NCBI RefSeq assembly: GCF_003851885.1
Contig: NZ_BHZE01000002.1
Coordinates: 1 to 64,000, forward strand
Direction: 5' to 3'
Origin: Thermaurantimonas aggregans
Lineage (GTDB): Bacteria; Bacteroidota; Bacteroidia; Flavobacteriales; Schleiferiaceae
Length of the DNA: 64,000 bases
Shown: one piece after another, positions 1-64,000 of the stretch
Layout of the letters: each line of letters opens with the position of its first letter
How positions within the stretch are numbered: position 1 is the stretch's first letter
Notes under the pieces: model-generated
Seen by the model: only the letters and a program-made list of their open reading frames with translations
Told to the model about the DNA's origin: nothing
The model's database searches: none
Program-made: the position numbers and the translations under genes

Positions 1-2
1 GA

Positions 3-3000
3 CTGCAGTACACCTGGACCATCGCTCCGCCGGTGCCATCGACAGGGGTAAACACCGCAGCCCCCACCTTCGACATACCTCTGACCACCAATGACAGTGT
101 GGTGTACACCGTCAAACTGGTAGTTACCGATACCAATGGCTGTGTGGACAGTGCAAGCAAGCAGTACTGGGTATATCCAAGGCCGAAGGCCGACTTTACC
201 ACATCGGCCGATACGGTGTGCGACGGCACAGCGGTTACCTTCACAAGCACCTCAACCTCTAACCAAAGCGGAGTACCACAACTGATTCATCAGTGGAACT
301 TCGGCAACGGGCAGACCTCCACAGACTCCTTGCCGGCTCCGGTCGTCTTTACCAACAGCGGCACACAGGACAGCCTCTACACCGTATGGCTGAAGGTGAC
401 CAATGCCTTTGGGTGTGTAGATTCGGTCTCTAAAAACATCCTTGTACGCCCAAGTCCTATCGCTCAGGTTGATACAGGAATTACTGTTGCATGTGCACCT
501 TTTACCATTGACTCCACCAACATCAAAGCCGTTGTTTACCCCCAGGCTAATGGTGTATACACCTGGCAAGTAATTAAAAACAATCAGGTTTTGACCAATT
601 TTGGCGGACCCAATGCCGTAAACTACACTATGACCAACGACGGCGATACGGTTTTGATTCGCCTCATCGCTACGTCACTCTATGGTTGTGGTACCGACAC
701 AGCTGATCAGCTTTTTATCACCATCCCGAATCCGAGTCCCGGATTTGTGCTGTCGGATACAGCGGGTTGTCATCCACTTACGGTGCAGATTACAGACACA
801 TCTTCTGCCGGGGTTACTCACCAGTGGTTTATCAATGGAGTATTGGCTTCTACGATAAAAAATCCTCAATTTACTCTCACCAACACCTCCTTTACGACCG
901 ACTCTACGTACACCATCAAGCTTGTCATAACGGCCAGTGCTACCGGTTGTAAGGATTCAACAGAGCAAATTGTAAAAGTCTTTGCACGTCCTGATGTGAA
1001 CTTTACTTCCACTGAAGCCTGTCATGGTTTTACCACGCAGTTTACTGACCTGACAACGACGGTTGATACCATCCTTCAGCGAATTTGGATTCTGGGCAAT
1101 GGGGATACCCTCTTCGGATCAGCGAATCCTACGTATACCTATTCTGCACCAGGAGTATATAATGTTACTCTTATCGCTGTAGATAGCCGCGGATGCAGCA
1201 ACTTTACCACAAAACCTGTCATCGTACGGCCAAATCCGGTGGCCAGCTTTATCACTCAATCGACCTGTGGTCAGGATACCGTTTGCATCGGCCAACCTTT
1301 CGCTTTAATCAGCACTTCAACCATTGATTCCGTCCTCGGCGGATCTTTATCGTATCAATGGGATATTCTGAACAACGGCACTATTGACTACACAACATCC
1401 CAACCATCTCACACTTTTACTCAAACCGGCACTTTCCCGATTAAACTTCGGGTCATTTCCCAATACGGTTGTATCGACTCGGCTATTAAGAACGTTGTCG
1501 TCATTTCTCCTCCAACAGCTACGTTTTCACTGAGTGATGACTCCATTTGCGGCTCGGTCAATGTTGGAATTATCGATTCCAGTTCCGGCCGTCTTGATTT
1601 TTACTATTGGGAGATCTTTGTTAAAGGCCCTCAAAACAACGAAATTGTCTTTTACACCGACAGCAATCCAAATCTGACACAAGGCCCGTTGCTCACCCCT
1701 TCGTACAACAATACCGATACCACTTATTATGTCCGGCTCACCGTGGGCAACTGTTGTGGCATCTCAACAGCCATCGACAGCGTCGTGGTGATTCCCATTC
1801 CAGTTCCCGATTTTCAGATTTTGCCCGACTCCGGCTGTTCGCCCCTGACAGTTACACTCCAGTTAGATGGCCTCATTCCGCCCAATGCTGATTCCCTGAC
1901 CATAGATTTTGGATTTAATAACCAAAAAACCTCCATCACACCCACCATCATTCAAACCAATAATGGCCCAATAAAAGTCTGGGGGCAACCCTCTTTTACC
2001 TATACATACACAGGCACCTCGGCCGATACTACCTATTTCATCACTCTTCGCGCCTACAACGCCTGTGGTGACACGACCAAAGTCTTGCCTGTAAAAGTAG
2101 CTCCTAACACTGTTCAAGCCTTTTTCCAGAGTGCGCCTGCCATCGGCTGCGAACCGCTCACCGTGAATTTCCAGAACCTCTCCTTCGGTGCCTCCTTCCA
2201 CAGTTGGTGCTTTGACTACAATCCCATTACCAAACAGTGCAACGGGCAGACATCCGTAGCGCAAAATCCATCGTATACATATCCCACTGCGGGCACGTAT
2301 ACTGCTGCACTCTTTGCCAACAACGGCTGCGGATATGACACCATCATGACGCAGATACAGGTATTTCCAAGTCCGATAGCGGATTTTACATACAACAACA
2401 ACGTTTGTGTGGGCGATACCGTCTTTTTCACCAATACATCCATCTTCCCTCAAGGTCAGATCGTTCAAAACAACTGGAATTTTGGCAACGGACAAACATC
2501 TACGCAGATCAATCCCTATGTGGTGTACAATCAAGCAGGCACCTACAACGTGTGTCTCTACATACAGTCCAACACAGGCTGTGGCGATTCGGTATGCTAT
2601 CCGGTGACGGTTTTTGGCAAATCAGCAATAAACTTCTACGCCCAAAACAAATGCTTCACCGATCAACCCATTCAGTTTTTTGATTCGACCAATTCGGCCG
2701 GTGTAATTCAAACCATCTGGAAGTTTGGCGACGGCAATACGTCCATAGCCCCCAATCCACAACACACCTATGCAGCACCAGGCATTTACAACGTCACACT
2801 GATTAAACAGATCAACCAGGGATGTATCGATAGCATTACAAAGCCCGTACACGTTTATCCCATGCCTACAGCGGCTTTTGTGCTGCAACTGATCGCAGGC
2901 GACAGTTGCAGCACCCCGCAGACATATAAATTCCTCAACCAAAGCCAGGGTGCTTTTGGATTTTCCTGGGATTTTAATTTCAACAACAGTCCCGGTCAGT

Positions 3001-3971
3001 TTACTTCGGTGCTCAATGAGCCTACCTTCACCTACAGCCAGCCGGGCGTATATCAAATACGCCTAATCGCCACCAATGGCTATGGCTGCACCGATACCGC
3101 CTACCGCACCATCATCATCGGCAATGGGGTCTTCCCCGACTTCACTCCCGATTCTGCTGCGGGCTGTGTACCTCTCACTGTCCACTTCCAGGATGCCTCC
3201 ATCTACTCTGTAGGCATCGATACGGTGAAAAACTGGCATTGGAATTTCGGCGACGGCACCACCCTCTCTGGCATCCCAAATCCTACCCACACCTACACCA
3301 TTGCCGGCAAATACACTGTCACGCTTTTGGTTGAGATGGCCTCCGGTTGTATCGACAGCGTCACCAAAAACGGCTTTGTCGATGCCTATCACCGCCCGGA
3401 AGTCAATTTCGACATCCTCTTCGAATCGCTCCGTCGCGTCCGATTGGTCAACTACACCTTCGAAGGCGGAGTGCTCACTAACTACGAAATCGACTTCGGC
3501 GACGGTACTACCTCCAACGACAGCACCCACCAGTACGACGTCCAGCTGCTCGGCCGCGACTCCATACAGATCTGTCTGAAAGCCACCAACTCCCTTGGCT
3601 GCGACTCCACCCTCTGCAAGCGCATCTGGCTCTGGAAGCATCAGCTCGACGTGCCCAATGCCTTTGCACCTGACCTCACCGAAGTAGGCGAAGGCAACGT
3701 CTTCTTGCCCAAAGGCCACAATCTCAAAGAATACCACCTGCGCATCTACGACGGGTGGGGCAACCTCATCTTCGAATCGCGCTCGCTCGACGACAAGGGC
3801 TCGCCCAACGAACCTTGGGACGGCCGCCACCAAGGCACCGGAAACATTCTTCCGATGGGCGCCTATGTCTGGACCATTCACGCTCGTTTCAACGACAATA
3901 CCCTCTGGGAAGGCAAGCTCATGCCAAACGGCGAACGACTCACCTTTGGCACCGTTACACTGATTCGCTAA
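3..3971 (+). CDS. Giant PKD-repeat surface adhesin, C-terminal T9SS type B sorting domain (5' partial)
   Basis: The reading frame is open to the left edge, so the start lies outside the window; about 1,320 residues are visible. The protein is a chain of roughly 80-100 residue beta-sandwich repeats of PKD type, recognisable from recurring W-x-F-G-[DN]-G, P-x-x-x-Y-x-Y and G-x-Y-x-V-x-L motifs and a G-C-x-D-S signature near repeat ends. The last ~110 residues (from about position 3645) form a gliding-motility-associated C-terminal domain: PNAFAPD start, IYDGWGNLIFES core, PWDG, GAYVW and a terminal TLIR. This family is exported by the type IX system and displayed on the cell surface, often as adhesins. 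The following PorP/SprF gene starts 9 bases after the stop, a common pairing for type B cargo. The many Cys residues suggest a disulfide-stabilised protein. The ligand is unknown. Confidence 0.93.
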   Translation: MQYTWTIAPPVPSTGVNTAAPTFDIPLTTNDSVVYTVKLVVTDTNGCVDSASKQYWVYPRPKADFTTSADTVCDGTAVTFTSTSTSNQSGVPQLIHQWNFGNGQTSTDSLPAPVVFTNSGTQDSLYTVWLKVTNAFGCVDSVSKNILVRPSPIAQVDTGITVACAPFTIDSTNIKAVVYPQANGVYTWQVIKNNQVLTNFGGPNAVNYTMTNDGDTVLIRLIATSLYGCGTDTADQLFITIPNPSPGFVLSDTAGCHPLTVQITDTSSAGVTHQWFINGVLASTIKNPQFTLTNTSFTTDSTYTIKLVITASATGCKDSTEQIVKVFARPDVNFTSTEACHGFTTQFTDLTTTVDTILQRIWILGNGDTLFGSANPTYTYSAPGVYNVTLIAVDSRGCSNFTTKPVIVRPNPVASFITQSTCGQDTVCIGQPFALISTSTIDSVLGGSLSYQWDILNNGTIDYTTSQPSHTFTQTGTFPIKLRVISQYGCIDSAIKNVVVISPPTATFSLSDDSICGSVNVGIIDSSSGRLDFYYWEIFVKGPQNNEIVFYTDSNPNLTQGPLLTPSYNNTDTTYYVRLTVGNCCGISTAIDSVVVIPIPVPDFQILPDSGCSPLTVTLQLDGLIPPNADSLTIDFGFNNQKTSITPTIIQTNNGPIKVWGQPSFTYTYTGTSADTTYFITLRAYNACGDTTKVLPVKVAPNTVQAFFQSAPAIGCEPLTVNFQNLSFGASFHSWCFDYNPITKQCNGQTSVAQNPSYTYPTAGTYTAALFANNGCGYDTIMTQIQVFPSPIADFTYNNNVCVGDTVFFTNTSIFPQGQIVQNNWNFGNGQTSTQINPYVVYNQAGTYNVCLYIQSNTGCGDSVCYPVTVFGKSAINFYAQNKCFTDQPIQFFDSTNSAGVIQTIWKFGDGNTSIAPNPQHTYAAPGIYNVTLIKQINQGCIDSITKPVHVYPMPTAAFVLQLIAGDSCSTPQTYKFLNQSQGAFGFSWDFNFNNSPGQFTSVLNEPTFTYSQPGVYQIRLIATNGYGCTDTAYRTIIIGNGVFPDFTPDSAAGCVPLTVHFQDASIYSVGIDTVKNWHWNFGDGTTLSGIPNPTHTYTIAGKYTVTLLVEMASGCIDSVTKNGFVDAYHRPEVNFDILFESLRRVRLVNYTFEGGVLTNYEIDFGDGTTSNDSTHQYDVQLLGRDSIQICLKATNSLGCDSTLCKRIWLWKHQLDVPNAFAPDLTEVGEGNVFLPKGHNLKEYHLRIYDGWGNLIFESRSLDDKGSPNEPWDGRHQGTGNILPMGAYVWTIHARFNDNTLWEGKLMPNGERLTFGTVTLIR

Positions 3972-3980
3972 TTCCGCTGA

Positions 3981-5087
3981 ATGAAAACTCTACTCCCCAT
4001 ACTCCTGCTCCTCTCAGCTACACTCCGCATACGTGCACAAGACCCCGTCTTCTCGCAAATGTTGCTCAACAAAAACTACATCAACCCGGCCTATGCCGGC
4101 TACTCGGGCGACATCTCCTTCGACCTGCAGTCGCGCGTACAGTGGCTTCGCATACCAGCCTATTTTCTGACCAATGCCTTCTCTCTTCACGGCGGGTGCA
4201 ATGCCACACGGCTCGGCTACTCCATCACCGGCATGCACGACATGCGCGGTGAAGGCTTCCTCCAAAACACCCGCATCAACGCAGCCGTATCCGTGAACAT
4301 TCCCGCCTATTCGAGCCGAAGGCTTCGCCCGCGCTGGCTGCGCGACAAGAAGTTTATCTGGTCCACAGGCCTCAACATTGGCGTGGGTCAGCGCTATCTC
4401 AACTGGGAAAGGCTCACCTTCACCGACCAGTACGACATTTACTTCGGCTTCGTCCGCCCGCAATCGCTCGTACAGCCGCAGAACGTCGCCTCCAACATCA
4501 TCATCGACCTTTCTGCCGGCACCCGTGCCCGCATGCAGCTCGGCGATGCCGGCTCATATCTGTCGGCAGGCTTTGCCCTTTGGCACATCAATCGGCCCGT
4601 AGAATCCTTCTTCTTCACCGACAATCGCCTGCCTATGCGCTACACAGGCCACGCCTTCTTCCATTGGCAGACGGAGAAGTACACCAACACACCTCGCTAT
4701 TTTTCCTTCGGCTGGATAGGCAACTACCAACTCGAGATGCAGACCAACGTCGTTATGGCCTACCGCGACTTTGGCCTCGGCTACATGCTCGGCGCCGGCT
4801 ACCGATCGGAGCGCATCTACGCCCTCACCCGCCGGGTCGATTCCTGGGTCTTCCAAATTCACGTCCGCAAGGAGCCCTTTTACCTGAGCTATTCTTTCGA
4901 CCTCACCATGTCGAGCCTCGGTCCACACCGCACCTTCGGCACACATGAGTTTGGCATCAGCTATTTACTAAAGGGGTACAACATGTGCACCGGGTCTCTG
5001 CGCCGTTCGCGTCGCAAGAAGGCTGACTGCTTTTACCTCAATGACGACCTCTACGGCAAGCTTGGCTTCAGCGGCTATCACATGTAG
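3981..5087 (+). CDS. PorP/SprF family type IX secretion membrane protein
   Basis: 368 residues with a cleavable signal peptide (hydrophobic stretch LLPILLLLSATLRIRAQ) followed by the family signature QDPVFSQMLLNKNYINPAYAG. The rest alternates short amphipathic strands, as expected for an outer-membrane beta-barrel, and includes the GYSI and FGISYLLKGYN strands usual near the end. It begins 9 bases after the PKD adhesin stop, so the two are probably co-transcribed and this is the dedicated SprF-like partner needed for secretion or surface attachment of that adhesin. SprF is required for SprB delivery in Flavobacterium; the same role here is inferred from family and position. A second paralogue lies at 18765. 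Confidence 0.9.
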   Translation: MKTLLPILLLLSATLRIRAQDPVFSQMLLNKNYINPAYAGYSGDISFDLQSRVQWLRIPAYFLTNAFSLHGGCNATRLGYSITGMHDMRGEGFLQNTRINAAVSVNIPAYSSRRLRPRWLRDKKFIWSTGLNIGVGQRYLNWERLTFTDQYDIYFGFVRPQSLVQPQNVASNIIIDLSAGTRARMQLGDAGSYLSAGFALWHINRPVESFFFTDNRLPMRYTGHAFFHWQTEKYTNTPRYFSFGWIGNYQLEMQTNVVMAYRDFGLGYMLGAGYRSERIYALTRRVDSWVFQIHVRKEPFYLSYSFDLTMSSLGPHRTFGTHEFGISYLLKGYNMCTGSLRRSRRKKADCFYLNDDLYGKLGFSGYHM

Positions 5088-5130
5088 CGTTCTGCTCTTT
5101 CAGGGTTTTACATTTTCTTTTTTTGAGTTT

Positions 5131-5514
5131 TTTGGGCGTGCCCCAGGCGAAGGGGCCAAAAGGTGCCTTCGCCGTAGGGCTTGGGCCAAAAGGCACCTTC
5201 GCCGTAGAGCTTGCCCAGGCAAGAGGCCGAGAGGCACCTTCGCCGTAGGGCTTGCCCAGGCAAGGGGCCGAAAGGCACCTTCGCCGTAGGGCTTGCCCAG
5301 GCAAGGGGCCGAAAGGCACCTTCGCCGTAGGGCTTGCCCAGGCAAGGGGCCGAAAGGCACCTTCGCCTGGGTCGGGCTATCCGCTCATATTCGCCTTGCA
5401 CGTGGGCGCATCACAGCCTGGGTGCGTTGTCTGCCCTTCGGGCCAGCCAGCCGCTCCCAGTGTGCTGCAGCCCACCCGCTGCGGCTCATATCCGCTACTA
5501 TCCCTCACGCGGCA
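5131..5514 (+). repeat. GC-rich extragenic element, copy A
   Basis: It begins with TTTGGGCGTGCCCC (5131-5144), contains GGGTCGGGCTATCCGCTC (from about 5369), and ends in CCGCTACTATCCCTCACGCGG (5492-5512). Start, middle and end blocks are shared in reverse orientation with copy B. From memory, very similar strings (GGGCGTGCCC, GGGCTATCCGC, TATCCCT-ACGCGG) recur between genes in many Bacteroidota genomes; I could not check this. The region between the start block and the middle block is filled by a 41-bp tandem repeat. Coding potential is nil; a mobile or structured-RNA role is open. Confidence 0.6.
5145..5366 (+). repeat. 41-bp tandem repeat, six copies (one shortened to 30 bp)
   Basis: The GGCC anchor of the unit recurs with its CC at 5156, 5186, 5227, 5268, 5309 and 5350, spacing 30, 41, 41, 41 and 41 bases. 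The last three complete units are practically identical. Each full unit reads roughly CCGAAAGGCACCTTCGCC then GTAGGGCTTGCCCAGGCAAG plus GGG. It contains a perfect inverted repeat CTTGCC-CA-GGCAAG, so a transcript could form a row of hairpins. There are no variable spacers, so it is not a CRISPR array. Confidence 0.85.
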
Positions 5515-5713
5515 GCGGCCTGCAGCCGCTTTAAAAAACTTTGAACTCAAACTTTAACTAAAACTAAAACTTTTTCTGCGCATTTCTGAGAGTTTTACGG
5601 AATTTCCACCCTCTTTGCGTCCGCAGTACGTTGAAGAGTCGCAGATGCGGAAAAAGCTTCCCTGAGTTTTCGTCGCTAGGTGCTGGGGATGTGAGTAAAA
5701 ATTGTATCCCCCT

Positions 5714-5860
5714 TCCCCGCGTGAGGCATGCGTAGGGCGCGCGATAGCGCGGTGCGAAGGCGAAGCGAAGCAGAGCCGAAGCACGGAAGCGAAAGCGTAC
5801 CCCGCAGCACGCCGACCCGAACGACTGAGCGTAGCGAAGGAGGTGAGGGGCACGCCCAAA
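5714..5860 (-). repeat. GC-rich extragenic element, copy B (opposed to copy A)
   Basis: Read on the minus strand it starts with TTTGGGCGTGCCCC (5860 to 5847), a perfect 14-base match to the start of copy A. It continues through CGTTCGGGTCGGCGTGC and ends with GCCTCACGCGGGG (about 5714). The middle is rich in alternating GAAGC/GCTTC and short GC palindromes such as GCGCGCGATAGCGCG. Copy B lacks the tandem 41-bp repeat, which explains the length difference. Confidence 0.55.
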
Positions 5861-5863
5861 TAA

Positions 5864-7975
<2,112 letters not shown>

Positions 7976-8017
7976 TAAGGTGGAAACCCGTGTTTTTTTG
8001 CTGATTTGAAAACTTTT

Positions 8018-8052
8018 TTTGATTTTAAAAGTATGATTCAATAGTATATTTA
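8018..8052 (+). promoter_or_regulatory. Possible paaA promoter
   Basis: TTTG at 8018-8021 and TATATTTA at 8045-8052 are separated by 23 bases and lie just upstream of the paaA ATG at 8076. The second element deviates from TAnnTTTG only at its last base. Confidence 0.35.
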
Positions 8053-8075
8053 CATCCAAATAACCTTTTACCACA

Positions 8076-9023
8076 ATGATTAACGAAGAAAAAGAGATGC
8101 TGGAGCGCTTCCAGCAATATGTGGATGGAGAAAACAAGGTAGAACCCAAAGATTGGATGCCTGAGGCCTATCGCAAGACTTTGATCCGCCAAATCAGTCA
8201 GCACGCTCACAGTGAGGTGGTGGGTATGCTTCCCGAAGCCAATTGGATCACTCGTGCGCCTTCCCTTCGCCGTAAAATCACCTTGCTAGCAAAAGTGCAA
8301 GATGAAGCTGGTCATGGATTGTATCTCTACTCAGCCGTAGAGACTCTCGGTGTGAAGCGCGAAAAGACCATCGAAGACTTGCTCAGCGGAAAAGCGAAAT
8401 ACTCCAGCATATTCAACTATCCAACTTTGACCTGGGCTGACATCGGTGCAATCGGTTGGTTGGTCGACGGTGCTGCCATTGCCAATCAGGTGATGCTCTG
8501 CCGCACAAGTTATGGCCCTTATGCCAGGGCTATGGTGCGCATTTGCAAGGAGGAGAGCTTTCACCAGCGTCAAGGATATGAAATCATGATGACACTGGCC
8601 TTCGGTACTCCCGAACAAAAGGCGATGGCGCAAGATGCCCTCAACCGATGGTGGTGGCCTTCTCTTATGATGTTTGGGCCCTCTGACGACAACTCTCCCA
8701 ACAGTGCCCTCTCGATGAAGTGGAAGATCAAGCGCAAATCTAATGACGAACTTCGCCAGGAGTTTATCGACAAAACGGTACCACAGGCTGAATACCTCGG
8801 ACTCACCATACCCGATCCACACCTGAAGTGGAACGAGGAGCGCGGCCATTACGACTTTGGGCCCATCGAGTGGGAAGAGTTTTACAACGTGATATCAGGC
8901 AACGGTCCGTGCAACAAGCAGCGACTCGATGCCCGTCGTAAGGCTCACGAAGAAGGCCGCTGGGTGCGCGAAGCTGCTGCCGCCTTTGCTCGCAAGCGCG
9001 CCATGGAAATGCAAGAAGCGTAA
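8076..9023 (+). CDS. paaA: PaaA-type phenylacetyl-CoA epoxidase diiron subunit (orphan)
   Basis: 315 residues, matching the usual size of PaaA, the catalytic subunit of the 1,2-phenylacetyl-CoA epoxidase that opens aerobic phenylacetate breakdown. It has the ferritin-like four-helix fold with the two diiron motifs: DEAGH in the first half ([17 protein letters not shown]) and EESFH in the second ([14 protein letters not shown]). The family sequence [18 protein letters not shown] is also present. In nearly all known clusters paaA is followed by paaB, C, D and E; here it stands alone between ligA and convergent recG, with its own possible promoter and a strong terminator. Without the PaaC scaffold and the PaaE reductase its activity depends on genes elsewhere, or it has another substrate. 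Confidence 0.9.
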
Positions 9024-9047
9024 TTTTAATAAGAAAACCCCTATCAA

Positions 9048-9079
9048 ATCCTGACTTCTTCGATAAGTCGGGATTTTTT
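9048..9079 (+). terminator. Intrinsic terminator after paaA
   Basis: A ten-base-pair stem (ATCCTGACTT 9048-9057 with AAGTCGGGAT 9065-9074, one G-U pair) with loop CTTCGAT is followed by TTTTT. It lies between convergent paaA and recG. Confidence 0.85.
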
Positions 9080-9096
9080 ATTTATAAAATTCTACG

Positions 9097-11205
9097 TTAG
9101 CTAATCTTCGCATACGATGCGCTGGATGCGTATAGGTGCTGATAGTAGAGCAGGGTAGGGCGGTGTTCGGGTTTAGTGAGTTTTGGATCGTCTTTGTACA
9201 GCGCTAAGGCTGCATCGCGGGTTACTTGTACTAAGAGTTGGTCGGTGGCCAGGTTGGCAATCTTCATATTCACCAATCCGCTCTGTCGAGTTCCCATGAT
9301 GTCGCCTGGACCGCGTAGTTGAAGGTCGATTTCGGCAATTTCAAACCCGTCGTTGGTTCGGCACATCGTATCAATTCGCACTTTGGCATCCGATGATAGC
9401 TTGTTGCCCGTAACCAGGATGCAATACGATTTTTCGGCTCCCCGGCCTACTCGGCCGCGCAACTGGTGAAGCTGCGATAGGCCGAAGCGTTCAGCATTTT
9501 CGATGACCATCACTGTAGCATTGGGCACGTTCACGCCCACTTCGATCACTGTAGTAGCTACCATGATGTTTGAAATGCCCTTGACAAATCGTTCCATCTC
9601 ATGGGCTTTTTCTTCAGGGCTCATTCGGCCGTGTACAACACTGAACTGGTAATCGGGCAGAGGAAATGCCCGCTGAAGGCTTTCGATGCCCTGCTCAAGC
9701 GCCAATAGATCCAGTTTCTCCGATTCTTCGATGAGCGGATACACCACGTACACCTGTCGGCCTTTAGCGATTTCGCTTTTCATAAATCCAAACAAGCGCA
9801 GTCGATGCGCTTCAGTTACGTGATAGGTAGCCACGGGCTTCCGGCCTGGCGGAAGTTCGTCGATTACCGAAACTTCCAGGTCGCCGTACAGAGTCATCGC
9901 CAGGGTGCGCGGTATCGGCGTGGCGGTCATTACTAAGATATGTGGGGGATTGGTATTTTTTTTCCAAAGTTTACCCCTTTGTTCTACGCCGAATCGATGC
10001 TGCTCGTCGATCACTGCAAGCCCAAGATTTTTAAAGGCGACTGTATCTTCGATCAGCGCATGTGTACCGATGAGGATGTGCAGTGAGCCATCGCTCAGCA
10101 TCCGATGAATTTCCCGGCGCTCAGCTGTCTTAGTGCTCCCTGTCAGAAGTTTCACAGTAACAGGCAGGCCATACAGCATTTCGCCGATGGTTTGGTAGTG
10201 TTGTTGAGCGAGAATTTCGGTAGGAGCCATCATACAAGCCTGGAAGCCAGCATCTACTGCCATGAGCATAGCTTGAAGGGCCACAAGGGTCTTGCCGCTG
10301 CCCACATCGCCTTGCAAGAGGCGGTTCATTTGTTTGCCACTGGTCACATCAGCCCGTATTTCGCGCAATACTCTGATCTGAGCATTGGTGAGTTTATAAG
10401 GCAGCTTTTGATGGTAAAAAGTGCGCAAATGGTTATGTATTTCCTTGAAAATAAAGCCTTTGTTGTTTTGGCTGACGAGCATCTTTTGCCATACGACTGA
10501 AATTTGAATGAAAAAAAGCTCTTCGAATTTCAATCTCTGACGCGCCTTTTGAAGTTGTTCTTCGCTTTGCGGAAAGTGGATGTAAAAGAATGCGTCTTCG
10601 CGCGATATCAATTGATGCTTTTCGATGAAGTCGAAGGGCAATACTTCTTGCCATTTGCCTTTGATCAGTTCAAGAGCATTTTGTATTATTTTGGAAATTC
10701 CCTTGGAGTTCAAACCTACGGAGGTAAGCTTTTCGGTGGTGGAATATACTGGTTGTAATTTTGAGGTCATCTGTTGCCCAACACCAGGTCTTTCTTCCAG
10801 TTCCGGATGAATGAAGCTGTATGTGCCATTGAAGTAATTAGGTTTACCGAAAAGAATGTATGGTGTATCGAGTTTTATGAAGTCTTTTAAAAGCTTCAAT
10901 CCCTGAAACCATGTAACTTCTACATTGCCTGTATCGTCGTAAAACACCCCGGTCAAGATGCGTCTTCCGCTTTTGGTTTTTGTTTCTTGTATGGATTTAA
11001 ATTTTCCAACGATCTGGATGTCAATTTCGGTGGATTTAATTTGTGAAATAGTGTGAAATGTCGTGCGATCTACATATCGGAAAGGGAAGTGATGGAGCAG
11101 GTCATTTAGGGTGTGAATATTCAATTCTTTTCTCAGCAATTCTCCCCTTTTCGGACCCACCCCTTTGATATATTCGACAGGAGTATGTGCTAGTTCAAAA
11201 TTCAA
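9097..11205 (-). CDS. recG: ATP-dependent DNA helicase RecG
   Basis: 702 residues. RecG remodels stalled replication forks and branched recombination intermediates. The N-terminal wedge/OB region starts with TPVEYIKGVGPKRGELL and YVDRT. It is followed by a superfamily 2 helicase core with Walker A GDVGSGKT, the DEQHRFG motif II and the TATPIPRTLA motif III. Motif VI is QLRGRVGRG, and the C-terminal TRQSG region is typical of RecG. No ATG is available at the expected place: the start is a TTG at 11205, supported because the conserved TPVEYIKGVGPKR block begins seven residues later. The gene is divergent from the acyltransferase at 11329, sharing a 120-base AT-rich spacer. Confidence 0.96.
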   Translation of the reverse strand: MNFELAHTPVEYIKGVGPKRGELLRKELNIHTLNDLLHHFPFRYVDRTTFHTISQIKSTEIDIQIVGKFKSIQETKTKSGRRILTGVFYDDTGNVEVTWFQGLKLLKDFIKLDTPYILFGKPNYFNGTYSFIHPELEERPGVGQQMTSKLQPVYSTTEKLTSVGLNSKGISKIIQNALELIKGKWQEVLPFDFIEKHQLISREDAFFYIHFPQSEEQLQKARQRLKFEELFFIQISVVWQKMLVSQNNKGFIFKEIHNHLRTFYHQKLPYKLTNAQIRVLREIRADVTSGKQMNRLLQGDVGSGKTLVALQAMLMAVDAGFQACMMAPTEILAQQHYQTIGEMLYGLPVTVKLLTGSTKTAERREIHRMLSDGSLHILIGTHALIEDTVAFKNLGLAVIDEQHRFGVEQRGKLWKKNTNPPHILVMTATPIPRTLAMTLYGDLEVSVIDELPPGRKPVATYHVTEAHRLRLFGFMKSEIAKGRQVYVVYPLIEESEKLDLLALEQGIESLQRAFPLPDYQFSVVHGRMSPEEKAHEMERFVKGISNIMVATTVIEVGVNVPNATVMVIENAERFGLSQLHQLRGRVGRGAEKSYCILVTGNKLSSDAKVRIDTMCRTNDGFEIAEIDLQLRGPGDIMGTRQSGLVNMKIANLATDQLLVQVTRDAALALYKDDPKLTKPEHRPTLLYYQHLYASSASYAKIS

Positions 11206-11328
11206 AAAAGTTCATTTTTGCAAAAATCAACTATCTGTACTGAGATTGGTAGAAAGAGTTCAGCTAATTCATCAAAAACGAACAAATTCTTTTAATTTTT
11301 CTTATTTTCACCAAAAATAACAAATTCG

Positions 11329-11886
11329 ATGAGGTATCTAGTGGCTTCTCTCTTCTTCAGACTGTTTGGATGGAAACTGCAGGTGAGTGACCTGTCAATG
11401 ATTCCCGGAACGGTAATGGTGGCAGCCCCACATACCTCTAACTGGGATTTTCCGATTGCTTTGTTTGCTTTCTGGAAGATGCGAATTCCATTTAAGTACT
11501 TCATTAAGGACAGTTACACCAAGTCGCCCCTGGGCTGGTTTTTCAAGTGGACCGGGGCTATTGGCGTAGATCGCAGCAGATTGAAAAACAATCTCGTGGA
11601 ATATGCGGCCGAACTACTGAAGAAAAATCCAAAAATGGTGATATTGGTGCCTGCTGAAGGAACGCGAAAGCGTGTTGATCGCTGGAAAACAGGATTTTAT
11701 CACATAGCCATGAAGGCAGGTGTCAACATCACTCTCGGCTTTGCCGATTATGAGAAAAAAACTGCCGGGGTATTGGGTGTGCTAAAGCCCAGTGGGGTTT
11801 TTGAAAAGGACATGTCAAAAATTCAGGAACAGTACAAAAACATAAAAGGCAAGTATCCGGAGCTATACAACGAGAAAATTTTTTAA
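11329..11886 (+). CDS. PlsC-like 1-acylglycerol-3-phosphate acyltransferase family protein
   Basis: 185 residues, a short member of the LPLAT family. The catalytic H-x4-D motif is visible as HTSNWD, and the substrate-binding block as PAEGTRKR about 70 residues later. A short hydrophobic segment near the N-terminus and FKYFIKDS / GWFFKWTGAIGVDRS fit the membrane-associated fold. The family transfers acyl chains to lysophospholipids or related lipids; the exact acceptor cannot be read from the sequence. It is followed 51 bases later by the mechanosensitive channel gene in the same direction, so both may be one transcription unit. Confidence 0.85.
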   Translation: MRYLVASLFFRLFGWKLQVSDLSMIPGTVMVAAPHTSNWDFPIALFAFWKMRIPFKYFIKDSYTKSPLGWFFKWTGAIGVDRSRLKNNLVEYAAELLKKNPKMVILVPAEGTRKRVDRWKTGFYHIAMKAGVNITLGFADYEKKTAGVLGVLKPSGVFEKDMSKIQEQYKNIKGKYPELYNEKIF

Positions 11887-11937
11887 TTTTTTGGTTCTTG
11901 TTTACAATCTTTAAAATTTTTGTCATCAATAAATCGT

Positions 11938-12783
11938 ATGTCTATGGAAGAAATCACAAACATCTCGTCACTTAAACAAAATCTTGAACTCAATAAATAC
12001 ATACAATTAGCCGTGGAATACGGCTTGATCCTGTTAAAGGCGCTTGTCGTACTCATCATTGGTCTATGGTTGGTTAAGCGACTGGTAAAGACCGTTGAGC
12101 GGATCATGATACGCTCCAGTGTCGATGAAACTCTTCGCCCGTTTTTACTTACCATTATCGACATTGTCTTGAAGGTTGCGCTTTTCATCGCAGTTGTTGG
12201 AATTTTGGGTATTCAGACCACCTCTTTTGTAGCAGTGCTTGGTGCGGCTGGTCTGGCTGTGGGTCTGGCCTTGCAGGGAAGTTTGTCGAATTTAGCTGGA
12301 GGGGTAATCATTCTTTTGCTAAAACCTTTTAAAGTGGGGGAAGTGATTGATGCACTCGGCTTTGCTGGAACAGTAAAGGAAATTCAAATATTTCATACGA
12401 TACTCCACACCTTCGATAATCGCCGGATCGTAATACCCAACGGGCAATTGGCTAATTCGAGTCTGACCAACATAACACGTAATCCTATCCGTCGGCTTGA
12501 CCTTGAAGTTTCTGTTGCCTATGGCAGTGATATTGATTTTGTAAAGCAAACCATCACAGAGATAATCAAAAGTGATGAACGCTTTCACAATGAGCCTGAT
12601 CCGTTGGTCAGGTTACTTCGTATGGCCGACAGCGCTATCGTATTTATTATTCGCGTTTGGGTTGATACGGACAAATATTGGCCTGCGTATTTTGATTTAT
12701 TGGAAAACTTGTATAAAGAATTCTATCGCCGGGGAATTTCGATTCCATTTCCGCAGCTCGATGTGCACATTCAGCAGAAATAA
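11938..12783 (+). CDS. Small-conductance mechanosensitive channel, MscS family
   Basis: 281 residues from the ATG at 11938; a TTG 18 bases upstream is possible but less likely. Three N-terminal transmembrane helices are visible (LAVEYGLILLKALVVLIIGLW, then the LLTIIDIVLKVALFIAVVG segment). The Gly/Ala-rich pore helix follows (VLGAAGLAVGLALQGSLSN). The cytoplasmic beta domain contains PFKVGEVI and the PNGQLANSSLTN signature. The family opens on membrane tension to release solutes during hypo-osmotic shock. Length and topology match E. coli MscS. A perfect palindromic terminator follows the stop directly. Confidence 0.94.
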   Translation: MSMEEITNISSLKQNLELNKYIQLAVEYGLILLKALVVLIIGLWLVKRLVKTVERIMIRSSVDETLRPFLLTIIDIVLKVALFIAVVGILGIQTTSFVAVLGAAGLAVGLALQGSLSNLAGGVIILLLKPFKVGEVIDALGFAGTVKEIQIFHTILHTFDNRRIVIPNGQLANSSLTNITRNPIRRLDLEVSVAYGSDIDFVKQTITEIIKSDERFHNEPDPLVRLLRMADSAIVFIIRVWVDTDKYWPAYFDLLENLYKEFYRRGISIPFPQLDVHIQQK

Positions 12784-12807
12784 AAAAGGGGGCTTAAGCC
12801 CCCTTTT
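12784..12807. terminator. Bidirectional terminator between mscS-like gene and rpmE2
   Basis: Perfect palindrome AAAAGGGGGCTTAAGCCCCCTTTT. With A's on one side and T's on the other, it can end both convergent genes. Confidence 0.9.
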
Positions 12808-12822
12808 GTAAAAGTAAAGTTC

Positions 12823-13074
12823 TTATTTTTGAAATTTTGCGTACTTATTGCGAAACTTATCTACACGACCTGTGGTATCTACGATCTTCATCTTTCCTGT
12901 GAAGTAAGGGTGAGAAAACGAAGAAATTTCCATCTTCACCAAGGGATATTCTACGCCGTCAATGGTAATTGTATCTTTAGTTTCAGCACAGCTCTTAGTG
13001 ATCACATAGTCACCAGTGCCCATATCTTTCATCACCACTGTACGGTAATTTTTCGGATGAATATTTTCTTTCAT
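12823..13074 (-). CDS. rpmE2: 50S ribosomal protein L31, type B
   Basis: 83 residues from the ATG at 13074, the normal length for type B L31. A longer in-frame extension upstream is not part of the family and crosses the promoter. The family sequence is clear: MKENIHPKNYR, VKMEISSFSHPYFTGK and the basic end GRVDKFRNKYAKF. The zinc-binding Cys residues of type A L31 are absent, as is usual for the zinc-independent form. It has its own promoter (13112-13119) and shares a palindromic terminator with the convergent MscS gene. Confidence 0.96.
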   Translation of the reverse strand: MKENIHPKNYRTVVMKDMGTGDYVITKSCAETKDTITIDGVEYPLVKMEISSFSHPYFTGKMKIVDTTGRVDKFRNKYAKFQK

Positions 13075-13111
13075 TTTTATGTCGATTAAAAAGCTTTTAG
13101 AAAATGGCCTG

Positions 13112-13143
13112 CAAAAGTAGGCAAATCGCTTGTTATTTTGCAA
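13112..13143 (-). promoter_or_regulatory. rpmE2 promoter
   Basis: On the minus strand TACTTTTG (13119 to 13112) matches TAnnTTTG, with TTG about 21 bases upstream (13143 to 13141). The start codon at 13074 is 38 bases downstream of the -7 element. Confidence 0.55.
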
Positions 13144-13160
13144 CTGATTTTCTGAACTAA

Positions 13161-14651
13161 ATGATTCGTCTAAGAGCTTTAACACTTTTTACACTTTCGT
13201 TGCTTGTCATCACACTTCTGTCTTGTCGAAAAGAATTTGAATTTACATCTACACGACTTGATTTGCGATTTTCGGCCGATACTTTATATCTCGATACAGT
13301 TTTTACCGGATTAAATTCCTCTACGCGAATACTGAAGGTTTTCAACACCTCGAACGAAGGTATACGCATCGAATCTGTCGCACTGGCACGTGGTGAGCAG
13401 TCATGGTACCGGCTGAATGTCAATGGCATTAGCGGCCGAAGTGTCGAAAATGTAGAAATCGGTCCTCGCGACAGCATTTACATATTTGTAGAAATCACGC
13501 CACTGTCTAACAGCCTTGAGCTTTTATATGTAGATAGCATTGAGTTTCGGTCAGGAGGCAGGGTGCGCCATGTGCACCTGGTCAGTCTTGTTAACGATGC
13601 TTATTTTCACTTTCCGAACAGATACATTCCAGGCCTTGGCATTCCCTACTCTGTGGCTCCTTGCAACACAACTTTGCCAAATGACAAGCCACATGTTATC
13701 TATGGGTATTGGGTGGTAGATAGTCTTTGTACACTTACCATACTACCCGGCACTAAATTGCATTTTCACTCCGGAAGCGGAATTTGGGTGTATAATGGTG
13801 GAACGTTGCTCGTTGATCCACAGAATACAGGTTCGTATGAAAATCCCGTTATTTTTCAAGGCGACCGACTAGAGCCCTTCTACAAAGAAATTCCCGGGCA
13901 ATGGGGTGGAGCTTTGGGGGGAATTTTCTTAATGGGAGGCAGTAAAAACAACGTGATTCAAAATGCTTTGATTAAAAATGGCACTATTGGCATTGTGCTC
14001 GACAGCCTTGATTCGCCCAATTCAAATACTTTTATTAAAAACACGAGGATTTTTAATTTCTCTCGGGTAGGCATACTTGGAGGGTTTGGCAGTGCTGAAA
14101 TTCAAAGTACAGTGGTGGCAAACTGTGGATTGTATTGCTTTTATGCCCTGGGCGGTCGCTACAGTTTTACATTTACCACCTTTGCCAATTATTGGAATCA
14201 AAGTGCACGTGGAACCCCAGCTGTAGCCATCACCAACTTTTTTGAAGACCCCGATCGGCGCATTCAGGTGCGCGATATTCTTAAGGCAGATTTTTCGAGC
14301 TGTATTATATATGGTGCAAACAATCAAGAGCTTGGACTGTACAGAGCTCCAGCATCGAGCAATGGGACGTTTTCATATTTTTTCAGAAATTCTCTGATCA
14401 AAGTGGATAATGACTCAACAAAAAGGGGATTTGATATTTCCAATCCCTTGTTTTTCCAAGATTGTAAGTTTAATCTCAATCCGAGATTTAGAGATATTCC
14501 GAGCAACAACTACTCGATTGATTCAATTAGCCCTGTCATTGATCAAGCTTTTTTCAACGATGCCATTGCCATACCTTTGGATATACGAGGTCGATTTCGC
14601 TCTAATGGAGGACTGCCCGACATTGGAGCCTATGAATACTATCAACAGTAA
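13161..14651 (+). CDS. Outer-membrane lipoprotein with predicted parallel beta-helix
   Basis: 496 residues. A lipoprotein signal peptide with lipobox LLSC puts the acylated Cys near residue 22. The first ~130 residues are beta-sandwich-like (TLYLDTVFTGLNSSTRILKV, an Ig-like start). The middle carries short strand-turn repeats with N-x-x-I/V patterns (NNVIQNALIKNGTIGIVLDS, NTFIKNTRIFNFSRVGILGG) typical of right-handed beta-helices, and the end reads IRGRFRSNGGLPDIGAYEYYQ. The GAYE-type ending is common in Bacteroidota beta-helix surface proteins. No catalytic residues could be assigned. It is followed 12 bases later by the NfeD-like gene. Confidence 0.8.
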   Translation: MIRLRALTLFTLSLLVITLLSCRKEFEFTSTRLDLRFSADTLYLDTVFTGLNSSTRILKVFNTSNEGIRIESVALARGEQSWYRLNVNGISGRSVENVEIGPRDSIYIFVEITPLSNSLELLYVDSIEFRSGGRVRHVHLVSLVNDAYFHFPNRYIPGLGIPYSVAPCNTTLPNDKPHVIYGYWVVDSLCTLTILPGTKLHFHSGSGIWVYNGGTLLVDPQNTGSYENPVIFQGDRLEPFYKEIPGQWGGALGGIFLMGGSKNNVIQNALIKNGTIGIVLDSLDSPNSNTFIKNTRIFNFSRVGILGGFGSAEIQSTVVANCGLYCFYALGGRYSFTFTTFANYWNQSARGTPAVAITNFFEDPDRRIQVRDILKADFSSCIIYGANNQELGLYRAPASSNGTFSYFFRNSLIKVDNDSTKRGFDISNPLFFQDCKFNLNPRFRDIPSNNYSIDSISPVIDQAFFNDAIAIPLDIRGRFRSNGGLPDIGAYEYYQQ

Positions 14652-14663
14652 AAATTTTGAAGT

Positions 14664-15104
14664 ATGGATTACATCACTGGCACACAATGGTGGATTATCG
14701 CAGGCATTTTGCTACTGATTCTTGAAATTTTTACGCCTGCTTTTTTTGCAGCAGCATTGGCTGTAGGATGCTTTATTACGGCGGTCTTTTCTTATTTAGG
14801 AACTCCTACTGAAATCAGTTGGTTGATTTTTTCTGCAGTTTCAATCATCACAGTTATTTATCTGCGACCATTAGCGAAGAAAATGTACAATGGCAAGCAG
14901 TTGAAAACCAATGCAGAGGCTATGATTGGTCGCACAGCTGTGGCCGAAACAGACATCAATACCGTTCAACCCGAAGGTTATGTAAAACTCGATGGCGTAA
15001 GTTGGAAGGCTGTTTTGGCTGACTCTTCAACATCTGTATTCAAGGGAGATCACGTCAAAATTGTAGGATACGAAAGCATCGTGTTAAAAGTGAAAAAAGT
15101 GTGA
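14664..15104 (+). CDS. NfeD family membrane protein
   Basis: 146 residues. Two or three N-terminal membrane segments (WWIIAGILLLILEIFTPAFF, then the ISWLIFSAVSIITVIYL helix) precede a C-terminal OB-fold of NfeD type (MIGRTAVAETDINTVQPEGYVKLDGVSW, ending HVKIVGYESIVLKV). NfeD proteins work with SPFH/flotillin-like membrane scaffolds. No SPFH gene lies next to it in this window, so the partner is elsewhere or lost. Confidence 0.85.
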   Translation: MDYITGTQWWIIAGILLLILEIFTPAFFAAALAVGCFITAVFSYLGTPTEISWLIFSAVSIITVIYLRPLAKKMYNGKQLKTNAEAMIGRTAVAETDINTVQPEGYVKLDGVSWKAVLADSSTSVFKGDHVKIVGYESIVLKVKKV

Positions 15105-15157
15105 TTAAGGCGAATATTCTATCAGTAATCCTTTGGTTTAGATGGTGTAGTTGAACG

Positions 15158-15174
15158 TAATTTGCAGCAAATTA
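15158..15174. promoter_or_regulatory. Perfect 17-bp inverted repeat upstream of topA
   Basis: TAATTTGC-A-GCAAATTA ends eight bases before the topA ATG. It overlaps a weak promoter-like TAATTTG, so a regulator bound here would interfere with topA transcription or translation start. Function is inferred from position only. Confidence 0.45.
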
Positions 15175-15181
15175 CCCGCCG

Positions 15182-17479
15182 ATGGCAAAAAATTTACTCA
15201 TAGTAGAGTCGCCTGCAAAGGCAAAAACCATTGAAAAATTTTTAGGAAAAGATTACAAAGTAGAGAGTTCGTATGGCCATATCAGAGATCTGGATACCAA
15301 GGGATTGAGTGTAGATGTTGAGAACAATTTTAAGCCCAAGTACGTCATATCTCCCGATAAAAAAGAGATTGTCAATAAATTAAAAAAATTAGCCCAAGAA
15401 GCCGAAACTGTATGGTTGGCTAGCGATGAAGACCGCGAGGGAGAAGCAATATCTTGGCATTTGGCCGAAACGCTGAAGCTCGATCCCATGAAAACCAATC
15501 GCATTGTTTTTCATGAGATTACAAAAACTGCCATCGAAAATTCCATAAAAAATCCCCGAAAAATTGACCTTAATTTAGTAAACGCACAACAGGCGCGACG
15601 TATTCTAGACCGCTTGGTGGGCTTCGAAATGTCACCTGTGCTATGGAAAAAAATCAAAAGTGGACTCAGTGCGGGCAGAGTGCAGTCGGTGGCAGTTCGA
15701 CTTATCGTAGAGCGCGAACGCGAAATTCATCAATTTCAATCCACTTCCTACTTTCGAGTAGTTGCAATCTTCCAAAGTGCTGATGGCAAAACCTTTAAAG
15801 CTGAACTCAATCAGCGCTTCGATACAGAGGATCAAGCCCTTGATTTTCTTAAAAAAGTTACGGGATTTCCCTTTGAGATTGTCAATGTAGAAAAAAAGTC
15901 GGCTACGCGCTCGCCAGCGCCTCCGTTTACAACATCTACTCTTCAACAAGAGGCCTCGCGAAAGCTCGGTTTTTCCGTATCGCAAACCATGACCCTTGCT
16001 CAAAAACTCTACGAAGACGGGTTCATTACGTATATGCGCACCGATAGTGTAAACCTGAGCGAAGAGGCTCTAGCTGCTATTCAAAGCCAAATTAAAGCTG
16101 AGTTCGGGGAAGAATACTCCAAACTTCGACGATACACTACCAAATCGAAAGGTGCTCAGGAGGCACATGAAGCCATACGCCCTACGTATTTCGACAAAAA
16201 AGTAGCCGGCAGCGATGCCCAACAGAAAAAGTTATACGAACTCATCTGGAAGCGGGCCGTAGCCTCACAAATGGCAGATGCACAGATCGATAGAACAATC
16301 ATTTCCTTAAATGCACCCGGCGATGGACTCCTTTTTCAGGCAAAAGGTGAAGTTATACGCTTTGATGGCTTTTTGAAACTCTACATCGAAGGCACAGATG
16401 AAGAGGAGACCGATGAAGATTCAGCCCTCTTGCCAAATGTGCAAATAGGTGATGCCGTAAAAGCACTCGAAATACAAGCCACACAGCGATTTACCAAGCA
16501 TCCGCCTCGCTACACAGAAGCTTCCCTCGTCAAGAAACTCGAGGAGCTTGGCATCGGTCGTCCATCGACCTATGCCCCTACTATTGCTACCATTATCAAA
16601 AGGGGGTACGTTCATAAACCCGTTTTAGAAGGTAAAATTAGAGAATACAAAATTTTAACCTGGGAAGACGGTTCCATTAAAGAAAAAACTGAAACTGAAG
16701 TAACCGGAGCTGAGAAAAACAAACTCTTGCCTACCGACATCGGCTTTTTGGTCACAGATTTTTTGGTTGAAAACTTCAATGAAATTCTGGATTATCAATT
16801 TACTGCTCAGGTCGAAGAAGAATTTGACGAAATAGCTCGTGGCCAAAAAGATTGGGTGGAAATGATCCGAAACTTTTACAACCATTTCCACCCCACGGTA
16901 GAGGAAGCGTCAGAGAAAAAAGAAAAAGTAACAGGCGAGCGCGTTCTAGGTACCGACCCAAAAACTGGTAAAATTGTTTATGCCAAAATAGGTCGCTATG
17001 GACCTATGATTCAAATTGGCGAGAATACAGACAGCGAGAAGCCACAATTTGCCAGCCTGTTGAAGAATCAATCCATCGAAACCATAACGCTCGATGAAGC
17101 CTTAAAGCTCTTTGAATTGCCGCGCAAAGTAGGCGAATATAAAGGCAAAGAAATCGTCGCTGCTGTAGGTAAGTATGGACCGTACATCCGATATGGCGAT
17201 TCTTTTATTTCCTTAAATCCCAACCTGGGAGACAGCCCACTTACCGTCACACTCGAGCGTGCCATTGAACTGATTGAAGAGAAACGAAAGTCAGCCGATT
17301 CGGGAATCATTCAAAAATTCGATGGCGTGACTCCTGAAATTCAAGTGCTAAAAGGCCGTTACGGACCTTACATCAAACAAGGCAAGAACAATTACAAAAT
17401 TCCCAAAAGCACTAACCCACAAGAACTAACACTCGAACAATGCCTTCAAATCATTGAAGCTCAAAAAGCTAAACAATAA
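15182..17479 (+). CDS. topA: DNA topoisomerase I
   Basis: 765 residues. Type IA topoisomerase that relaxes negative supercoils by a 5'-phosphotyrosine strand break. N-terminal Toprim domain with LLIVESPAKAKTIEKFLG, SSYGHIRDLD and the acidic SDEDREGEAI motif. The active-site Tyr is in GFITYMRTDS, at residue 284 from this start. The C-terminus carries repeats of the form GRYGPMIQIG, GKYGPYIRYG and GRYGPYIKQG instead of classical four-Cys zinc fingers, normal for Bacteroidota. The arginase-like gene starts 12 bases after the stop, suggesting co-transcription. Confidence 0.97.
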   Translation: MAKNLLIVESPAKAKTIEKFLGKDYKVESSYGHIRDLDTKGLSVDVENNFKPKYVISPDKKEIVNKLKKLAQEAETVWLASDEDREGEAISWHLAETLKLDPMKTNRIVFHEITKTAIENSIKNPRKIDLNLVNAQQARRILDRLVGFEMSPVLWKKIKSGLSAGRVQSVAVRLIVEREREIHQFQSTSYFRVVAIFQSADGKTFKAELNQRFDTEDQALDFLKKVTGFPFEIVNVEKKSATRSPAPPFTTSTLQQEASRKLGFSVSQTMTLAQKLYEDGFITYMRTDSVNLSEEALAAIQSQIKAEFGEEYSKLRRYTTKSKGAQEAHEAIRPTYFDKKVAGSDAQQKKLYELIWKRAVASQMADAQIDRTIISLNAPGDGLLFQAKGEVIRFDGFLKLYIEGTDEEETDEDSALLPNVQIGDAVKALEIQATQRFTKHPPRYTEASLVKKLEELGIGRPSTYAPTIATIIKRGYVHKPVLEGKIREYKILTWEDGSIKEKTETEVTGAEKNKLLPTDIGFLVTDFLVENFNEILDYQFTAQVEEEFDEIARGQKDWVEMIRNFYNHFHPTVEEASEKKEKVTGERVLGTDPKTGKIVYAKIGRYGPMIQIGENTDSEKPQFASLLKNQSIETITLDEALKLFELPRKVGEYKGKEIVAAVGKYGPYIRYGDSFISLNPNLGDSPLTVTLERAIELIEEKRKSADSGIIQKFDGVTPEIQVLKGRYGPYIKQGKNNYKIPKSTNPQELTLEQCLQIIEAQKAKQ

Positions 17480-17491
17480 CCACCTTATTTC

Positions 17492-18676
17492 ATGGAATTG
17501 AAAGAGCTGCTCTATCCTGTGCCCGAGTACTGTGTAGATGAAGTGAGAGAACAGCTGCCTGCACGGCTTGGTAGTTTGATCCGTTATCACAGTGAGTTCG
17601 AAGGCTTACCCGACTTAGAAAACGCAAAGCTAGCAATCATCGGTGCGCCAGAAGATAGAGGATCGCAGCATAACAAGGGAAGCGCTTCGGGTGTCGATAA
17701 AATTCGCTACCAATTTTACAAGCTCTTTCCAGGCGATTGGAATACAGATGTAATTGTTGATCTCGGCAATCTCCAAAAGGGTTATAATCTTTCTGATACA
17801 CATGCTGCATTGCAGTATGTATGTGAAGAGTTGATTTTACGACAGATTATACCCATAGTTGTAGGGGGCTCAAACGATTTGTTATACCCTTTATACAGAA
17901 GCTTTCAAAAAGCTGAGCAATTCGTAAACATCAGCGCTGTAGATACTTTCTTCGATCTTGGTAATCACACCAAAGAGGTAAACGACCAAAATTATCTGAG
18001 TCACATTGTATTAAACCAACCATTTCTCCTAAATAACTTTACCAACATCGGCTACCAGAGCTATTTGGTAAGTCCTGACGAGGTACAGCTGATGGAAAAG
18101 ATGTATTTTGACTATCACCGATTGGGCGATGTAAGGCCGATAAAACGCATAGAACCTCTCATTCGAAATGCCGATATTGTTTCTTTTGACATGATTAGTG
18201 TGAAAGCGGCTGATAATCCGGGGCATGCACAAGTGCAACCCAATGGCTTTACCGGTGATGAGGCTTGTTCTATCATGCGTTATGCCGGTTTGAGCGACAA
18301 GTTATCAGCTATTGGATTGTTTGGATACAATCCAGCTTTCGATCATCACGCTATATCAGCCATTTTAGCTGCACAAATGCTTTGGTATTTCATTGAAGGG
18401 TATTTTTTGAGAAAAGGTGATTATCCGATGTGTTCGAAAAAAGACTTTTTAAAATTTACAGTGATCATTGAAGACGGAGACCATCAAATTGTTTTTTACA
18501 AAAATCCAAAAACAGGTAGATGGTGGATGGAAATTCCCTTAAACAATCCGATGGATAAGAATATCGAAAGACACCTTTTGATACCCTGTGATGAAGAAGA
18601 TTACAACAATGCCGTGAACCAGGAAATACCACTGCGATGGTGGAAAGCCATGCAAAAAAATGCGCTGATTTCATGA
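17492..18676 (+). CDS. Arginase/formimidoylglutamase-fold protein with degraded metal site
   Basis: 394 residues with the ureohydrolase fold: IIGAPEDRGSQHNKGSASG at the N-terminus, then IPIVVGGSNDLLYP, VDTFFD, VSFDMISVKAADNPG and GFTGDEA. In active enzymes the matching motifs are GGxH, DAHxD and SxDxDxxDP, which hold two Mn ions. Here the first His is Asn, the His of DAHxD is Phe and the second Asp of DxD is Ile. Three of six ligands are therefore missing and catalysis is doubtful. Databases often name such genes formimidoylglutamase. It lies between topA and the T9SS block, an arrangement I recall from other gliding Bacteroidota, so a structural or regulatory role tied to that system is possible but unproven. 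Confidence 0.8.
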   Translation: MELKELLYPVPEYCVDEVREQLPARLGSLIRYHSEFEGLPDLENAKLAIIGAPEDRGSQHNKGSASGVDKIRYQFYKLFPGDWNTDVIVDLGNLQKGYNLSDTHAALQYVCEELILRQIIPIVVGGSNDLLYPLYRSFQKAEQFVNISAVDTFFDLGNHTKEVNDQNYLSHIVLNQPFLLNNFTNIGYQSYLVSPDEVQLMEKMYFDYHRLGDVRPIKRIEPLIRNADIVSFDMISVKAADNPGHAQVQPNGFTGDEACSIMRYAGLSDKLSAIGLFGYNPAFDHHAISAILAAQMLWYFIEGYFLRKGDYPMCSKKDFLKFTVIIEDGDHQIVFYKNPKTGRWWMEIPLNNPMDKNIERHLLIPCDEEDYNNAVNQEIPLRWWKAMQKNALIS

Positions 18677-18764
18677 AAAAAACGGAAAATTAAAATTTCC
18701 CTTTTGGAAAATTAAAAAAGTCATAAATTAGCCAAAACTTAAAGCGATTACATAATTTGGGTAC

Positions 18765-19712
18765 ATGAAGAAATTTTCAGTCCTATTTTTTGTTTTTTTC
18801 CTTACAAAAATCACGTTTGCCCAGCAGGAGATTCAGTTTACGCAATTCATGTTCAATCGTACCTTTTATAACCCTGCTCATACCGGAATGTCACCCGCCA
18901 TTTGTGCTACAGTATTTAATAGAAGTCAATGGGTTGGTTTCGATGGTGCACCTGTAACATTGAGCGGTGTAATTGAGTCACCAATCAATTTTTTACATGG
19001 AGGGTTGGGTCTGAGACTTTACAGAGATCAAATCGGTTTTTTTGACGATATAAATTTTGGACTATCCTATTCATATCACATCGAGCGCGCTGAAGGTAGA
19101 TTGGGTATAGGGGTACGGATAGATTTGATTAACAAATCCATCGGAAATGCTGACTGGATTACTCCGAGCGGCAATCTCTGGGTAAGTGATGGATCGATCG
19201 GTGCACCGGCCTCAAGCGGCCTTTCGCCCGATTTTGCTTTTGGTGTGCACTACGAAGGTACTAAGTTCAGCGCTGGTATTGCCTCCACCCGGCTGCTCGA
19301 AGCAGAAACCGACCTTCAAAACGGCACTGGTGGTGTGGTGAAGTTTAGAGGTCGTCGCACACTTTTGGGAAATTTTGGATACAATTTTCCTCTGGAAGGC
19401 ACTAACTGGGTTTTGGTGCCAGGCACCTTTATAAAATATGATTTTACTAAACTTCAGGCTGATCTTAATGTAATGGCCTATTACAACGAGAAATTTTGGG
19501 GAGGTTTGTCATACAGATTTGTCGATGCGCTTGCGCTCATTGCCGGTGCACAAGTGTTGCCTTCGCTGGCTGTTGGATACTCATATGACCTCACTACATC
19601 ATCGATTCGAAGAGTCTCTTCCGGAAGCCACGAAATCTTCTTGAGATATTGCTTCAAAATCACCATTCCTCCAAGAGAAATTGGAAGTTATAGAAACGTC
19701 AGATTTTTGTAA
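18765..19712 (+). CDS. porP: PorP/SprF family type IX secretion protein (head of T9SS cluster)
   Basis: 315 residues with a signal peptide (VLFFVFFLTKITFAQ) and the family start QEIQFTQFMFNRTFYNPAHTGM. It is beta-rich to the end (VGYSYDLTTSSIRR, EIFLRYCF), predicted as an outer-membrane barrel. It lies directly before gldK, gldL, gldM and gldN, the same order as porPKLMN in Porphyromonas gingivalis, where PorP is required for secretion and helps anchor PorE to the outer membrane. The role here follows from family and order. It is distinct from the adhesin-linked paralogue at 3981. Confidence 0.92.
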   Translation: MKKFSVLFFVFFLTKITFAQQEIQFTQFMFNRTFYNPAHTGMSPAICATVFNRSQWVGFDGAPVTLSGVIESPINFLHGGLGLRLYRDQIGFFDDINFGLSYSYHIERAEGRLGIGVRIDLINKSIGNADWITPSGNLWVSDGSIGAPASSGLSPDFAFGVHYEGTKFSAGIASTRLLEAETDLQNGTGGVVKFRGRRTLLGNFGYNFPLEGTNWVLVPGTFIKYDFTKLQADLNVMAYYNEKFWGGLSYRFVDALALIAGAQVLPSLAVGYSYDLTTSSIRRVSSGSHEIFLRYCFKITIPPREIGSYRNVRFL

Positions 19713-19797
19713 TATAGCGGCCTGAAATAAATACCCGAAATCATCGTTAAAGCGAATGACTAAAAATCCTCAATACAATCGTCAAATAAATCACAAT

Positions 19798-21219
19798 ATG
19801 ACAAGAGTTGCCTCATGGCTGTTTTTGGCTGGTGTTGTACTGAGCTCTTGTAGGAGTTCAGACCACGGTGAGCTCGTAGGCGTAAAAGATAGACCAAGAT
19901 GGTATCCTTCAGAGCCTTATGGAATGGTCTTCATCAGACAAGGTTCGTTTAACATGGGTAATTCTGATCAAGATGTGCCTTATGCACAAATCAGCCCAAC
20001 AAAAACAGTTTCAGTACCTGCTTTCTGGATGGATCAGACCGAAATAACAAATAACGAGTATCGGCAATTTGTTGAGTGGGTTCGTGATTCGATTTTAAGG
20101 TATAGACTTGCTGAAAATGAAGATGTTCCTGGTTATGAGTTTATATCACCTGACAATGTGAAAAGGCCGACTTTCTTCGACGAATACATGAACGCCAACT
20201 ATCCTGACTCAATGAAGCGAACCTTGAATTGGGAGCCAAAATTGATCTGGGATCCGCGTAAATATCCAAGTGAAGAGTACACACAGATTATAGAATCAAT
20301 GTACTTGCCACCTGAAGAGCGTTTTATGGGTGAGCGAATCATTGATGCACGTCAGCTCAATTACGTCTTTTTCTGGATTAACAAGCAAAAAGCTGCTCAG
20401 AAATCAAACAGAGTAATCTTTGACTACTTTGATGATGACAACGATGGCAGAAAATTCTCATATCGAGACTATATAAAAGACACAAAAGAAGAATCAGACA
20501 GGTCTTCTTTCTTTGAGCAGTCAATAATCAATGTATATCCCGATACCCTTTGCTGGATTCACGATTTTGCTTACTCTTTTAACGAACACATGCACGACGA
20601 TTATTTCTATCATCCAGCATATGACGACTACCCGGTAGTGGGAATTACTTGGAAACAAGCTCGTGCCTTCTGTAACTGGAGAACAAAGTATAGAAATGAT
20701 TATCTTGTTTCAATTGGCGAATCAAAGGAAAAGGAATTCCGCCTGCCCACTGAAGCCGAATGGGAGTATGCTGCTAGAGGCGGCATCAACAATATGACCT
20801 ATCCTTGGGGTGGTCCTTATGCCATTAATTCATCAGGTTGTTATTTGGCTAACTTCAAGCCCATGCGTGGTAACCTGACAGCTGATGGTGGATTCTACCC
20901 GGTAAAAGTGACTGCATACAATCCTAATGGTTACAATTTATATAATATGGCCGGAAATGTGGCTGAATGGACTTCAACAGCTTTCGATGCTGCTTCCTAT
21001 TACTATGTGAGCGATATAAGCCCTGATTTTCAGTACAATGCCAGCGATCGCGACGACGAGACTTTAAAGCGCAAGGTTATCCGCGGAGGTTCTTGGAAAG
21101 ACGTGGCCTACTACCTGCAGGTAAGTACACGCGACTTTGAATATCAGGATACAGCAAAATCGTATGTGGGATTCCGCTGCGTTCAGTCGTTCCTCGGTAG
21201 AGATATTAAAGATTTCTAA
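19798..21219 (+). CDS. gldK: Gliding motility lipoprotein GldK (T9SS ring)
   Basis: About 473 residues from the ATG at 19798. An ATG at 19756 would add 14 polar residues in front of the signal peptide, so the inner start is favoured: it gives a short n-region, a hydrophobic core and lipobox LSSC with Cys at residue 18. The body has the formylglycine-generating-enzyme fold (FNMGNSDQDVPYAQISP, WMDQTEITNNEYRQFV, RLPTEAEWEYAARGG, YNMAGNVAEWTS, VIRGGSW, YVGFRC). GldK/PorK proteins use this fold structurally and form, with GldN/PorN, the periplasmic ring at the outer membrane. An insertion of about 150 residues between the N-terminal fold and the PTEAEWE block is usual for GldK. Confidence 0.94.
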   Translation: MTRVASWLFLAGVVLSSCRSSDHGELVGVKDRPRWYPSEPYGMVFIRQGSFNMGNSDQDVPYAQISPTKTVSVPAFWMDQTEITNNEYRQFVEWVRDSILRYRLAENEDVPGYEFISPDNVKRPTFFDEYMNANYPDSMKRTLNWEPKLIWDPRKYPSEEYTQIIESMYLPPEERFMGERIIDARQLNYVFFWINKQKAAQKSNRVIFDYFDDDNDGRKFSYRDYIKDTKEESDRSSFFEQSIINVYPDTLCWIHDFAYSFNEHMHDDYFYHPAYDDYPVVGITWKQARAFCNWRTKYRNDYLVSIGESKEKEFRLPTEAEWEYAARGGINNMTYPWGGPYAINSSGCYLANFKPMRGNLTADGGFYPVKVTAYNPNGYNLYNMAGNVAEWTSTAFDAASYYYVSDISPDFQYNASDRDDETLKRKVIRGGSWKDVAYYLQVSTRDFEYQDTAKSYVGFRCVQSFLGRDIKDF

Positions 21220-21262
21220 TCAAAAAGTCAATTCTATTGTTTAACTCTAATCTAAATCAAAC

Positions 21263-21934
21263 ATGCCACTCATCGATGTAAATGGTAAAAAGTTCAAAAA
21301 CTTCTTGGCTAAACTATACGGTTTTGGTGCAGCCGTTGTAATCTTAGGAGCAATGTTTAAAATTCTGCACTGGCCAGGTGCTGACATCATGCTTATCGCT
21401 GGTCTATCTACCGAAGCTGTTATCTTCTTTTTTTCAGCATTCGAAAAACCTGCTCCCGAATATGACTGGACACTTGTGTATCCCGAACTCGCAGGTGTCG
21501 AAGATCTAGATTCCAAAAATTCAAACGCACTGGTTCAGCAGTCATCAAGTGTAACACAAGAGCTCGACATGATGCTCAAAGAGGCTAATATTGACGAAGA
21601 ACTCATCCGTAGCTTAGGGGAAGGACTCAGAAAATTTGGCGATGCTGCTTCTAAGCTCAACGAAACAATTGATGCTGCTGCCGGCACACAGCGTTATAAT
21701 GAGCAAATCACATTAGCTGCTAAGCATATGGAAAGCCTAAACGCTTTGTACGCTGTTCAGCTTGAAGGCACTGCCAGCCAAATGGAACTCCAAAACGCAC
21801 TTATAGAAAAGCTAGGCAACAGCATTGAAAACACTGAAAAACTTTCACATGAGCTAAACGAGCTTGTGACCAATATGGCAGCTCTCAACAAAGTATACGG
21901 TGGTATGCTTTCAGCAATGGGAGTTAGCAGATAA
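21263..21934 (+). CDS. gldL: Gliding motility protein GldL (T9SS motor, inner membrane)
   Basis: 223 residues. Two transmembrane helices near the N-terminus (LYGFGAAVVILGAMFKILHW and MLIAGLSTEAVIFFFSAF) flank the invariant FKILHWPGAD motif. The second helix carries the membrane-buried Glu (TEAVIFF) implicated in proton-driven rotation. The rest is cytoplasmic and largely helical or coiled-coil (ELDMMLKEANIDEELI onward). With GldM it forms the proton-motive-force-powered motor that energises type IX secretion and gliding. Confidence 0.95.
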   Translation: MPLIDVNGKKFKNFLAKLYGFGAAVVILGAMFKILHWPGADIMLIAGLSTEAVIFFFSAFEKPAPEYDWTLVYPELAGVEDLDSKNSNALVQQSSSVTQELDMMLKEANIDEELIRSLGEGLRKFGDAASKLNETIDAAAGTQRYNEQITLAAKHMESLNALYAVQLEGTASQMELQNALIEKLGNSIENTEKLSHELNELVTNMAALNKVYGGMLSAMGVSR

Positions 21935-21970
21935 TAACCCAAAATCAAATTCTTTTATTAAGAACGAAAA

Positions 21971-23512
21971 ATGGCACAAGGTAAACTTAGTCCACGGCAA
22001 CGAATGATCAATATGATGTATTTAGTGCTCACGGCACTTCTGGCACTGAATATATCAAAAGACATACTTGATGCTCTTACAAAACTCAATGAAGATCTGG
22101 CCTCTACTGTGATGACAGTTGAGAAAAAACTCGGTTTTTTATACGATGCGTTTGACAAAGCAGCGTCTGAAAATCCAGAAAAGGCTGGAAAATGGAGAGA
22201 TATGGCCTATGAAGTGAAGGAGAAATCAACCGAGTTGTATAATTTTATCGAAAGCCTTAAAAAAGAGCTCATTGAGATAACAGGTGGTATCGATGAAAAG
22301 TCTGGAAAGCCCAAAGGGCTTGACAATAGAGAAAAAGTAGCTAATTACCTTCTTAATGACCCATCAGTTGGTGGCGCCGGAAAGGCGAAAGAGCTGAAAT
22401 CAAAGCTTGAGAAATTCAGAGAGGAAATGAAGACTTATGTGTCTGACAATCCCTCTTTGGTTTCTATGCTCGATGCCAATTTCAACACAGGTAAGCAGAA
22501 GGTTGGCGACATTCAAATCGAGTGGGAAAATGCTACATTCGAACACTATCCTCTAGCGGCTGTACTTCCATTTCTCACTGGTATTCAGGCCAATGTACGC
22601 AATGCAGAGGCCGATATTATTTCTCACCTCCAAAGTAACATAGGAAAAGCGGACCTTAAATTTTCAGATGTATATGCTGTTGTAAAGCCTAATGCACTAT
22701 ACATAACTCAGGGAGAAACTTATGAAGCAGAAATTTTTCTCGCAGCTTTTGATGCTACTCAAAAGCCCGAAGTTTACATCAACGGTCAGAAGTTAGACCC
22801 CTCAATGATCAACAATGGCATTGCAAAATACCGTGTTAATGCTTCAACAGTCGGTGAGAAGTCTTATTCCGGAAAGATTGTCATTCGTCAAAATGGTGAA
22901 GAAAAAGAGTACGAAATACCTACTCAAAAGTACACCGTAGCTCCCTCGTCCGTAGTTATTTCACCTACAGCGATGAATGTGCTCTATCGCGGTGTGGATA
23001 ACCCGTTGGAGGTAGGTGTGCCAGGAGTTGATCCTTCGAAAGTAGAAGTCAAGGGTCCTGGATTGACAAAAAAATCTGACGGTACTTACACAGTAGATAT
23101 TACCAAACTTGAGGGAACGACAGCTACGTATGAAGTTTTTGTGAAGACAGAAGAAGGAGTAAGAAAAGCCGGAGAGAAAAAATTCCGAATCAAAGGTTTA
23201 CCTCAGGCTTCTGGAATGATTTACAACCGCAAGGGGGGGCTTTTCTCAGCAAATGCAGTTAAAAATGCTGAAATACAAGCTGTTTTTGAAGACTTTGTGT
23301 TTGACCTTTCATTGAAAGTTGTATCGTTTGAGGTCGTTGTACCCGGTTTTCCGCCTCAGCAGATTAGAGGTGACAGATTTGACGACGCTACGCGCAAAAA
23401 GATTGAAACTCTTAAGCCAGGTTCGAGCATTACCGTTCGCAATATCCGTGCTATCGGACCAAAAGATTTTCAGGTAACTAACATTTCTCCGATATCTATC
23501 GATATTCAGTAA
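21971..23512 (+). CDS. gldM: Gliding motility protein GldM (T9SS motor, periplasmic shaft)
   Basis: 513 residues. N-terminal SPRQRMINMMYLVLTALLALNIS is the diagnostic block containing the single transmembrane helix. A long helical region follows, then several Ig-like periplasmic domains (SDVYAVVKPNALYITQGETYEAEIF onward). These include the proline-rich turn and the C-terminal IRAIGPKDFQVTNISPISI region. GldM dimers sit inside the GldL pentamer and reach across the periplasm to the GldK/GldN ring. The gap to gldN is 3 bases. Confidence 0.95.
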   Translation: MAQGKLSPRQRMINMMYLVLTALLALNISKDILDALTKLNEDLASTVMTVEKKLGFLYDAFDKAASENPEKAGKWRDMAYEVKEKSTELYNFIESLKKELIEITGGIDEKSGKPKGLDNREKVANYLLNDPSVGGAGKAKELKSKLEKFREEMKTYVSDNPSLVSMLDANFNTGKQKVGDIQIEWENATFEHYPLAAVLPFLTGIQANVRNAEADIISHLQSNIGKADLKFSDVYAVVKPNALYITQGETYEAEIFLAAFDATQKPEVYINGQKLDPSMINNGIAKYRVNASTVGEKSYSGKIVIRQNGEEKEYEIPTQKYTVAPSSVVISPTAMNVLYRGVDNPLEVGVPGVDPSKVEVKGPGLTKKSDGTYTVDITKLEGTTATYEVFVKTEEGVRKAGEKKFRIKGLPQASGMIYNRKGGLFSANAVKNAEIQAVFEDFVFDLSLKVVSFEVVVPGFPPQQIRGDRFDDATRKKIETLKPGSSITVRNIRAIGPKDFQVTNISPISIDIQ

Positions 23513-23515
23513 AAC

Positions 23516-24343
23516 ATGAAAAATAGAATTTTCCTTGTTGTATCTCTTGCATCTGTAATTACCCTCAGTGCTCAGGTGCTAACCCCGCAGGACGACGGTA
23601 TCATCCCTGCAGCTACTCGCTTTCACAACAACAATAAGGTTTTTGAATATCCTTATTTGAGAGAGGCGGATCTTATGTGGAGCACACGTCATTGGGAGCG
23701 AATTGATCTCAAGGAAAAAGCAAACTTCCATCTTTATTACCCTGAAACTCCATTACCTGACAGAAAGTCGCTGTTCAATGTATTGATAGATGGAATTTTA
23801 AAGGAGGCTACAATAGTAGATGTATTTGGTGACGATCGATTTGAAATCCCATACACTGCTGAAGAAGTAAGCCGATATGTTAAGACTATTGACACCATCT
23901 TTAACCCAGATGACCCTTCAAAAATTGATCTGATTGATACCATTGAAATTAAGAGTAAAGATGTAATTGCTTACTACATCAAATCAGATTGGTTTTTTGA
24001 TAAACAGCGTGGTGAATTAAAAAACAGAATTATAGCCATTGCACCGGTAGTTAAAAACCCAAGGACAAAAGACATTTATCCATTATTCTGGGTATGGTTT
24101 CCCGATGCCAGGTATGCATTGGCTACCAATACTGCCTTCAATCGGGGAAACAACATGCAACGTCTCACGTTTGACCAAGTTTTTCACCTCAGATTTTTTA
24201 CATCTGTGATATACAAGGAAGAAAACGTGTATGACCGCTCAATCGCTGATTATAAAAGAAAATCAACACTTGAGCAATTGCTTGAAGGACAGCAGATAAG
24301 AGAGAAATTAAGAAACTTTGAAAACGATTTGTGGGAGTTTTAA
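23516..24343 (+). CDS. gldN: Gliding motility protein GldN (T9SS ring)
   Basis: 275 residues with a cleavable signal peptide (IFLVVSLASVITLSAQ). Family motifs are plain: DLMWSTRHWERIDLKEKAN near the N-terminus, DWFFDKQRGELKNRIIAIAPV in the middle and YPLFWVWFPDAR. It partners the GldK lipoprotein in the ring. It is the last gene of the cluster: a strong terminator follows 23 bases after the stop. Confidence 0.95.
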   Translation: MKNRIFLVVSLASVITLSAQVLTPQDDGIIPAATRFHNNNKVFEYPYLREADLMWSTRHWERIDLKEKANFHLYYPETPLPDRKSLFNVLIDGILKEATIVDVFGDDRFEIPYTAEEVSRYVKTIDTIFNPDDPSKIDLIDTIEIKSKDVIAYYIKSDWFFDKQRGELKNRIIAIAPVVKNPRTKDIYPLFWVWFPDARYALATNTAFNRGNNMQRLTFDQVFHLRFFTSVIYKEENVYDRSIADYKRKSTLEQLLEGQQIREKLRNFENDLWEF

Positions 24344-24366
24344 GATTCTTAATTGAATGTAATTAT

Positions 24367-24391
24367 GCCGTGGTCATTCCACGGCTTTTTT
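24367..24391 (+). terminator. Intrinsic terminator closing the T9SS gene cluster
   Basis: GCCGTGG-TCATT-CCACGGC, a perfect seven-pair stem (24367-24373 with 24379-24385), followed by TTTTTT. Confidence 0.9.
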
Positions 24392-24422
24392 GTTTGGTAA
24401 CGGTTTATTAAAACAAAAAATC

Positions 24423-24430
24423 TACCTTTG
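24423..24430 (+). promoter_or_regulatory. -7 promoter element for the secreted nuclease gene (TACCTTTG)
   Basis: A perfect TAnnTTTG 17 bases before the ATG at 24447, so the leader is very short. A TTTG upstream at 24393-24396 is somewhat too distant (26 bases) to be a confident -33 element. Confidence 0.6.
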
Positions 24431-24446
24431 CAGTCAAAACGGTTCA

Positions 24447-25766
24447 ATGTTTAGATATATACACCTGTTCCTGTTTATTATTTCGCTCTCAGTAGGTGCT
24501 CAGTCTTACGACACGATCAGAATAATGACGTATAATCTCCTTTATTACAGAGTTAACTTTGAGCAATGTACAAATACAACAAATAATCCGAACAATAAAG
24601 ACAATTACATTGCAACAATTTTTGATCATGTAAAACCAGATATTTTCATCGTTCAGGAAATGGGGGTTAACCCTGGCGCTTTTGATGGACCGCTCGTCAC
24701 TTTTCATCAGAATATTTTTCTAAATAGAGGTTTAACACATTACAAGCGAGCTAATTTTACAAGAAGTAACAACTCAAACATTGTCAATGCGTGTTTTTAT
24801 AACTCTAGTAAAGTTGAGCTGAAATCCCAATTTTTATTGACAACCGGCAGTAACAATCAGAACATTACAAGAGGCATAGACTTTTATACTTTTTACTATA
24901 AACATCCTAACCTCGGTCAACCTGGTGTAGACACTGTATTTTTTACCTGTATTGGTATGCACTTAAAAGCTGGAAGTACTCAATCTGACATTACCCAGCG
25001 TCAATTCGCCTTAGAAGCGGTGATGAATCACATCAATAACAATATTGGACAAGCTAACATATTGATTATGGGTGATTTTAACATGAATAGCTCATCCGAA
25101 CCAGGTTTTCAAGCACTTCTTAATCACCCGAACCAAAATATTCGTTTTTATGATCCTTTAAATTCATTGGGTACTTGGTTTAACAACTCAACCTATGCTT
25201 TTCTTCATACACAATCTACGCGTTTAAATCAAACCAATAACAACTGTTTTGTAGGTGGTGGGCTTGATGATCGCTATGATATGATTTTAATTACTGACCC
25301 TATCCGCAATGAATCTAAAGGAATGAAGTATGTGCCGAATTCTTATAAAATTCCAGGAAACGACGGCCTGAGATTTAAAAACTTTATTACTTCTACGAAC
25401 CCAGTACCTAATACTAGTGTACCCCCTGCTGTTTTAACTGCTTTGTACGAAAATTCAGATCACCTGCCGGTTTACTTAGATGTGACCGTTATGCGCAGCA
25501 ACCTTAGCATCTCTGAATTTTCTCATAAAAAATGGAAGTGGAACGTTAGTTACACAGATGGGCAACTAAAATTTTTACTTGACGGATTATATCCTGATAA
25601 CATTGACGTCTCAGTCACAGACATGACGGGCAAAATAGTGTATCGCGCGAGAATTGGAGTTTTAGAAAATGAGATTAAGCTCAACATGCCTTTAGCAAAA
25701 GGTATGTATATCGTTAATGTTTCTGAGTCTGGCCAAAGCACCAGCAGAAAAATAATTGTGTATTAG
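24447..25766 (+). CDS. Secreted endonuclease/exonuclease/phosphatase with T9SS type A sorting domain
   Basis: 439 residues from the ATG at 24447; an upstream in-frame start would cross the promoter. Signal peptide MFRYIHLFLFIISLSVGAQ. The DNase-I-like fold has its catalytic landmarks: MTYNLLYY (Asn), IVQEMG (metal-binding Glu), IGMHLKAG (His), MGDFNMN (Asp/Asn) and SDHLPVYLD (Asp-His). From about residue 365 a type A sorting domain follows, ending KGMYIVNVSESGQSTSRKIIV. The enzyme is therefore predicted to act outside the cell on DNA, RNA or another phosphodiester. It starts a run of exported proteins directly downstream of gldN and is 2 bases from the next gene. Confidence 0.88.
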   Translation: MFRYIHLFLFIISLSVGAQSYDTIRIMTYNLLYYRVNFEQCTNTTNNPNNKDNYIATIFDHVKPDIFIVQEMGVNPGAFDGPLVTFHQNIFLNRGLTHYKRANFTRSNNSNIVNACFYNSSKVELKSQFLLTTGSNNQNITRGIDFYTFYYKHPNLGQPGVDTVFFTCIGMHLKAGSTQSDITQRQFALEAVMNHINNNIGQANILIMGDFNMNSSSEPGFQALLNHPNQNIRFYDPLNSLGTWFNNSTYAFLHTQSTRLNQTNNNCFVGGGLDDRYDMILITDPIRNESKGMKYVPNSYKIPGNDGLRFKNFITSTNPVPNTSVPPAVLTALYENSDHLPVYLDVTVMRSNLSISEFSHKKWKWNVSYTDGQLKFLLDGLYPDNIDVSVTDMTGKIVYRARIGVLENEIKLNMPLAKGMYIVNVSESGQSTSRKIIVY

Positions 25767-25768
25767 AG

Positions 25769-27940
25769 ATGAGGCTCCGTTTCGGATATTCCTTTTTAGC
25801 TATATTAATCGTATTCAGTGCTCGGTCGCAGCAATTTGAAGAGCGTGTAACCACCGCAAGTAATGTGAGGCTTACGGTTACAAATGCAGGCACGTTTGGC
25901 AATGCCTTCAGAGGCTACAGAGATGGAACCGGAAGGCAAAGCTGTGAATATCCAGCTGGAAGTGGGATCGAACACCTTTTTGAAGGAGGACTATGGGTAG
26001 GGGGAGTTCGCCGTGGCGATGGAAGTATTCTAGTTAGTACCTCAGCACTCGATGCTCCTCAAGGATATGCTCCTGGTAGAGCAGGCTTTGAATTTACTAT
26101 TCCAGTAGGCGCGCCTCCTATGCAAGAGCGATCTTCACTCACGGATTCGCGCTTTTATTCGCCATCGGCTGTGTCACATCAAGATTTTATTGCTGTTTTT
26201 AACGATGTGAGTCAAACGGTGCCTGGTACTTCTATACCCATCACCGGACACCAATTTCCGATGAATATTCAAGTAACCCAGGAGACATATAATTGGAACT
26301 ATTCGTTTTCTGACTTTTTTGTGATCGTCAATTATAAAATAAAAAATATTGGAAATGCTGCTTTCGACAGTCTTTATGTAGCTCTTTGGAACAATACCGT
26401 AGTGCGCAATGTGAAAGTGACCCCTGCAGGGGCCGGAGGTAGCGTGTTCTACAGCCAGGGAGGCAATGGATACATGGATTCGCTTGGCTTGGCTTATTGC
26501 TACGACGCTACCGGCGATGTAGGCTTTACCGAAAGCTACATCGGTCAAAAATTTTTAGGTGCCGAAGACAAATTTGGATTTCATCACTTTTTACTCGACA
26601 GCACTTTTAATAAAAAAACAGGCCAGTGGGTTAAAGAAAATTTTAAGGCACATTACAACGCCTGGCAGTTTAACAATTCAAGTAATCCAATTTTCTTCTT
26701 TCCGACCAGCGACGAGTTGAGATACAACAAAATGACTGCGGGGCTGAATCACCATCCGTGTTGGAATGACCCATCTTCAACAGCCTGTCAATCTACATTG
26801 GGTGTAAACTTGCAGGTAGAGCTAAACAAGAGTGGAAACCGATCTGACATCGTAAGTGTAGGGCCCTTTAATGACTTTTTACCTGGCGATGAAATCGAAA
26901 TAGCTTTTGCATATGTCATTGCCAAAAAATTTGAAGATGGCAATCCTAATTCAGCTAACAACGAAATACAGCGCAAAAACCTAATTACCAATGCAAATTG
27001 GGTACAAGTGGCATATAACGGTGAGGATAAAAATTTTAATGGAATTCTCGATCCAGATGAGGACAGAGATGGCAATGGAAAAATTACACGCTTTATTTTA
27101 CCTGCTCCCCCCGACATTCCTCGTACACGAGTAGAGCCTTCGAACGGCAAAGTTGACATTTATTGGTCTGACAACAGCCTGTACAGTATTGACCCAATTT
27201 TACAGGAAATGGACTTTGAAGGTTTCAGAATATACATGACCAAACCAGGCTTTGATGTAGTAAATGTACAGGACATCGCATCAGCCTTTGTGTTAATTGG
27301 GGAATACGATATTCAAAACGGGATAGGAAATGATGTGGGAATGGAGAGAATTCGCCTGGCTACTCCTGTGAAATTTGACGGCGATACTACAGAATACCAT
27401 TTCAAATACACTATTGACAATTTGCTGAATGGCTGGCAATATGCTGTATCGATCACTGCCTTCGATCGCGGGGATCAGTCACTGAATCTGGAAAAATTAG
27501 AGTCATCACGTTTGGCAAACCAATTTAGGGTTTTTCCAGGTACGCCGGTTAATGAAAACATGAAGGAAAATGAGCCCTTTGTATATCCAAATCCTTACTA
27601 CTATGGCAGTTCCTGGGAAGGTGTAAGTAATTTTCAGGAGGAAACTAGAAAAATTTACTTTGCCAACTTGCCAAAGCGCTGCAAAATATCGATTTACAAC
27701 CCAGTAGGAGATTTAATTGACGAAATCATCCACGACGAAAACTACAATGGCAGCGACACCCGTTGGTTTCGATCTTTCGCAGCTGAGGACCCTGAAAGAA
27801 ATCGATTTAGTGGTGGAGAACACGCTTGGGATTTACTCTCGAAAAATACACAAATAATTTCGAGAGGTCTTTATCTCTATACGATTGAAGATCTCGAGAC
27901 AAGTAAACGCTATACTGGAAATTTTGCAATAATTAAATAA
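25769..27940 (+). CDS. Large secreted protein of unknown function, C-terminal T9SS/FlgD-like domain
   Basis: 723 residues with a signal peptide (FGYSFLAILIVFSARSQQF). The N-terminal part (NAGTFGNAFRGYRDGTGRQSC onward, with GLWVGGVR) belongs to a family seen in many Bacteroidota and related phyla but without assigned function. A calcium-loop-like acidic stretch (DKNFNGILDPDEDRDGNGK) lies near residue 430. A fibronectin-like region (GFRIYMTKPG...GWQYAVSITAFDRGD) follows. The end (YPNPYYYGSSWEG...ISIYNPVGDLIDE...GLYLYTIEDLE...GNFAIIK) is FlgD-like, a T9SS sorting variant. No active site could be proposed. It sits 2 bases after the nuclease and 13 before the next secreted protein, so co-expression is likely. 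Confidence 0.82.
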   Translation: MRLRFGYSFLAILIVFSARSQQFEERVTTASNVRLTVTNAGTFGNAFRGYRDGTGRQSCEYPAGSGIEHLFEGGLWVGGVRRGDGSILVSTSALDAPQGYAPGRAGFEFTIPVGAPPMQERSSLTDSRFYSPSAVSHQDFIAVFNDVSQTVPGTSIPITGHQFPMNIQVTQETYNWNYSFSDFFVIVNYKIKNIGNAAFDSLYVALWNNTVVRNVKVTPAGAGGSVFYSQGGNGYMDSLGLAYCYDATGDVGFTESYIGQKFLGAEDKFGFHHFLLDSTFNKKTGQWVKENFKAHYNAWQFNNSSNPIFFFPTSDELRYNKMTAGLNHHPCWNDPSSTACQSTLGVNLQVELNKSGNRSDIVSVGPFNDFLPGDEIEIAFAYVIAKKFEDGNPNSANNEIQRKNLITNANWVQVAYNGEDKNFNGILDPDEDRDGNGKITRFILPAPPDIPRTRVEPSNGKVDIYWSDNSLYSIDPILQEMDFEGFRIYMTKPGFDVVNVQDIASAFVLIGEYDIQNGIGNDVGMERIRLATPVKFDGDTTEYHFKYTIDNLLNGWQYAVSITAFDRGDQSLNLEKLESSRLANQFRVFPGTPVNENMKENEPFVYPNPYYYGSSWEGVSNFQEETRKIYFANLPKRCKISIYNPVGDLIDEIIHDENYNGSDTRWFRSFAAEDPERNRFSGGEHAWDLLSKNTQIISRGLYLYTIEDLETSKRYTGNFAIIK

Positions 27941-27953
27941 ATCCTTCATTCTT

Positions 27954-30212
27954 ATGAGACACATTTATTCTTTTTTCTTGACTCTCACCCTGGCACTTAA
28001 TGTAGGAGCGCAAACAACAGTGCCATACGTGAGTATTCACGACATTCAGTATGTCTCGCCTACCAATTTGGCAAACTGTGTTGACTCTTCTCAGTACGAA
28101 AATCAGCTTGTTCGTACACGTGGAATTGTGATTGTAGACGGTGGTAGAGTAGAAGTTCCCTCTTCAGCCGTGCAAGGAGGTTTTAGACCTTTTATGTATA
28201 TTGTCGATACGGCAGCTGCCGGGCAGATGGGACCTTTTAAGGCAGTGGAGGTAGCTGGTTGGTATCCTAGCGGCAACCAGTTGGTTCCACATCCCGTAGC
28301 TTGGCAAGTAGTAGCTGGCGATGTGGTGGAGGTAATCGGTATTGTAAAAAACTTTAATCGCCAGACACAAATTGAACCTCAGCAGTTCAGCCATATCAAT
28401 CTTATTTCATCAAATGCTCCTGTGCCACAACCTACAGTAGTAAGTATAGGCCAACTTAACGACAACAACCGCGTGAATCAACTAACCACTGGTGAACAGT
28501 GGGAAGGTGCCTTTGTGGAACTCCAAAACGTAACCGTTGTAAATGTGGAGTATTTTGCAAACGGTACTCGCGTAAGTTTTGATGTGGTAGATGGCAATGG
28601 CAACAGAATTAATGTTTCCGACCGCTTTATTGCTCAAAAGCTTCCGTCCTATCAAGTGACTAACCCTAATTCACCCTATGCCACCATCAATGGCGGACCA
28701 GGTACCGGTACTTTTCAAGCTCCAGTGGTCGGTGCATTCTATCAAAAACTAAAAGGAATCATCCTTCACTCTGCCAATGGATGTACTGGCCTGAATGGTC
28801 GCGGCTATGAGCTCAACCCATTCGACTCTACTCACTATGTACTTGGGGCTACTCCTCCTGTAATCAGCGATATTCAGAGAATACCTCCTGTGCCTAACCC
28901 GACTCAGAGTGTTAAAATCACTTTTATAGCCAACGATCCTGATGGCACTGTCGCGAATGCTAAAGTGTTCTACAGCTCAAACCTTTCAACTCCCGTGGCT
29001 CAGTTTGACTCCATCACAGCTACCCTTAAGCCCGGTACTACCGATGAATATGAGGTAACTCTTCCCCCTCAAGCGCTGAATACCGTGGTGAGATATTACA
29101 TAAAAGCAGTGGATAATCAAGGTAATGTAGCTCGTCAGCCCGTCGGTACTTTTAACAACGAACCGCGTGTATTCCACTACACTGTGCGTTCTTCAGGTAT
29201 GGTAATTCCTGATCTTCAATATGCATTAGATGGTGGTGCTTCGCCTTATGTGGGTCGTCAGGTTACAGTAAAAGGAATTGTGACTGCCACAGCTAAAGAC
29301 CAAGACCTTGGATATGTGTATATTCAAGACCCAGACTACAACGAGTGGGCAGGCATTTGGTGTGTAGGTGTTGGTTTGTTTGATCTCTTCAGACACGAAG
29401 AAGTAGTAGTGACAGGTGTGGTAGAAGAGTTTTTCAACTACACGCGCTTGCAAGTAGTGAACGTGCAAAAAACCGGCAAACTTGACAGCACTGCTGTACA
29501 ACCTGTTATTCTCAACCCGTCAGACAGTGCCACACTACAGCCGCTCAATATGGAGAAATATGAAGGTATGCTCGTTCGCTTCCAGCATCCTACTCAGGGT
29601 CAGAAAATCCGAATTACTGAGCCTAAACTCACTTTTGGTGAATATAGGATTGGTACGCAGGCAGGCAATACATCGCCCAACAACTCTTTTAGAGTGCACG
29701 CCGGTAGACAAAGTACCACTGCATTCAGCTCACTGTGGGTACAGCTTGTAACAGACACCATGTATGCTACAGTGGATGGCACTATGAACGTTCCACCGAT
29801 TGTAACAAGCGATACCATGACATTTGATGCAGTACAAGGTATTGTTTTCTTTAGTTTCTCAAATTACAAACTTCATCCACGCGCTAACGATGACTTTTTA
29901 GGCGCAAACTTCCAGATGTTGCCAGTGACAAACCGCCCGAATTCTCCGCTGAATACCAAAGAATTTGAAAATGTACGCGTAGCCATTTACCCGAACCCAG
30001 CGAAGGATATTTTGAACATTACCTCTTCACTTTCAGAAAATGCTACCGTAACGATCACCGATATACAGGGTAGAGTAGTGAAGCGCATCGAGCTTCGTCC
30101 GTTTGAAGTGAATACATACGACATTACAAACTTCAAACCCGGCCTTTACATCGTTTCACTCACTTGTCAGAAGGGTACTGTTATTTCCAATTCAAAGCTT
30201 GTAGTACAATAA
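27954..30212 (+). CDS. Secreted OB-fold protein with T9SS type A sorting domain
   Basis: 752 residues. Signal peptide up to ALNVGAQ. Two stretches look like the OB-fold domains found in extracellular nucleases and related surface proteins: VRTRGIVIVDGG...MYIVDTAA...VVEVIGIVKNF near residues 45-145, and VTVKGIVTATAKDQDLGYVYIQDPD...VVVTGVVEEFFNYTRLQV near 435-515. Between them is an Ig-like domain (PVISDIQRIPPVPNPTQSVKI...VRYYIKAVDNQGN). The end VAIYPNPAKDILNI...GLYIVSLTCQ is a type A sorting domain. No nuclease catalytic motif is visible, so it more likely binds than cuts. It ends just before a long hairpin. Confidence 0.82.
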   Translation: MRHIYSFFLTLTLALNVGAQTTVPYVSIHDIQYVSPTNLANCVDSSQYENQLVRTRGIVIVDGGRVEVPSSAVQGGFRPFMYIVDTAAAGQMGPFKAVEVAGWYPSGNQLVPHPVAWQVVAGDVVEVIGIVKNFNRQTQIEPQQFSHINLISSNAPVPQPTVVSIGQLNDNNRVNQLTTGEQWEGAFVELQNVTVVNVEYFANGTRVSFDVVDGNGNRINVSDRFIAQKLPSYQVTNPNSPYATINGGPGTGTFQAPVVGAFYQKLKGIILHSANGCTGLNGRGYELNPFDSTHYVLGATPPVISDIQRIPPVPNPTQSVKITFIANDPDGTVANAKVFYSSNLSTPVAQFDSITATLKPGTTDEYEVTLPPQALNTVVRYYIKAVDNQGNVARQPVGTFNNEPRVFHYTVRSSGMVIPDLQYALDGGASPYVGRQVTVKGIVTATAKDQDLGYVYIQDPDYNEWAGIWCVGVGLFDLFRHEEVVVTGVVEEFFNYTRLQVVNVQKTGKLDSTAVQPVILNPSDSATLQPLNMEKYEGMLVRFQHPTQGQKIRITEPKLTFGEYRIGTQAGNTSPNNSFRVHAGRQSTTAFSSLWVQLVTDTMYATVDGTMNVPPIVTSDTMTFDAVQGIVFFSFSNYKLHPRANDDFLGANFQMLPVTNRPNSPLNTKEFENVRVAIYPNPAKDILNITSSLSENATVTITDIQGRVVKRIELRPFEVNTYDITNFKPGLYIVSLTCQKGTVISNSKLVVQ

Positions 30213-30220
30213 ATCTTTAG

Positions 30221-30251
30221 GCAAAGGCCGGCTTATAAGGCCGGCCTTTGC
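30221..30251 (+). terminator. Long hairpin, possible terminator
   Basis: GCAAAGGCCGGC (30221-30232) pairs perfectly with GCCGGCCTTTGC (30240-30251), loop TTATAAG. The tail is only TTTATT, and the next start codon is 18 bases on. It may be a partial terminator or processing site between the secreted-protein genes and the downstream operon. Confidence 0.6.
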
Positions 30252-30269
30252 TTTATTAAAGTAAAACAT

Positions 30270-31718
30270 ATGCGCTCCAAAAGTCTGTTGTATCTCTCAG
30301 CAATTATCGTCGGGCTTACTACTTGCAAAAAAGGAACATTTGTAGAAAACCAGCCTCCTAAAACACAACTCTTTCTCGATGAAATAAACAGAGTAGGAGA
30401 AAATCGACTGAACTCCACAGTGTTTCTCTCATGGATTGGTACTGATGCCGATGGCTATGTAGTAGGTTATGAATTTAGCATCGACAATCAAAACTGGTTC
30501 TACACAACTCGTACTGACAGTGTTTTCCGATTTTCGATAACCGCTGGTAAAGACACGGATGATATCAACTTTTGGATACGCGCAATCGATAATCTCGGCG
30601 CTAAAGATCCAAATCCTGCTTATCTAAAAATTCCTCTGAGAAATACGCCTCCAGTAGCAGTTTTTGATGAAACTGCTTTGCCGGCCGATACGGTGATTGT
30701 GGCTGCTACCTTCAGATGGAGAGCTACCGATGCCGATGGCGACAACACCATTACAAAAGTAGAAATACGAGCCAATGACGGTGATTGGATTGAGTTACCG
30801 AGAAATTCCAATTTGTTCACAGTGGTCTTGAAAAAGCCATTTCAATCGGGCACGCATCAAGCAGATATTTTCATCGATAATCAGCGCACACCTCTTCCTA
30901 AAGGATTGGATAAAATCCATTACAATCAGCCCAATGTGCTTTATATCAGGGCATTTGACATAGCCAATTCAGTAAGCCAATTAGATACATCAGATGTCTT
31001 TGTGATGGTGCCAGCGTCCAATGATTTTCTCATCATTGCAGGTCAGCCTTCCAACATTTGGGATGTATACAAACCGATTTTTGACCAGATTACGCCTAAT
31101 GGTTTTGATTTTATTGATTTAATTCGAAATCAGGGAAAATATCGTCCGAAATTTTGGAATCCTACTTTTCGCCATATCATATCACAGTATCAAAAAATCT
31201 TTGTGTTTACAGATCCAACGAATTATCAAAATCCTGTCAGCGGACAATCAGCTTCTCTTCTTGTCTTTATGGCACCAGCGATGGCAGAGTACAACAATCT
31301 CGGAGGCAAATCATTAATTACTACTACTCTTACAGCCAATGCAGATATTAGTGCATTTTCAATTGCCTACCCTATTGATGGCCTTGTAGTTTCGGGGGGG
31401 CAAGCCCGATTAACACCTGATAGTGCCATTTACTCTGTACAGGGCACGCCGATACTCTATCCTTCCATCAAGCCCCAGTTTGTACTTACAGGTCTCGTAC
31501 CCATTGTGCGATCACCTGACTCAGAACCTTTTTACCGTGCTCAAATTACCCGCTTACAAGGCTGGCAAGGCGACAACTTAGTGGGAGTTCGCCGAAAAAA
31601 TGGTCAGGGAAATGTGCAGCAGGTGTTTTTTGGCATAAATCTCCACCACTTTGCTCAAGACGGCACCAATTTACAAGTATTACTCAATCAAATCATTAAC
31701 AATGATTTCAACTGGTAA
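30270..31718 (+). CDS. Lipoprotein with Ig/fibronectin-like domains
   Basis: 482 residues. Lipobox LTTC with Cys near residue 19 (YLSAIIVGLTTCKKG). Two tandem Ig-like domains are visible: PPKTQLFLDEINR...VFLSWIGTDADGYVVGYEFSID and PPVAVFDETALPADTVIVAATFRWRATDADGDN, both with the DADG turn. The C-terminal half (NIWDVYKPIFDQITPNGFDFIDLIRNQGKYRPKFW) has alpha/beta character and may resemble a GATase-like or Rossmann fold, but this is weak. Its last 17 bases overlap the start of the TonB receptor gene, so the two are translationally linked. Probable surface or periplasmic partner of that receptor. Confidence 0.8.
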   Translation: MRSKSLLYLSAIIVGLTTCKKGTFVENQPPKTQLFLDEINRVGENRLNSTVFLSWIGTDADGYVVGYEFSIDNQNWFYTTRTDSVFRFSITAGKDTDDINFWIRAIDNLGAKDPNPAYLKIPLRNTPPVAVFDETALPADTVIVAATFRWRATDADGDNTITKVEIRANDGDWIELPRNSNLFTVVLKKPFQSGTHQADIFIDNQRTPLPKGLDKIHYNQPNVLYIRAFDIANSVSQLDTSDVFVMVPASNDFLIIAGQPSNIWDVYKPIFDQITPNGFDFIDLIRNQGKYRPKFWNPTFRHIISQYQKIFVFTDPTNYQNPVSGQSASLLVFMAPAMAEYNNLGGKSLITTTLTANADISAFSIAYPIDGLVVSGGQARLTPDSAIYSVQGTPILYPSIKPQFVLTGLVPIVRSPDSEPFYRAQITRLQGWQGDNLVGVRRKNGQGNVQQVFFGINLHHFAQDGTNLQVLLNQIINNDFNW

Positions 31719-34569
31719 TCGAAAGGCCTTTTTTACCGCGCTCAGTTTAGTTTTTACACTGCTTTCATTTGCTCAGCCTAAATCGGGGACCGGTGCACTG
31801 AAAGGAAAAGTGACCGATGCTACGAACGGCGAAGAATTGATAGGTGCCAGCGTCATCCTTGTGGGTACATACATGGGTGCCTCTACCGATATAAATGGTA
31901 TGTATCTGATCCCAAACATTAAAGCTGGTGATTATGTAGTGCGCGTACAGTACATCGGCTATACCACACAAATTCTGACTGATATCACCATTAAGCCAGG
32001 CGAAACCAAGACTTTAAACATTGCATTACGCCCTCAAACAGAGTCCCTCAACGAGGTGACCGTGGTTGGACGCAAAAGTACAGTAAACCTTGAAAGTGCT
32101 AAAAGTGAGGTTACCTTTAAATTTGAAGAGATTGCGCAGATGAACGTGAGAAACGTTCAAGAGTTGGTTGCTATGCAGGCCGGGGTAGTTAAAACGCAAG
32201 ATGGTCTGCAAATCAGAGGTGCTCGTGTGTATGAGACTGAATACATCATAGACGGAGTATCAGCCCAAGACCCACTGGCTGGTACTGGTTTTGGGGTAGA
32301 GGTGAGCTCCGGCGCGATCAATAGTCTCAACCTCATTACAGGAGGTGCAGGTGCAGAGTATGGAGGAGGTTCATCAGGTGTTATAGCTACTACCATTCGA
32401 GAGGGAGGAGATAAGTTTGAAATCTCGGGAAACTGGCAGCGCGATTATTTGATTAACAGCAAAAATCCAACTTCATTTAATACAGATATAGTAGAACTCA
32501 CTTTTGCCACTCCGATACCGGGCACCAAGAAAAAATTGACGCTTTTTAACAACCTTACCACACGCCTTACCGATGAATACTTTGGTCCTACGGCTAACCA
32601 ACTCGTATCTTCACTATTACCAGATCAGTCAAATCTCCTTGCCCCGCGCTATTCAAACACGCATATCCATACCCTCAAACTCGCTTATCAGCTAAAGCCA
32701 GGTACCAAGATTACCTTTACCAATCAATTCAGCCTCTCCATCAATCAAAATACGCGAATGCTACAAATTGTTGGCTTTGATGCCATCTTGGTTCCTGGCT
32801 TTCAATACGCTCGTAGTCAAAATTTAGACAATGCTACTACTTATACTCATAAATCTATTCTGAACGCCATCAATATTAATCATTTAATTAATAAAAAGTT
32901 AGGCGTCAACATTTCACTGGGTCGACTCTTTACCAATCTGAGAGCTGATGCCAATGGCCGCCCCTTTAGAACGCAGACTGTAGATCAAATTTTTGATGAA
33001 GACCACATAACCACTGATCCGGTTGAAATTTTCAATCCTGGCGATCCTTCAGGCACGTATTATGTTTTGCCGGGTAATGGTCTTGTAAACAACGGCGGAA
33101 TAAGCCCCATTTGGCATGACCACTACGCACAGGAGTATTCTATTCGCACCAAGTTTACGTTCAATCCAAACGACAATGTCAATTTTATTTCATTCGGCTT
33201 TCAGCATTCTGCCAACGAATATCAATGGATAGATGTTATCAGACCTTGGGTAGGAGCTCCTATCAAAATCAATGATAGCACCTTTACGCCCTCCATTAGC
33301 ATAGGATCTTCTAATGACATTTGGGCAGTAAAGCCACATAACGGAGGATTGTTTGTAGAGGATAAAATCACCTACAAAGGTATACAAGCCACCCTGGGCT
33401 TGCGACTCAACTACTGGGCCATGGGTCGCTTTGCCGATGAAGCAGTAGAAAATCCGGCCAGCCCGGTAATCGATCAGGTTCGTCAAGACTATTTAAACAA
33501 AACCACCAAAGTTCTTGGACTTCGTTGGAAGGCGCGTCTCATGCCGCGGATCAACGTGTCATTTCCAGTTACTGAAAACAACGTACTTTATTTCAACTAC
33601 GGGCACAGCATGCGCATGCCACATCCTCGATTTGTGTATGCTGGACTCGATCCGGTGTACCAAAACAGATCATTCCTTGCTAACCTCGGAAATCCGGACA
33701 TTGATCCTGAAATTAATGTGAGTTATGAAGTAGGTATTAAAACGAAAGTAAACAAAGATTTTGGCTTTACGCTTACAGCTTTCAACAACAATCGGTTTGA
33801 CTACATTGTGTCGCGTTCAGTGATTACGCGTGATCCGACAGGACGATTTGTTACGCGTACCATGTTTATAAACCAAGACTATGCGCGTATAGCCGGAGTA
33901 GAATTTGGCTTTAACTATCGCCTGTATGCTCATTACAACTTTTTTGGAAATGTCGCCTATCAAGTAGCCCGTGGTAAGTCAAACTCAGCCCGTGAGTCAG
34001 CCTTACAGATAGCTCAAAACGGTGAGGTTCAGCTTAGCCGCGAACAATTTCTGGCTTTTGACCGGCCTTGGAACGTAAATATTGGTTTGATGTTTAATCC
34101 AGATTCTACCTTTAGAATTTTTGGCCGAAAAATTACAGGTTTCAGGGCATTTGCAGTTTATCAATATACCAGTGGTTTCAGATATACACCCATGAGACGC
34201 GTCGGCGAGCTTGAAGTAAGACCTGGTGTTGAACGACCGCTCTTTATGCCGGAAAACGATAAGTTTCTGGCTCGTCTGGCGTCACCTTGGCACAATGTGG
34301 ATCTAAAAATAAGCTATGATTTCTTCATTAAACGCAACACCGGATTTACATTCTCTTTGGAAATGCGAAACGCCTTAAATAACAAAAACGCCCAAATCAT
34401 TAATCCGGTTACTGGACGAGCTTATGAATACGGTGACGATGTACCAAACGATTGGCGAGATCCCCGCCCTGAATACAACGGCCCGCAAGAGCGCGGACTT
34501 GATCCAAGAAATCCAGCTCGCTACTTACCCCCTCGCCAGCTGCTCTATGGTGTAACTTTTAGATTCTAG
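31702..34569 (+). CDS. TonB-dependent outer-membrane receptor with CarboxypepD_reg-like N-terminus
   Basis: About 955 residues from the ATG at 31702; the frame opens earlier but the signal peptide (KAFFTALSLVFTLLSFAQ) begins here. Residues ~30-110 form the carboxypeptidase-regulatory-like domain (GALKGKVTDATNGEELIGASV). The plug domain follows (NVRNVQELVAMQAGVVKTQDGLQIRGARVYETEYIIDG). The barrel ends in the expected aromatic residue (LLYGVTFRF). The product imports a ligand using TonB energy; the substrate is not readable. It sits between a lipoprotein and a PorV/PorQ-like gene with 17 bases of overlap upstream and 7 bases of gap downstream: a four-gene outer-membrane operon. Confidence 0.92.
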   Translation: MISTGNRKAFFTALSLVFTLLSFAQPKSGTGALKGKVTDATNGEELIGASVILVGTYMGASTDINGMYLIPNIKAGDYVVRVQYIGYTTQILTDITIKPGETKTLNIALRPQTESLNEVTVVGRKSTVNLESAKSEVTFKFEEIAQMNVRNVQELVAMQAGVVKTQDGLQIRGARVYETEYIIDGVSAQDPLAGTGFGVEVSSGAINSLNLITGGAGAEYGGGSSGVIATTIREGGDKFEISGNWQRDYLINSKNPTSFNTDIVELTFATPIPGTKKKLTLFNNLTTRLTDEYFGPTANQLVSSLLPDQSNLLAPRYSNTHIHTLKLAYQLKPGTKITFTNQFSLSINQNTRMLQIVGFDAILVPGFQYARSQNLDNATTYTHKSILNAININHLINKKLGVNISLGRLFTNLRADANGRPFRTQTVDQIFDEDHITTDPVEIFNPGDPSGTYYVLPGNGLVNNGGISPIWHDHYAQEYSIRTKFTFNPNDNVNFISFGFQHSANEYQWIDVIRPWVGAPIKINDSTFTPSISIGSSNDIWAVKPHNGGLFVEDKITYKGIQATLGLRLNYWAMGRFADEAVENPASPVIDQVRQDYLNKTTKVLGLRWKARLMPRINVSFPVTENNVLYFNYGHSMRMPHPRFVYAGLDPVYQNRSFLANLGNPDIDPEINVSYEVGIKTKVNKDFGFTLTAFNNNRFDYIVSRSVITRDPTGRFVTRTMFINQDYARIAGVEFGFNYRLYAHYNFFGNVAYQVARGKSNSARESALQIAQNGEVQLSREQFLAFDRPWNVNIGLMFNPDSTFRIFGRKITGFRAFAVYQYTSGFRYTPMRRVGELEVRPGVERPLFMPENDKFLARLASPWHNVDLKISYDFFIKRNTGFTFSLEMRNALNNKNAQIINPVTGRAYEYGDDVPNDWRDPRPEYNGPQERGLDPRNPARYLPPRQLLYGVTFRF

Positions 34570-34576
34570 GCCTGTG

Positions 34577-35587
34577 ATGAAAAAAGTGTTTCAAATATGC
34601 CTCCTGGTCTTGGGAGTACATTTTTCGACTGCTCAGGTGTTTCCAAGTTATGGTGGGGAGCGCGCTGGGTTATCAGCTCTTACATTTCTAAAAAACGATA
34701 TTAACCCCCGTTCGGCGGCTTTAGGAGGTGCTTCAGCTGCACTCAACGGTGACGCTTACTCTATTTTGTCAAATCCGGCAGCTTTGGTGCAACTTAAAGA
34801 CAAGGGCTTTACTCTTGCTAATAAATTTATTGGTGCCGGGGTGAATCAGAGCTTTGTGTCGTTTGTAAATCCACAAAGTGATGAAACATCCGTTTGGGGT
34901 TTTTCGCTTAATTCACTTACAAGCGGATTCATTAAAGAGCGCACTGAATTTATGCCCGGTGGCACAGGCCGCGAATTTTCGGTAGTCAATATGGCTTTTG
35001 GAGCTACATATGCAAAGCTACTGAGTGAACAGTTTTCCTTCGGAGTAACGATGAAATATGTTTATGAGCATGTGGCGGGTTTTAATAACCACACTGCTGC
35101 TGTTGACTTATCTTTTCTCTACAAAACAGATTTTAAAAAACTTCAATTTGCCGCTGTACTTCACAACTTCGGAGGGAGCAGTTCATTAGCTTCGCGTGAG
35201 GACATCCCGGTCACTTTCAACAGAACCTTAGGTATTGCCCTTGAGACCAATCCCGTACCTACGGTTTTTTCAGTTGGTATGTCGATTGAGCCCTATCGAG
35301 CTGATAAACACGCCCTTCTAACAGCTTTTCAAATCAGCCACCCAAATGACAACAGTGAAAATATTCGTTTAGGTGCTGAATATTCTTATGGTGACCAGTT
35401 TTTTGCGCGTTTAGGCTACAAAATCAATGTATTAGGACACGTATATCCCACAGCTGGTGTAGGTGCCGCTGTACCTTATGGAAATGGACAATTCGTACTG
35501 ATCGATTATGCCATTACTGCCACTCGTTTTTTTGGCTCACAGCATCTGATGGGTGTTCGCTTTATGATGTTAAAATCGAAAAAATAA
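34577..35587 (+). CDS. PorV/PorQ family outer-membrane barrel protein
   Basis: 336 residues from the ATG (a GTG three bases earlier is possible). Signal peptide VFQICLLVLGVHFSTAQ is followed by the family signature AGLSALTFLKNDINPRSAALGGASAALNGDAYSILSNPAAL. The rest is beta-strand rich with LGAEYSYGDQFFARLGYKIN and a final SQHLMGVRFMM strand. In the T9SS, PorV shuttles cargo from the translocon to the attachment complex and PorQ binds PorZ; this gene could be either or a specialised paralogue. Its place between a TonB receptor and a lipoprotein suggests dedication to this operon. The next gene begins 1 base after the stop. Confidence 0.88.
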   Translation: MKKVFQICLLVLGVHFSTAQVFPSYGGERAGLSALTFLKNDINPRSAALGGASAALNGDAYSILSNPAALVQLKDKGFTLANKFIGAGVNQSFVSFVNPQSDETSVWGFSLNSLTSGFIKERTEFMPGGTGREFSVVNMAFGATYAKLLSEQFSFGVTMKYVYEHVAGFNNHTAAVDLSFLYKTDFKKLQFAAVLHNFGGSSSLASREDIPVTFNRTLGIALETNPVPTVFSVGMSIEPYRADKHALLTAFQISHPNDNSENIRLGAEYSYGDQFFARLGYKINVLGHVYPTAGVGAAVPYGNGQFVLIDYAITATRFFGSQHLMGVRFMMLKSKK

Positions 35588-35588
35588 G

Positions 35589-36788
35589 ATGAAAAAAGTT
35601 ATTCTTACGGCAAGTGCTTTGCTCTTGATCGCTGGCTGCCGGAAATATTTCGGAGAAAAAACGGATTTGAGTTTTATCGATGTGCCCCAGTTTACAAACA
35701 GAGAAATTGCATATGTGCCTATTTTGCCGGCGTTTAATGGCTTTATTAAACCAGTAGACATCGCAGTAGGATTTGATGAACTGATTTATGTGGCCGATGA
35801 AGGTGCTCAGGAGATCGTACAGCTCGATGAAACTGGCCGAAGGCTTGGAAGTTTTCCGATACCAGGTCTGCGCGCCGTGACTCAGGACCGCAGATTTGAT
35901 CTGCTGGCCATTGGCACAGCCGATACAGTGATTGCAGGCTCTACTTTCACCTTTACCTGCATTTACCGCATTCGAATGACCGGGCCAGAAGGCTATAAAC
36001 TCAATCCTTCAAATGCTCGTATTATTCGTAAAATTATGCATCCTTTTTATTATAAGACCACTTATTCAAATTCGGATTTAAATGTTCAGTTTAACAGAAT
36101 TGGGGTAATAGCTTCTACAAATCCGGCTGAAAACAATTCGTATTTCGTCACACGTACAGGCCCGGCCAAAAATCCGATTCTCGGCCCCGATGATGCAGTT
36201 TTGTTATTTAGCAACAACGATCAGTACATCACCCCTGTTACTGTATCAACTTCTCAAGGTACTTTTAATGACTATTTTCAAAAGCCTTTTGGCATCACCA
36301 CCTTTGCTAAGCCACCACAGATTACAGCTCGTACAGGGCAGAGCTTTATGGTAACTATGCTTGAACCCAACTCGGCTATTAAAGTACAGAACATTGAGCG
36401 TATTGAAAGTGAATTTGGAGCTGAATATCGTCCCAGATTCTTCCCTTACGGCGATACATCCAAATCAGATGGCGGTTTACATGAGCCGTTTAAATTTCAA
36501 GAACCAGTGGGCATCACACTGAGTGGAGATGCTGCTAACTTCATTTTTGTAGTGGACAAAGCGAAAGATTCATTGTATCAATTTTCCGGAAATGGTCTTG
36601 AAGGAGTACAGCCGCCGGCGGCTACGGGTATTACCAAGCTTCAAAAAGCGAGCTTTGGAGGCAGAGGTAATGATTATACCCAGTTCAGAGCTCCAATGTC
36701 TGTGGCTTTTTTCAAGAAAATTCTCTATGTAGCAGATTCAGAAAACGGAAGAATTTTGCGCTTCAGGCTTACCTTAGACTTTGATTAA
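35589..36788 (+). CDS. Lipoprotein with NHL/beta-propeller-like repeats
   Basis: 399 residues. Lipobox IAGC with Cys at residue 17 (ILTASALLLIAGCRK). Repeats of the NHL type are seen at both ends: KPVDIAVGFDELIYVADEGAQEIVQLDETGR near residue 58, QEPVGITLSGDAANFIFVVDKAKDSLYQFSGNG near 300, and RAPMSVAFFKKILYVADSENGRILRFRL at the C-terminus. Such propellers usually mediate protein or glycan contacts. It is the last gene of the lipoprotein-TonB-PorV/Q operon; a role as surface partner is inferred. No terminator is obvious after it. Confidence 0.8.
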   Translation: MKKVILTASALLLIAGCRKYFGEKTDLSFIDVPQFTNREIAYVPILPAFNGFIKPVDIAVGFDELIYVADEGAQEIVQLDETGRRLGSFPIPGLRAVTQDRRFDLLAIGTADTVIAGSTFTFTCIYRIRMTGPEGYKLNPSNARIIRKIMHPFYYKTTYSNSDLNVQFNRIGVIASTNPAENNSYFVTRTGPAKNPILGPDDAVLLFSNNDQYITPVTVSTSQGTFNDYFQKPFGITTFAKPPQITARTGQSFMVTMLEPNSAIKVQNIERIESEFGAEYRPRFFPYGDTSKSDGGLHEPFKFQEPVGITLSGDAANFIFVVDKAKDSLYQFSGNGLEGVQPPAATGITKLQKASFGGRGNDYTQFRAPMSVAFFKKILYVADSENGRILRFRLTLDFD

Positions 36789-36874
36789 TTGGTAATAAAA
36801 ATTCACTGCATCGGTTTCAGTGTAAATAATGCGAATTTTTGTAAGCAAGTGTAGCGAATTATTCAGTATTCTTC

Positions 36875-36882
36875 TATTTTTG
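36875..36882 (+). promoter_or_regulatory. -7 promoter element (TATTTTTG) before the mini sorting-domain gene
   Basis: A perfect TAnnTTTG lies 17 bases before the ATG at 36899, giving the small gene its own transcription start. Confidence 0.55.
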
Positions 36883-36898
36883 TTTGGATTTTCAGCAT

Positions 36899-37309
36899 AT
36901 GCTCAATAAACTATTCATACTTTTCATTTGCCTTTTTGGACTTTCACTCTCAAGCTTTGCCCAGGGTGGTAACGATCGAATACCTCCTGAAGATCGCATT
37001 AACGAATGTGTTCTATTTATCCCCAATGCTTTTACTCCTAACGGCGACGGAATAAACGATCGCTTTGGAATAAAAGTAAACCCCAACTGTTTTATGGTGA
37101 GTTTTAATATGAAAATTTTCGACCGTTGGGGAAGAATGATTTTTGATGCTGATGACTATCGCGAACCGTATTGGTGGGATGGAAATTTTGACGGTAATCG
37201 CATGAAGGAAGGAACCTACACCTACCACATCATCGCCGAATTTGAACTACCCGACCGGAGCGATCGGGTAGAAATTCGACGACAAGGTTTTTTTACACTA
37301 ATTCGCTAG
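36899..37309 (+). CDS. Minimal T9SS cargo: signal peptide plus type B sorting domain
   Basis: 136 residues from the ATG at 36899. A signal peptide (LNKLFILFICLFGLSLSSFAQ) and a short acidic linker (GGNDRIPPEDRINE) lead straight into a complete gliding-motility-associated C-terminal domain: CVLFIPNAFTPNGDGINDRFGI, MKIFDRWGRMIFDA, WWDGNFDG, GTYTYHIIAEF and terminal GFFTLIR. No passenger domain is left. Normally this domain is a tail on long adhesins, as in the gene at the left edge. A stand-alone version may plug, compete for or test the type B secretion and attachment route, or the domain itself may be functional. It has its own promoter and converges on sufD with 19 bases between. Confidence 0.9.
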   Translation: MLNKLFILFICLFGLSLSSFAQGGNDRIPPEDRINECVLFIPNAFTPNGDGINDRFGIKVNPNCFMVSFNMKIFDRWGRMIFDADDYREPYWWDGNFDGNRMKEGTYTYHIIAEFELPDRSDRVEIRRQGFFTLIR

Positions 37310-37328
37310 TTTCTTTTCACAAGTTCGA

Positions 37329-38648
37329 TTACAGTTCAAATCCGAAATCGATATTGTTCTTTTGATTAAGGATTAAGCGAATTTTTGATTTCAACTCTGG
37401 CAATTGTACTTTGTCGATAATTTCACCCGCAAAAGCCAATAATAAGAGTGCTTTTGCTTTGGATTCGGCAATACCTCTTTGCCGTAGGTAGAACAAGGCT
37501 TCTGTATCCATTTGACCTACTGTGCATCCGTGCGAGCACTTAACGTCGTTGGCGAATATTTCCAACTGTGGCTTGGTATCAATGGTAGCTTTTTCAGAGA
37601 GTACAATGTTGTTGTTTTGCTGAAAAGCGTTTGTCTTTTGAGCGTGTGGTGCTACGTACACTTTGCCGTTGAATACCCCTGACGATTTTCCGTCATAGAT
37701 GCCTTTGTAGAGCTCGTTGCTTTGGCAGTGAGGTGCAATGTGATGAATGGCAGTGTGGTGGTCTACAAATTCATCGCCCTTCAGCATCGTTAAGCCCCAC
37801 AAGTGGGCTTCAGCCATTGGATCGATCAACCTGACTGTGGGATTGTTGCGCACGAACTTTCCACCGAGACTTACGGTAGTGAGATTTAATACAGCATAAC
37901 TTTCTAGTTGATACGCTGTATTGTCGATCAGTGCTGCTTCGTTGTTGTCGTTTTGTAATTTATAATGGTCAAGTATAGCTCCGGTGTGAAGAAATATCTC
38001 TGTAGCAGCATTTGTTAGCACGGGTGCACCACTCAATGAATAATGGCTCTCAATTACTGTGGCTCTAGAATTTTTTCCAAGTACCAACAAGCTTCGAGGT
38101 TGATGCAAAACGGGCTGAGTACATTCAGTAGAAAAATAGAGGATTTCGATAGGCTTATCTACCACTTTGTTGTCGGGCACAAAAACGAATGCGCCCTCTC
38201 GTGCAAAAGCAGTGTTTAGTGCGGTGATGCTATCGCCGTAATTGATGAGCTTTCCGATATACTCATGAGCAATCTCGTCAAATCTATTGAGCAAGGCAGA
38301 AAATGTGCAGATATCGTATTGATGATGGGTAGTGTGGCTTAGCCAAGAGGCATAATACCCATCTACAAACACGATGCGGTATGTATCTGTTTCAGAAAGA
38401 AAGTATTTTCTTACAACATTGAGGTCTAAATTCTTTTCTTTTGGGTGGAAGACTCGATAATCGTACTTGGTAATAGGCTTCAGATTGGTGTACTTCCAGT
38501 CTTCTTCCCTTTTAGTCGGGAATCCTCTTTGTTCAAATACTTCAAGAGCCTTTTGGCGGAGTTTGTGAAATTCGGATTTTTTCTGTCCGTTAAGTTGATT
38601 TTCAAAGACGATAAACGATGAAAGCAAAGTGTCTTTTAAAAGTTCCAT
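37329..38648 (-). CDS. sufD: Fe-S cluster assembly protein SufD
   Basis: 439 residues. Parallel beta-helix scaffold subunit of the SufBCD complex. N-terminal helical part with FPTKREEDWKYTNLKPI, the core RSLLVLGKNSRATVIESHYS, and the C-terminal VKCSHGCTVGQMDTEALFYLRQRGI block with the conserved Cys-His region. SufBC2D assembles Fe-S clusters in the cytosol. Last gene of the minus-strand suf operon; sufC is 19 bases upstream. SufS (cysteine desulfurase) and SufE/U, often next in line, are not in this window. Confidence 0.96.
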   Translation of the reverse strand: MELLKDTLLSSFIVFENQLNGQKKSEFHKLRQKALEVFEQRGFPTKREEDWKYTNLKPITKYDYRVFHPKEKNLDLNVVRKYFLSETDTYRIVFVDGYYASWLSHTTHHQYDICTFSALLNRFDEIAHEYIGKLINYGDSITALNTAFAREGAFVFVPDNKVVDKPIEILYFSTECTQPVLHQPRSLLVLGKNSRATVIESHYSLSGAPVLTNAATEIFLHTGAILDHYKLQNDNNEAALIDNTAYQLESYAVLNLTTVSLGGKFVRNNPTVRLIDPMAEAHLWGLTMLKGDEFVDHHTAIHHIAPHCQSNELYKGIYDGKSSGVFNGKVYVAPHAQKTNAFQQNNNIVLSEKATIDTKPQLEIFANDVKCSHGCTVGQMDTEALFYLRQRGIAESKAKALLLLAFAGEIIDKVQLPELKSKIRLILNQKNNIDFGFEL

Positions 38649-38667
38649 TGTTGAACTAATGTGATCA

Positions 38668-39420
38668 TTAAACCGCAGCTTCTTCCTTTATCCAGTCGTA
38701 TCCCTTTTCCTCGAGTTCGAGAGCCAGTTCTTTTGTGCCTGTTTTTACAATCCGACCTTTGTAAAGCACATGTACATAATCAGGCACGATATAGTCGAGT
38801 AAGCGCTGATAGTGGGTAATGACTAAAAAGGCATTTTCGCTGGTGCGGAGTTTATTTACACCATTTGCTACGATTCGCAGGGCATCGATGTCGAGGCCTG
38901 AATCGGTTTCATCGAGAATGGCCAATTTGGGCTGCAACATAGCCATTTGGAAGATTTCATTCCGCTTTTTTTCTCCGCCTGAGAAGCCCTCGTTTAAGGA
39001 GCGACTAAGGAAAGACTTATCCATACTTAGTAGTTCCATGCGCTCGCGCATGAGCTTGAGCATTTCTTTCGCCGGCATGGGCTCCAGGCCACGGGCTTTG
39101 CGATTTTCGTTGATGGCAGTCTTGATGAAATTAGTAACCGAAACACCTGGAATTTCTACCGGATATTGAAACGATAGAAATATGCCGAGATGGGCGCGCT
39201 CTTCGGGTGCAAGTTCTAAAATATTGGTACCTTCAAATTCGATCGAGCCCTCTGTTATTTGGTAATCTTCTTTACCGGCAATCACGTTGCTCAGCGTACT
39301 TTTTCCTGAGCCGTTTGGCCCCATAATGGCGTGTATTTCGCCTTTATTTATTTGGAGGTTGATGCCTTTAAGTATGGGGGTATCGTCAACTGATACGTGT
39401 AGGTTGCGTATGGTAAGCAT
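38668..39420 (-). CDS. sufC: Fe-S cluster assembly ATPase SufC
   Basis: 250 residues, ABC-type ATPase. Walker [12 protein letters not shown]-loop [12 protein letters not shown], a signature loop [11 protein letters not shown] and Walker [13 protein letters not shown] are intact; the DETDSGLD variant is the SufC hallmark. SufC dimerises on SufB and SufD and drives the conformational changes that open the cluster-building site. It lies between sufB and sufD in the operon. Confidence 0.97.
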
Positions 39421-39461
39421 GTGATGTGTGAATTGTAATGGTTTATTGTGCTTTTAAAAAT

Positions 39462-40892
39462 TTATCCAACAGAGCCTTCAAGGCTGATAGCCAGCAGTTT
39501 TTGTGCTTCTACGGCAAATTCCATAGGCAGCTGATTAATCACTTCTTTGGCAAATCCGTTTACAATCAGGTTGATTGCCTCTTCTGTGGGTATGCCGCGC
39601 TGGTTGCAGTAGAAGATCTGATCTTCGCCGATCTTACTTGTGGTAGCTTCGTGTTCTACTTTGGCGGTGGGATTTTCGATTTCGATGTAGGGAAAGGTAT
39701 GCGCTCCGCACTGATCGCCCATGAGCATGCTATCGCACTGTGAAAAGTTACGTGCGTTTGTAGCGCGCGGACCTATTTTGACCAGTCCTCGGTAGCTGTT
39801 TTGACTCTTGCCGGCCGAAATTCCTTTAGAAATGATGGTACTGCGCGTATTGCGGCCTAGGTGAATCATTTTGGTACCCGTGTCAGCCTGCTGGTGGTGA
39901 TTGGTAACAGCTACAGAATAAAATTCGCCCACGCTGTTGTCGCCTTTTAAAATGCAGGAAGGATACTTCCAGGTAATGGCCGATCCCGTTTCTACTTGGG
40001 TCCACGAGATTTTAGCGTTGCGTTCGCAGAGACCGCGCTTGGTTACGAAGTTGTACACGCCACCTTTGCCATCTTTATCGCCAGGATACCAATTTTGCAC
40101 AGTGGAATATTTGATCTCAGCGCCTTCCAGTGCTATGAGCTCAACTACAGCAGCATGGAGCTGGTGTTCATCGCGCATCGGTGCAGTGCAACCCTCCAGA
40201 TAGCTTACGTAGCTGCCTTCGTCGGCTATCACCAGTGTGCGTTCAAACTGTCCGGTGCCGGCTTCATTGATACGGAAGTAGGTACTGAGCTCCATCGGGC
40301 AGCGCACTCCTTTTGGAATGTAGCAAAACGATCCATCGCTGAAGACGGCCGAATTCAGAGCAGCGTAAAAGTTGTCGGTACGCGGTACAACAGTGCCCAA
40401 ATATTTTCTTACCAGGTCTCCGTGCTCGCGAATGGCTTCGCTCATCGAGCAGAAGATAATGCCCAGCTCAGCAAGTTTTTCTTTAAAAGTTGTTTTTACA
40501 GAAACACTATCTACCACCACATCGATAGCTACACCTGCCAAGCGCTTTTGCTCATCGAGGCTTATTCCGAGTTTTTCAAAAGTTTTTAGAAGTTCTGGAT
40601 CGACTTCATCCAGGCTGTTGAGCTGCTTTTTGGGTTTAGGCGCAGAGTAGTAAGAAATCGCCTGAAAGTCGGGTTTTTTGTACTTAATGTTTGCCCATTC
40701 AGGCTCCTTCATAGTTTGCCAGATTCTGAAGGCCTCAAGCCTCCATTCAGTCATCCACTCAGGCTCGTTTTTCTTAGCCGATATCAATCGGATGATGTCT
40801 TCATTGAGGCCTGGAGGAACCTTGTCGGCATCTATTGGGGTATAAAAACCGTATTTGTAGTCGCTTTGCGTTACTTTTTCGAGAATTTCCAT
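39462..40892 (-). CDS. sufB: Fe-S cluster assembly protein SufB
   Basis: 476 residues. SufB carries the nascent cluster and interacts with SufC and SufD. Landmarks: [16 protein letters not shown] near the N-terminus, [45 protein letters not shown] with a conserved Cys, and [22 protein letters not shown] with further conserved residues. The end [19 protein letters not shown] is typical. It follows the A-type carrier gene by 12 bases and precedes sufC by 41. Confidence 0.97.
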
Positions 40893-40904
40893 AACCGGAA
40901 GTTT

Positions 40905-41228
40905 TTAGACGGCAAAACTTTCACCGCATCCGCAGGTGCGTTTTGCATTAGGGTTGTTGAAAACGAAACCTTTACCGTTGAGTCCGCCGGAGTAATCAAG
41001 GGTAGTACCTATCAGATAGAGAAGGGATTTTTTATCGACGGCTACTTTGATCTCTCCGTGTTCGAATACTTTGTCGTCAGGAGCTGGGTCAGCAAACTCC
41101 AACTTATACGACAGGCCGCTGCAACCGCCTGAAGTCACGGTCACGCGTATACAGCGCGATGTCCCATTTCCCTCGCTTTCCAGCAAGTGCAATATTTGTT
41201 TTTTTGCGCTGTCAGATACTTGGATCAT
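40905..41228 (-). CDS. sufA: A-type Fe-S carrier protein (SufA/IscA/ErpA family)
   Basis: 107 residues, the usual size. The three cluster-binding Cys residues are present: SGGCSGLSY and RTCGCGESF. The protein accepts clusters from SufBCD and passes them to apo-enzymes. It is the first gene of the suf operon, ahead of sufB. The name sufA rests on position; from sequence alone it could equally be called ErpA or IscA. Confidence 0.92.
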   Translation of the reverse strand: MIQVSDSAKKQILHLLESEGNGTSRCIRVTVTSGGCSGLSYKLEFADPAPDDKVFEHGEIKVAVDKKSLLYLIGTTLDYSGGLNGKGFVFNNPNAKRTCGCGESFAV

Positions 41229-41255
41229 AATTTTTAATTAATCTAAATTTCAATG

Positions 41256-41263
41256 CAAAAGTA
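41256..41263 (-). promoter_or_regulatory. -7 promoter element of the suf operon (TACTTTTG)
   Basis: On the minus strand a perfect TAnnTTTG lies 27 bases before the sufA start codon. No convincing -33 was found. No IscR- or Fur-like dyad was recognised in the spacer. Confidence 0.55.
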
Positions 41264-41355
41264 TAACAAATAAACCTCCTAAAATGTGTAAAGTTTGTAA
41301 AAACATGACTTTTGGGACAAAGTTGTAAAGTCCATTAGAGATCTTCTTAAAGAAC

Positions 41356-41363
41356 TACTTTTG
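41356..41363 (+). promoter_or_regulatory. -7 promoter element of bshA (TACTTTTG), leaderless arrangement
   Basis: A perfect TAnnTTTG ends six bases before the bshA ATG at 41370. As transcription normally begins about seven bases after this element, the mRNA would start at or next to the start codon. Confidence 0.55.
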
Positions 41364-41369
41364 CTCCGT

Positions 41370-42491
41370 ATGAATATTGGAATTCTTTGCCACCCAACCT
41401 ATGGTGGCAGTGGGGTAGTGGCCACTGAACTCGGAATGTATTTTGCCTCGAAAGGCCATAAGGTTCATTTCATTACTTATGCGCAGCCCGTGAGGCTCGA
41501 TATATTGGCTGAAAACATTTATTACCACGAAGTAAAAGTTCACGAATACCCCCTTTTCGAGTTTCCTCCCTATGAATTAGCTCTTACCAGCAAGGTGGTA
41601 CAAACTGCCTTAAAGTGGAAACTCGAAGTCATTCATGCCCATTATGCTATTCCTCATGCCTATTCAGCCATTAATGCCAGTAGAATTTTAAAAGAGCATG
41701 GGGTTCATCTGCCAGTCATCACAACACTACACGGTACTGATATTACTATCGTGGGACGAAATCCCGCCTATCACGCAGCTGTAAACTACTCCATCAATCA
41801 CAGCGACATAGTAACTGCCGTGTCGCAAAGCCTGAAAGAGGAGTCGTATCAGCATTTCAGCATCGCAAAAGAGATCGTTGTAGTTCCAAACTTTGTAAAC
41901 TTCGACGAATTCAATCGCGACATTCCTTGTATTAAAAAACAATTTGCACCCGAGGGACAAAAGATTATCACACACATCAGCAACATGCGTCCGGTAAAGC
42001 GCTTGGGTGATGTGATCGAAATTTTTGCCCGAGTGCGCAAGCACATGCCTGCACGCCTGCTTATGGTGGGCGATGGCCCTGAAAAGGAGCCGGCAAGAAT
42101 TCTCGCTAAAGACCTCGGTGTAACTGATGATGTTATCTTCGTCGGAAATGCCGTTGATATCTATAGGGTCATCAAATGTACCGATGTGCTCCTCTTGCCA
42201 TCAGAAAAGGAGAGTTTTGGACTGGTGGCACTAGAGGCGATGGCAGCCGGAAAACCGGTAGTGAGTACCAATACAGGAGGTTTGCCCGAAGTAAACATTC
42301 ATGGTGAAACGGGATTTCTGGCAAATGTGGGTGAGGTTGATAAAATGGCCCACTATGTTTTAAATCTTTTGAATGATCCAAACCTCTATAAAAGAGTGAG
42401 CGAAAGCGCTTTTGCAAATGCAAAAAAATTTGACATAAATAAAATTGCACCGATTTATTTAGAGCTCTATCAAGAATCTTTAGTCCGTTAA
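41370..42491 (+). CDS. bshA: N-acetyl-alpha-D-glucosaminyl L-malate synthase BshA
   Basis: 374 residues, GT4-family glycosyltransferase with two Rossmann domains. BshA joins GlcNAc from UDP-GlcNAc to L-malate, the first step of bacillithiol synthesis. Family marks: MNIGILCHPTYGGSGVVATELG at the start, TTLHGTDITIVG, ISNMRPVKRLGDVIEIF, and the donor site LLLPSEKESFGLVALEAMAAGKPVVSTNTGGLPE. The ATG at 41370 is chosen over an upstream TTG because it gives the exact family N-terminus. bshB and bshC are not in the window. Confidence 0.93.
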   Translation: MNIGILCHPTYGGSGVVATELGMYFASKGHKVHFITYAQPVRLDILAENIYYHEVKVHEYPLFEFPPYELALTSKVVQTALKWKLEVIHAHYAIPHAYSAINASRILKEHGVHLPVITTLHGTDITIVGRNPAYHAAVNYSINHSDIVTAVSQSLKEESYQHFSIAKEIVVVPNFVNFDEFNRDIPCIKKQFAPEGQKIITHISNMRPVKRLGDVIEIFARVRKHMPARLLMVGDGPEKEPARILAKDLGVTDDVIFVGNAVDIYRVIKCTDVLLLPSEKESFGLVALEAMAAGKPVVSTNTGGLPEVNIHGETGFLANVGEVDKMAHYVLNLLNDPNLYKRVSESAFANAKKFDINKIAPIYLELYQESLVR

Positions 42492-42561
42492 AAAAAAATT
42501 ATAAAAATCATATTATTATTTTCAAGTTCTTGATTTATTTTGATAGAAAATTGCTCCAACA

Positions 42562-43584
42562 GTGGACACAGTTTATTATTTGGCCTGGTGGAATCTCGAA
42601 AATTTACTCGATGTAGAAAATGCCGATAGGCCTGAATGGCGAAAGAAAAAAATTGGCAAATACATCATCGGATGGAATGCAGAGATATTGTCAAAAAAAA
42701 TCAGAAATATATCTTCAGCCATAGCCGAAATGAATAACGGCATTGGGCCTGACATCATAGGTGTATGCGAGGTAGAAAACGAACGCCTTCTCCACCTTTT
42801 AGCTGAAAGTCTTTCAATAACAGGTAGAAGATACTCTTTTGTACACTTTGACAGCTCTGATAAGCGGGGCGTCGATGTTGCCTTTCTTTTCGACGAAGCA
42901 CTCTTTGAAGTTCCAAAAAATCTCTTATTTACCGTTCGCCTGCACAAGCGTTCCGCCACCAGAGATTTACTGCAAGCAGAATTCATCACTAAAAAAGGAA
43001 AATCGCTAATCATCATTGGCAACCACTGGCCTTCGCGCACCGGCGGGCAATATGAAACAGAACCCTTCCGCATTATGGCCGCTGAAACGCTAAGCTATTG
43101 GCTTTACCAAATTGCTGAAAAACGCGGCAACGACCAACCAGTACTAGTAATGGGAGACTTTAACGACGAACCTTTTAGCCGATCGATAACTGAGTATGCG
43201 CTCTCTACCCCAAATATTCGTTTGATTCGTTCTGCTCGAAAAGATCAAAACGGCATTTTTACTCCTTATTTGCTCAATTTGCTGTGGAATGAAATGGCCG
43301 ACGGGAAAGGTACCTACCTATACAACGGCAAATGGAGCGTATTAGATCAAATCATGGTGAATCGCGCTATTGCTTTGAATAAAGGATTTACAGTGCTTAG
43401 TGCCGGAATCTATGACCACCCTGACCTTCTGACGCCTGGCCTGAACTCTTCACCAAAAGCCTTCGGTGCTCCCAGTAAAGCCCGTCGCGATCTTAAGGGA
43501 AACATCCGCGAATCATATGGTACTTTTTGGTCAAAGGGCTATAGCGATCACTTACCTGTTGTAATATTGTTAAAGGAAAATTAA
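42562..43584 (+). CDS. Cytosolic endonuclease/exonuclease/phosphatase family hydrolase
   Basis: 340 residues, no signal peptide, GTG start (no ATG fits the conserved N-terminus YYLAWWNLENLLD). The DNase-I-like catalytic set is intact: NLEN, GVCEVEN, GNHWPSR, MGDFNDEP and SDHLPV. It therefore hydrolyses phosphodiesters or phosphomonoesters in the cytoplasm; substrates in this superfamily range from nucleic acids to phospholipids and cannot be chosen here. It differs clearly from the secreted homologue at 24447, having no sorting domain. The receiver gene follows after 13 bases. Confidence 0.88.
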   Translation: MDTVYYLAWWNLENLLDVENADRPEWRKKKIGKYIIGWNAEILSKKIRNISSAIAEMNNGIGPDIIGVCEVENERLLHLLAESLSITGRRYSFVHFDSSDKRGVDVAFLFDEALFEVPKNLLFTVRLHKRSATRDLLQAEFITKKGKSLIIIGNHWPSRTGGQYETEPFRIMAAETLSYWLYQIAEKRGNDQPVLVMGDFNDEPFSRSITEYALSTPNIRLIRSARKDQNGIFTPYLLNLLWNEMADGKGTYLYNGKWSVLDQIMVNRAIALNKGFTVLSAGIYDHPDLLTPGLNSSPKAFGAPSKARRDLKGNIRESYGTFWSKGYSDHLPVVILLKEN

Positions 43585-43597
43585 AAAAAAATATATC

Positions 43598-43981
43598 ATG
43601 AAAATAATGCTCGTAGATGATGATCCGGTGTTCAACTTCATAGCCCGGAAACTTATCGAATCTTCAAAAATCGACTTTTCTCTTGAAGAATACCTCGATG
43701 GATCAGATGCATTGGAAGCATTGAAAAAAAAGGATTCACCTGATCAACTACCTGATCACATCCTCCTGGACATCAATATGCCAAAAGTGAACGGTTGGCA
43801 ATTTCTTGAGGCTCTGCGCAATATGAATATCGAAAAAGATATTACCGTTACCATCGTAACCTCCAGCATCGATGGTGAAGATCGCCGAAAAGCTTTTTCC
43901 TATCCCGAAATCGACGAATTTTTAATAAAACCAATATCAAAAAACGACCTTTCAGAAATATTGCTAAAAAAGAAAATCTAA
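43598..43981 (+). CDS. Single-domain response regulator (receiver)
   Basis: 127 residues, receiver domain only. The acidic pocket VDDDP, the phosphoacceptor Asp in ILLDINMPKVNGWQF, the Ser/Thr of IVTSSID and the Lys of FLIKPIS are all present. There is no output domain, so it acts as a phosphate relay or by protein contact. It lies 30 bases before the CheB-CheR-PAS gene and one gene before a large histidine kinase, its likely phosphodonor. Confidence 0.93.
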   Translation: MKIMLVDDDPVFNFIARKLIESSKIDFSLEEYLDGSDALEALKKKDSPDQLPDHILLDINMPKVNGWQFLEALRNMNIEKDITVTIVTSSIDGEDRRKAFSYPEIDEFLIKPISKNDLSEILLKKKI

Positions 43982-44011
43982 TCTCCCTCTCATTTTACTA
44001 ATTCACACACC

Positions 44012-46882
44012 ATGAAAACAAAAAATGGCAAACAGAATCTGCCGGAATATGTAGTAGGCATTGGAGCATCAGCTGGCGGTCTGGAGGCCCTCCAGGAGTT
44101 TTTTAAAAATGTGCCAACCAAATCAGGATTAGCATATGTGGTGGTACAGCATCTCTCACCCGACTACAAATCGCTGATGAATGAACTCCTGGCGCGTTTT
44201 ACTTCTATACCCATTCAAATCATCGAAGATGGAATGGTACTGGAAGCAGACCACATCTATTTAATTCCACCCAAAAAAAATCTTACTGTTTTTCACGGTA
44301 AACTTTTGCTCGAAGAGCATAAACCCTCTAAAGGTATAAATCTGCCTATTGACATCTTCTTCAGGTCGTTGGCCTCAGATTATGGAAAAAAAGCTATTGG
44401 CATCATACTCTCAGGTACAGGAAGCGATGGTACCCTCGGCATTAAGGCCATTAAGGAAGCTGGAGGAATGGTGATGGTGCAAGACGAAAAGACAGCCAAA
44501 TTCGACGGAATGCCCAAATCGTCAATAGCTACTGGAGTGGTTGACTTTATACTGCCGCCCTCCAAAATGCCTGAGGCCATCATTAATTACATCAAACACC
44601 CTTTTATCGAAAATAAAAACGGCATTGAAGAAATTCTGACCCAGAACATCGACCAGCTGGCTAAAATCATGCACATACTGCGCGAGTATAGCGGCATAGA
44701 CTTCTCTTATTATAAAGAAAACACCATCATCCGCCGTCTGGAGCGTCGTATGTCGATCAATCGGCTGAATTCGCTGGACGAATACCTCATTCTTCTTAGT
44801 TCTGACGACAACGAGAAAGACATCCTCTACCGCGAGTTTCTCATCGGCGTAACGCGTTTCTTTCGAGACGAAGGCGCTTTCGAATTTTTGAAAGATCAGG
44901 TACTGCCTGAGTTGCTCTCTAAAGACAAGAAATCGGTGCGCATCTGGTCGGTCGGTTGCTCTACGGGCGAAGAAGTGTACTCCATCGCACTCTTGGTGCG
45001 CGATTTTATCGATACCTTTAATCTCAACATCGAAGTAAAAATCTTTGCCACCGATATCGATAAAACCGCAATTGAAATTGCCGGACAAGGCGTGTACGCT
45101 GAAAGCGTGGTGAGCGACATCGATCCGGTACTGTTGTCGAAGTATTTCATCAAAAAAGACAACACCTACCAGATCTCTGAATCCATTCGAAAGATGGTCA
45201 TCTTCGCCACACACAACGTATTGAAAGACCCTCCCTTCTCAAAGATCAACCTCATCGTGTGCCGCAATCTCTTCATATATCTCAAGCCCGACAGCCAGTA
45301 CAAGGTGCTCAATATGTTTTACATGTCGCTGTCGCACAAGGGCATTCTCTTCCTCGGCACCAGCGAAACCCTCGGCGATCTGAGTGAAGCCTTTGAGCCC
45401 ATCAACGTAAAGTACAAGATTTTCAGAAAAAAAGAAGGTTATCAGCCGGTTTTCATTCCAGAGAGTAACCTCTCCTTCCAAACAAACAACCGATTGTCAC
45501 GTGAGCCGCGAACGGGCCTGCTGCGCGAAGTGAAGCGACAGTCAGAACTCAGCGAAAAAATCATTAACGCCGTTCTGCCCCCCTCCATTGTTGTAAACAA
45601 TAAGCTTCAGATCCTTCAAATAATCAACGACATAAATCCCTTCGTAACCATCCAATCGGGCAGGTTCAATCAAAACCTCGGCACCATCATCCACCCCGAT
45701 TTACAGATCGTAATCAACAACATTATACGACGACTGAAAAACGAAGGCGACGTAGTATCGTTTGAAAACATTAAGTTTGAACACCTAGCCGATAGCTATG
45801 ACATACAGGGCACAAAAATTTCAGACAGTGAAGCTGAGTCGATTTACTTAATCAGCTTTTACAAGGGCAAGGCTAAAAAACAACAAAAACAAAGCGAAGA
45901 GGTACTCTCCCTCGAAGATCACTACCACGACCGGGTTAAGGAACTCGAATACGAATTGCAATTCGTAAAAGAAAGCCTTCAAGCCACCGTCGAAGAGCTC
46001 GAAACCTCAAACGAAGAGCTGCAGTCGTCAAACGAAGAACTTATCGCTGCTAACGAAGAGCTGCAAAGCACCAACGAAGAGCTGCAAAGCGTAAACGAAG
46101 AGCTCTACACCGTAAACAGCGAGTTTCAACTTAAAATCGACGAACTCACACAGCTCAACAGCGACATTACCAACTTGCTGAACAACACAGGTATTGCTGC
46201 TCTCTACCTCGATCGCAAGATGTGTATTCGCAAGATTACGCCCTCCTTCAGCGAGCTGAGCCATGTGATGGACTTCGACATAGGTCGCCCGATCCACCAT
46301 TTCTCAAATTCCATACTCTATCCCGAATTTTTGAACGACATCAAATCCGTTCAGAAAGACCTGCAAATCATCGAGAAAGAAATCGAAATCGGTGAAAATA
46401 ATTATTATCTACTTCGCATAGCTCCATATCGCACTGATTTTCAAGCTGTAGATGGAATTCTTGTAACTTTGACCAACTTAAAAAACATCCACGAGCAGCG
46501 AAAAGCCCTTGAAACTGCTAATCAACGCCTGCAAATGGCCCTCGAAATGGGCAACATGGCCTGGTGGGAGTGGGATGTGCAGACAGGTCAGGTAAATATG
46601 CATGAGAAAAAAGCTACCATGCTTGGCTACAGCCCTGAGGAGTTCCCAAAAGAGGTATATGCTATATGCGAGTACTTGCACCCCGAAGATTACGAGCGCA
46701 CCATGCAAGCCATGCGCGATCACTTAGAGGGTAAATCCCCGATGTGGGATATTGTGTACCGTATCCGATGTAAAGACGGTAGCTACAAAAAATACCATGA
46801 CCGCGGTGGCGTAGTTACCAGAGATGATAGTGGAAAACCGCTGAAAATGGTGGGTATTGTTATGGATGTAACGAATTATTAA
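44012..46882 (+). CDS. CheB-CheR-PAS fusion sensory protein
   Basis: 956 residues. First ~190: CheB methylesterase domain with the catalytic Ser of GIGASAGG, His of [11 protein letters not shown] and Asp of [10 protein letters not shown]. About 205-470: CheR methyltransferase ([35 protein letters not shown] for SAM binding, [20 protein letters not shown]). A degenerate PAS-like segment follows, then a coiled coil of repeated TNEELQS units around residues 650-710. Two further PAS regions end the protein ([43 protein letters not shown]). No kinase core is present. No chemoreceptors or flagellar genes are nearby, so it most likely signals through the adjacent kinase rather than in classical chemotaxis. 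Confidence 0.92.
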
Positions 46883-46892
46883 AGAAACAATT

Positions 46893-49800
46893 ATGCAAGA
46901 TGATAAAAAAAACATACAAAAGTCGATCGATGCATTTTTATCTGAATACGCAGATAAAAAAATCGACGATATTGTCTTAAACAATTTGAGCGAAAATCTT
47001 CATATTTTTAAAAAAGAATTAGAATATCAAAATGATGAGCTCAAAAGGATAAATATTGAGCTAGAAAGTAAAAATTATTTTATAGAAAATATCTTTCGAA
47101 TTATACCTTCTATAATCTTACTTATCGATGAAGATTATAAAATCATAAAGTACAATCAAGCCTTTGAAATTTCGTTTAAATATTACAGGGATATATTCGA
47201 TGATTTTAGAAAAATATTTAAAGATGAATCCCAAACTGATCTTTATCACTTACTTCAAAATGATTATCCGCGTATTACATTAAAAGGAATCAATAATCAA
47301 ATATATCTTGCTGACGCTACATCGATAATATTAAATGAACGTAATATTACATTAGTACACTTAACAGATGTTACTGAATTAGAACTAAGTAAACAAAAAT
47401 TAAAAGTAGAAAACGAAATAAAATCACTTTTCGAAGAAATAAATAAAGTTCATATAGATGGCATTTATGAAGAGTCGATTATTCAACAAGTAGGTCAAAA
47501 ATTGGTGAATGGACTTGCTAAAATTCTATCGGCAGAAAAGATTTATTTATTTGACTTTAGTGATAACAATCATGTTCTCAAATTTGAGTCTCCATTCCTT
47601 TCAAATGAAATCTCAAATAAGGAGGAGATTGAGAATTTTTTTATGAAAGAACTCGATTGTATTTTTTATAAAGATTTTGATAAGTTTGATAAGAATAATT
47701 ACTTTAAAAATATCGAATCAGATATCACCGAAAGGGGATTTATTTTACATAAAATATTTTTGCGAGAAAAGGGTATTTTGAATGGATGTTTTTTTATATT
47801 AAGTAAACATAAAATAGATGAAAAGATCATTGAATATCTCAAATTAGAAGTATCAAATATTTTCTTCAAATTGTTGGGCGAATCAAAAATATTTGAAAGT
47901 GAAAGGAGGTTAAAGGCAATTGTAGAAAATTCACCGGATGGATTAGCAGTTATAGAAAATGGTAAATTAATTTTTGCAACAGACAATTACTTTAAAATTA
48001 CATCTATTCCCAAAGATGATCCACGATGGAAAGACCTTCAAAAAATATTTGACTACATACACCCTGAAGATCGTGAGTCAATCCGTGAAAAGCTACTTAC
48101 AGCTCTTGCCAATAAAGAAACTACTTTGACGTATGAATTTCGAATATTAAACAACGAGGGTAAATATGTATGGCAACAAGATCGAATTAATATAGTTTAC
48201 TTTAGTAATGATAATTTCAGAATATATGTAACTGCGCGTAACATCACCAATCAAAAAGAACAACTTCAACAGCTCAAAATCTTGGAAGCAGCAATTAATC
48301 AGAGCGATGCATCTATTGTAATAACCGATAGTGATGGCAATATTGAATTTGTTAATAAGGCATTTACAAAAATTACTGGTTATACATTCGAGGAGGCAAA
48401 AGGAAAAAATCCAAGGATTTTGAAATCTGGGCTTGTGGCTGAAGAAGTCTATAAAAACTTATGGCAAAATATCACCAATGGAAAGAGTTGGAGCGGTGAA
48501 TTGATCAACAAGAAAAAAGACGGAACCTTATACATTGAAAGCGCCCACATAACTCCCGTGGTGATAAATGGTAAAATCACAAATTTTGTGGCCGTTAAAA
48601 ATGATATTACAAAAATTAAAGAACTAAATAAAAAATTTGAAACTCTTTCGCTTGTAGCTTCTCATACGCAAAATCTTGTAATAATAACGGATAAAGAGGG
48701 AAGAATTACTTGGGTTAATAAAAGTTTTGAAGAAAAAACTGGTTATTCGTTTGATGAAGTTATTGGTAAGATTCCTGGATCTTTTTTGCAAGGTCCGGAT
48801 ACAAATCCTTTACACATTGAAAATATACGAAAAAAACTTAAGGAACTTGTACCCTTTAAGCAAGAGATTTTGAATTACACCAAAGATGGAAGGCCCTACT
48901 GGATCGAAATGAGTATAACTCCTATTTTCGATCAAAAAGGCAATCACATAATGTACATAGCCGTAGAAGATGATGTGACAAACAGAAAAGAATCTGAACG
49001 AAAAATATTAGAGAGCGAACGAAAAAATCGGGCTATATTAAATGCACTTCCAGACCTTATTTTTATCATTGATAGAAATTTAAAGTATATTGATTTTCAT
49101 GCTTACGATCCTTCCCAGATTTTAATGCCACCGGAAGCTTTTCTTGGTAAAACGGTAAAAGAAATAATGCCGAAAGAGCAAGGTGAAATTATAGCAAAAA
49201 GTATTATTGAAACGTTTCGAACAGCTGAATTAAGAGAGTTTATTTTTCATTTAGACATCAAAGGGAAACGCAGATATTACGAAGGACGTTGTGTGTTAAA
49301 AGACATTAATTCCGTTCTTATCTTAATTCGCGATGTCACAAAACTTAAAACTTTTGAGCAAGAACTCATCAATGAAAAACTCTTGTTTAAAACTGTAATC
49401 GACAATTTGCCGAACACAATTTATGTAAAAGATAAGTCGTACAAAAAAATACTCGTTAACAAAGCAGAGGTGGCCTATTTAGGAAAAACATCAGAAAGTG
49501 AGGTGATTGGCCGAACCGACGAAGAATTTTACCCTGAAGAAGTTGCCAAAGGAATTTTCAAAGAAGATCAGGAAGTACTCACTACCGGTCAACCCTTAAT
49601 TAACAAAATTGTAGAATATACTAACAATCGAGGAGATAAAAAATACATGATGATATCAAAACTGCCCTTTAAAGATTTCAACGGGCAGATAGCCGGTATA
49701 ATCGGTATAGGTGTTGACATTACAGCTCTGAAATTAAAAAAACAAGAACTACAAAAAACAATCGATGTAATAACCGATCAAAACGAGCGTTTGCGCAGCT

Positions 49801-50450
49801 TTACCTATATTGTAAGCCACAACATACGCTCTTATGCTGCTAATATCGATGGTCTAATCGAACTTATTAATGGCAATTTAATTTCAGAAGAGGAAAAGCC
49901 TGAAATGCTAAATTTACTACGGCAAGCATCTTCAAATCTCATGGAAACCATCACTACGCTAAATGAAGTAATTACCATCGAGCGCAAAGTATCAGATAAA
50001 ATTCAAACTATTGAATTAAACTCCGTGATTAAAAAGGTATTGAGTGTAGTGCAAAAGGAAATTGTAGATAATCAAATCATCGTTGTAAATGAAATACCCG
50101 ATGGCGTAAAAGTTATGTTCAATCCAGCATATTTAGAAAGTGTAATTCTCAATCTTACAACCAACGCTATAAGGTATAGGAGAAATGATGTAAGAAGTTT
50201 TATAAAATATGTTTACAAAGAAGAAAAAGGAAAAAAAATCATCGAAGTTTCAGATAACGGAAAAGGAATAGATCTTCAGAAGTTTGGCAAGAGGATTTTT
50301 AATATGTTTGAGACCTTTCACGGCAATCCCGATGCCAAAGGATTAGGACTTTTTATTACCAAAGCACAGGTAGAAGCTATGGGAGGAAAAATAGAAGTAG
50401 AAAGTGTGGTAAATGAGGGGACGACCTTTAGAATAATACTCAAAAATTAA
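46893..50450 (+). CDS. Multi-PAS/GAF sensor histidine kinase
   Basis: 1,185 residues without membrane segments. Order: helical start, PAS (about 65-170), a GAF-like region (~180-335), then five PAS domains from about residue 340 to 955. The kinase core follows: H-box YIVSHNIRSYAANIDGL with the phospho-His near residue 975, N-box LNLTTNAIRYR, G1 VSDNGKGID, F-box IFNMFETFH and G2 KGLGLF. The fourth PAS (~580-700) is LOV-like but lacks the photoactive Cys. The gene is much richer in A and T than the suf, rpsA or ligA regions, hinting at transfer or relaxed composition. It follows the CheB-CheR gene by 10 bases and overlaps marC tail-to-tail by 4. Confidence 0.93.
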   Translation: MQDDKKNIQKSIDAFLSEYADKKIDDIVLNNLSENLHIFKKELEYQNDELKRINIELESKNYFIENIFRIIPSIILLIDEDYKIIKYNQAFEISFKYYRDIFDDFRKIFKDESQTDLYHLLQNDYPRITLKGINNQIYLADATSIILNERNITLVHLTDVTELELSKQKLKVENEIKSLFEEINKVHIDGIYEESIIQQVGQKLVNGLAKILSAEKIYLFDFSDNNHVLKFESPFLSNEISNKEEIENFFMKELDCIFYKDFDKFDKNNYFKNIESDITERGFILHKIFLREKGILNGCFFILSKHKIDEKIIEYLKLEVSNIFFKLLGESKIFESERRLKAIVENSPDGLAVIENGKLIFATDNYFKITSIPKDDPRWKDLQKIFDYIHPEDRESIREKLLTALANKETTLTYEFRILNNEGKYVWQQDRINIVYFSNDNFRIYVTARNITNQKEQLQQLKILEAAINQSDASIVITDSDGNIEFVNKAFTKITGYTFEEAKGKNPRILKSGLVAEEVYKNLWQNITNGKSWSGELINKKKDGTLYIESAHITPVVINGKITNFVAVKNDITKIKELNKKFETLSLVASHTQNLVIITDKEGRITWVNKSFEEKTGYSFDEVIGKIPGSFLQGPDTNPLHIENIRKKLKELVPFKQEILNYTKDGRPYWIEMSITPIFDQKGNHIMYIAVEDDVTNRKESERKILESERKNRAILNALPDLIFIIDRNLKYIDFHAYDPSQILMPPEAFLGKTVKEIMPKEQGEIIAKSIIETFRTAELREFIFHLDIKGKRRYYEGRCVLKDINSVLILIRDVTKLKTFEQELINEKLLFKTVIDNLPNTIYVKDKSYKKILVNKAEVAYLGKTSESEVIGRTDEEFYPEEVAKGIFKEDQEVLTTGQPLINKIVEYTNNRGDKKYMMISKLPFKDFNGQIAGIIGIGVDITALKLKKQELQKTIDVITDQNERLRSFTYIVSHNIRSYAANIDGLIELINGNLISEEEKPEMLNLLRQASSNLMETITTLNEVITIERKVSDKIQTIELNSVIKKVLSVVQKEIVDNQIIVVNEIPDGVKVMFNPAYLESVILNLTTNAIRYRRNDVRSFIKYVYKEEKGKKIIEVSDNGKGIDLQKFGKRIFNMFETFHGNPDAKGLGLFITKAQVEAMGGKIEVESVVNEGTTFRIILKN

Positions 50451-51007
50451 AATAAAAGTTTAATGTTTTGGGTAAACAATTTGATGGAAATTGCCAATAA
50501 AACAATACCGAAAGTTTTTCTCAAAATTCCAAGACCACTATTGCCAAATAGTCGCTCCAATCTTTCGGTATTTTTAAGTACGATATAAACAATCAGAGAA
50601 TTTACGAGAATTCCGGCTAAAATGATTTTATAATCGTATTCTGCCCGCAGTGAAATTATGGTAGTAAGTGTACCAGCACCAGCTATCAGCGGAAAAGCAA
50701 TTGGTATAATTGAGGCAGTGTCAGGATTTTCTTCTTTATAAATGCGAATGCCTAAAATCATCTCAATTGCCAAGAAAAAAAGTACCAACGAACCAGCCAC
50801 AGCAAAACTGTTTACATCCACTCCTAGTAAACCGAGAAACTTTTCACCGGTAAAAAGAAATGCGATCATTATGACGGTAGCTACAAGGGTAGCTTTTTCC
50901 GATTGTACGTGACCGACCTTTTGCCTTAAAGAAATGATTAATGGTATTGAGCCCAAAATATCGATTACGGCAAAGAGTACCATCGTTACGGTTAAAAATT
51001 CGTCCAT
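50447..51007 (-). CDS. MarC/UPF0056 family integral membrane protein
   Basis: 186 residues with six predicted membrane helices: VTMVLFAVIDILGSIPLII, LVATVIMIAFLFTG, FAVAGSLVLFFLAIEMILGI, IIPIAFPLIAGAGTLTTII, IILAGILVNSLIVYIVL and the last one near the C-terminus. The family motifs D-x-x-G-S-x-P and P-L-I-A-G-x-G are present. Family function is unsettled; the old link to multiple antibiotic resistance was withdrawn in E. coli. It has its own promoter and overlaps the convergent kinase gene by four bases. Confidence 0.9.
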   Translation of the reverse strand: MDEFLTVTMVLFAVIDILGSIPLIISLRQKVGHVQSEKATLVATVIMIAFLFTGEKFLGLLGVDVNSFAVAGSLVLFFLAIEMILGIRIYKEENPDTASIIPIAFPLIAGAGTLTTIISLRAEYDYKIILAGILVNSLIVYIVLKNTERLERLFGNSGLGILRKTFGIVLLAISIKLFTQNIKLLF

Positions 51008-51026
51008 TAAAAAAATTATTTTTCGA

Positions 51027-51034
51027 CAAAGATA
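51027..51034 (-). promoter_or_regulatory. -7 promoter element of marC-like gene (TATCTTTG)
   Basis: A perfect TAnnTTTG on the minus strand, 19 bases before the marC start codon. Confidence 0.55.
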
Positions 51035-51094
51035 TTTTCTACTAAATTTGTTTTAATTATTTGCCAAAAAAATTAATTATCTTTTATAAGATCA

Positions 51095-52459
51095 ATGCAA
51101 CTTACGCCTGACTTTATAAGAAAATATATTCCTAAATATCTTCGAAAGAGTAAGAATTTGATGATTCTTGTAACCGATATTGAAGGGATAATTTTATATG
51201 TGAATGATTTTTATTTAAAACACTTCAATTTCAAATCAGAAAATGTTGTTGGAAAATTGTATACGACTCAAATTTTTTTAGGGGACAATGAGAGAATATT
51301 AGAGGCAATTAAAAAATGTATTGAAAACCCTCAGAATTCAGAAAAAATTATTATAAGAAAACCAAAAAAACATAACAAAACATATTATTATTCCAGCTGG
51401 GAATTTTTTGCTATCGTCAATGATTTAAAAGAGCCGATAGGAATTCTTTCTATTGGCTACGATATTTCAGATTCTTTCATCCTTGATGACCCTGAGATAG
51501 ATGAATTTTATTCACTAGTAAACAATATGACCGCGGAATCATGGACATTTTACGACACCGATTTGCACTTGAGAACATGCAATCAAAAAGCAATCGAAAT
51601 TGCAAAAAATGTTTTCAATGTAGAGCCGATCAAAGGTGATCACGCGATGATGTATGTTTTAGAAGAACACAAGCCAATAATGTAAAAGGCATATCAAAAG
51701 GCTCTGACAGGCGAACAAGTGCAGATGGAATTAAGTAATTCTACAGGACATTTTGTAATAACTCTAAAGCCAATTTACGATAAATCTGGTAAACTTTTGG
51801 GCATTGCACACTACTGCCTTGACATTACCAGCTTAAAGAAAAGTCAGGAAGAAAATCGCATTTTAAGTACGCGTTTTCAAACACTCATCAATCAAATTAA
51901 TGGAATAGTGTTAATAGTTGATTTAAAAGGAAAAATTCAATACGTTTCTGACAATATTAAAAAGTTATCAGGTTTCGATAAAGAGTTTGTAATAAATCGA
52001 CAATTTTCTGATTTTATTTATCCGGATGACTTACCTGAATTGAATCAGGCTTTTTAAAATCTGAGAAATTTAAATGATACTGTGGTGATTACCTTCCGAT
52101 CGCTAAATGCAGATGGTTCATACAATTACACTCTAGGAAGAGGTATAGTAATCGAAGAAGACGGTGAAAAATACATTTTATCTGTTATACTTAATATTGA
52201 TGAATTGCGACAAAAAGATGAAATTATCGAGAAGCATCACAAACGATTTCAACAAATTGCCTGGTTACAATCCCACGAAGTACGAGCTCCTTTAGCGCGA
52301 TTGCTTGGGCTTACAGATGCTATTTACACCGATCTGATCGAAGATAGGGAAGAGTTAAAACAATTCATCCATCACATTAAACAATCTGCGCTCGACCTAG
52401 ACGCTGTGATTCACAAAATTGTTCAGTTGACCGATACTGACAAAAAGGTTGATAAATAA
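51095..52459 (+). pseudogene. PAS/HisKA signalling protein interrupted by two in-frame TAA codons
   Basis: Three open stretches (51095-51682, 51686-52054, 52058-52459) are in one frame and read as one protein of about 454 residues if TAA at 51683-51685 and 52055-52057 are passed. Homology is continuous over both stops: PAS 1 (LMILVTDIEGIILYVNDFYLKHF), PAS 2 running across the first stop to GIAHYCLDITSLKKSQEENR, PAS 3 (FQTLINQINGIVLIVDLKGKI) running across the second stop to NLNDTVVITFR. The end is a HisKA-like helix pair with WLQSHEVRAPLARLLG. No ATPase domain follows; such ATPase-less PAS/HisKA proteins are common in Bacteroidota. Both stops are one base change from a sense codon. Recent decay is likeliest; assembly error or readthrough are alternatives. 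Confidence 0.8.
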
Positions 52460-52539
52460 TCATTTAACTCTTCATTTATCCAAAGTTGATCCAGTTTTTT
52501 TTGGTATCATAAGCAGTAATTTCTACATTTGAGGGAGAA

Positions 52540-54891
52540 TTAAAAATTCCACGCAACACTAAACACCAAATTTCTGCCCATTTCATCGGCGAAGTATTTC
52601 CAGCGGTTTAAATAATCGCGGTACTTCTGGTTCAGAAGATTTTCAACCCCAATTGAAAATCGAAATAGGCTCTTCTGAGCAGGTAGGGTAAAGGAAATGG
52701 ATGAATTTAATAAAGTGTAACCGGCGGGAGGCGGCATAAAATCCTGCTCGGGTAGCACGCGCCTTTGTCGTGCTACAAACAGGCCGGTGATGCGCCAGTC
52801 AATGTTCTTGATTTTGTTAAGTTCGGGAAATGCGATAATTAAGGAAGTTTGTGCGCGGTTGGCGGGCATCCAGGCTAAGGGTTGTGATGTGCTTAAATTT
52901 TGAGCATAGAGAAAGGAACCTTTTGCTTCAAGAGTGAAGGGTTCGAAGGGGCCAATTTCTGCATTTACGTCCAGACCAGTGAGCAGAGCCAGATCGTGTT
53001 GATTGTACTTAAAAATCGGAAATGCACCGCGTATGGTAGAGCGAAGTTCGCCAGTAGGCTCAAGATTGATGAAATTGCGAAACAAGTATGCATAGGCATC
53101 GGCCTGAATAGTAAGTGATCCCTTGTGATAGAGAGTATTTACATGCTGTTGAATGCCGAATTCATTGCGCAGTGTACGATTACCTTCCTCAATGCCGGCT
53201 ACGCCCTGGTGTAAACCGAAGCTGTAGAGCTCATTTACATCTGGGGCTCGTAAGGTGAGTTGCCCTTCATATGTAATAGCTTTTCGAGCATCTCTGAAAA
53301 TGTTTGTAGCGAGATTAACCGTGTAGGTTTGAAAAGTTCTGAACTCCTCTCTAACCACCAGTGGCACACTGCGCTCAATTGGGAAGGCTTGCAAACGTAT
53401 AAGTTCGTATCGAAGACCATATGTATACTCCTGATTGAGGATTCTTTTTATGCCTGAGTGAAAAATTGCTACTCTGTAGCTTAAAAAATCGGGTATTAGC
53501 GGTAGAATTCCAGTTTCAGGATTGTTCGTATTGTCTGTCACCCTAAACTGAACACCTGTTTTTTGCAAATCTGAACGATAAGATATTTCGGTGTAAAAAT
53601 CATTTTGAATCAGACTTAGCGCCGGACGATCGTTTTCTCCACTTCTTCGAAAGTCAAATTCTTTTCGATCGTTGTGCTGAAATCCTACGCGTATGCGAAG
53701 GCTAGATTGGGGAGAGATGAACACATTGGTCAGATTATTTATCGTGTGGTGGGTAACTTCTTGTCGAGGTAAATCAATGCGCGATGAAAATTGGTCTTCT
53801 GTAAAGAAAGGTATGGGGCGGCTCAATGCCTCTTGAAGGTCAGAAACATTGCCTATATGTGCCCCTCGTAAAATGCCAAGAGTAGTTCGATAGTAATTGT
53901 AGTTGAAAATATTGTCAATCCGCGAGGAAATGTTCTTACGCCATAGCAAACCGTACGAAAATTCATGTACTCCGGTGTTGCGCAGGTAATAGTCAGGGGT
54001 ATGTAAGTCTCCGGCAGTTTTATAGGCTACATCTGCTCTTATGCCGCCGGCATTTGTATTTCCTTTTTCGAGTTTCAAATGCCCCCATGCACCTCGGCCA
54101 TTTGTAAAGATTCCCGACTGTAAACGTCCGTGGAGGTGTTGGTCGATAAAACTCGCTTTCTTGTCGGCCAGCATTGCTCCACCCATTTGGCCGGCTGGCA
54201 GTTCGACAGCGGCTATTCCACGTATCACGGCGATGCTATCGTACACTAGCGTGCTTACTTCCGGCGCATGATCGTTGCCCCATTGCTGGCCGGCTTGAGG
54301 CATGCCGTGATTAAGCACAGCAATGCGTTGTGCGTTCATACCGCGTATTATGGGCTTAGCTATTTGCCCACCGGTGCGAAGTACACTCACTCCTGGTATC
54401 GAAGTTACTACATCGGCAAGGGGTTTAAATTGGAGTCGCTCGATTTGAGCTGCTGATAGATGCTTTTGCGATGCACTGCCCGGAGCTATCTTTTTTTCAG
54501 TGATTGATACTTCCGGAAGTTCGATTACAGAATGCTGCAATCCGACGATTAGAATGGTGTCGCCTTTCAACTGAAGTGATCCCATCACGGGTTGGCAACC
54601 GGCATGCAAAATGGTGTAGTGATATTGCCCGTTGCAGAGTAGACGAAACTCCGCTCTCCCTTCTTTGCTCGTTAAGCTAGATCGACTAAGATTTCGGCCG
54701 TCTGAAATCGTTACAAAGGCGTCTTTCAAAGGCCTTTTGCTCCCAGCATCCTGAATCAGAAGGGTAAGCGAATGAGCACATGCGGACTGAGCTGCTGTCC
54801 AGATGGGCAGCACAATCAGCAATAAAGTGAACCGGCTAAGGCTTGATTTCAATGGGGAAAACAGCTTCAATGTCTGTTGAACCTCCGGCAT
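52540..54891 (-). CDS. TonB-dependent receptor, probable metal (zinc) uptake
   Basis: About 783 residues if started at the ATG at 54891; a TTG at 54852 gives a cleaner signal peptide (MKSSLSRFTLLLIVLPIWTA). Both overlap the end of the upstream lipoprotein gene, implying translational coupling. An N-terminal carboxypeptidase-regulatory-like domain (LTLLIQDAGSKRPLKDAFVTI) is followed by a plug (LADVVTSIPGVSVLRTGGQIAKPIIRG) and a barrel ending GRNLVFSVAWNF. The plug and the ENLLNQKYRDYLNRWKYFADEMGRN block near the end recall ZnuD-type receptors. Together with the His-containing lipoprotein partner and the operator upstream this suggests zinc import; the substrate is inferred, not shown. Confidence 0.88.
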   Translation of the reverse strand: MPEVQQTLKLFSPLKSSLSRFTLLLIVLPIWTAAQSACAHSLTLLIQDAGSKRPLKDAFVTISDGRNLSRSSLTSKEGRAEFRLLCNGQYHYTILHAGCQPVMGSLQLKGDTILIVGLQHSVIELPEVSITEKKIAPGSASQKHLSAAQIERLQFKPLADVVTSIPGVSVLRTGGQIAKPIIRGMNAQRIAVLNHGMPQAGQQWGNDHAPEVSTLVYDSIAVIRGIAAVELPAGQMGGAMLADKKASFIDQHLHGRLQSGIFTNGRGAWGHLKLEKGNTNAGGIRADVAYKTAGDLHTPDYYLRNTGVHEFSYGLLWRKNISSRIDNIFNYNYYRTTLGILRGAHIGNVSDLQEALSRPIPFFTEDQFSSRIDLPRQEVTHHTINNLTNVFISPQSSLRIRVGFQHNDRKEFDFRRSGENDRPALSLIQNDFYTEISYRSDLQKTGVQFRVTDNTNNPETGILPLIPDFLSYRVAIFHSGIKRILNQEYTYGLRYELIRLQAFPIERSVPLVVREEFRTFQTYTVNLATNIFRDARKAITYEGQLTLRAPDVNELYSFGLHQGVAGIEEGNRTLRNEFGIQQHVNTLYHKGSLTIQADAYAYLFRNFINLEPTGELRSTIRGAFPIFKYNQHDLALLTGLDVNAEIGPFEPFTLEAKGSFLYAQNLSTSQPLAWMPANRAQTSLIIAFPELNKIKNIDWRITGLFVARQRRVLPEQDFMPPPAGYTLLNSSISFTLPAQKSLFRFSIGVENLLNQKYRDYLNRWKYFADEMGRNLVFSVAWNF

Positions 54892-55405
54892 TTTCAATAT
54901 TTCCCTGAGCCACATCCGGCGCATTTTTATCTGGATAGTGACGAAGAACAATGCGTAAACTACCCGATGATGGGTTGCCCGTGATTACATCTACCAGCAG
55001 GCCGAGAGGTTTACCGTTAGGGTCAAAGTCTTTGTAAATGAATTGAGCTTCAATTTCTTCTGGTATGTAAAAGAACTGATGATCCTTAGCTGTGGCTAAA
55101 ATTTCGACATTTACGTTGCCCGGTGGGGTTTGTGTTTCGTCCCAAAGATTGAGGCTGCCGCGATAGGCTTGATTGGCCTTAATTTCACCTACTTGCGATA
55201 CCTGTGGTGGAATTCCACCCATGCCGTCGAGGTCAAAAAAGCGAAGCACAACACTGTCCGCAGGATTTTCACTGTTTTTTAAGAGAAATTCAAGCGTTGT
55301 AATCAGTTCGTTTTCTTTGGGTACTTCAGGCTTTTCTTTTTTGCAAGCATTTGATAATAAGATTGTTAGGCTAATTGCTAACAGTAATTTTGCAGAGTAG
55401 CTCAT
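54836..55405 (-). CDS. Lipoprotein partner of TonB receptor (family often labelled type 1 periplasmic binding fold)
   Basis: 189 residues. Lipobox SNAC with Cys near residue 21 (LLLAISLTILLSNACKK). The body is beta-rich: LITTLEFLLKN, VVLRFFDLDGMGG, AYRGSLNLWDET, AKDHQFFYIPEE, LGLLVDVITGNPSSGSLRIVLRHYP and the end GGSTDIEAVFPIEI. I recognise a Bacteroidota family of this length that is regularly found just upstream of a ZnuD-like TonB receptor. The DHQFF and LRHYP segments offer His ligands. First gene of a two-gene minus-strand operon under a dyad-overlapped promoter. A surface-exposed zinc-binding role is inferred. Confidence 0.82.
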   Translation of the reverse strand: MSYSAKLLLAISLTILLSNACKKEKPEVPKENELITTLEFLLKNSENPADSVVLRFFDLDGMGGIPPQVSQVGEIKANQAYRGSLNLWDETQTPPGNVNVEILATAKDHQFFYIPEEIEAQFIYKDFDPNGKPLGLLVDVITGNPSSGSLRIVLRHYPDKNAPDVAQGNIENAGGSTDIEAVFPIEIKP

Positions 55406-55408
55406 AAA

Positions 55409-55429
55409 TGCAACTTTGTTGCAAATATA
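55409..55429 (-). promoter_or_regulatory. Promoter with perfect 6-3-6 operator dyad of the lipoprotein/TonB operon
   Basis: On the minus strand TATATTTG (55429 to 55422) is a perfect -7 element. Immediately downstream, TGCAAC-AAA-GTTGCA (55423 to 55409) is a perfect inverted repeat that covers the expected transcription start and ends three bases before the ATG. Size and position suit a Fur-family repressor such as Zur; the regulator itself is not in the window. Confidence 0.65.
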
Positions 55430-55467
55430 AAAGTAAATTTTCTTTTAATATGAACCTCACAATCTGA

Positions 55468-55496
55468 TTTTGAAGCTATAAATTTCGTTACATTTG
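55468..55496 (+). promoter_or_regulatory. rpsA promoter
   Basis: TTTTG (55468-55472) and a perfect TAnnTTTG, TACATTTG (55489-55496), are separated by 16 bases. Transcription would begin around 55501-55503, exactly at the first arm of the leader hairpin. Confidence 0.65.
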
Positions 55497-55500
55497 CAGC

Positions 55501-55618
55501 CCCTTTCCGGCAGCCTCGAAAAACTCAGAAAGGGTGATGAAAATGAATTGTTTAACACCTTCATTTTTTAAATGCTGCCTAAGAGTTTTTTTTAAAAAAT
55601 GAATACAAATACTTCTTC
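55501..55618 (+). promoter_or_regulatory. Structured rpsA leader with predicted pseudoknot
   Basis: Four sets of complementary segments occupy the leader. CCCTTTC 55501-55507 pairs with GAAAGGG 55528-55534. Its loop holds GGCAGC 55509-55514, complementary to GCTGCC 55574-55579, and AAAAACTC 55519-55526, complementary to GAGTTTTT 55583-55590. AAAATGAA 55540-55547 pairs with TTCATTTT 55560-55567. The crossing order of the middle two makes a pseudoknot-like fold. Feedback control by S1 protein is the natural guess, as rpsA is autoregulated in enterobacteria. Confidence 0.6.
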
Positions 55619-57547
55619 ATGAACGAAGAAAACAAAACCAACCAAGAAAATCCTGAAATGGACATCCATGCTCAGGTATCTGCTGAGACAACTACACCAG
55701 CAGAAGAAACCCACAGCACAGCTGAAGAAGCTGCAACACCAGTCGAAACAACCGCTGAAACACCCGTAGCTTCAGCCGTATCAAGCGATAGCGAAGAATT
55801 TGACTGGGATGAATTCGAAACAGGCCTGAAAAAGTTCAGCCAAGAGAAAAAGGCCGAAATCACTTCCCTCTACGAAAAGACTATCGGAAAAATCGAAGAG
55901 CACGAAGTAGTAATAGGCAAAATCGTAGCTAAAACCGACCGCGAAGTAATCGTTGACATCGGCGGTAAGTCTGAAGGCGTGATTTCACTCAACGAATTCC
56001 GTTACAACCCCGACCTGAAGGTGGGCGACGAAGTAGAAGTGATGGTTGATCGCCGTGAAGACAAAAACGGACAGCTCGTGCTCTCACACCGCAAGGCAAG
56101 AGCCGTGAAAGCCTGGGATCGCGTAAATGAAGCTTATAACAACGACGAGATCGTTCAAGGCTTCATCAAGTGCAAGACCCGCGGTGGTATGATCGTTGAC
56201 ATCTTCGGCATCGAAGCCTTCTTGCCAGGTTCGCAGATTGACGTTCGTCCCATCAAAGACTACGATATATATGTGGAGAAGACCATGGATTTCAAAATCG
56301 TAAAAATCAATCACGAGTTCAAAAACGTGGTCGTATCACACAAAGCCCTAATCGAAGCCGACCTCGAAGAGCAAAAGCGTGAAATCATTTCCAAGCTTGA
56401 AAAAGGTCAGGTGCTCGAAGGTGTTGTTAAAAACATCACTTCTTACGGGGTATTTATCGATCTGGGCGGAATAGATGGTCTCATCCACATCACCGACCTC
56501 AGCTGGAGCCGCATCAATCACCCCAGCGAAGTGGTGGAAATGGACCAGAAGCTCAATGTGGTAATTCTCGACTTCGACGAAGCTAAAACGCGCATTCAGC
56601 TCGGCCTCAAGCAGCTCACACCACATCCATGGGATTCGCTTGATCCTAACCTCAAGCCCGGCGATAAAGTGAAGGGCAAAGTTGTGGTACTCGCTGATTA
56701 TGGTGCCTTTATCGAAATCATTCCTGGCGTGGAAGGTCTTATCCACGTGAGTGAAATGAGCTGGAGCAATCACCTCCGCAGCGCACAAGACTTCGTGAAA
56801 ATCGGTGATGAAGTAGAAGCTGTAATCCTCTCGCTCGACCGCGAAGAGCGCAAAATGTCACTCGGCATGAAGCAGCTCACACCTGATCCCTGGGCCGATA
56901 TTGAAACAAAATACCCAGTAGGCTCCATTCACGAAGGTCAGGTGCGCAACTTCACCAACTTTGGTGTATTCGTTGAGCTCGAAGAAGGCATCGACGGCCT
57001 CATCCACATCTCTGACCTCAGCTGGACACGTAAGATCAAGCATCCATCAGATTTCACACATATCGGCGCTCGCCTGAAGGTGATGGTGCTCGAAATCGAC
57101 AAAGAAAACCGTCGCCTCAGCCTCGGCCATAAGCAAGTGACCGAAAACCCCTGGGATGTGTACGAAACCCTGCTTGAAGAAGGCAGTGTACTCTCAGCCA
57201 AAATCGTTGAAATGGTAGATGGTGGTGCCAACGCCATAATAGAAAACATCGGCTTGGAGGCATTCGTTCCCAAGCGCCATCTTACTAAGGCCGACGGCAG
57301 CCAGCTCAAGGTAGATGAAGTGGCTGACTTCAAAGTGATCGAGTTCAGTAAAGAAAATCGCCGAATAGTGCTTTCACACACCGATCTAGTGAAGGCTGCT
57401 GAAAATGAGGCTGCCGAAAAAGCTGCACGCAGTACCAAAGATGCTGTAAAGCGCATTCAGAGTAAAGTTGAAAAGACCACTCTCGGCGACATTGAGGCCC
57501 TTTCACAGCTCAAGGCCGACCTCGAAAAGCAAGACAACAACAAATAG
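55619..57547 (+). CDS. rpsA: 30S ribosomal protein S1
   Basis: 642 residues. An acidic, Thr/Ala/Glu-rich N-terminal extension of about 75 residues is followed by S1-type OB-fold repeats. Repeat marks: VVIGKIVAKTDREVIVDIGGKSEGVI, VQGFIKCKTRGGMIVDIFGIEAFLPGSQ, LEGVVKNITSYGVFIDLGGIDGLIHITDLSW, VKGKVVVLADYGAFIEIIPGVEGLIHVSEMSW, HEGQVRNFTNFGVFVELEEGIDGLIHISDLSW and a sixth, more divergent one (LSAKIVEMVDGGANAIIENIGLEAFVP). S1 binds mRNA on the 30S subunit and helps start translation. This matters in Bacteroidota, where Shine-Dalgarno pairing is little used. It ends with a strong terminator. Confidence 0.96.
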   Translation: MNEENKTNQENPEMDIHAQVSAETTTPAEETHSTAEEAATPVETTAETPVASAVSSDSEEFDWDEFETGLKKFSQEKKAEITSLYEKTIGKIEEHEVVIGKIVAKTDREVIVDIGGKSEGVISLNEFRYNPDLKVGDEVEVMVDRREDKNGQLVLSHRKARAVKAWDRVNEAYNNDEIVQGFIKCKTRGGMIVDIFGIEAFLPGSQIDVRPIKDYDIYVEKTMDFKIVKINHEFKNVVVSHKALIEADLEEQKREIISKLEKGQVLEGVVKNITSYGVFIDLGGIDGLIHITDLSWSRINHPSEVVEMDQKLNVVILDFDEAKTRIQLGLKQLTPHPWDSLDPNLKPGDKVKGKVVVLADYGAFIEIIPGVEGLIHVSEMSWSNHLRSAQDFVKIGDEVEAVILSLDREERKMSLGMKQLTPDPWADIETKYPVGSIHEGQVRNFTNFGVFVELEEGIDGLIHISDLSWTRKIKHPSDFTHIGARLKVMVLEIDKENRRLSLGHKQVTENPWDVYETLLEEGSVLSAKIVEMVDGGANAIIENIGLEAFVPKRHLTKADGSQLKVDEVADFKVIEFSKENRRIVLSHTDLVKAAENEAAEKAARSTKDAVKRIQSKVEKTTLGDIEALSQLKADLEKQDNNK

Positions 57548-57573
57548 TGATCTAACTATATCAATTAATACAT

Positions 57574-57599
57574 AACCGCCCCTTGGGGCGGTTTTTTTA
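57574..57599 (+). terminator. rpsA terminator
   Basis: AACCGCCCC (57574-57582) pairs perfectly with GGGGCGGTT (57585-57593), followed by a run of T. Confidence 0.92.
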
Positions 57600-57775
57600 T
57601 TTAGTTAGTAATTTTCTAATGTCATTGACTTTAATTAAAACGGAATCCCTTATACACTTATCTGCGAGTATTGTGGAAATTAATGGGTTAAGATTTAAAA
57701 ATCAGGGGTTTAAGGTTAAGAATTTCAGCAACATTATCTAAAAAATTTAAATAAAATCGCAATTGGGTAAAATTT

Positions 57776-58528
57776 CTACTGCAACTTATCCATCAGTTCC
57801 TTAGGGCGTCTGAGCTCGAAGCTCTGACCTAAGTACACTTTTCGTACAACGGGGTCTTGGGCCAATTGCTCTGCAGTTCCATACCGCAATATGGCACCTT
57901 CAAACATCAAGTAAGTTCGGTGAGTGATGGCAAGTGTTTCTTGTACGTTGTGGTCGGTGATGAGAATTCCAATGTTTTTCTGTCGCAGTTTCAGTACAAT
58001 GTGTTGAATATCTTCGACCGCTATGGGATCTACCCCCGCAAAGGGTTCATCCAGCAGTATAAATTTCGGATCAGCAGCCAGCGCACGGGCAATTTCGGTG
58101 CGACGACGCTCGCCACCGCTGAGCAGGTCACCGCGATTTTTGCGCACGTGCTTGAGCGAAAATTCTTCGAGCAATTCCTCCAACTGCTGTTTGCGCTCAC
58201 GGTATGAGAGGTTGCGCAATTCCAGCACGGCCATAATGTTGTCCTCCACGCTTAGCTTCCGGAAAACACTAGGCTCCTGAGCCAGATAGCCAATGCCCTT
58301 TTGGGCACGTCGATACATGGGGTCTTGGGTGATGTCATGGTCGTCGAGCAGTATCTGACCTTCGTTGGGTTTAATCAATCCAACGACCATATAAAAAGAC
58401 GTTGTCTTTCCAGCTCCATTAGGACCTAGCAGACCAACAATCTCACCTCGTGTAAGCTCAAACGACACATTGCGCACCACCTGACGCCCCTTGTAACTCT
58501 TCGATATATTCCTGGCCTGGAGTTTCAT
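57776..58528 (-). CDS. lptB: LPS export ABC transporter ATP-binding protein LptB
   Basis: 250 residues. Walker [13 protein letters not shown]-loop [14 protein letters not shown], signature [16 protein letters not shown] and Walker [17 protein letters not shown] followed by the H-loop ITDHN. The [13 protein letters not shown] block is characteristic of LptB. It powers extraction of lipopolysaccharide from the inner membrane with LptF and LptG, which are not in the window. Last gene of a five-gene minus-strand run, 8 bases after the LOG gene. Confidence 0.95.
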
Positions 58529-58536
58529 CCTACATT

Positions 58537-59244
58537 TTAGAAGTTTGGCCTGAGCAAATATTTAGAATAGAAGTCGTCAATCACCTTAATGGCATCTTTA
58601 GGTTCATCTACCAGATGAAAGAGGTTCAAGTCTTCGGGGTTAATATTTCGCTCTTTGATTACGGTGTTTTTCAACCAATCCACCAATCCTCCCCAATAGG
58701 CTTTCCCAAATAATACAATCGGGAAACGACCTATCTTCTCAGTCTGAATGAGAGTAAGTGCCTCAAAGAGTTCGTCTAGGGTACCAAAGCCACCAGGCAT
58801 TACGATAAAGCCTTGAGAATACTTCACAAACATCACCTTGCGCACGAAGAAGTAGTCAAATTGCAGGTTTTTATCGTGATCAACATAAGGATTTGAGGTT
58901 TGCTCAAAGGGCAATTCGATGTTGAGTCCTACGGAAGTACCACCACCGCGCTTAGCACCGCGATTACCGGCTTCCATAATGCCTGGTCCACCACCTGTGA
59001 TGATACCATAGCCGCGTTGGGTAAGCTGAAAGGCGATTTCTTCAGCGTGTTTGTACATGATGTGATCTTCTTTAGTGCGCGCTGAACCGAAGATCGTAAC
59101 GCAAGGACCAATGCGGCTGAGAGTTTCATATCCGTTTACAAACTCGCTCATCACCTTAAAAATGGCCCATGAGTCGTTAGTTTTTATTTCGTTCCAGGTT
59201 TTAGGTTCAAAGGCTTTGATGATTTTTTCGTCTTCTGCTGTCAT
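58537..59244 (-). CDS. LOG family (TIGR00730-type) nucleoside monophosphate phosphoribohydrolase
   Basis: 235 residues with the Rossmann-like LOG fold. The two diagnostic motifs are [15 protein letters not shown] and [14 protein letters not shown], which hold the catalytic Arg/Glu set. Family members cleave nucleoside 5'-monophosphates (cytokinin riboside monophosphates in plants, various purine or pyrimidine nucleotides in bacteria) to base and ribose 5-phosphate. Which substrate is used here is unknown. It lies between uvrA (21 bases) and lptB (8 bases). Confidence 0.9.
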
Positions 59245-59265
59245 TTTTAGATCGTCTTATGGTTA

Positions 59266-62097
<2,832 letters not shown>

Positions 62098-62114
62098 TAG
62101 CCTGTGAACTCTTT

Positions 62115-63143
62115 TTAAAGATTTTCAACATCAGAAAAGCTCTCCTGGTTTTCTGCTTTTTCTTCGTGGAGCTCAGGTACTACGCCTTTCAGATCTGACA
62201 TGATGTGATGATATCCTTTCTTAGGAATGGCTACTAGGTATTTTTTTCCGGTGGCATTGGTGAGTTTAATGTCGCGTATCCATGGATTGTGATAGCGTAA
62301 TATTTTGTAAGTGATGCCAAACTGAGCTGCAAAATCAGGCCAACTACTTACAGCGGTATCTACCGTTACGTAATTGACCGGTATAGGTTGGTAGAGATCC
62401 TTCTTGCGGAAGTTAAATCCGTATTTTTTTGGATTGTTGTAAATCTCTTTAACTGCTAAAATGCGAAATACGTAACGCGAGGTCTCTTGATTGAGTTGTA
62501 AGTCAAAGTAATTGGTAACACCTTGCCGATTGATCTGTTTCGATATACCATTAACACCTAAATTGTAAGAAGCTGCAGCAAGTGCCCACGAGCCAAAGCG
62601 CTTTTTAGCGTCGAGCAAGTATTTACAAGCGGCTTCAGTGGCCTTTTCCAGGTGATAGCGCTCATCGACTTCGTCGTTTACTTCCAGGCCATAGTTTACA
62701 GCAGCATCTTTCATGAGCTGCCAGGGTCCGGTGGCACCGGCTGGGCTTACTATGTTAGTGAGGCCGCTCTCGATCAGAGCTATGAATTTTAAATCGTCAG
62801 GCACATTGTACTTCCGTAGAATCTTTTCGATCGTTGGGAAGTACTTATTTGCCCTTTTGAAGTAGAGTAGACCCTGCGACTGAAAATAGACGTTAGAAAG
62901 CAATTCTCTATCGAAGCGCTCTAAAATCTCCGGATCGTCAAAGGGAACTTCCTCACCGGCAAACATCAGATCATCCGGCATTACAAGCGCAAATACATTG
63001 TACTTTTCGTTGAATCGACGAAGAAATTCGATGTCTGTATCGTGATCGCTGTAAGCAAACATCAGAAGCTTAATAGCTGCTAAGGTGAGCAGTGTAATTG
63101 AGAGTATTTTGAAAAATCGAGAAAGTCTAGCAATTTTCACCAT
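62115..63143 (-). CDS. mltD: Membrane-bound lytic murein transglycosylase, MltD-like
   Basis: 342 residues from the ATG at 63143; a TTG 18 bases upstream is less likely. An N-terminal hydrophobic segment (ILSITLLTLAAIKLLMFAY) exports or anchors the protein. The SLT domain contains the catalytic Glu in FIALIESGLTNIVSPAGATGPWQLM and the later AAASYNLGVNGISKQI. A C-terminal region (ITYKILRYHNPWIRDIKLTNATGKKYLVAIPKKGY) resembles a LysM-type binding module. It cleaves the glycan strand of peptidoglycan to anhydro-muropeptides. It overlaps the end of rfbC by 17 bases and precedes uvrA by 17. Confidence 0.9.
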   Translation of the reverse strand: MVKIARLSRFFKILSITLLTLAAIKLLMFAYSDHDTDIEFLRRFNEKYNVFALVMPDDLMFAGEEVPFDDPEILERFDRELLSNVYFQSQGLLYFKRANKYFPTIEKILRKYNVPDDLKFIALIESGLTNIVSPAGATGPWQLMKDAAVNYGLEVNDEVDERYHLEKATEAACKYLLDAKKRFGSWALAAASYNLGVNGISKQINRQGVTNYFDLQLNQETSRYVFRILAVKEIYNNPKKYGFNFRKKDLYQPIPVNYVTVDTAVSSWPDFAAQFGITYKILRYHNPWIRDIKLTNATGKKYLVAIPKKGYHHIMSDLKGVVPELHEEKAENQESFSDVENL

Positions 63144-63687
63144 AGATAAACGGACTGTCAAAATCTTTGAAAAAAGGCGCTGTTTGATCTTTAGCTGACA
63201 ATATTGGATTTTCTATACCCCAGTCGATACCAATGTCAGGATCATTCCAGCGGATGGCACCTTCCGTTTCGGGATGGTAGGTATCCGTGCATTTGTATTG
63301 AAACAAAGTATTGTCTCTCAAAGTCTTAAACCCATGTGCAAACCCTGGAGGAATCCACATAAGGTTAAAATTTTCTTCGGTCAGCTCATGGGCAAAAAAT
63401 TTGCCATAAGTGGGTGAACCTTTGCGTATGTCAACGGCTACGTCGAGTACTGCACCTTTTACAACGCGTACCAATTTGCCCTGGGCATGTGGGGGGCGCT
63501 GAAAGTGAAGTCCGCGTACTACTCCGGCATTCGACAGACTCTGATTGTCCTGAACAAACTCATATCGGATGCCGAGAGCGAAAAATTTTTCTTTGTTATA
63601 CGATTCAAAAAAATGACCGCGAGCGTCGGAAAACACCTTGGGTTCTATGACAAAAAGCCCTTCAATACCAGTTTCAATTATTTTCAA
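63127..63687 (-). CDS. rfbC: dTDP-4-dehydrorhamnose 3,5-epimerase
   Basis: 186 residues from a TTG at 63687, which gives the family start MKIIETGI; a second TTG nine bases upstream is possible, and no ATG fits. The cupin fold shows FVIEPKVFSDARGHFFES, SNAGVVRGLHFQRPPHAQGKLVRVV with the catalytic His, VDIRKGSPTYGK, and WIPPGFAHGFKTL. It converts dTDP-4-keto-6-deoxyglucose to the rhamnose epimer for surface polysaccharide. rfbA, B and D are absent from the window. First gene of the run toward lptB. Confidence 0.95.
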   Translation of the reverse strand: MKIIETGIEGLFVIEPKVFSDARGHFFESYNKEKFFALGIRYEFVQDNQSLSNAGVVRGLHFQRPPHAQGKLVRVVKGAVLDVAVDIRKGSPTYGKFFAHELTEENFNLMWIPPGFAHGFKTLRDNTLFQYKCTDTYHPETEGAIRWNDPDIGIDWGIENPILSAKDQTAPFFKDFDSPFIYGENC

Positions 63688-63709
63688 AGTTCCCAAAATT
63701 TAAATCGCG

Positions 63710-63717
63710 CAAAGATA
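63710..63717 (-). promoter_or_regulatory. -7 promoter element before rfbC (TATCTTTG)
   Basis: A perfect TAnnTTTG on the minus strand, 23 bases before the TTG start of rfbC. It is a candidate promoter for the whole rfbC-mltD-uvrA-LOG-lptB run. Confidence 0.5.
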
Positions 63718-63761
63718 CAGCAGCAGAAAAGTATAGTACTTCTCTGATATTTAATCAGATA

Positions 63762-64000
63762 CTAATTTTTTGGCCAATACGTACCAATGTGAACGCCCGG
63801 AAAGTCCGGGTTTTCAAAATATTTTTTAAGGGCAAAAGCAGTGGAAGAAAAGGCAATCTCGCTCCAGGGAATTTCCTCTTTAGTAAAAAGCCTTACTTCA
63901 CTGCTTTCTGATGTTTCGCTCATCTTTTCATGCTGCATGTCAGCTAGAAAAATCATGTACACCTGTCGGGCGTGGGGCAAGTTGTAAACCGTGTGCAGGC
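63762..64000 (-). CDS. Probable Nudix hydrolase, C-terminal part (5' end outside window)
   Basis: About 79 residues are visible and the frame is open to the right edge. VYNLPHARQVYMIFLADMQ resembles the strand following a Nudix box, and SEVRLFTKEEIPWSEIAFSSTAFALKKYFEN is the typical Nudix C-terminal segment (acidic E-V-R-x-F-x-x-E-E-I-P-W followed by a helix). The catalytic Nudix box itself would be upstream, outside the window, so the assignment rests on the tail only. Substrates of such enzymes are nucleoside diphosphate derivatives. Confidence 0.6.
   Translation of the reverse strand, partial: LHTVYNLPHARQVYMIFLADMQHEKMSETSESSEVRLFTKEEIPWSEIAFSSTAFALKKYFENPDFPGVHIGTYWPKN

Follow-up and report, generated by a model that had tools for sequence, protein, structure and literature searches.

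Bacteroidota ribosomes hide their anti-Shine-Dalgarno sequence, and ribosomal protein S1 is a prime suspect in start-codon choice. S1 binds AU-rich sites and pseudoknots with high affinity, and in gammaproteobacteria it represses its own mRNA (PMC10931766). In the tisB mRNA, S1 and the 30S subunit are recruited by a 5'-end pseudoknot together with a single-stranded site (PMC7708055), and bS1 is proposed to read an A-rich stretch at -12/-13 in F. johnsoniae (PMC6847099). Here we analyzed the region upstream of rpsA in a 64,000-nucleotide stretch of DNA from Thermaurantimonas aggregans (the window), for which the initial annotation had proposed a pseudoknot-capable leader RNA. That proposal is strongly supported by compensatory change, by specificity in whole-genome searches and by conservation over the order Flavobacteriales and beyond. 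Judged by comparative sequence analysis, the rpsA 5' UTR is a conserved cis-acting RNA, and a pseudoknotted one in most Flavobacteriales.

The coordinates of the locus are collected in Table 1. The gene is rpsA, its product scoring 902 bits against NF004953 (NCBIfam cut-off 720) and containing six stretches matched by Pfam S1. Translation starts at the ATG at 55619, and on the other side of the leader lies a small divergent gene (54836-55405, minus strand). A TAnnTTTG box is found at the equivalent place ahead of the leaders of relatives, and the transcript is predicted to start at about 55500. The leader has no canonical Shine-Dalgarno sequence, positions 55604-55618 reading TACAAATACTTCTTC. 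As to the protein itself, an acidic extension of very variable length stands ahead of the first S1 domain in the window (G000:C2:55619-55795) and in relatives, and S1 open frames range from about 595 to 838 aa across the order, with one of 1184 aa in the class.

Table 1. Features of the rpsA locus and its leader, in window coordinates
Feature	Sequence	Position	Strand	Basis or remark
-7 promoter box, Bacteroidota type	TACATTTG	55489..55496	+	read directly in the sequence
P1 5' strand	CCCTTTC	55501..55507	+	pairs with 55528-55534
PK1 5' strand (a), in P1 loop	GGCAGC	55509..55514	+	pairs with 55574-55579
PK2 5' strand (b), in P1 loop	AAAAACTC	55519..55526	+	pairs with 55583-55590
P1 3' strand (P1')	GAAAGGG	55528..55534	+	1 nt after PK2 b
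A/U-rich linker, predicted single-stranded	with GUUUAAC	55535..55559	+	comparable length and make-up in relatives
5' arm of 8-bp hairpin, P3 competitor	AAAATGAA	55540..55547	+	in window and Schleiferia, not general
P3 5' strand	TTCATTTTTTAAA	55560..55572	+	pairs with 55591-55603
PK1 3' strand (a'), in P3 loop	GCTGCC	55574..55579	+	pairs with 55509-55514
PK2 3' strand (b'), in P3 loop	GAGTTTTT	55583..55590	+	pairs with 55519-55526
P3 3' strand (P3'), ends 15 nt ahead of start codon	TTTAAAAAATGAA	55591..55603	+	pairs with 55560-55572
AUACAA, conserved; first A paired in P3	AUACAA	55603..55608	+	alignment; about 10-20 nt ahead of start codon
rpsA, ribosomal protein bS1, 642 aa, six S1 domains		55619..57547	+	NCBIfam NF004953 and Pfam S1

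Four perfect pairings had been described between the -7 box and the rpsA ATG, namely P1, PK1, PK2 and an 8-bp hairpin, and all four are present there letter for letter. As parts of a conserved fold, P1, PK1 and PK2 are kept across relatives, whereas the hairpin is not and gives way to a longer helix, P3, which in the window is a 13-bp RNA duplex (UUCAUUUUUUAAA/UUUAAAAAAUGAA). Comparative evidence shows that an H-type pseudoknot of P1 and PK2 stands at the very start of the mRNA and that PK1 links loop 1 of this pseudoknot with loop 3; P3 closes around a' and b' and ends at AUACAA, about 15 nt ahead of the AUG. The H-type order S1-L1-S2-L2-S1'-L3-S2' with a short L2 is satisfied by P1 and PK2. 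In 27 of 40 divergent leaders b and P1' are separated by 0-2 nt, and the single nucleotide in the window is the spacing expected for coaxial stacking in such a pseudoknot. All four helices may coexist, or they may alternate.

The view that the pairings exceed chance holds for P1, PK1 and PK2 taken with P3: their summed stacking energy in the window leader is -50.5, compared with -26.4 +/- 3.2 in dinucleotide shuffles (0/300). The nested folding energy of the same leader is unremarkable (z -1.51), which may explain why energy-based screens missed it. P1 and P3 are both present in its minimum-energy fold (ViennaRNA). In this fold the linker (GATGAA...) is also paired with TTCTTCATG, a pairing that would cover the start codon (55536-55621).

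The leader is about 90% identical in the sister genus (Schleiferia thermophila, G014), whose S1 is 95% identical to that of the window. PK1 reads GACAGC/GCTGTC there in place of GGCAGC/GCTGCC, so that pairing is kept. A search of relatives at the DNA level found nothing outside the sister genus, and leaders were therefore retrieved by anchoring on the protein: S1 could be placed in 78 of the 88 genomes of the family and in 284 of the 296 of the order, and the upstream regions were fetched. These leaders, of about 85-125 nt, have a common layout in which P1, at the extreme 5' end with a and b in its loop, is followed by P1', the A/U-rich linker and P3; the P3 loop carries a' then b', and after P3' come AUACAA, 6-22 nt and the AUG. 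In a joint search the helix order P1 a b P1' linker P3 a' b' P3' was found in 136 of 138 Flavobacteriales rpsA leaders. The helix sequences themselves are unrelated: in 41 leaders less than 70% identical, PK2 occurs as 40 different strand pairs and P3 as 39. PK1 is weak in several genera. AUACAA, which P3' abuts, is invariant in an alignment of 22 sequences; among the 50 window ORFs of at least 120 aa, rpsA alone has ATACAA within 30 nt upstream.

Since MAFFT misaligned the loops when given the whole divergent set, we tested the pseudoknots by partner swap and by alignment to a covariance model of P1 and P3. In the partner swap, 3' partners are exchanged between species while composition, position and conserved motifs stay unchanged. 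With 41 divergent leaders and 20000 permutations, z was -9.8 for P1, -6.4 for PK1, -12.5 for PK2 and -11.9 for P3 (0/20000 each), in agreement with a prior run on 42 leaders. A nested order of the two loop pairings was rejected as the poorer fit (z -7.0 versus -10.9 for the crossing order a b a' b'). RNAalifold, run on a plain MAFFT alignment of 22 leaders, also found P3, with compensatory change in five of six pairs.

The covariance model was built from P1 and P3 only, with the window outside its seed. Of 100 leaders it matched 86 where expected, the window among them (42.9 bits, E 1.8e-4 among the fetched loci). P1 and P3 together were 93.8% paired in the resulting alignment, and covariation was 0.653, compared with 0.306 when shuffled and at most 0.184 when slid. 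By helix, 91% of cells were paired in P1, with compensatory changes present, and 96% in P3, with double changes in five of the six model pairs. PK2 and PK1, to which this alignment was not fitted, each gave 0/500 in shuffles, and a blind scan of all loop-loop diagonals ranked PK2 top and PK1 second.

The compensatory changes sought among relatives were thus found for P1, PK1 and PK2 but not for the 8-bp hairpin. The latter joins AAAATGAA (55540-55547) to TTCATTTT (55560-55567), the partner given to the first strand of P3 being an upstream stretch, AAAAUGAA, that resembles the P3 3' strand. Its sequence is also found in Schleiferia, but pairing of the linker with the P3 5' strand is not enriched in relatives (z +0.95). 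The 3' strand of the hairpin belongs to the longer conserved P3, with which it competes, and P3 replaces it in the corrected fold. In the window and Schleiferia the linker copy matches part of the P3 3' strand (55540-55567), so the P3 5' strand could find an upstream partner while P3' is still to be transcribed; this copy may be a lineage-specific kinetic switch.

The covariance model search bore out the annotation at the genome scale as well, its matches lying mainly upstream of rpsA. Run on 296 Flavobacteriales genomes, the model gave 57 matches (E<=0.01) in 56 genomes; with strict filters at this scale it missed the window. By hand-compared coordinates 43 of the 57 lie just upstream of S1, four further matches (G030, G294, G132 and G298) are followed by an S1-like N-terminus, and nine were outside the coordinate comparison. 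Among those placed, one lies elsewhere than in an rpsA leader (G017:C34:8613-8705, E 0.007). As in described r-leaders, the element occupies the 5' UTR of a ribosomal-protein gene, in the window and in all leaders examined, has a covarying structure and, on these counts, is confined to rpsA.

Outside Flavobacteriales the model had no reach in a search of other Bacteroidia orders. A simpler leader of P1, PK2 and P3 is nevertheless present there: P3 abuts AUACAA in 13 of 40 rpsA upstream regions, and partner swap gave z -7.7 for P3 (0/20000) and -3.6 for the upstream-loop pairing (3/20000). By inspection, with no significance test, two Bacteroidales groups have no AUACAA but do have P1, PK2 (for example AAACCCGG/CCGGGUUU, GAAUCCGG/CCGGAUUC and UACCCGG/CCGGGUA) and a hairpin resembling P3 that encloses b'. 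The full fold was not found in the short rpsA leaders of Rikenellaceae and Prevotella-like genomes. Those leaders (L085-L089, L084, L122 and L145) have in the pseudoknot's place a common ACATAAWGTCTAAC element, with a TNTAAC core reminiscent of GUUUAAC in the linker of Flavobacteriales. Given the limited reach of the model, common descent of the leader across the class is likely but not proven.

We consider control of its own translation in response to S1 to be the most likely function of the leader, a reading that we favor with some reserve. The leader would then probably be a switch that sets the amount of S1, with the ligand and the direction of control inferred by us from the arrangement of its parts; binding of S1 and repression of its own mRNA through the leader would fit all observations. 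In the proposed mechanism, free bS1 would bind the pseudoknot and the A/U-rich linker, itself a candidate landing site for S1 or the 30S subunit, and stabilize the P3/pseudoknot fold. The stabilized fold would keep the 30S subunit off the adjoining AUACAA-AUG region, so that an excess of S1 over ribosomes would lead to repression of rpsA. With S1 in short supply, or already bound to the 30S subunit, 30S-bound S1 would land on the linker and melt P3, and translation would start. The end of P3, about 15 nt before the AUG, falls at the edge of the expected 30S position. Overall, S1 would regulate its own synthesis by feedback in a lineage that initiates translation without Shine-Dalgarno pairing.

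Several features can also be read in other ways. The main rival, which we regard as unlikely, is an S1-dependent standby site or enhancer in place of a feedback repressor, in which the 5' pseudoknot would anchor 30S-bound S1 beside the linker for delivery to AUACAA-AUG and strong rpsA translation. The parts are those of the tisB site (5'-end pseudoknot, then single-stranded A/U-rich RNA, with structure near the start), and P3 ends directly ahead of the initiation region. However, a P3 so strongly conserved would hinder initiation, making a gate more sensible than a pure enhancer, and ribosomal-protein leaders are usually feedback devices. S1 binds RNA loosely, and so elaborate a conserved fold could serve another ligand, which counts against S1 as the one sensed. 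Control of rpsA translation by another ribosomal protein, a metabolite or temperature would suit a fold of this kind, whose variable helix sequences are aptamer-like, and Flavobacteria and Bacteroidia do have r-leaders for other proteins (PMC7247131). We think such a signal quite unlikely, given that the model matches essentially once per genome and nearly all placed matches precede rpsA, which favors the gene's own product; moreover, the unpaired segments show none of the long invariant stretches that small-molecule pockets usually have.

A stability or processing element, in which the 5'-terminal P1 and pseudoknot would shield a highly expressed mRNA from 5'-end decay with no regulation, is improbable: in every relative P1 does begin where the transcript is predicted to begin, but P3 beside the start site and AUACAA would be left unexplained. 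A transcription attenuator or a leader-peptide device was suggested by a U-run after PK2' and by an in-frame 21-codon ORF (55537-55602, MKMNCLTPSFFKCCLRVFFKK) in the window, and is largely refuted by the alignment, leaving it barely credible. In the sister genus, at 90% identity, this uORF has lost its ATG and its frame has moved, and the U-run, which relatives lack, is the variable strand PK2'. Two observations weigh against S1 feedback itself, namely that in some Bacteroidia orders the leaders are short and the full fold is missing, and that PK1 is weak in the genera mentioned above.

Extended to the class, S1 feedback would make the leader an ancient, Bacteroidia-wide pseudoknot switch through which bS1, when in excess, would be sensed and would close a helix beside the start codon, and the first S1 feedback leader outside gammaproteobacteria. 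We advance this wider picture tentatively, with doubt slightly outweighing belief. If true, autogenous S1 control would extend to a second phylum through a different fold, and S1 feedback would operate in a phylum that initiates without Shine-Dalgarno pairing and in which S1 is believed to be most important for initiation. Linked to the S1 gene across almost the entire order, this conserved structured RNA is a natural candidate for an S1-responsive (or S1-recruiting) element to study, and it offers defined helices for break-and-restore mutants along with the AUACAA element.

The 20 r-leader candidates of Eckert and Weinberg and Flavo-1 (RF01705) are likewise RNA motifs found by comparison, some of them in Flavobacteria or Bacteroidia; no rpsA or bS1 motif was found in the text on the 20 candidates (PMC7247131). 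No Rfam 15 family, Flavo-1 included, matched the window leader or those of 20 relatives at the gathering cut-off, and matches below threshold were at chance level. An unrelated cobalamin riboswitch (RF00174, 90.8 bits) lies near rpsA of a Flavobacteriales MAG (L078:395-597, minus strand). In the main texts of the open-licence papers examined, an S1 leader is not described in Bacteroidota (PMC7247131, PMC2864571, PMC6429828, PMC8040213, PMC11109978, PMC8632094), nor elsewhere outside gammaproteobacteria, and the main text of PMC9723704 has none in Bacteroidota.

Among regulated ribosomal-protein mRNAs, rpsU (bS21) of Flavobacteriales is also under autogenous control and belongs to the same order, but it works by an extended Shine-Dalgarno (SD) sequence and SD/anti-SD exposure rather than by a folded leader and is reported to be largely bS1-independent (PMC9976891). 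Pseudoknot leaders also precede uS15 (rpsO) and uS4 (alpha operon), and the mycobacterial rpsO pseudoknot lies upstream of the start, as here (PMC10931766); these involve other proteins and other folds, and repression was measured there. The tisB site of E. coli is alike in its H-type pseudoknot at the 5' end, the single-stranded RNA that follows and the structure near the start, and it is bound by S1 (PMC7708055). It differs in gene, organism and sequence, is an activating standby site under antisense RNA and has no second crossing helix. The gammaproteobacterial (E. coli type) rpsA leader shares with the Flavobacteriales leader the gene, a structured 5' UTR, the lack of a Shine-Dalgarno sequence and A/U-rich single strands. 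Its published description gives a specific fold, kept in several families of gammaproteobacteria and with AU-rich single strands, and mentions no pseudoknot (PMC10931766). Set against this description, the leader described here stands apart as pseudoknotted, with a helix next to the AUG and in another phylum, while repression is known for the gammaproteobacterial one.
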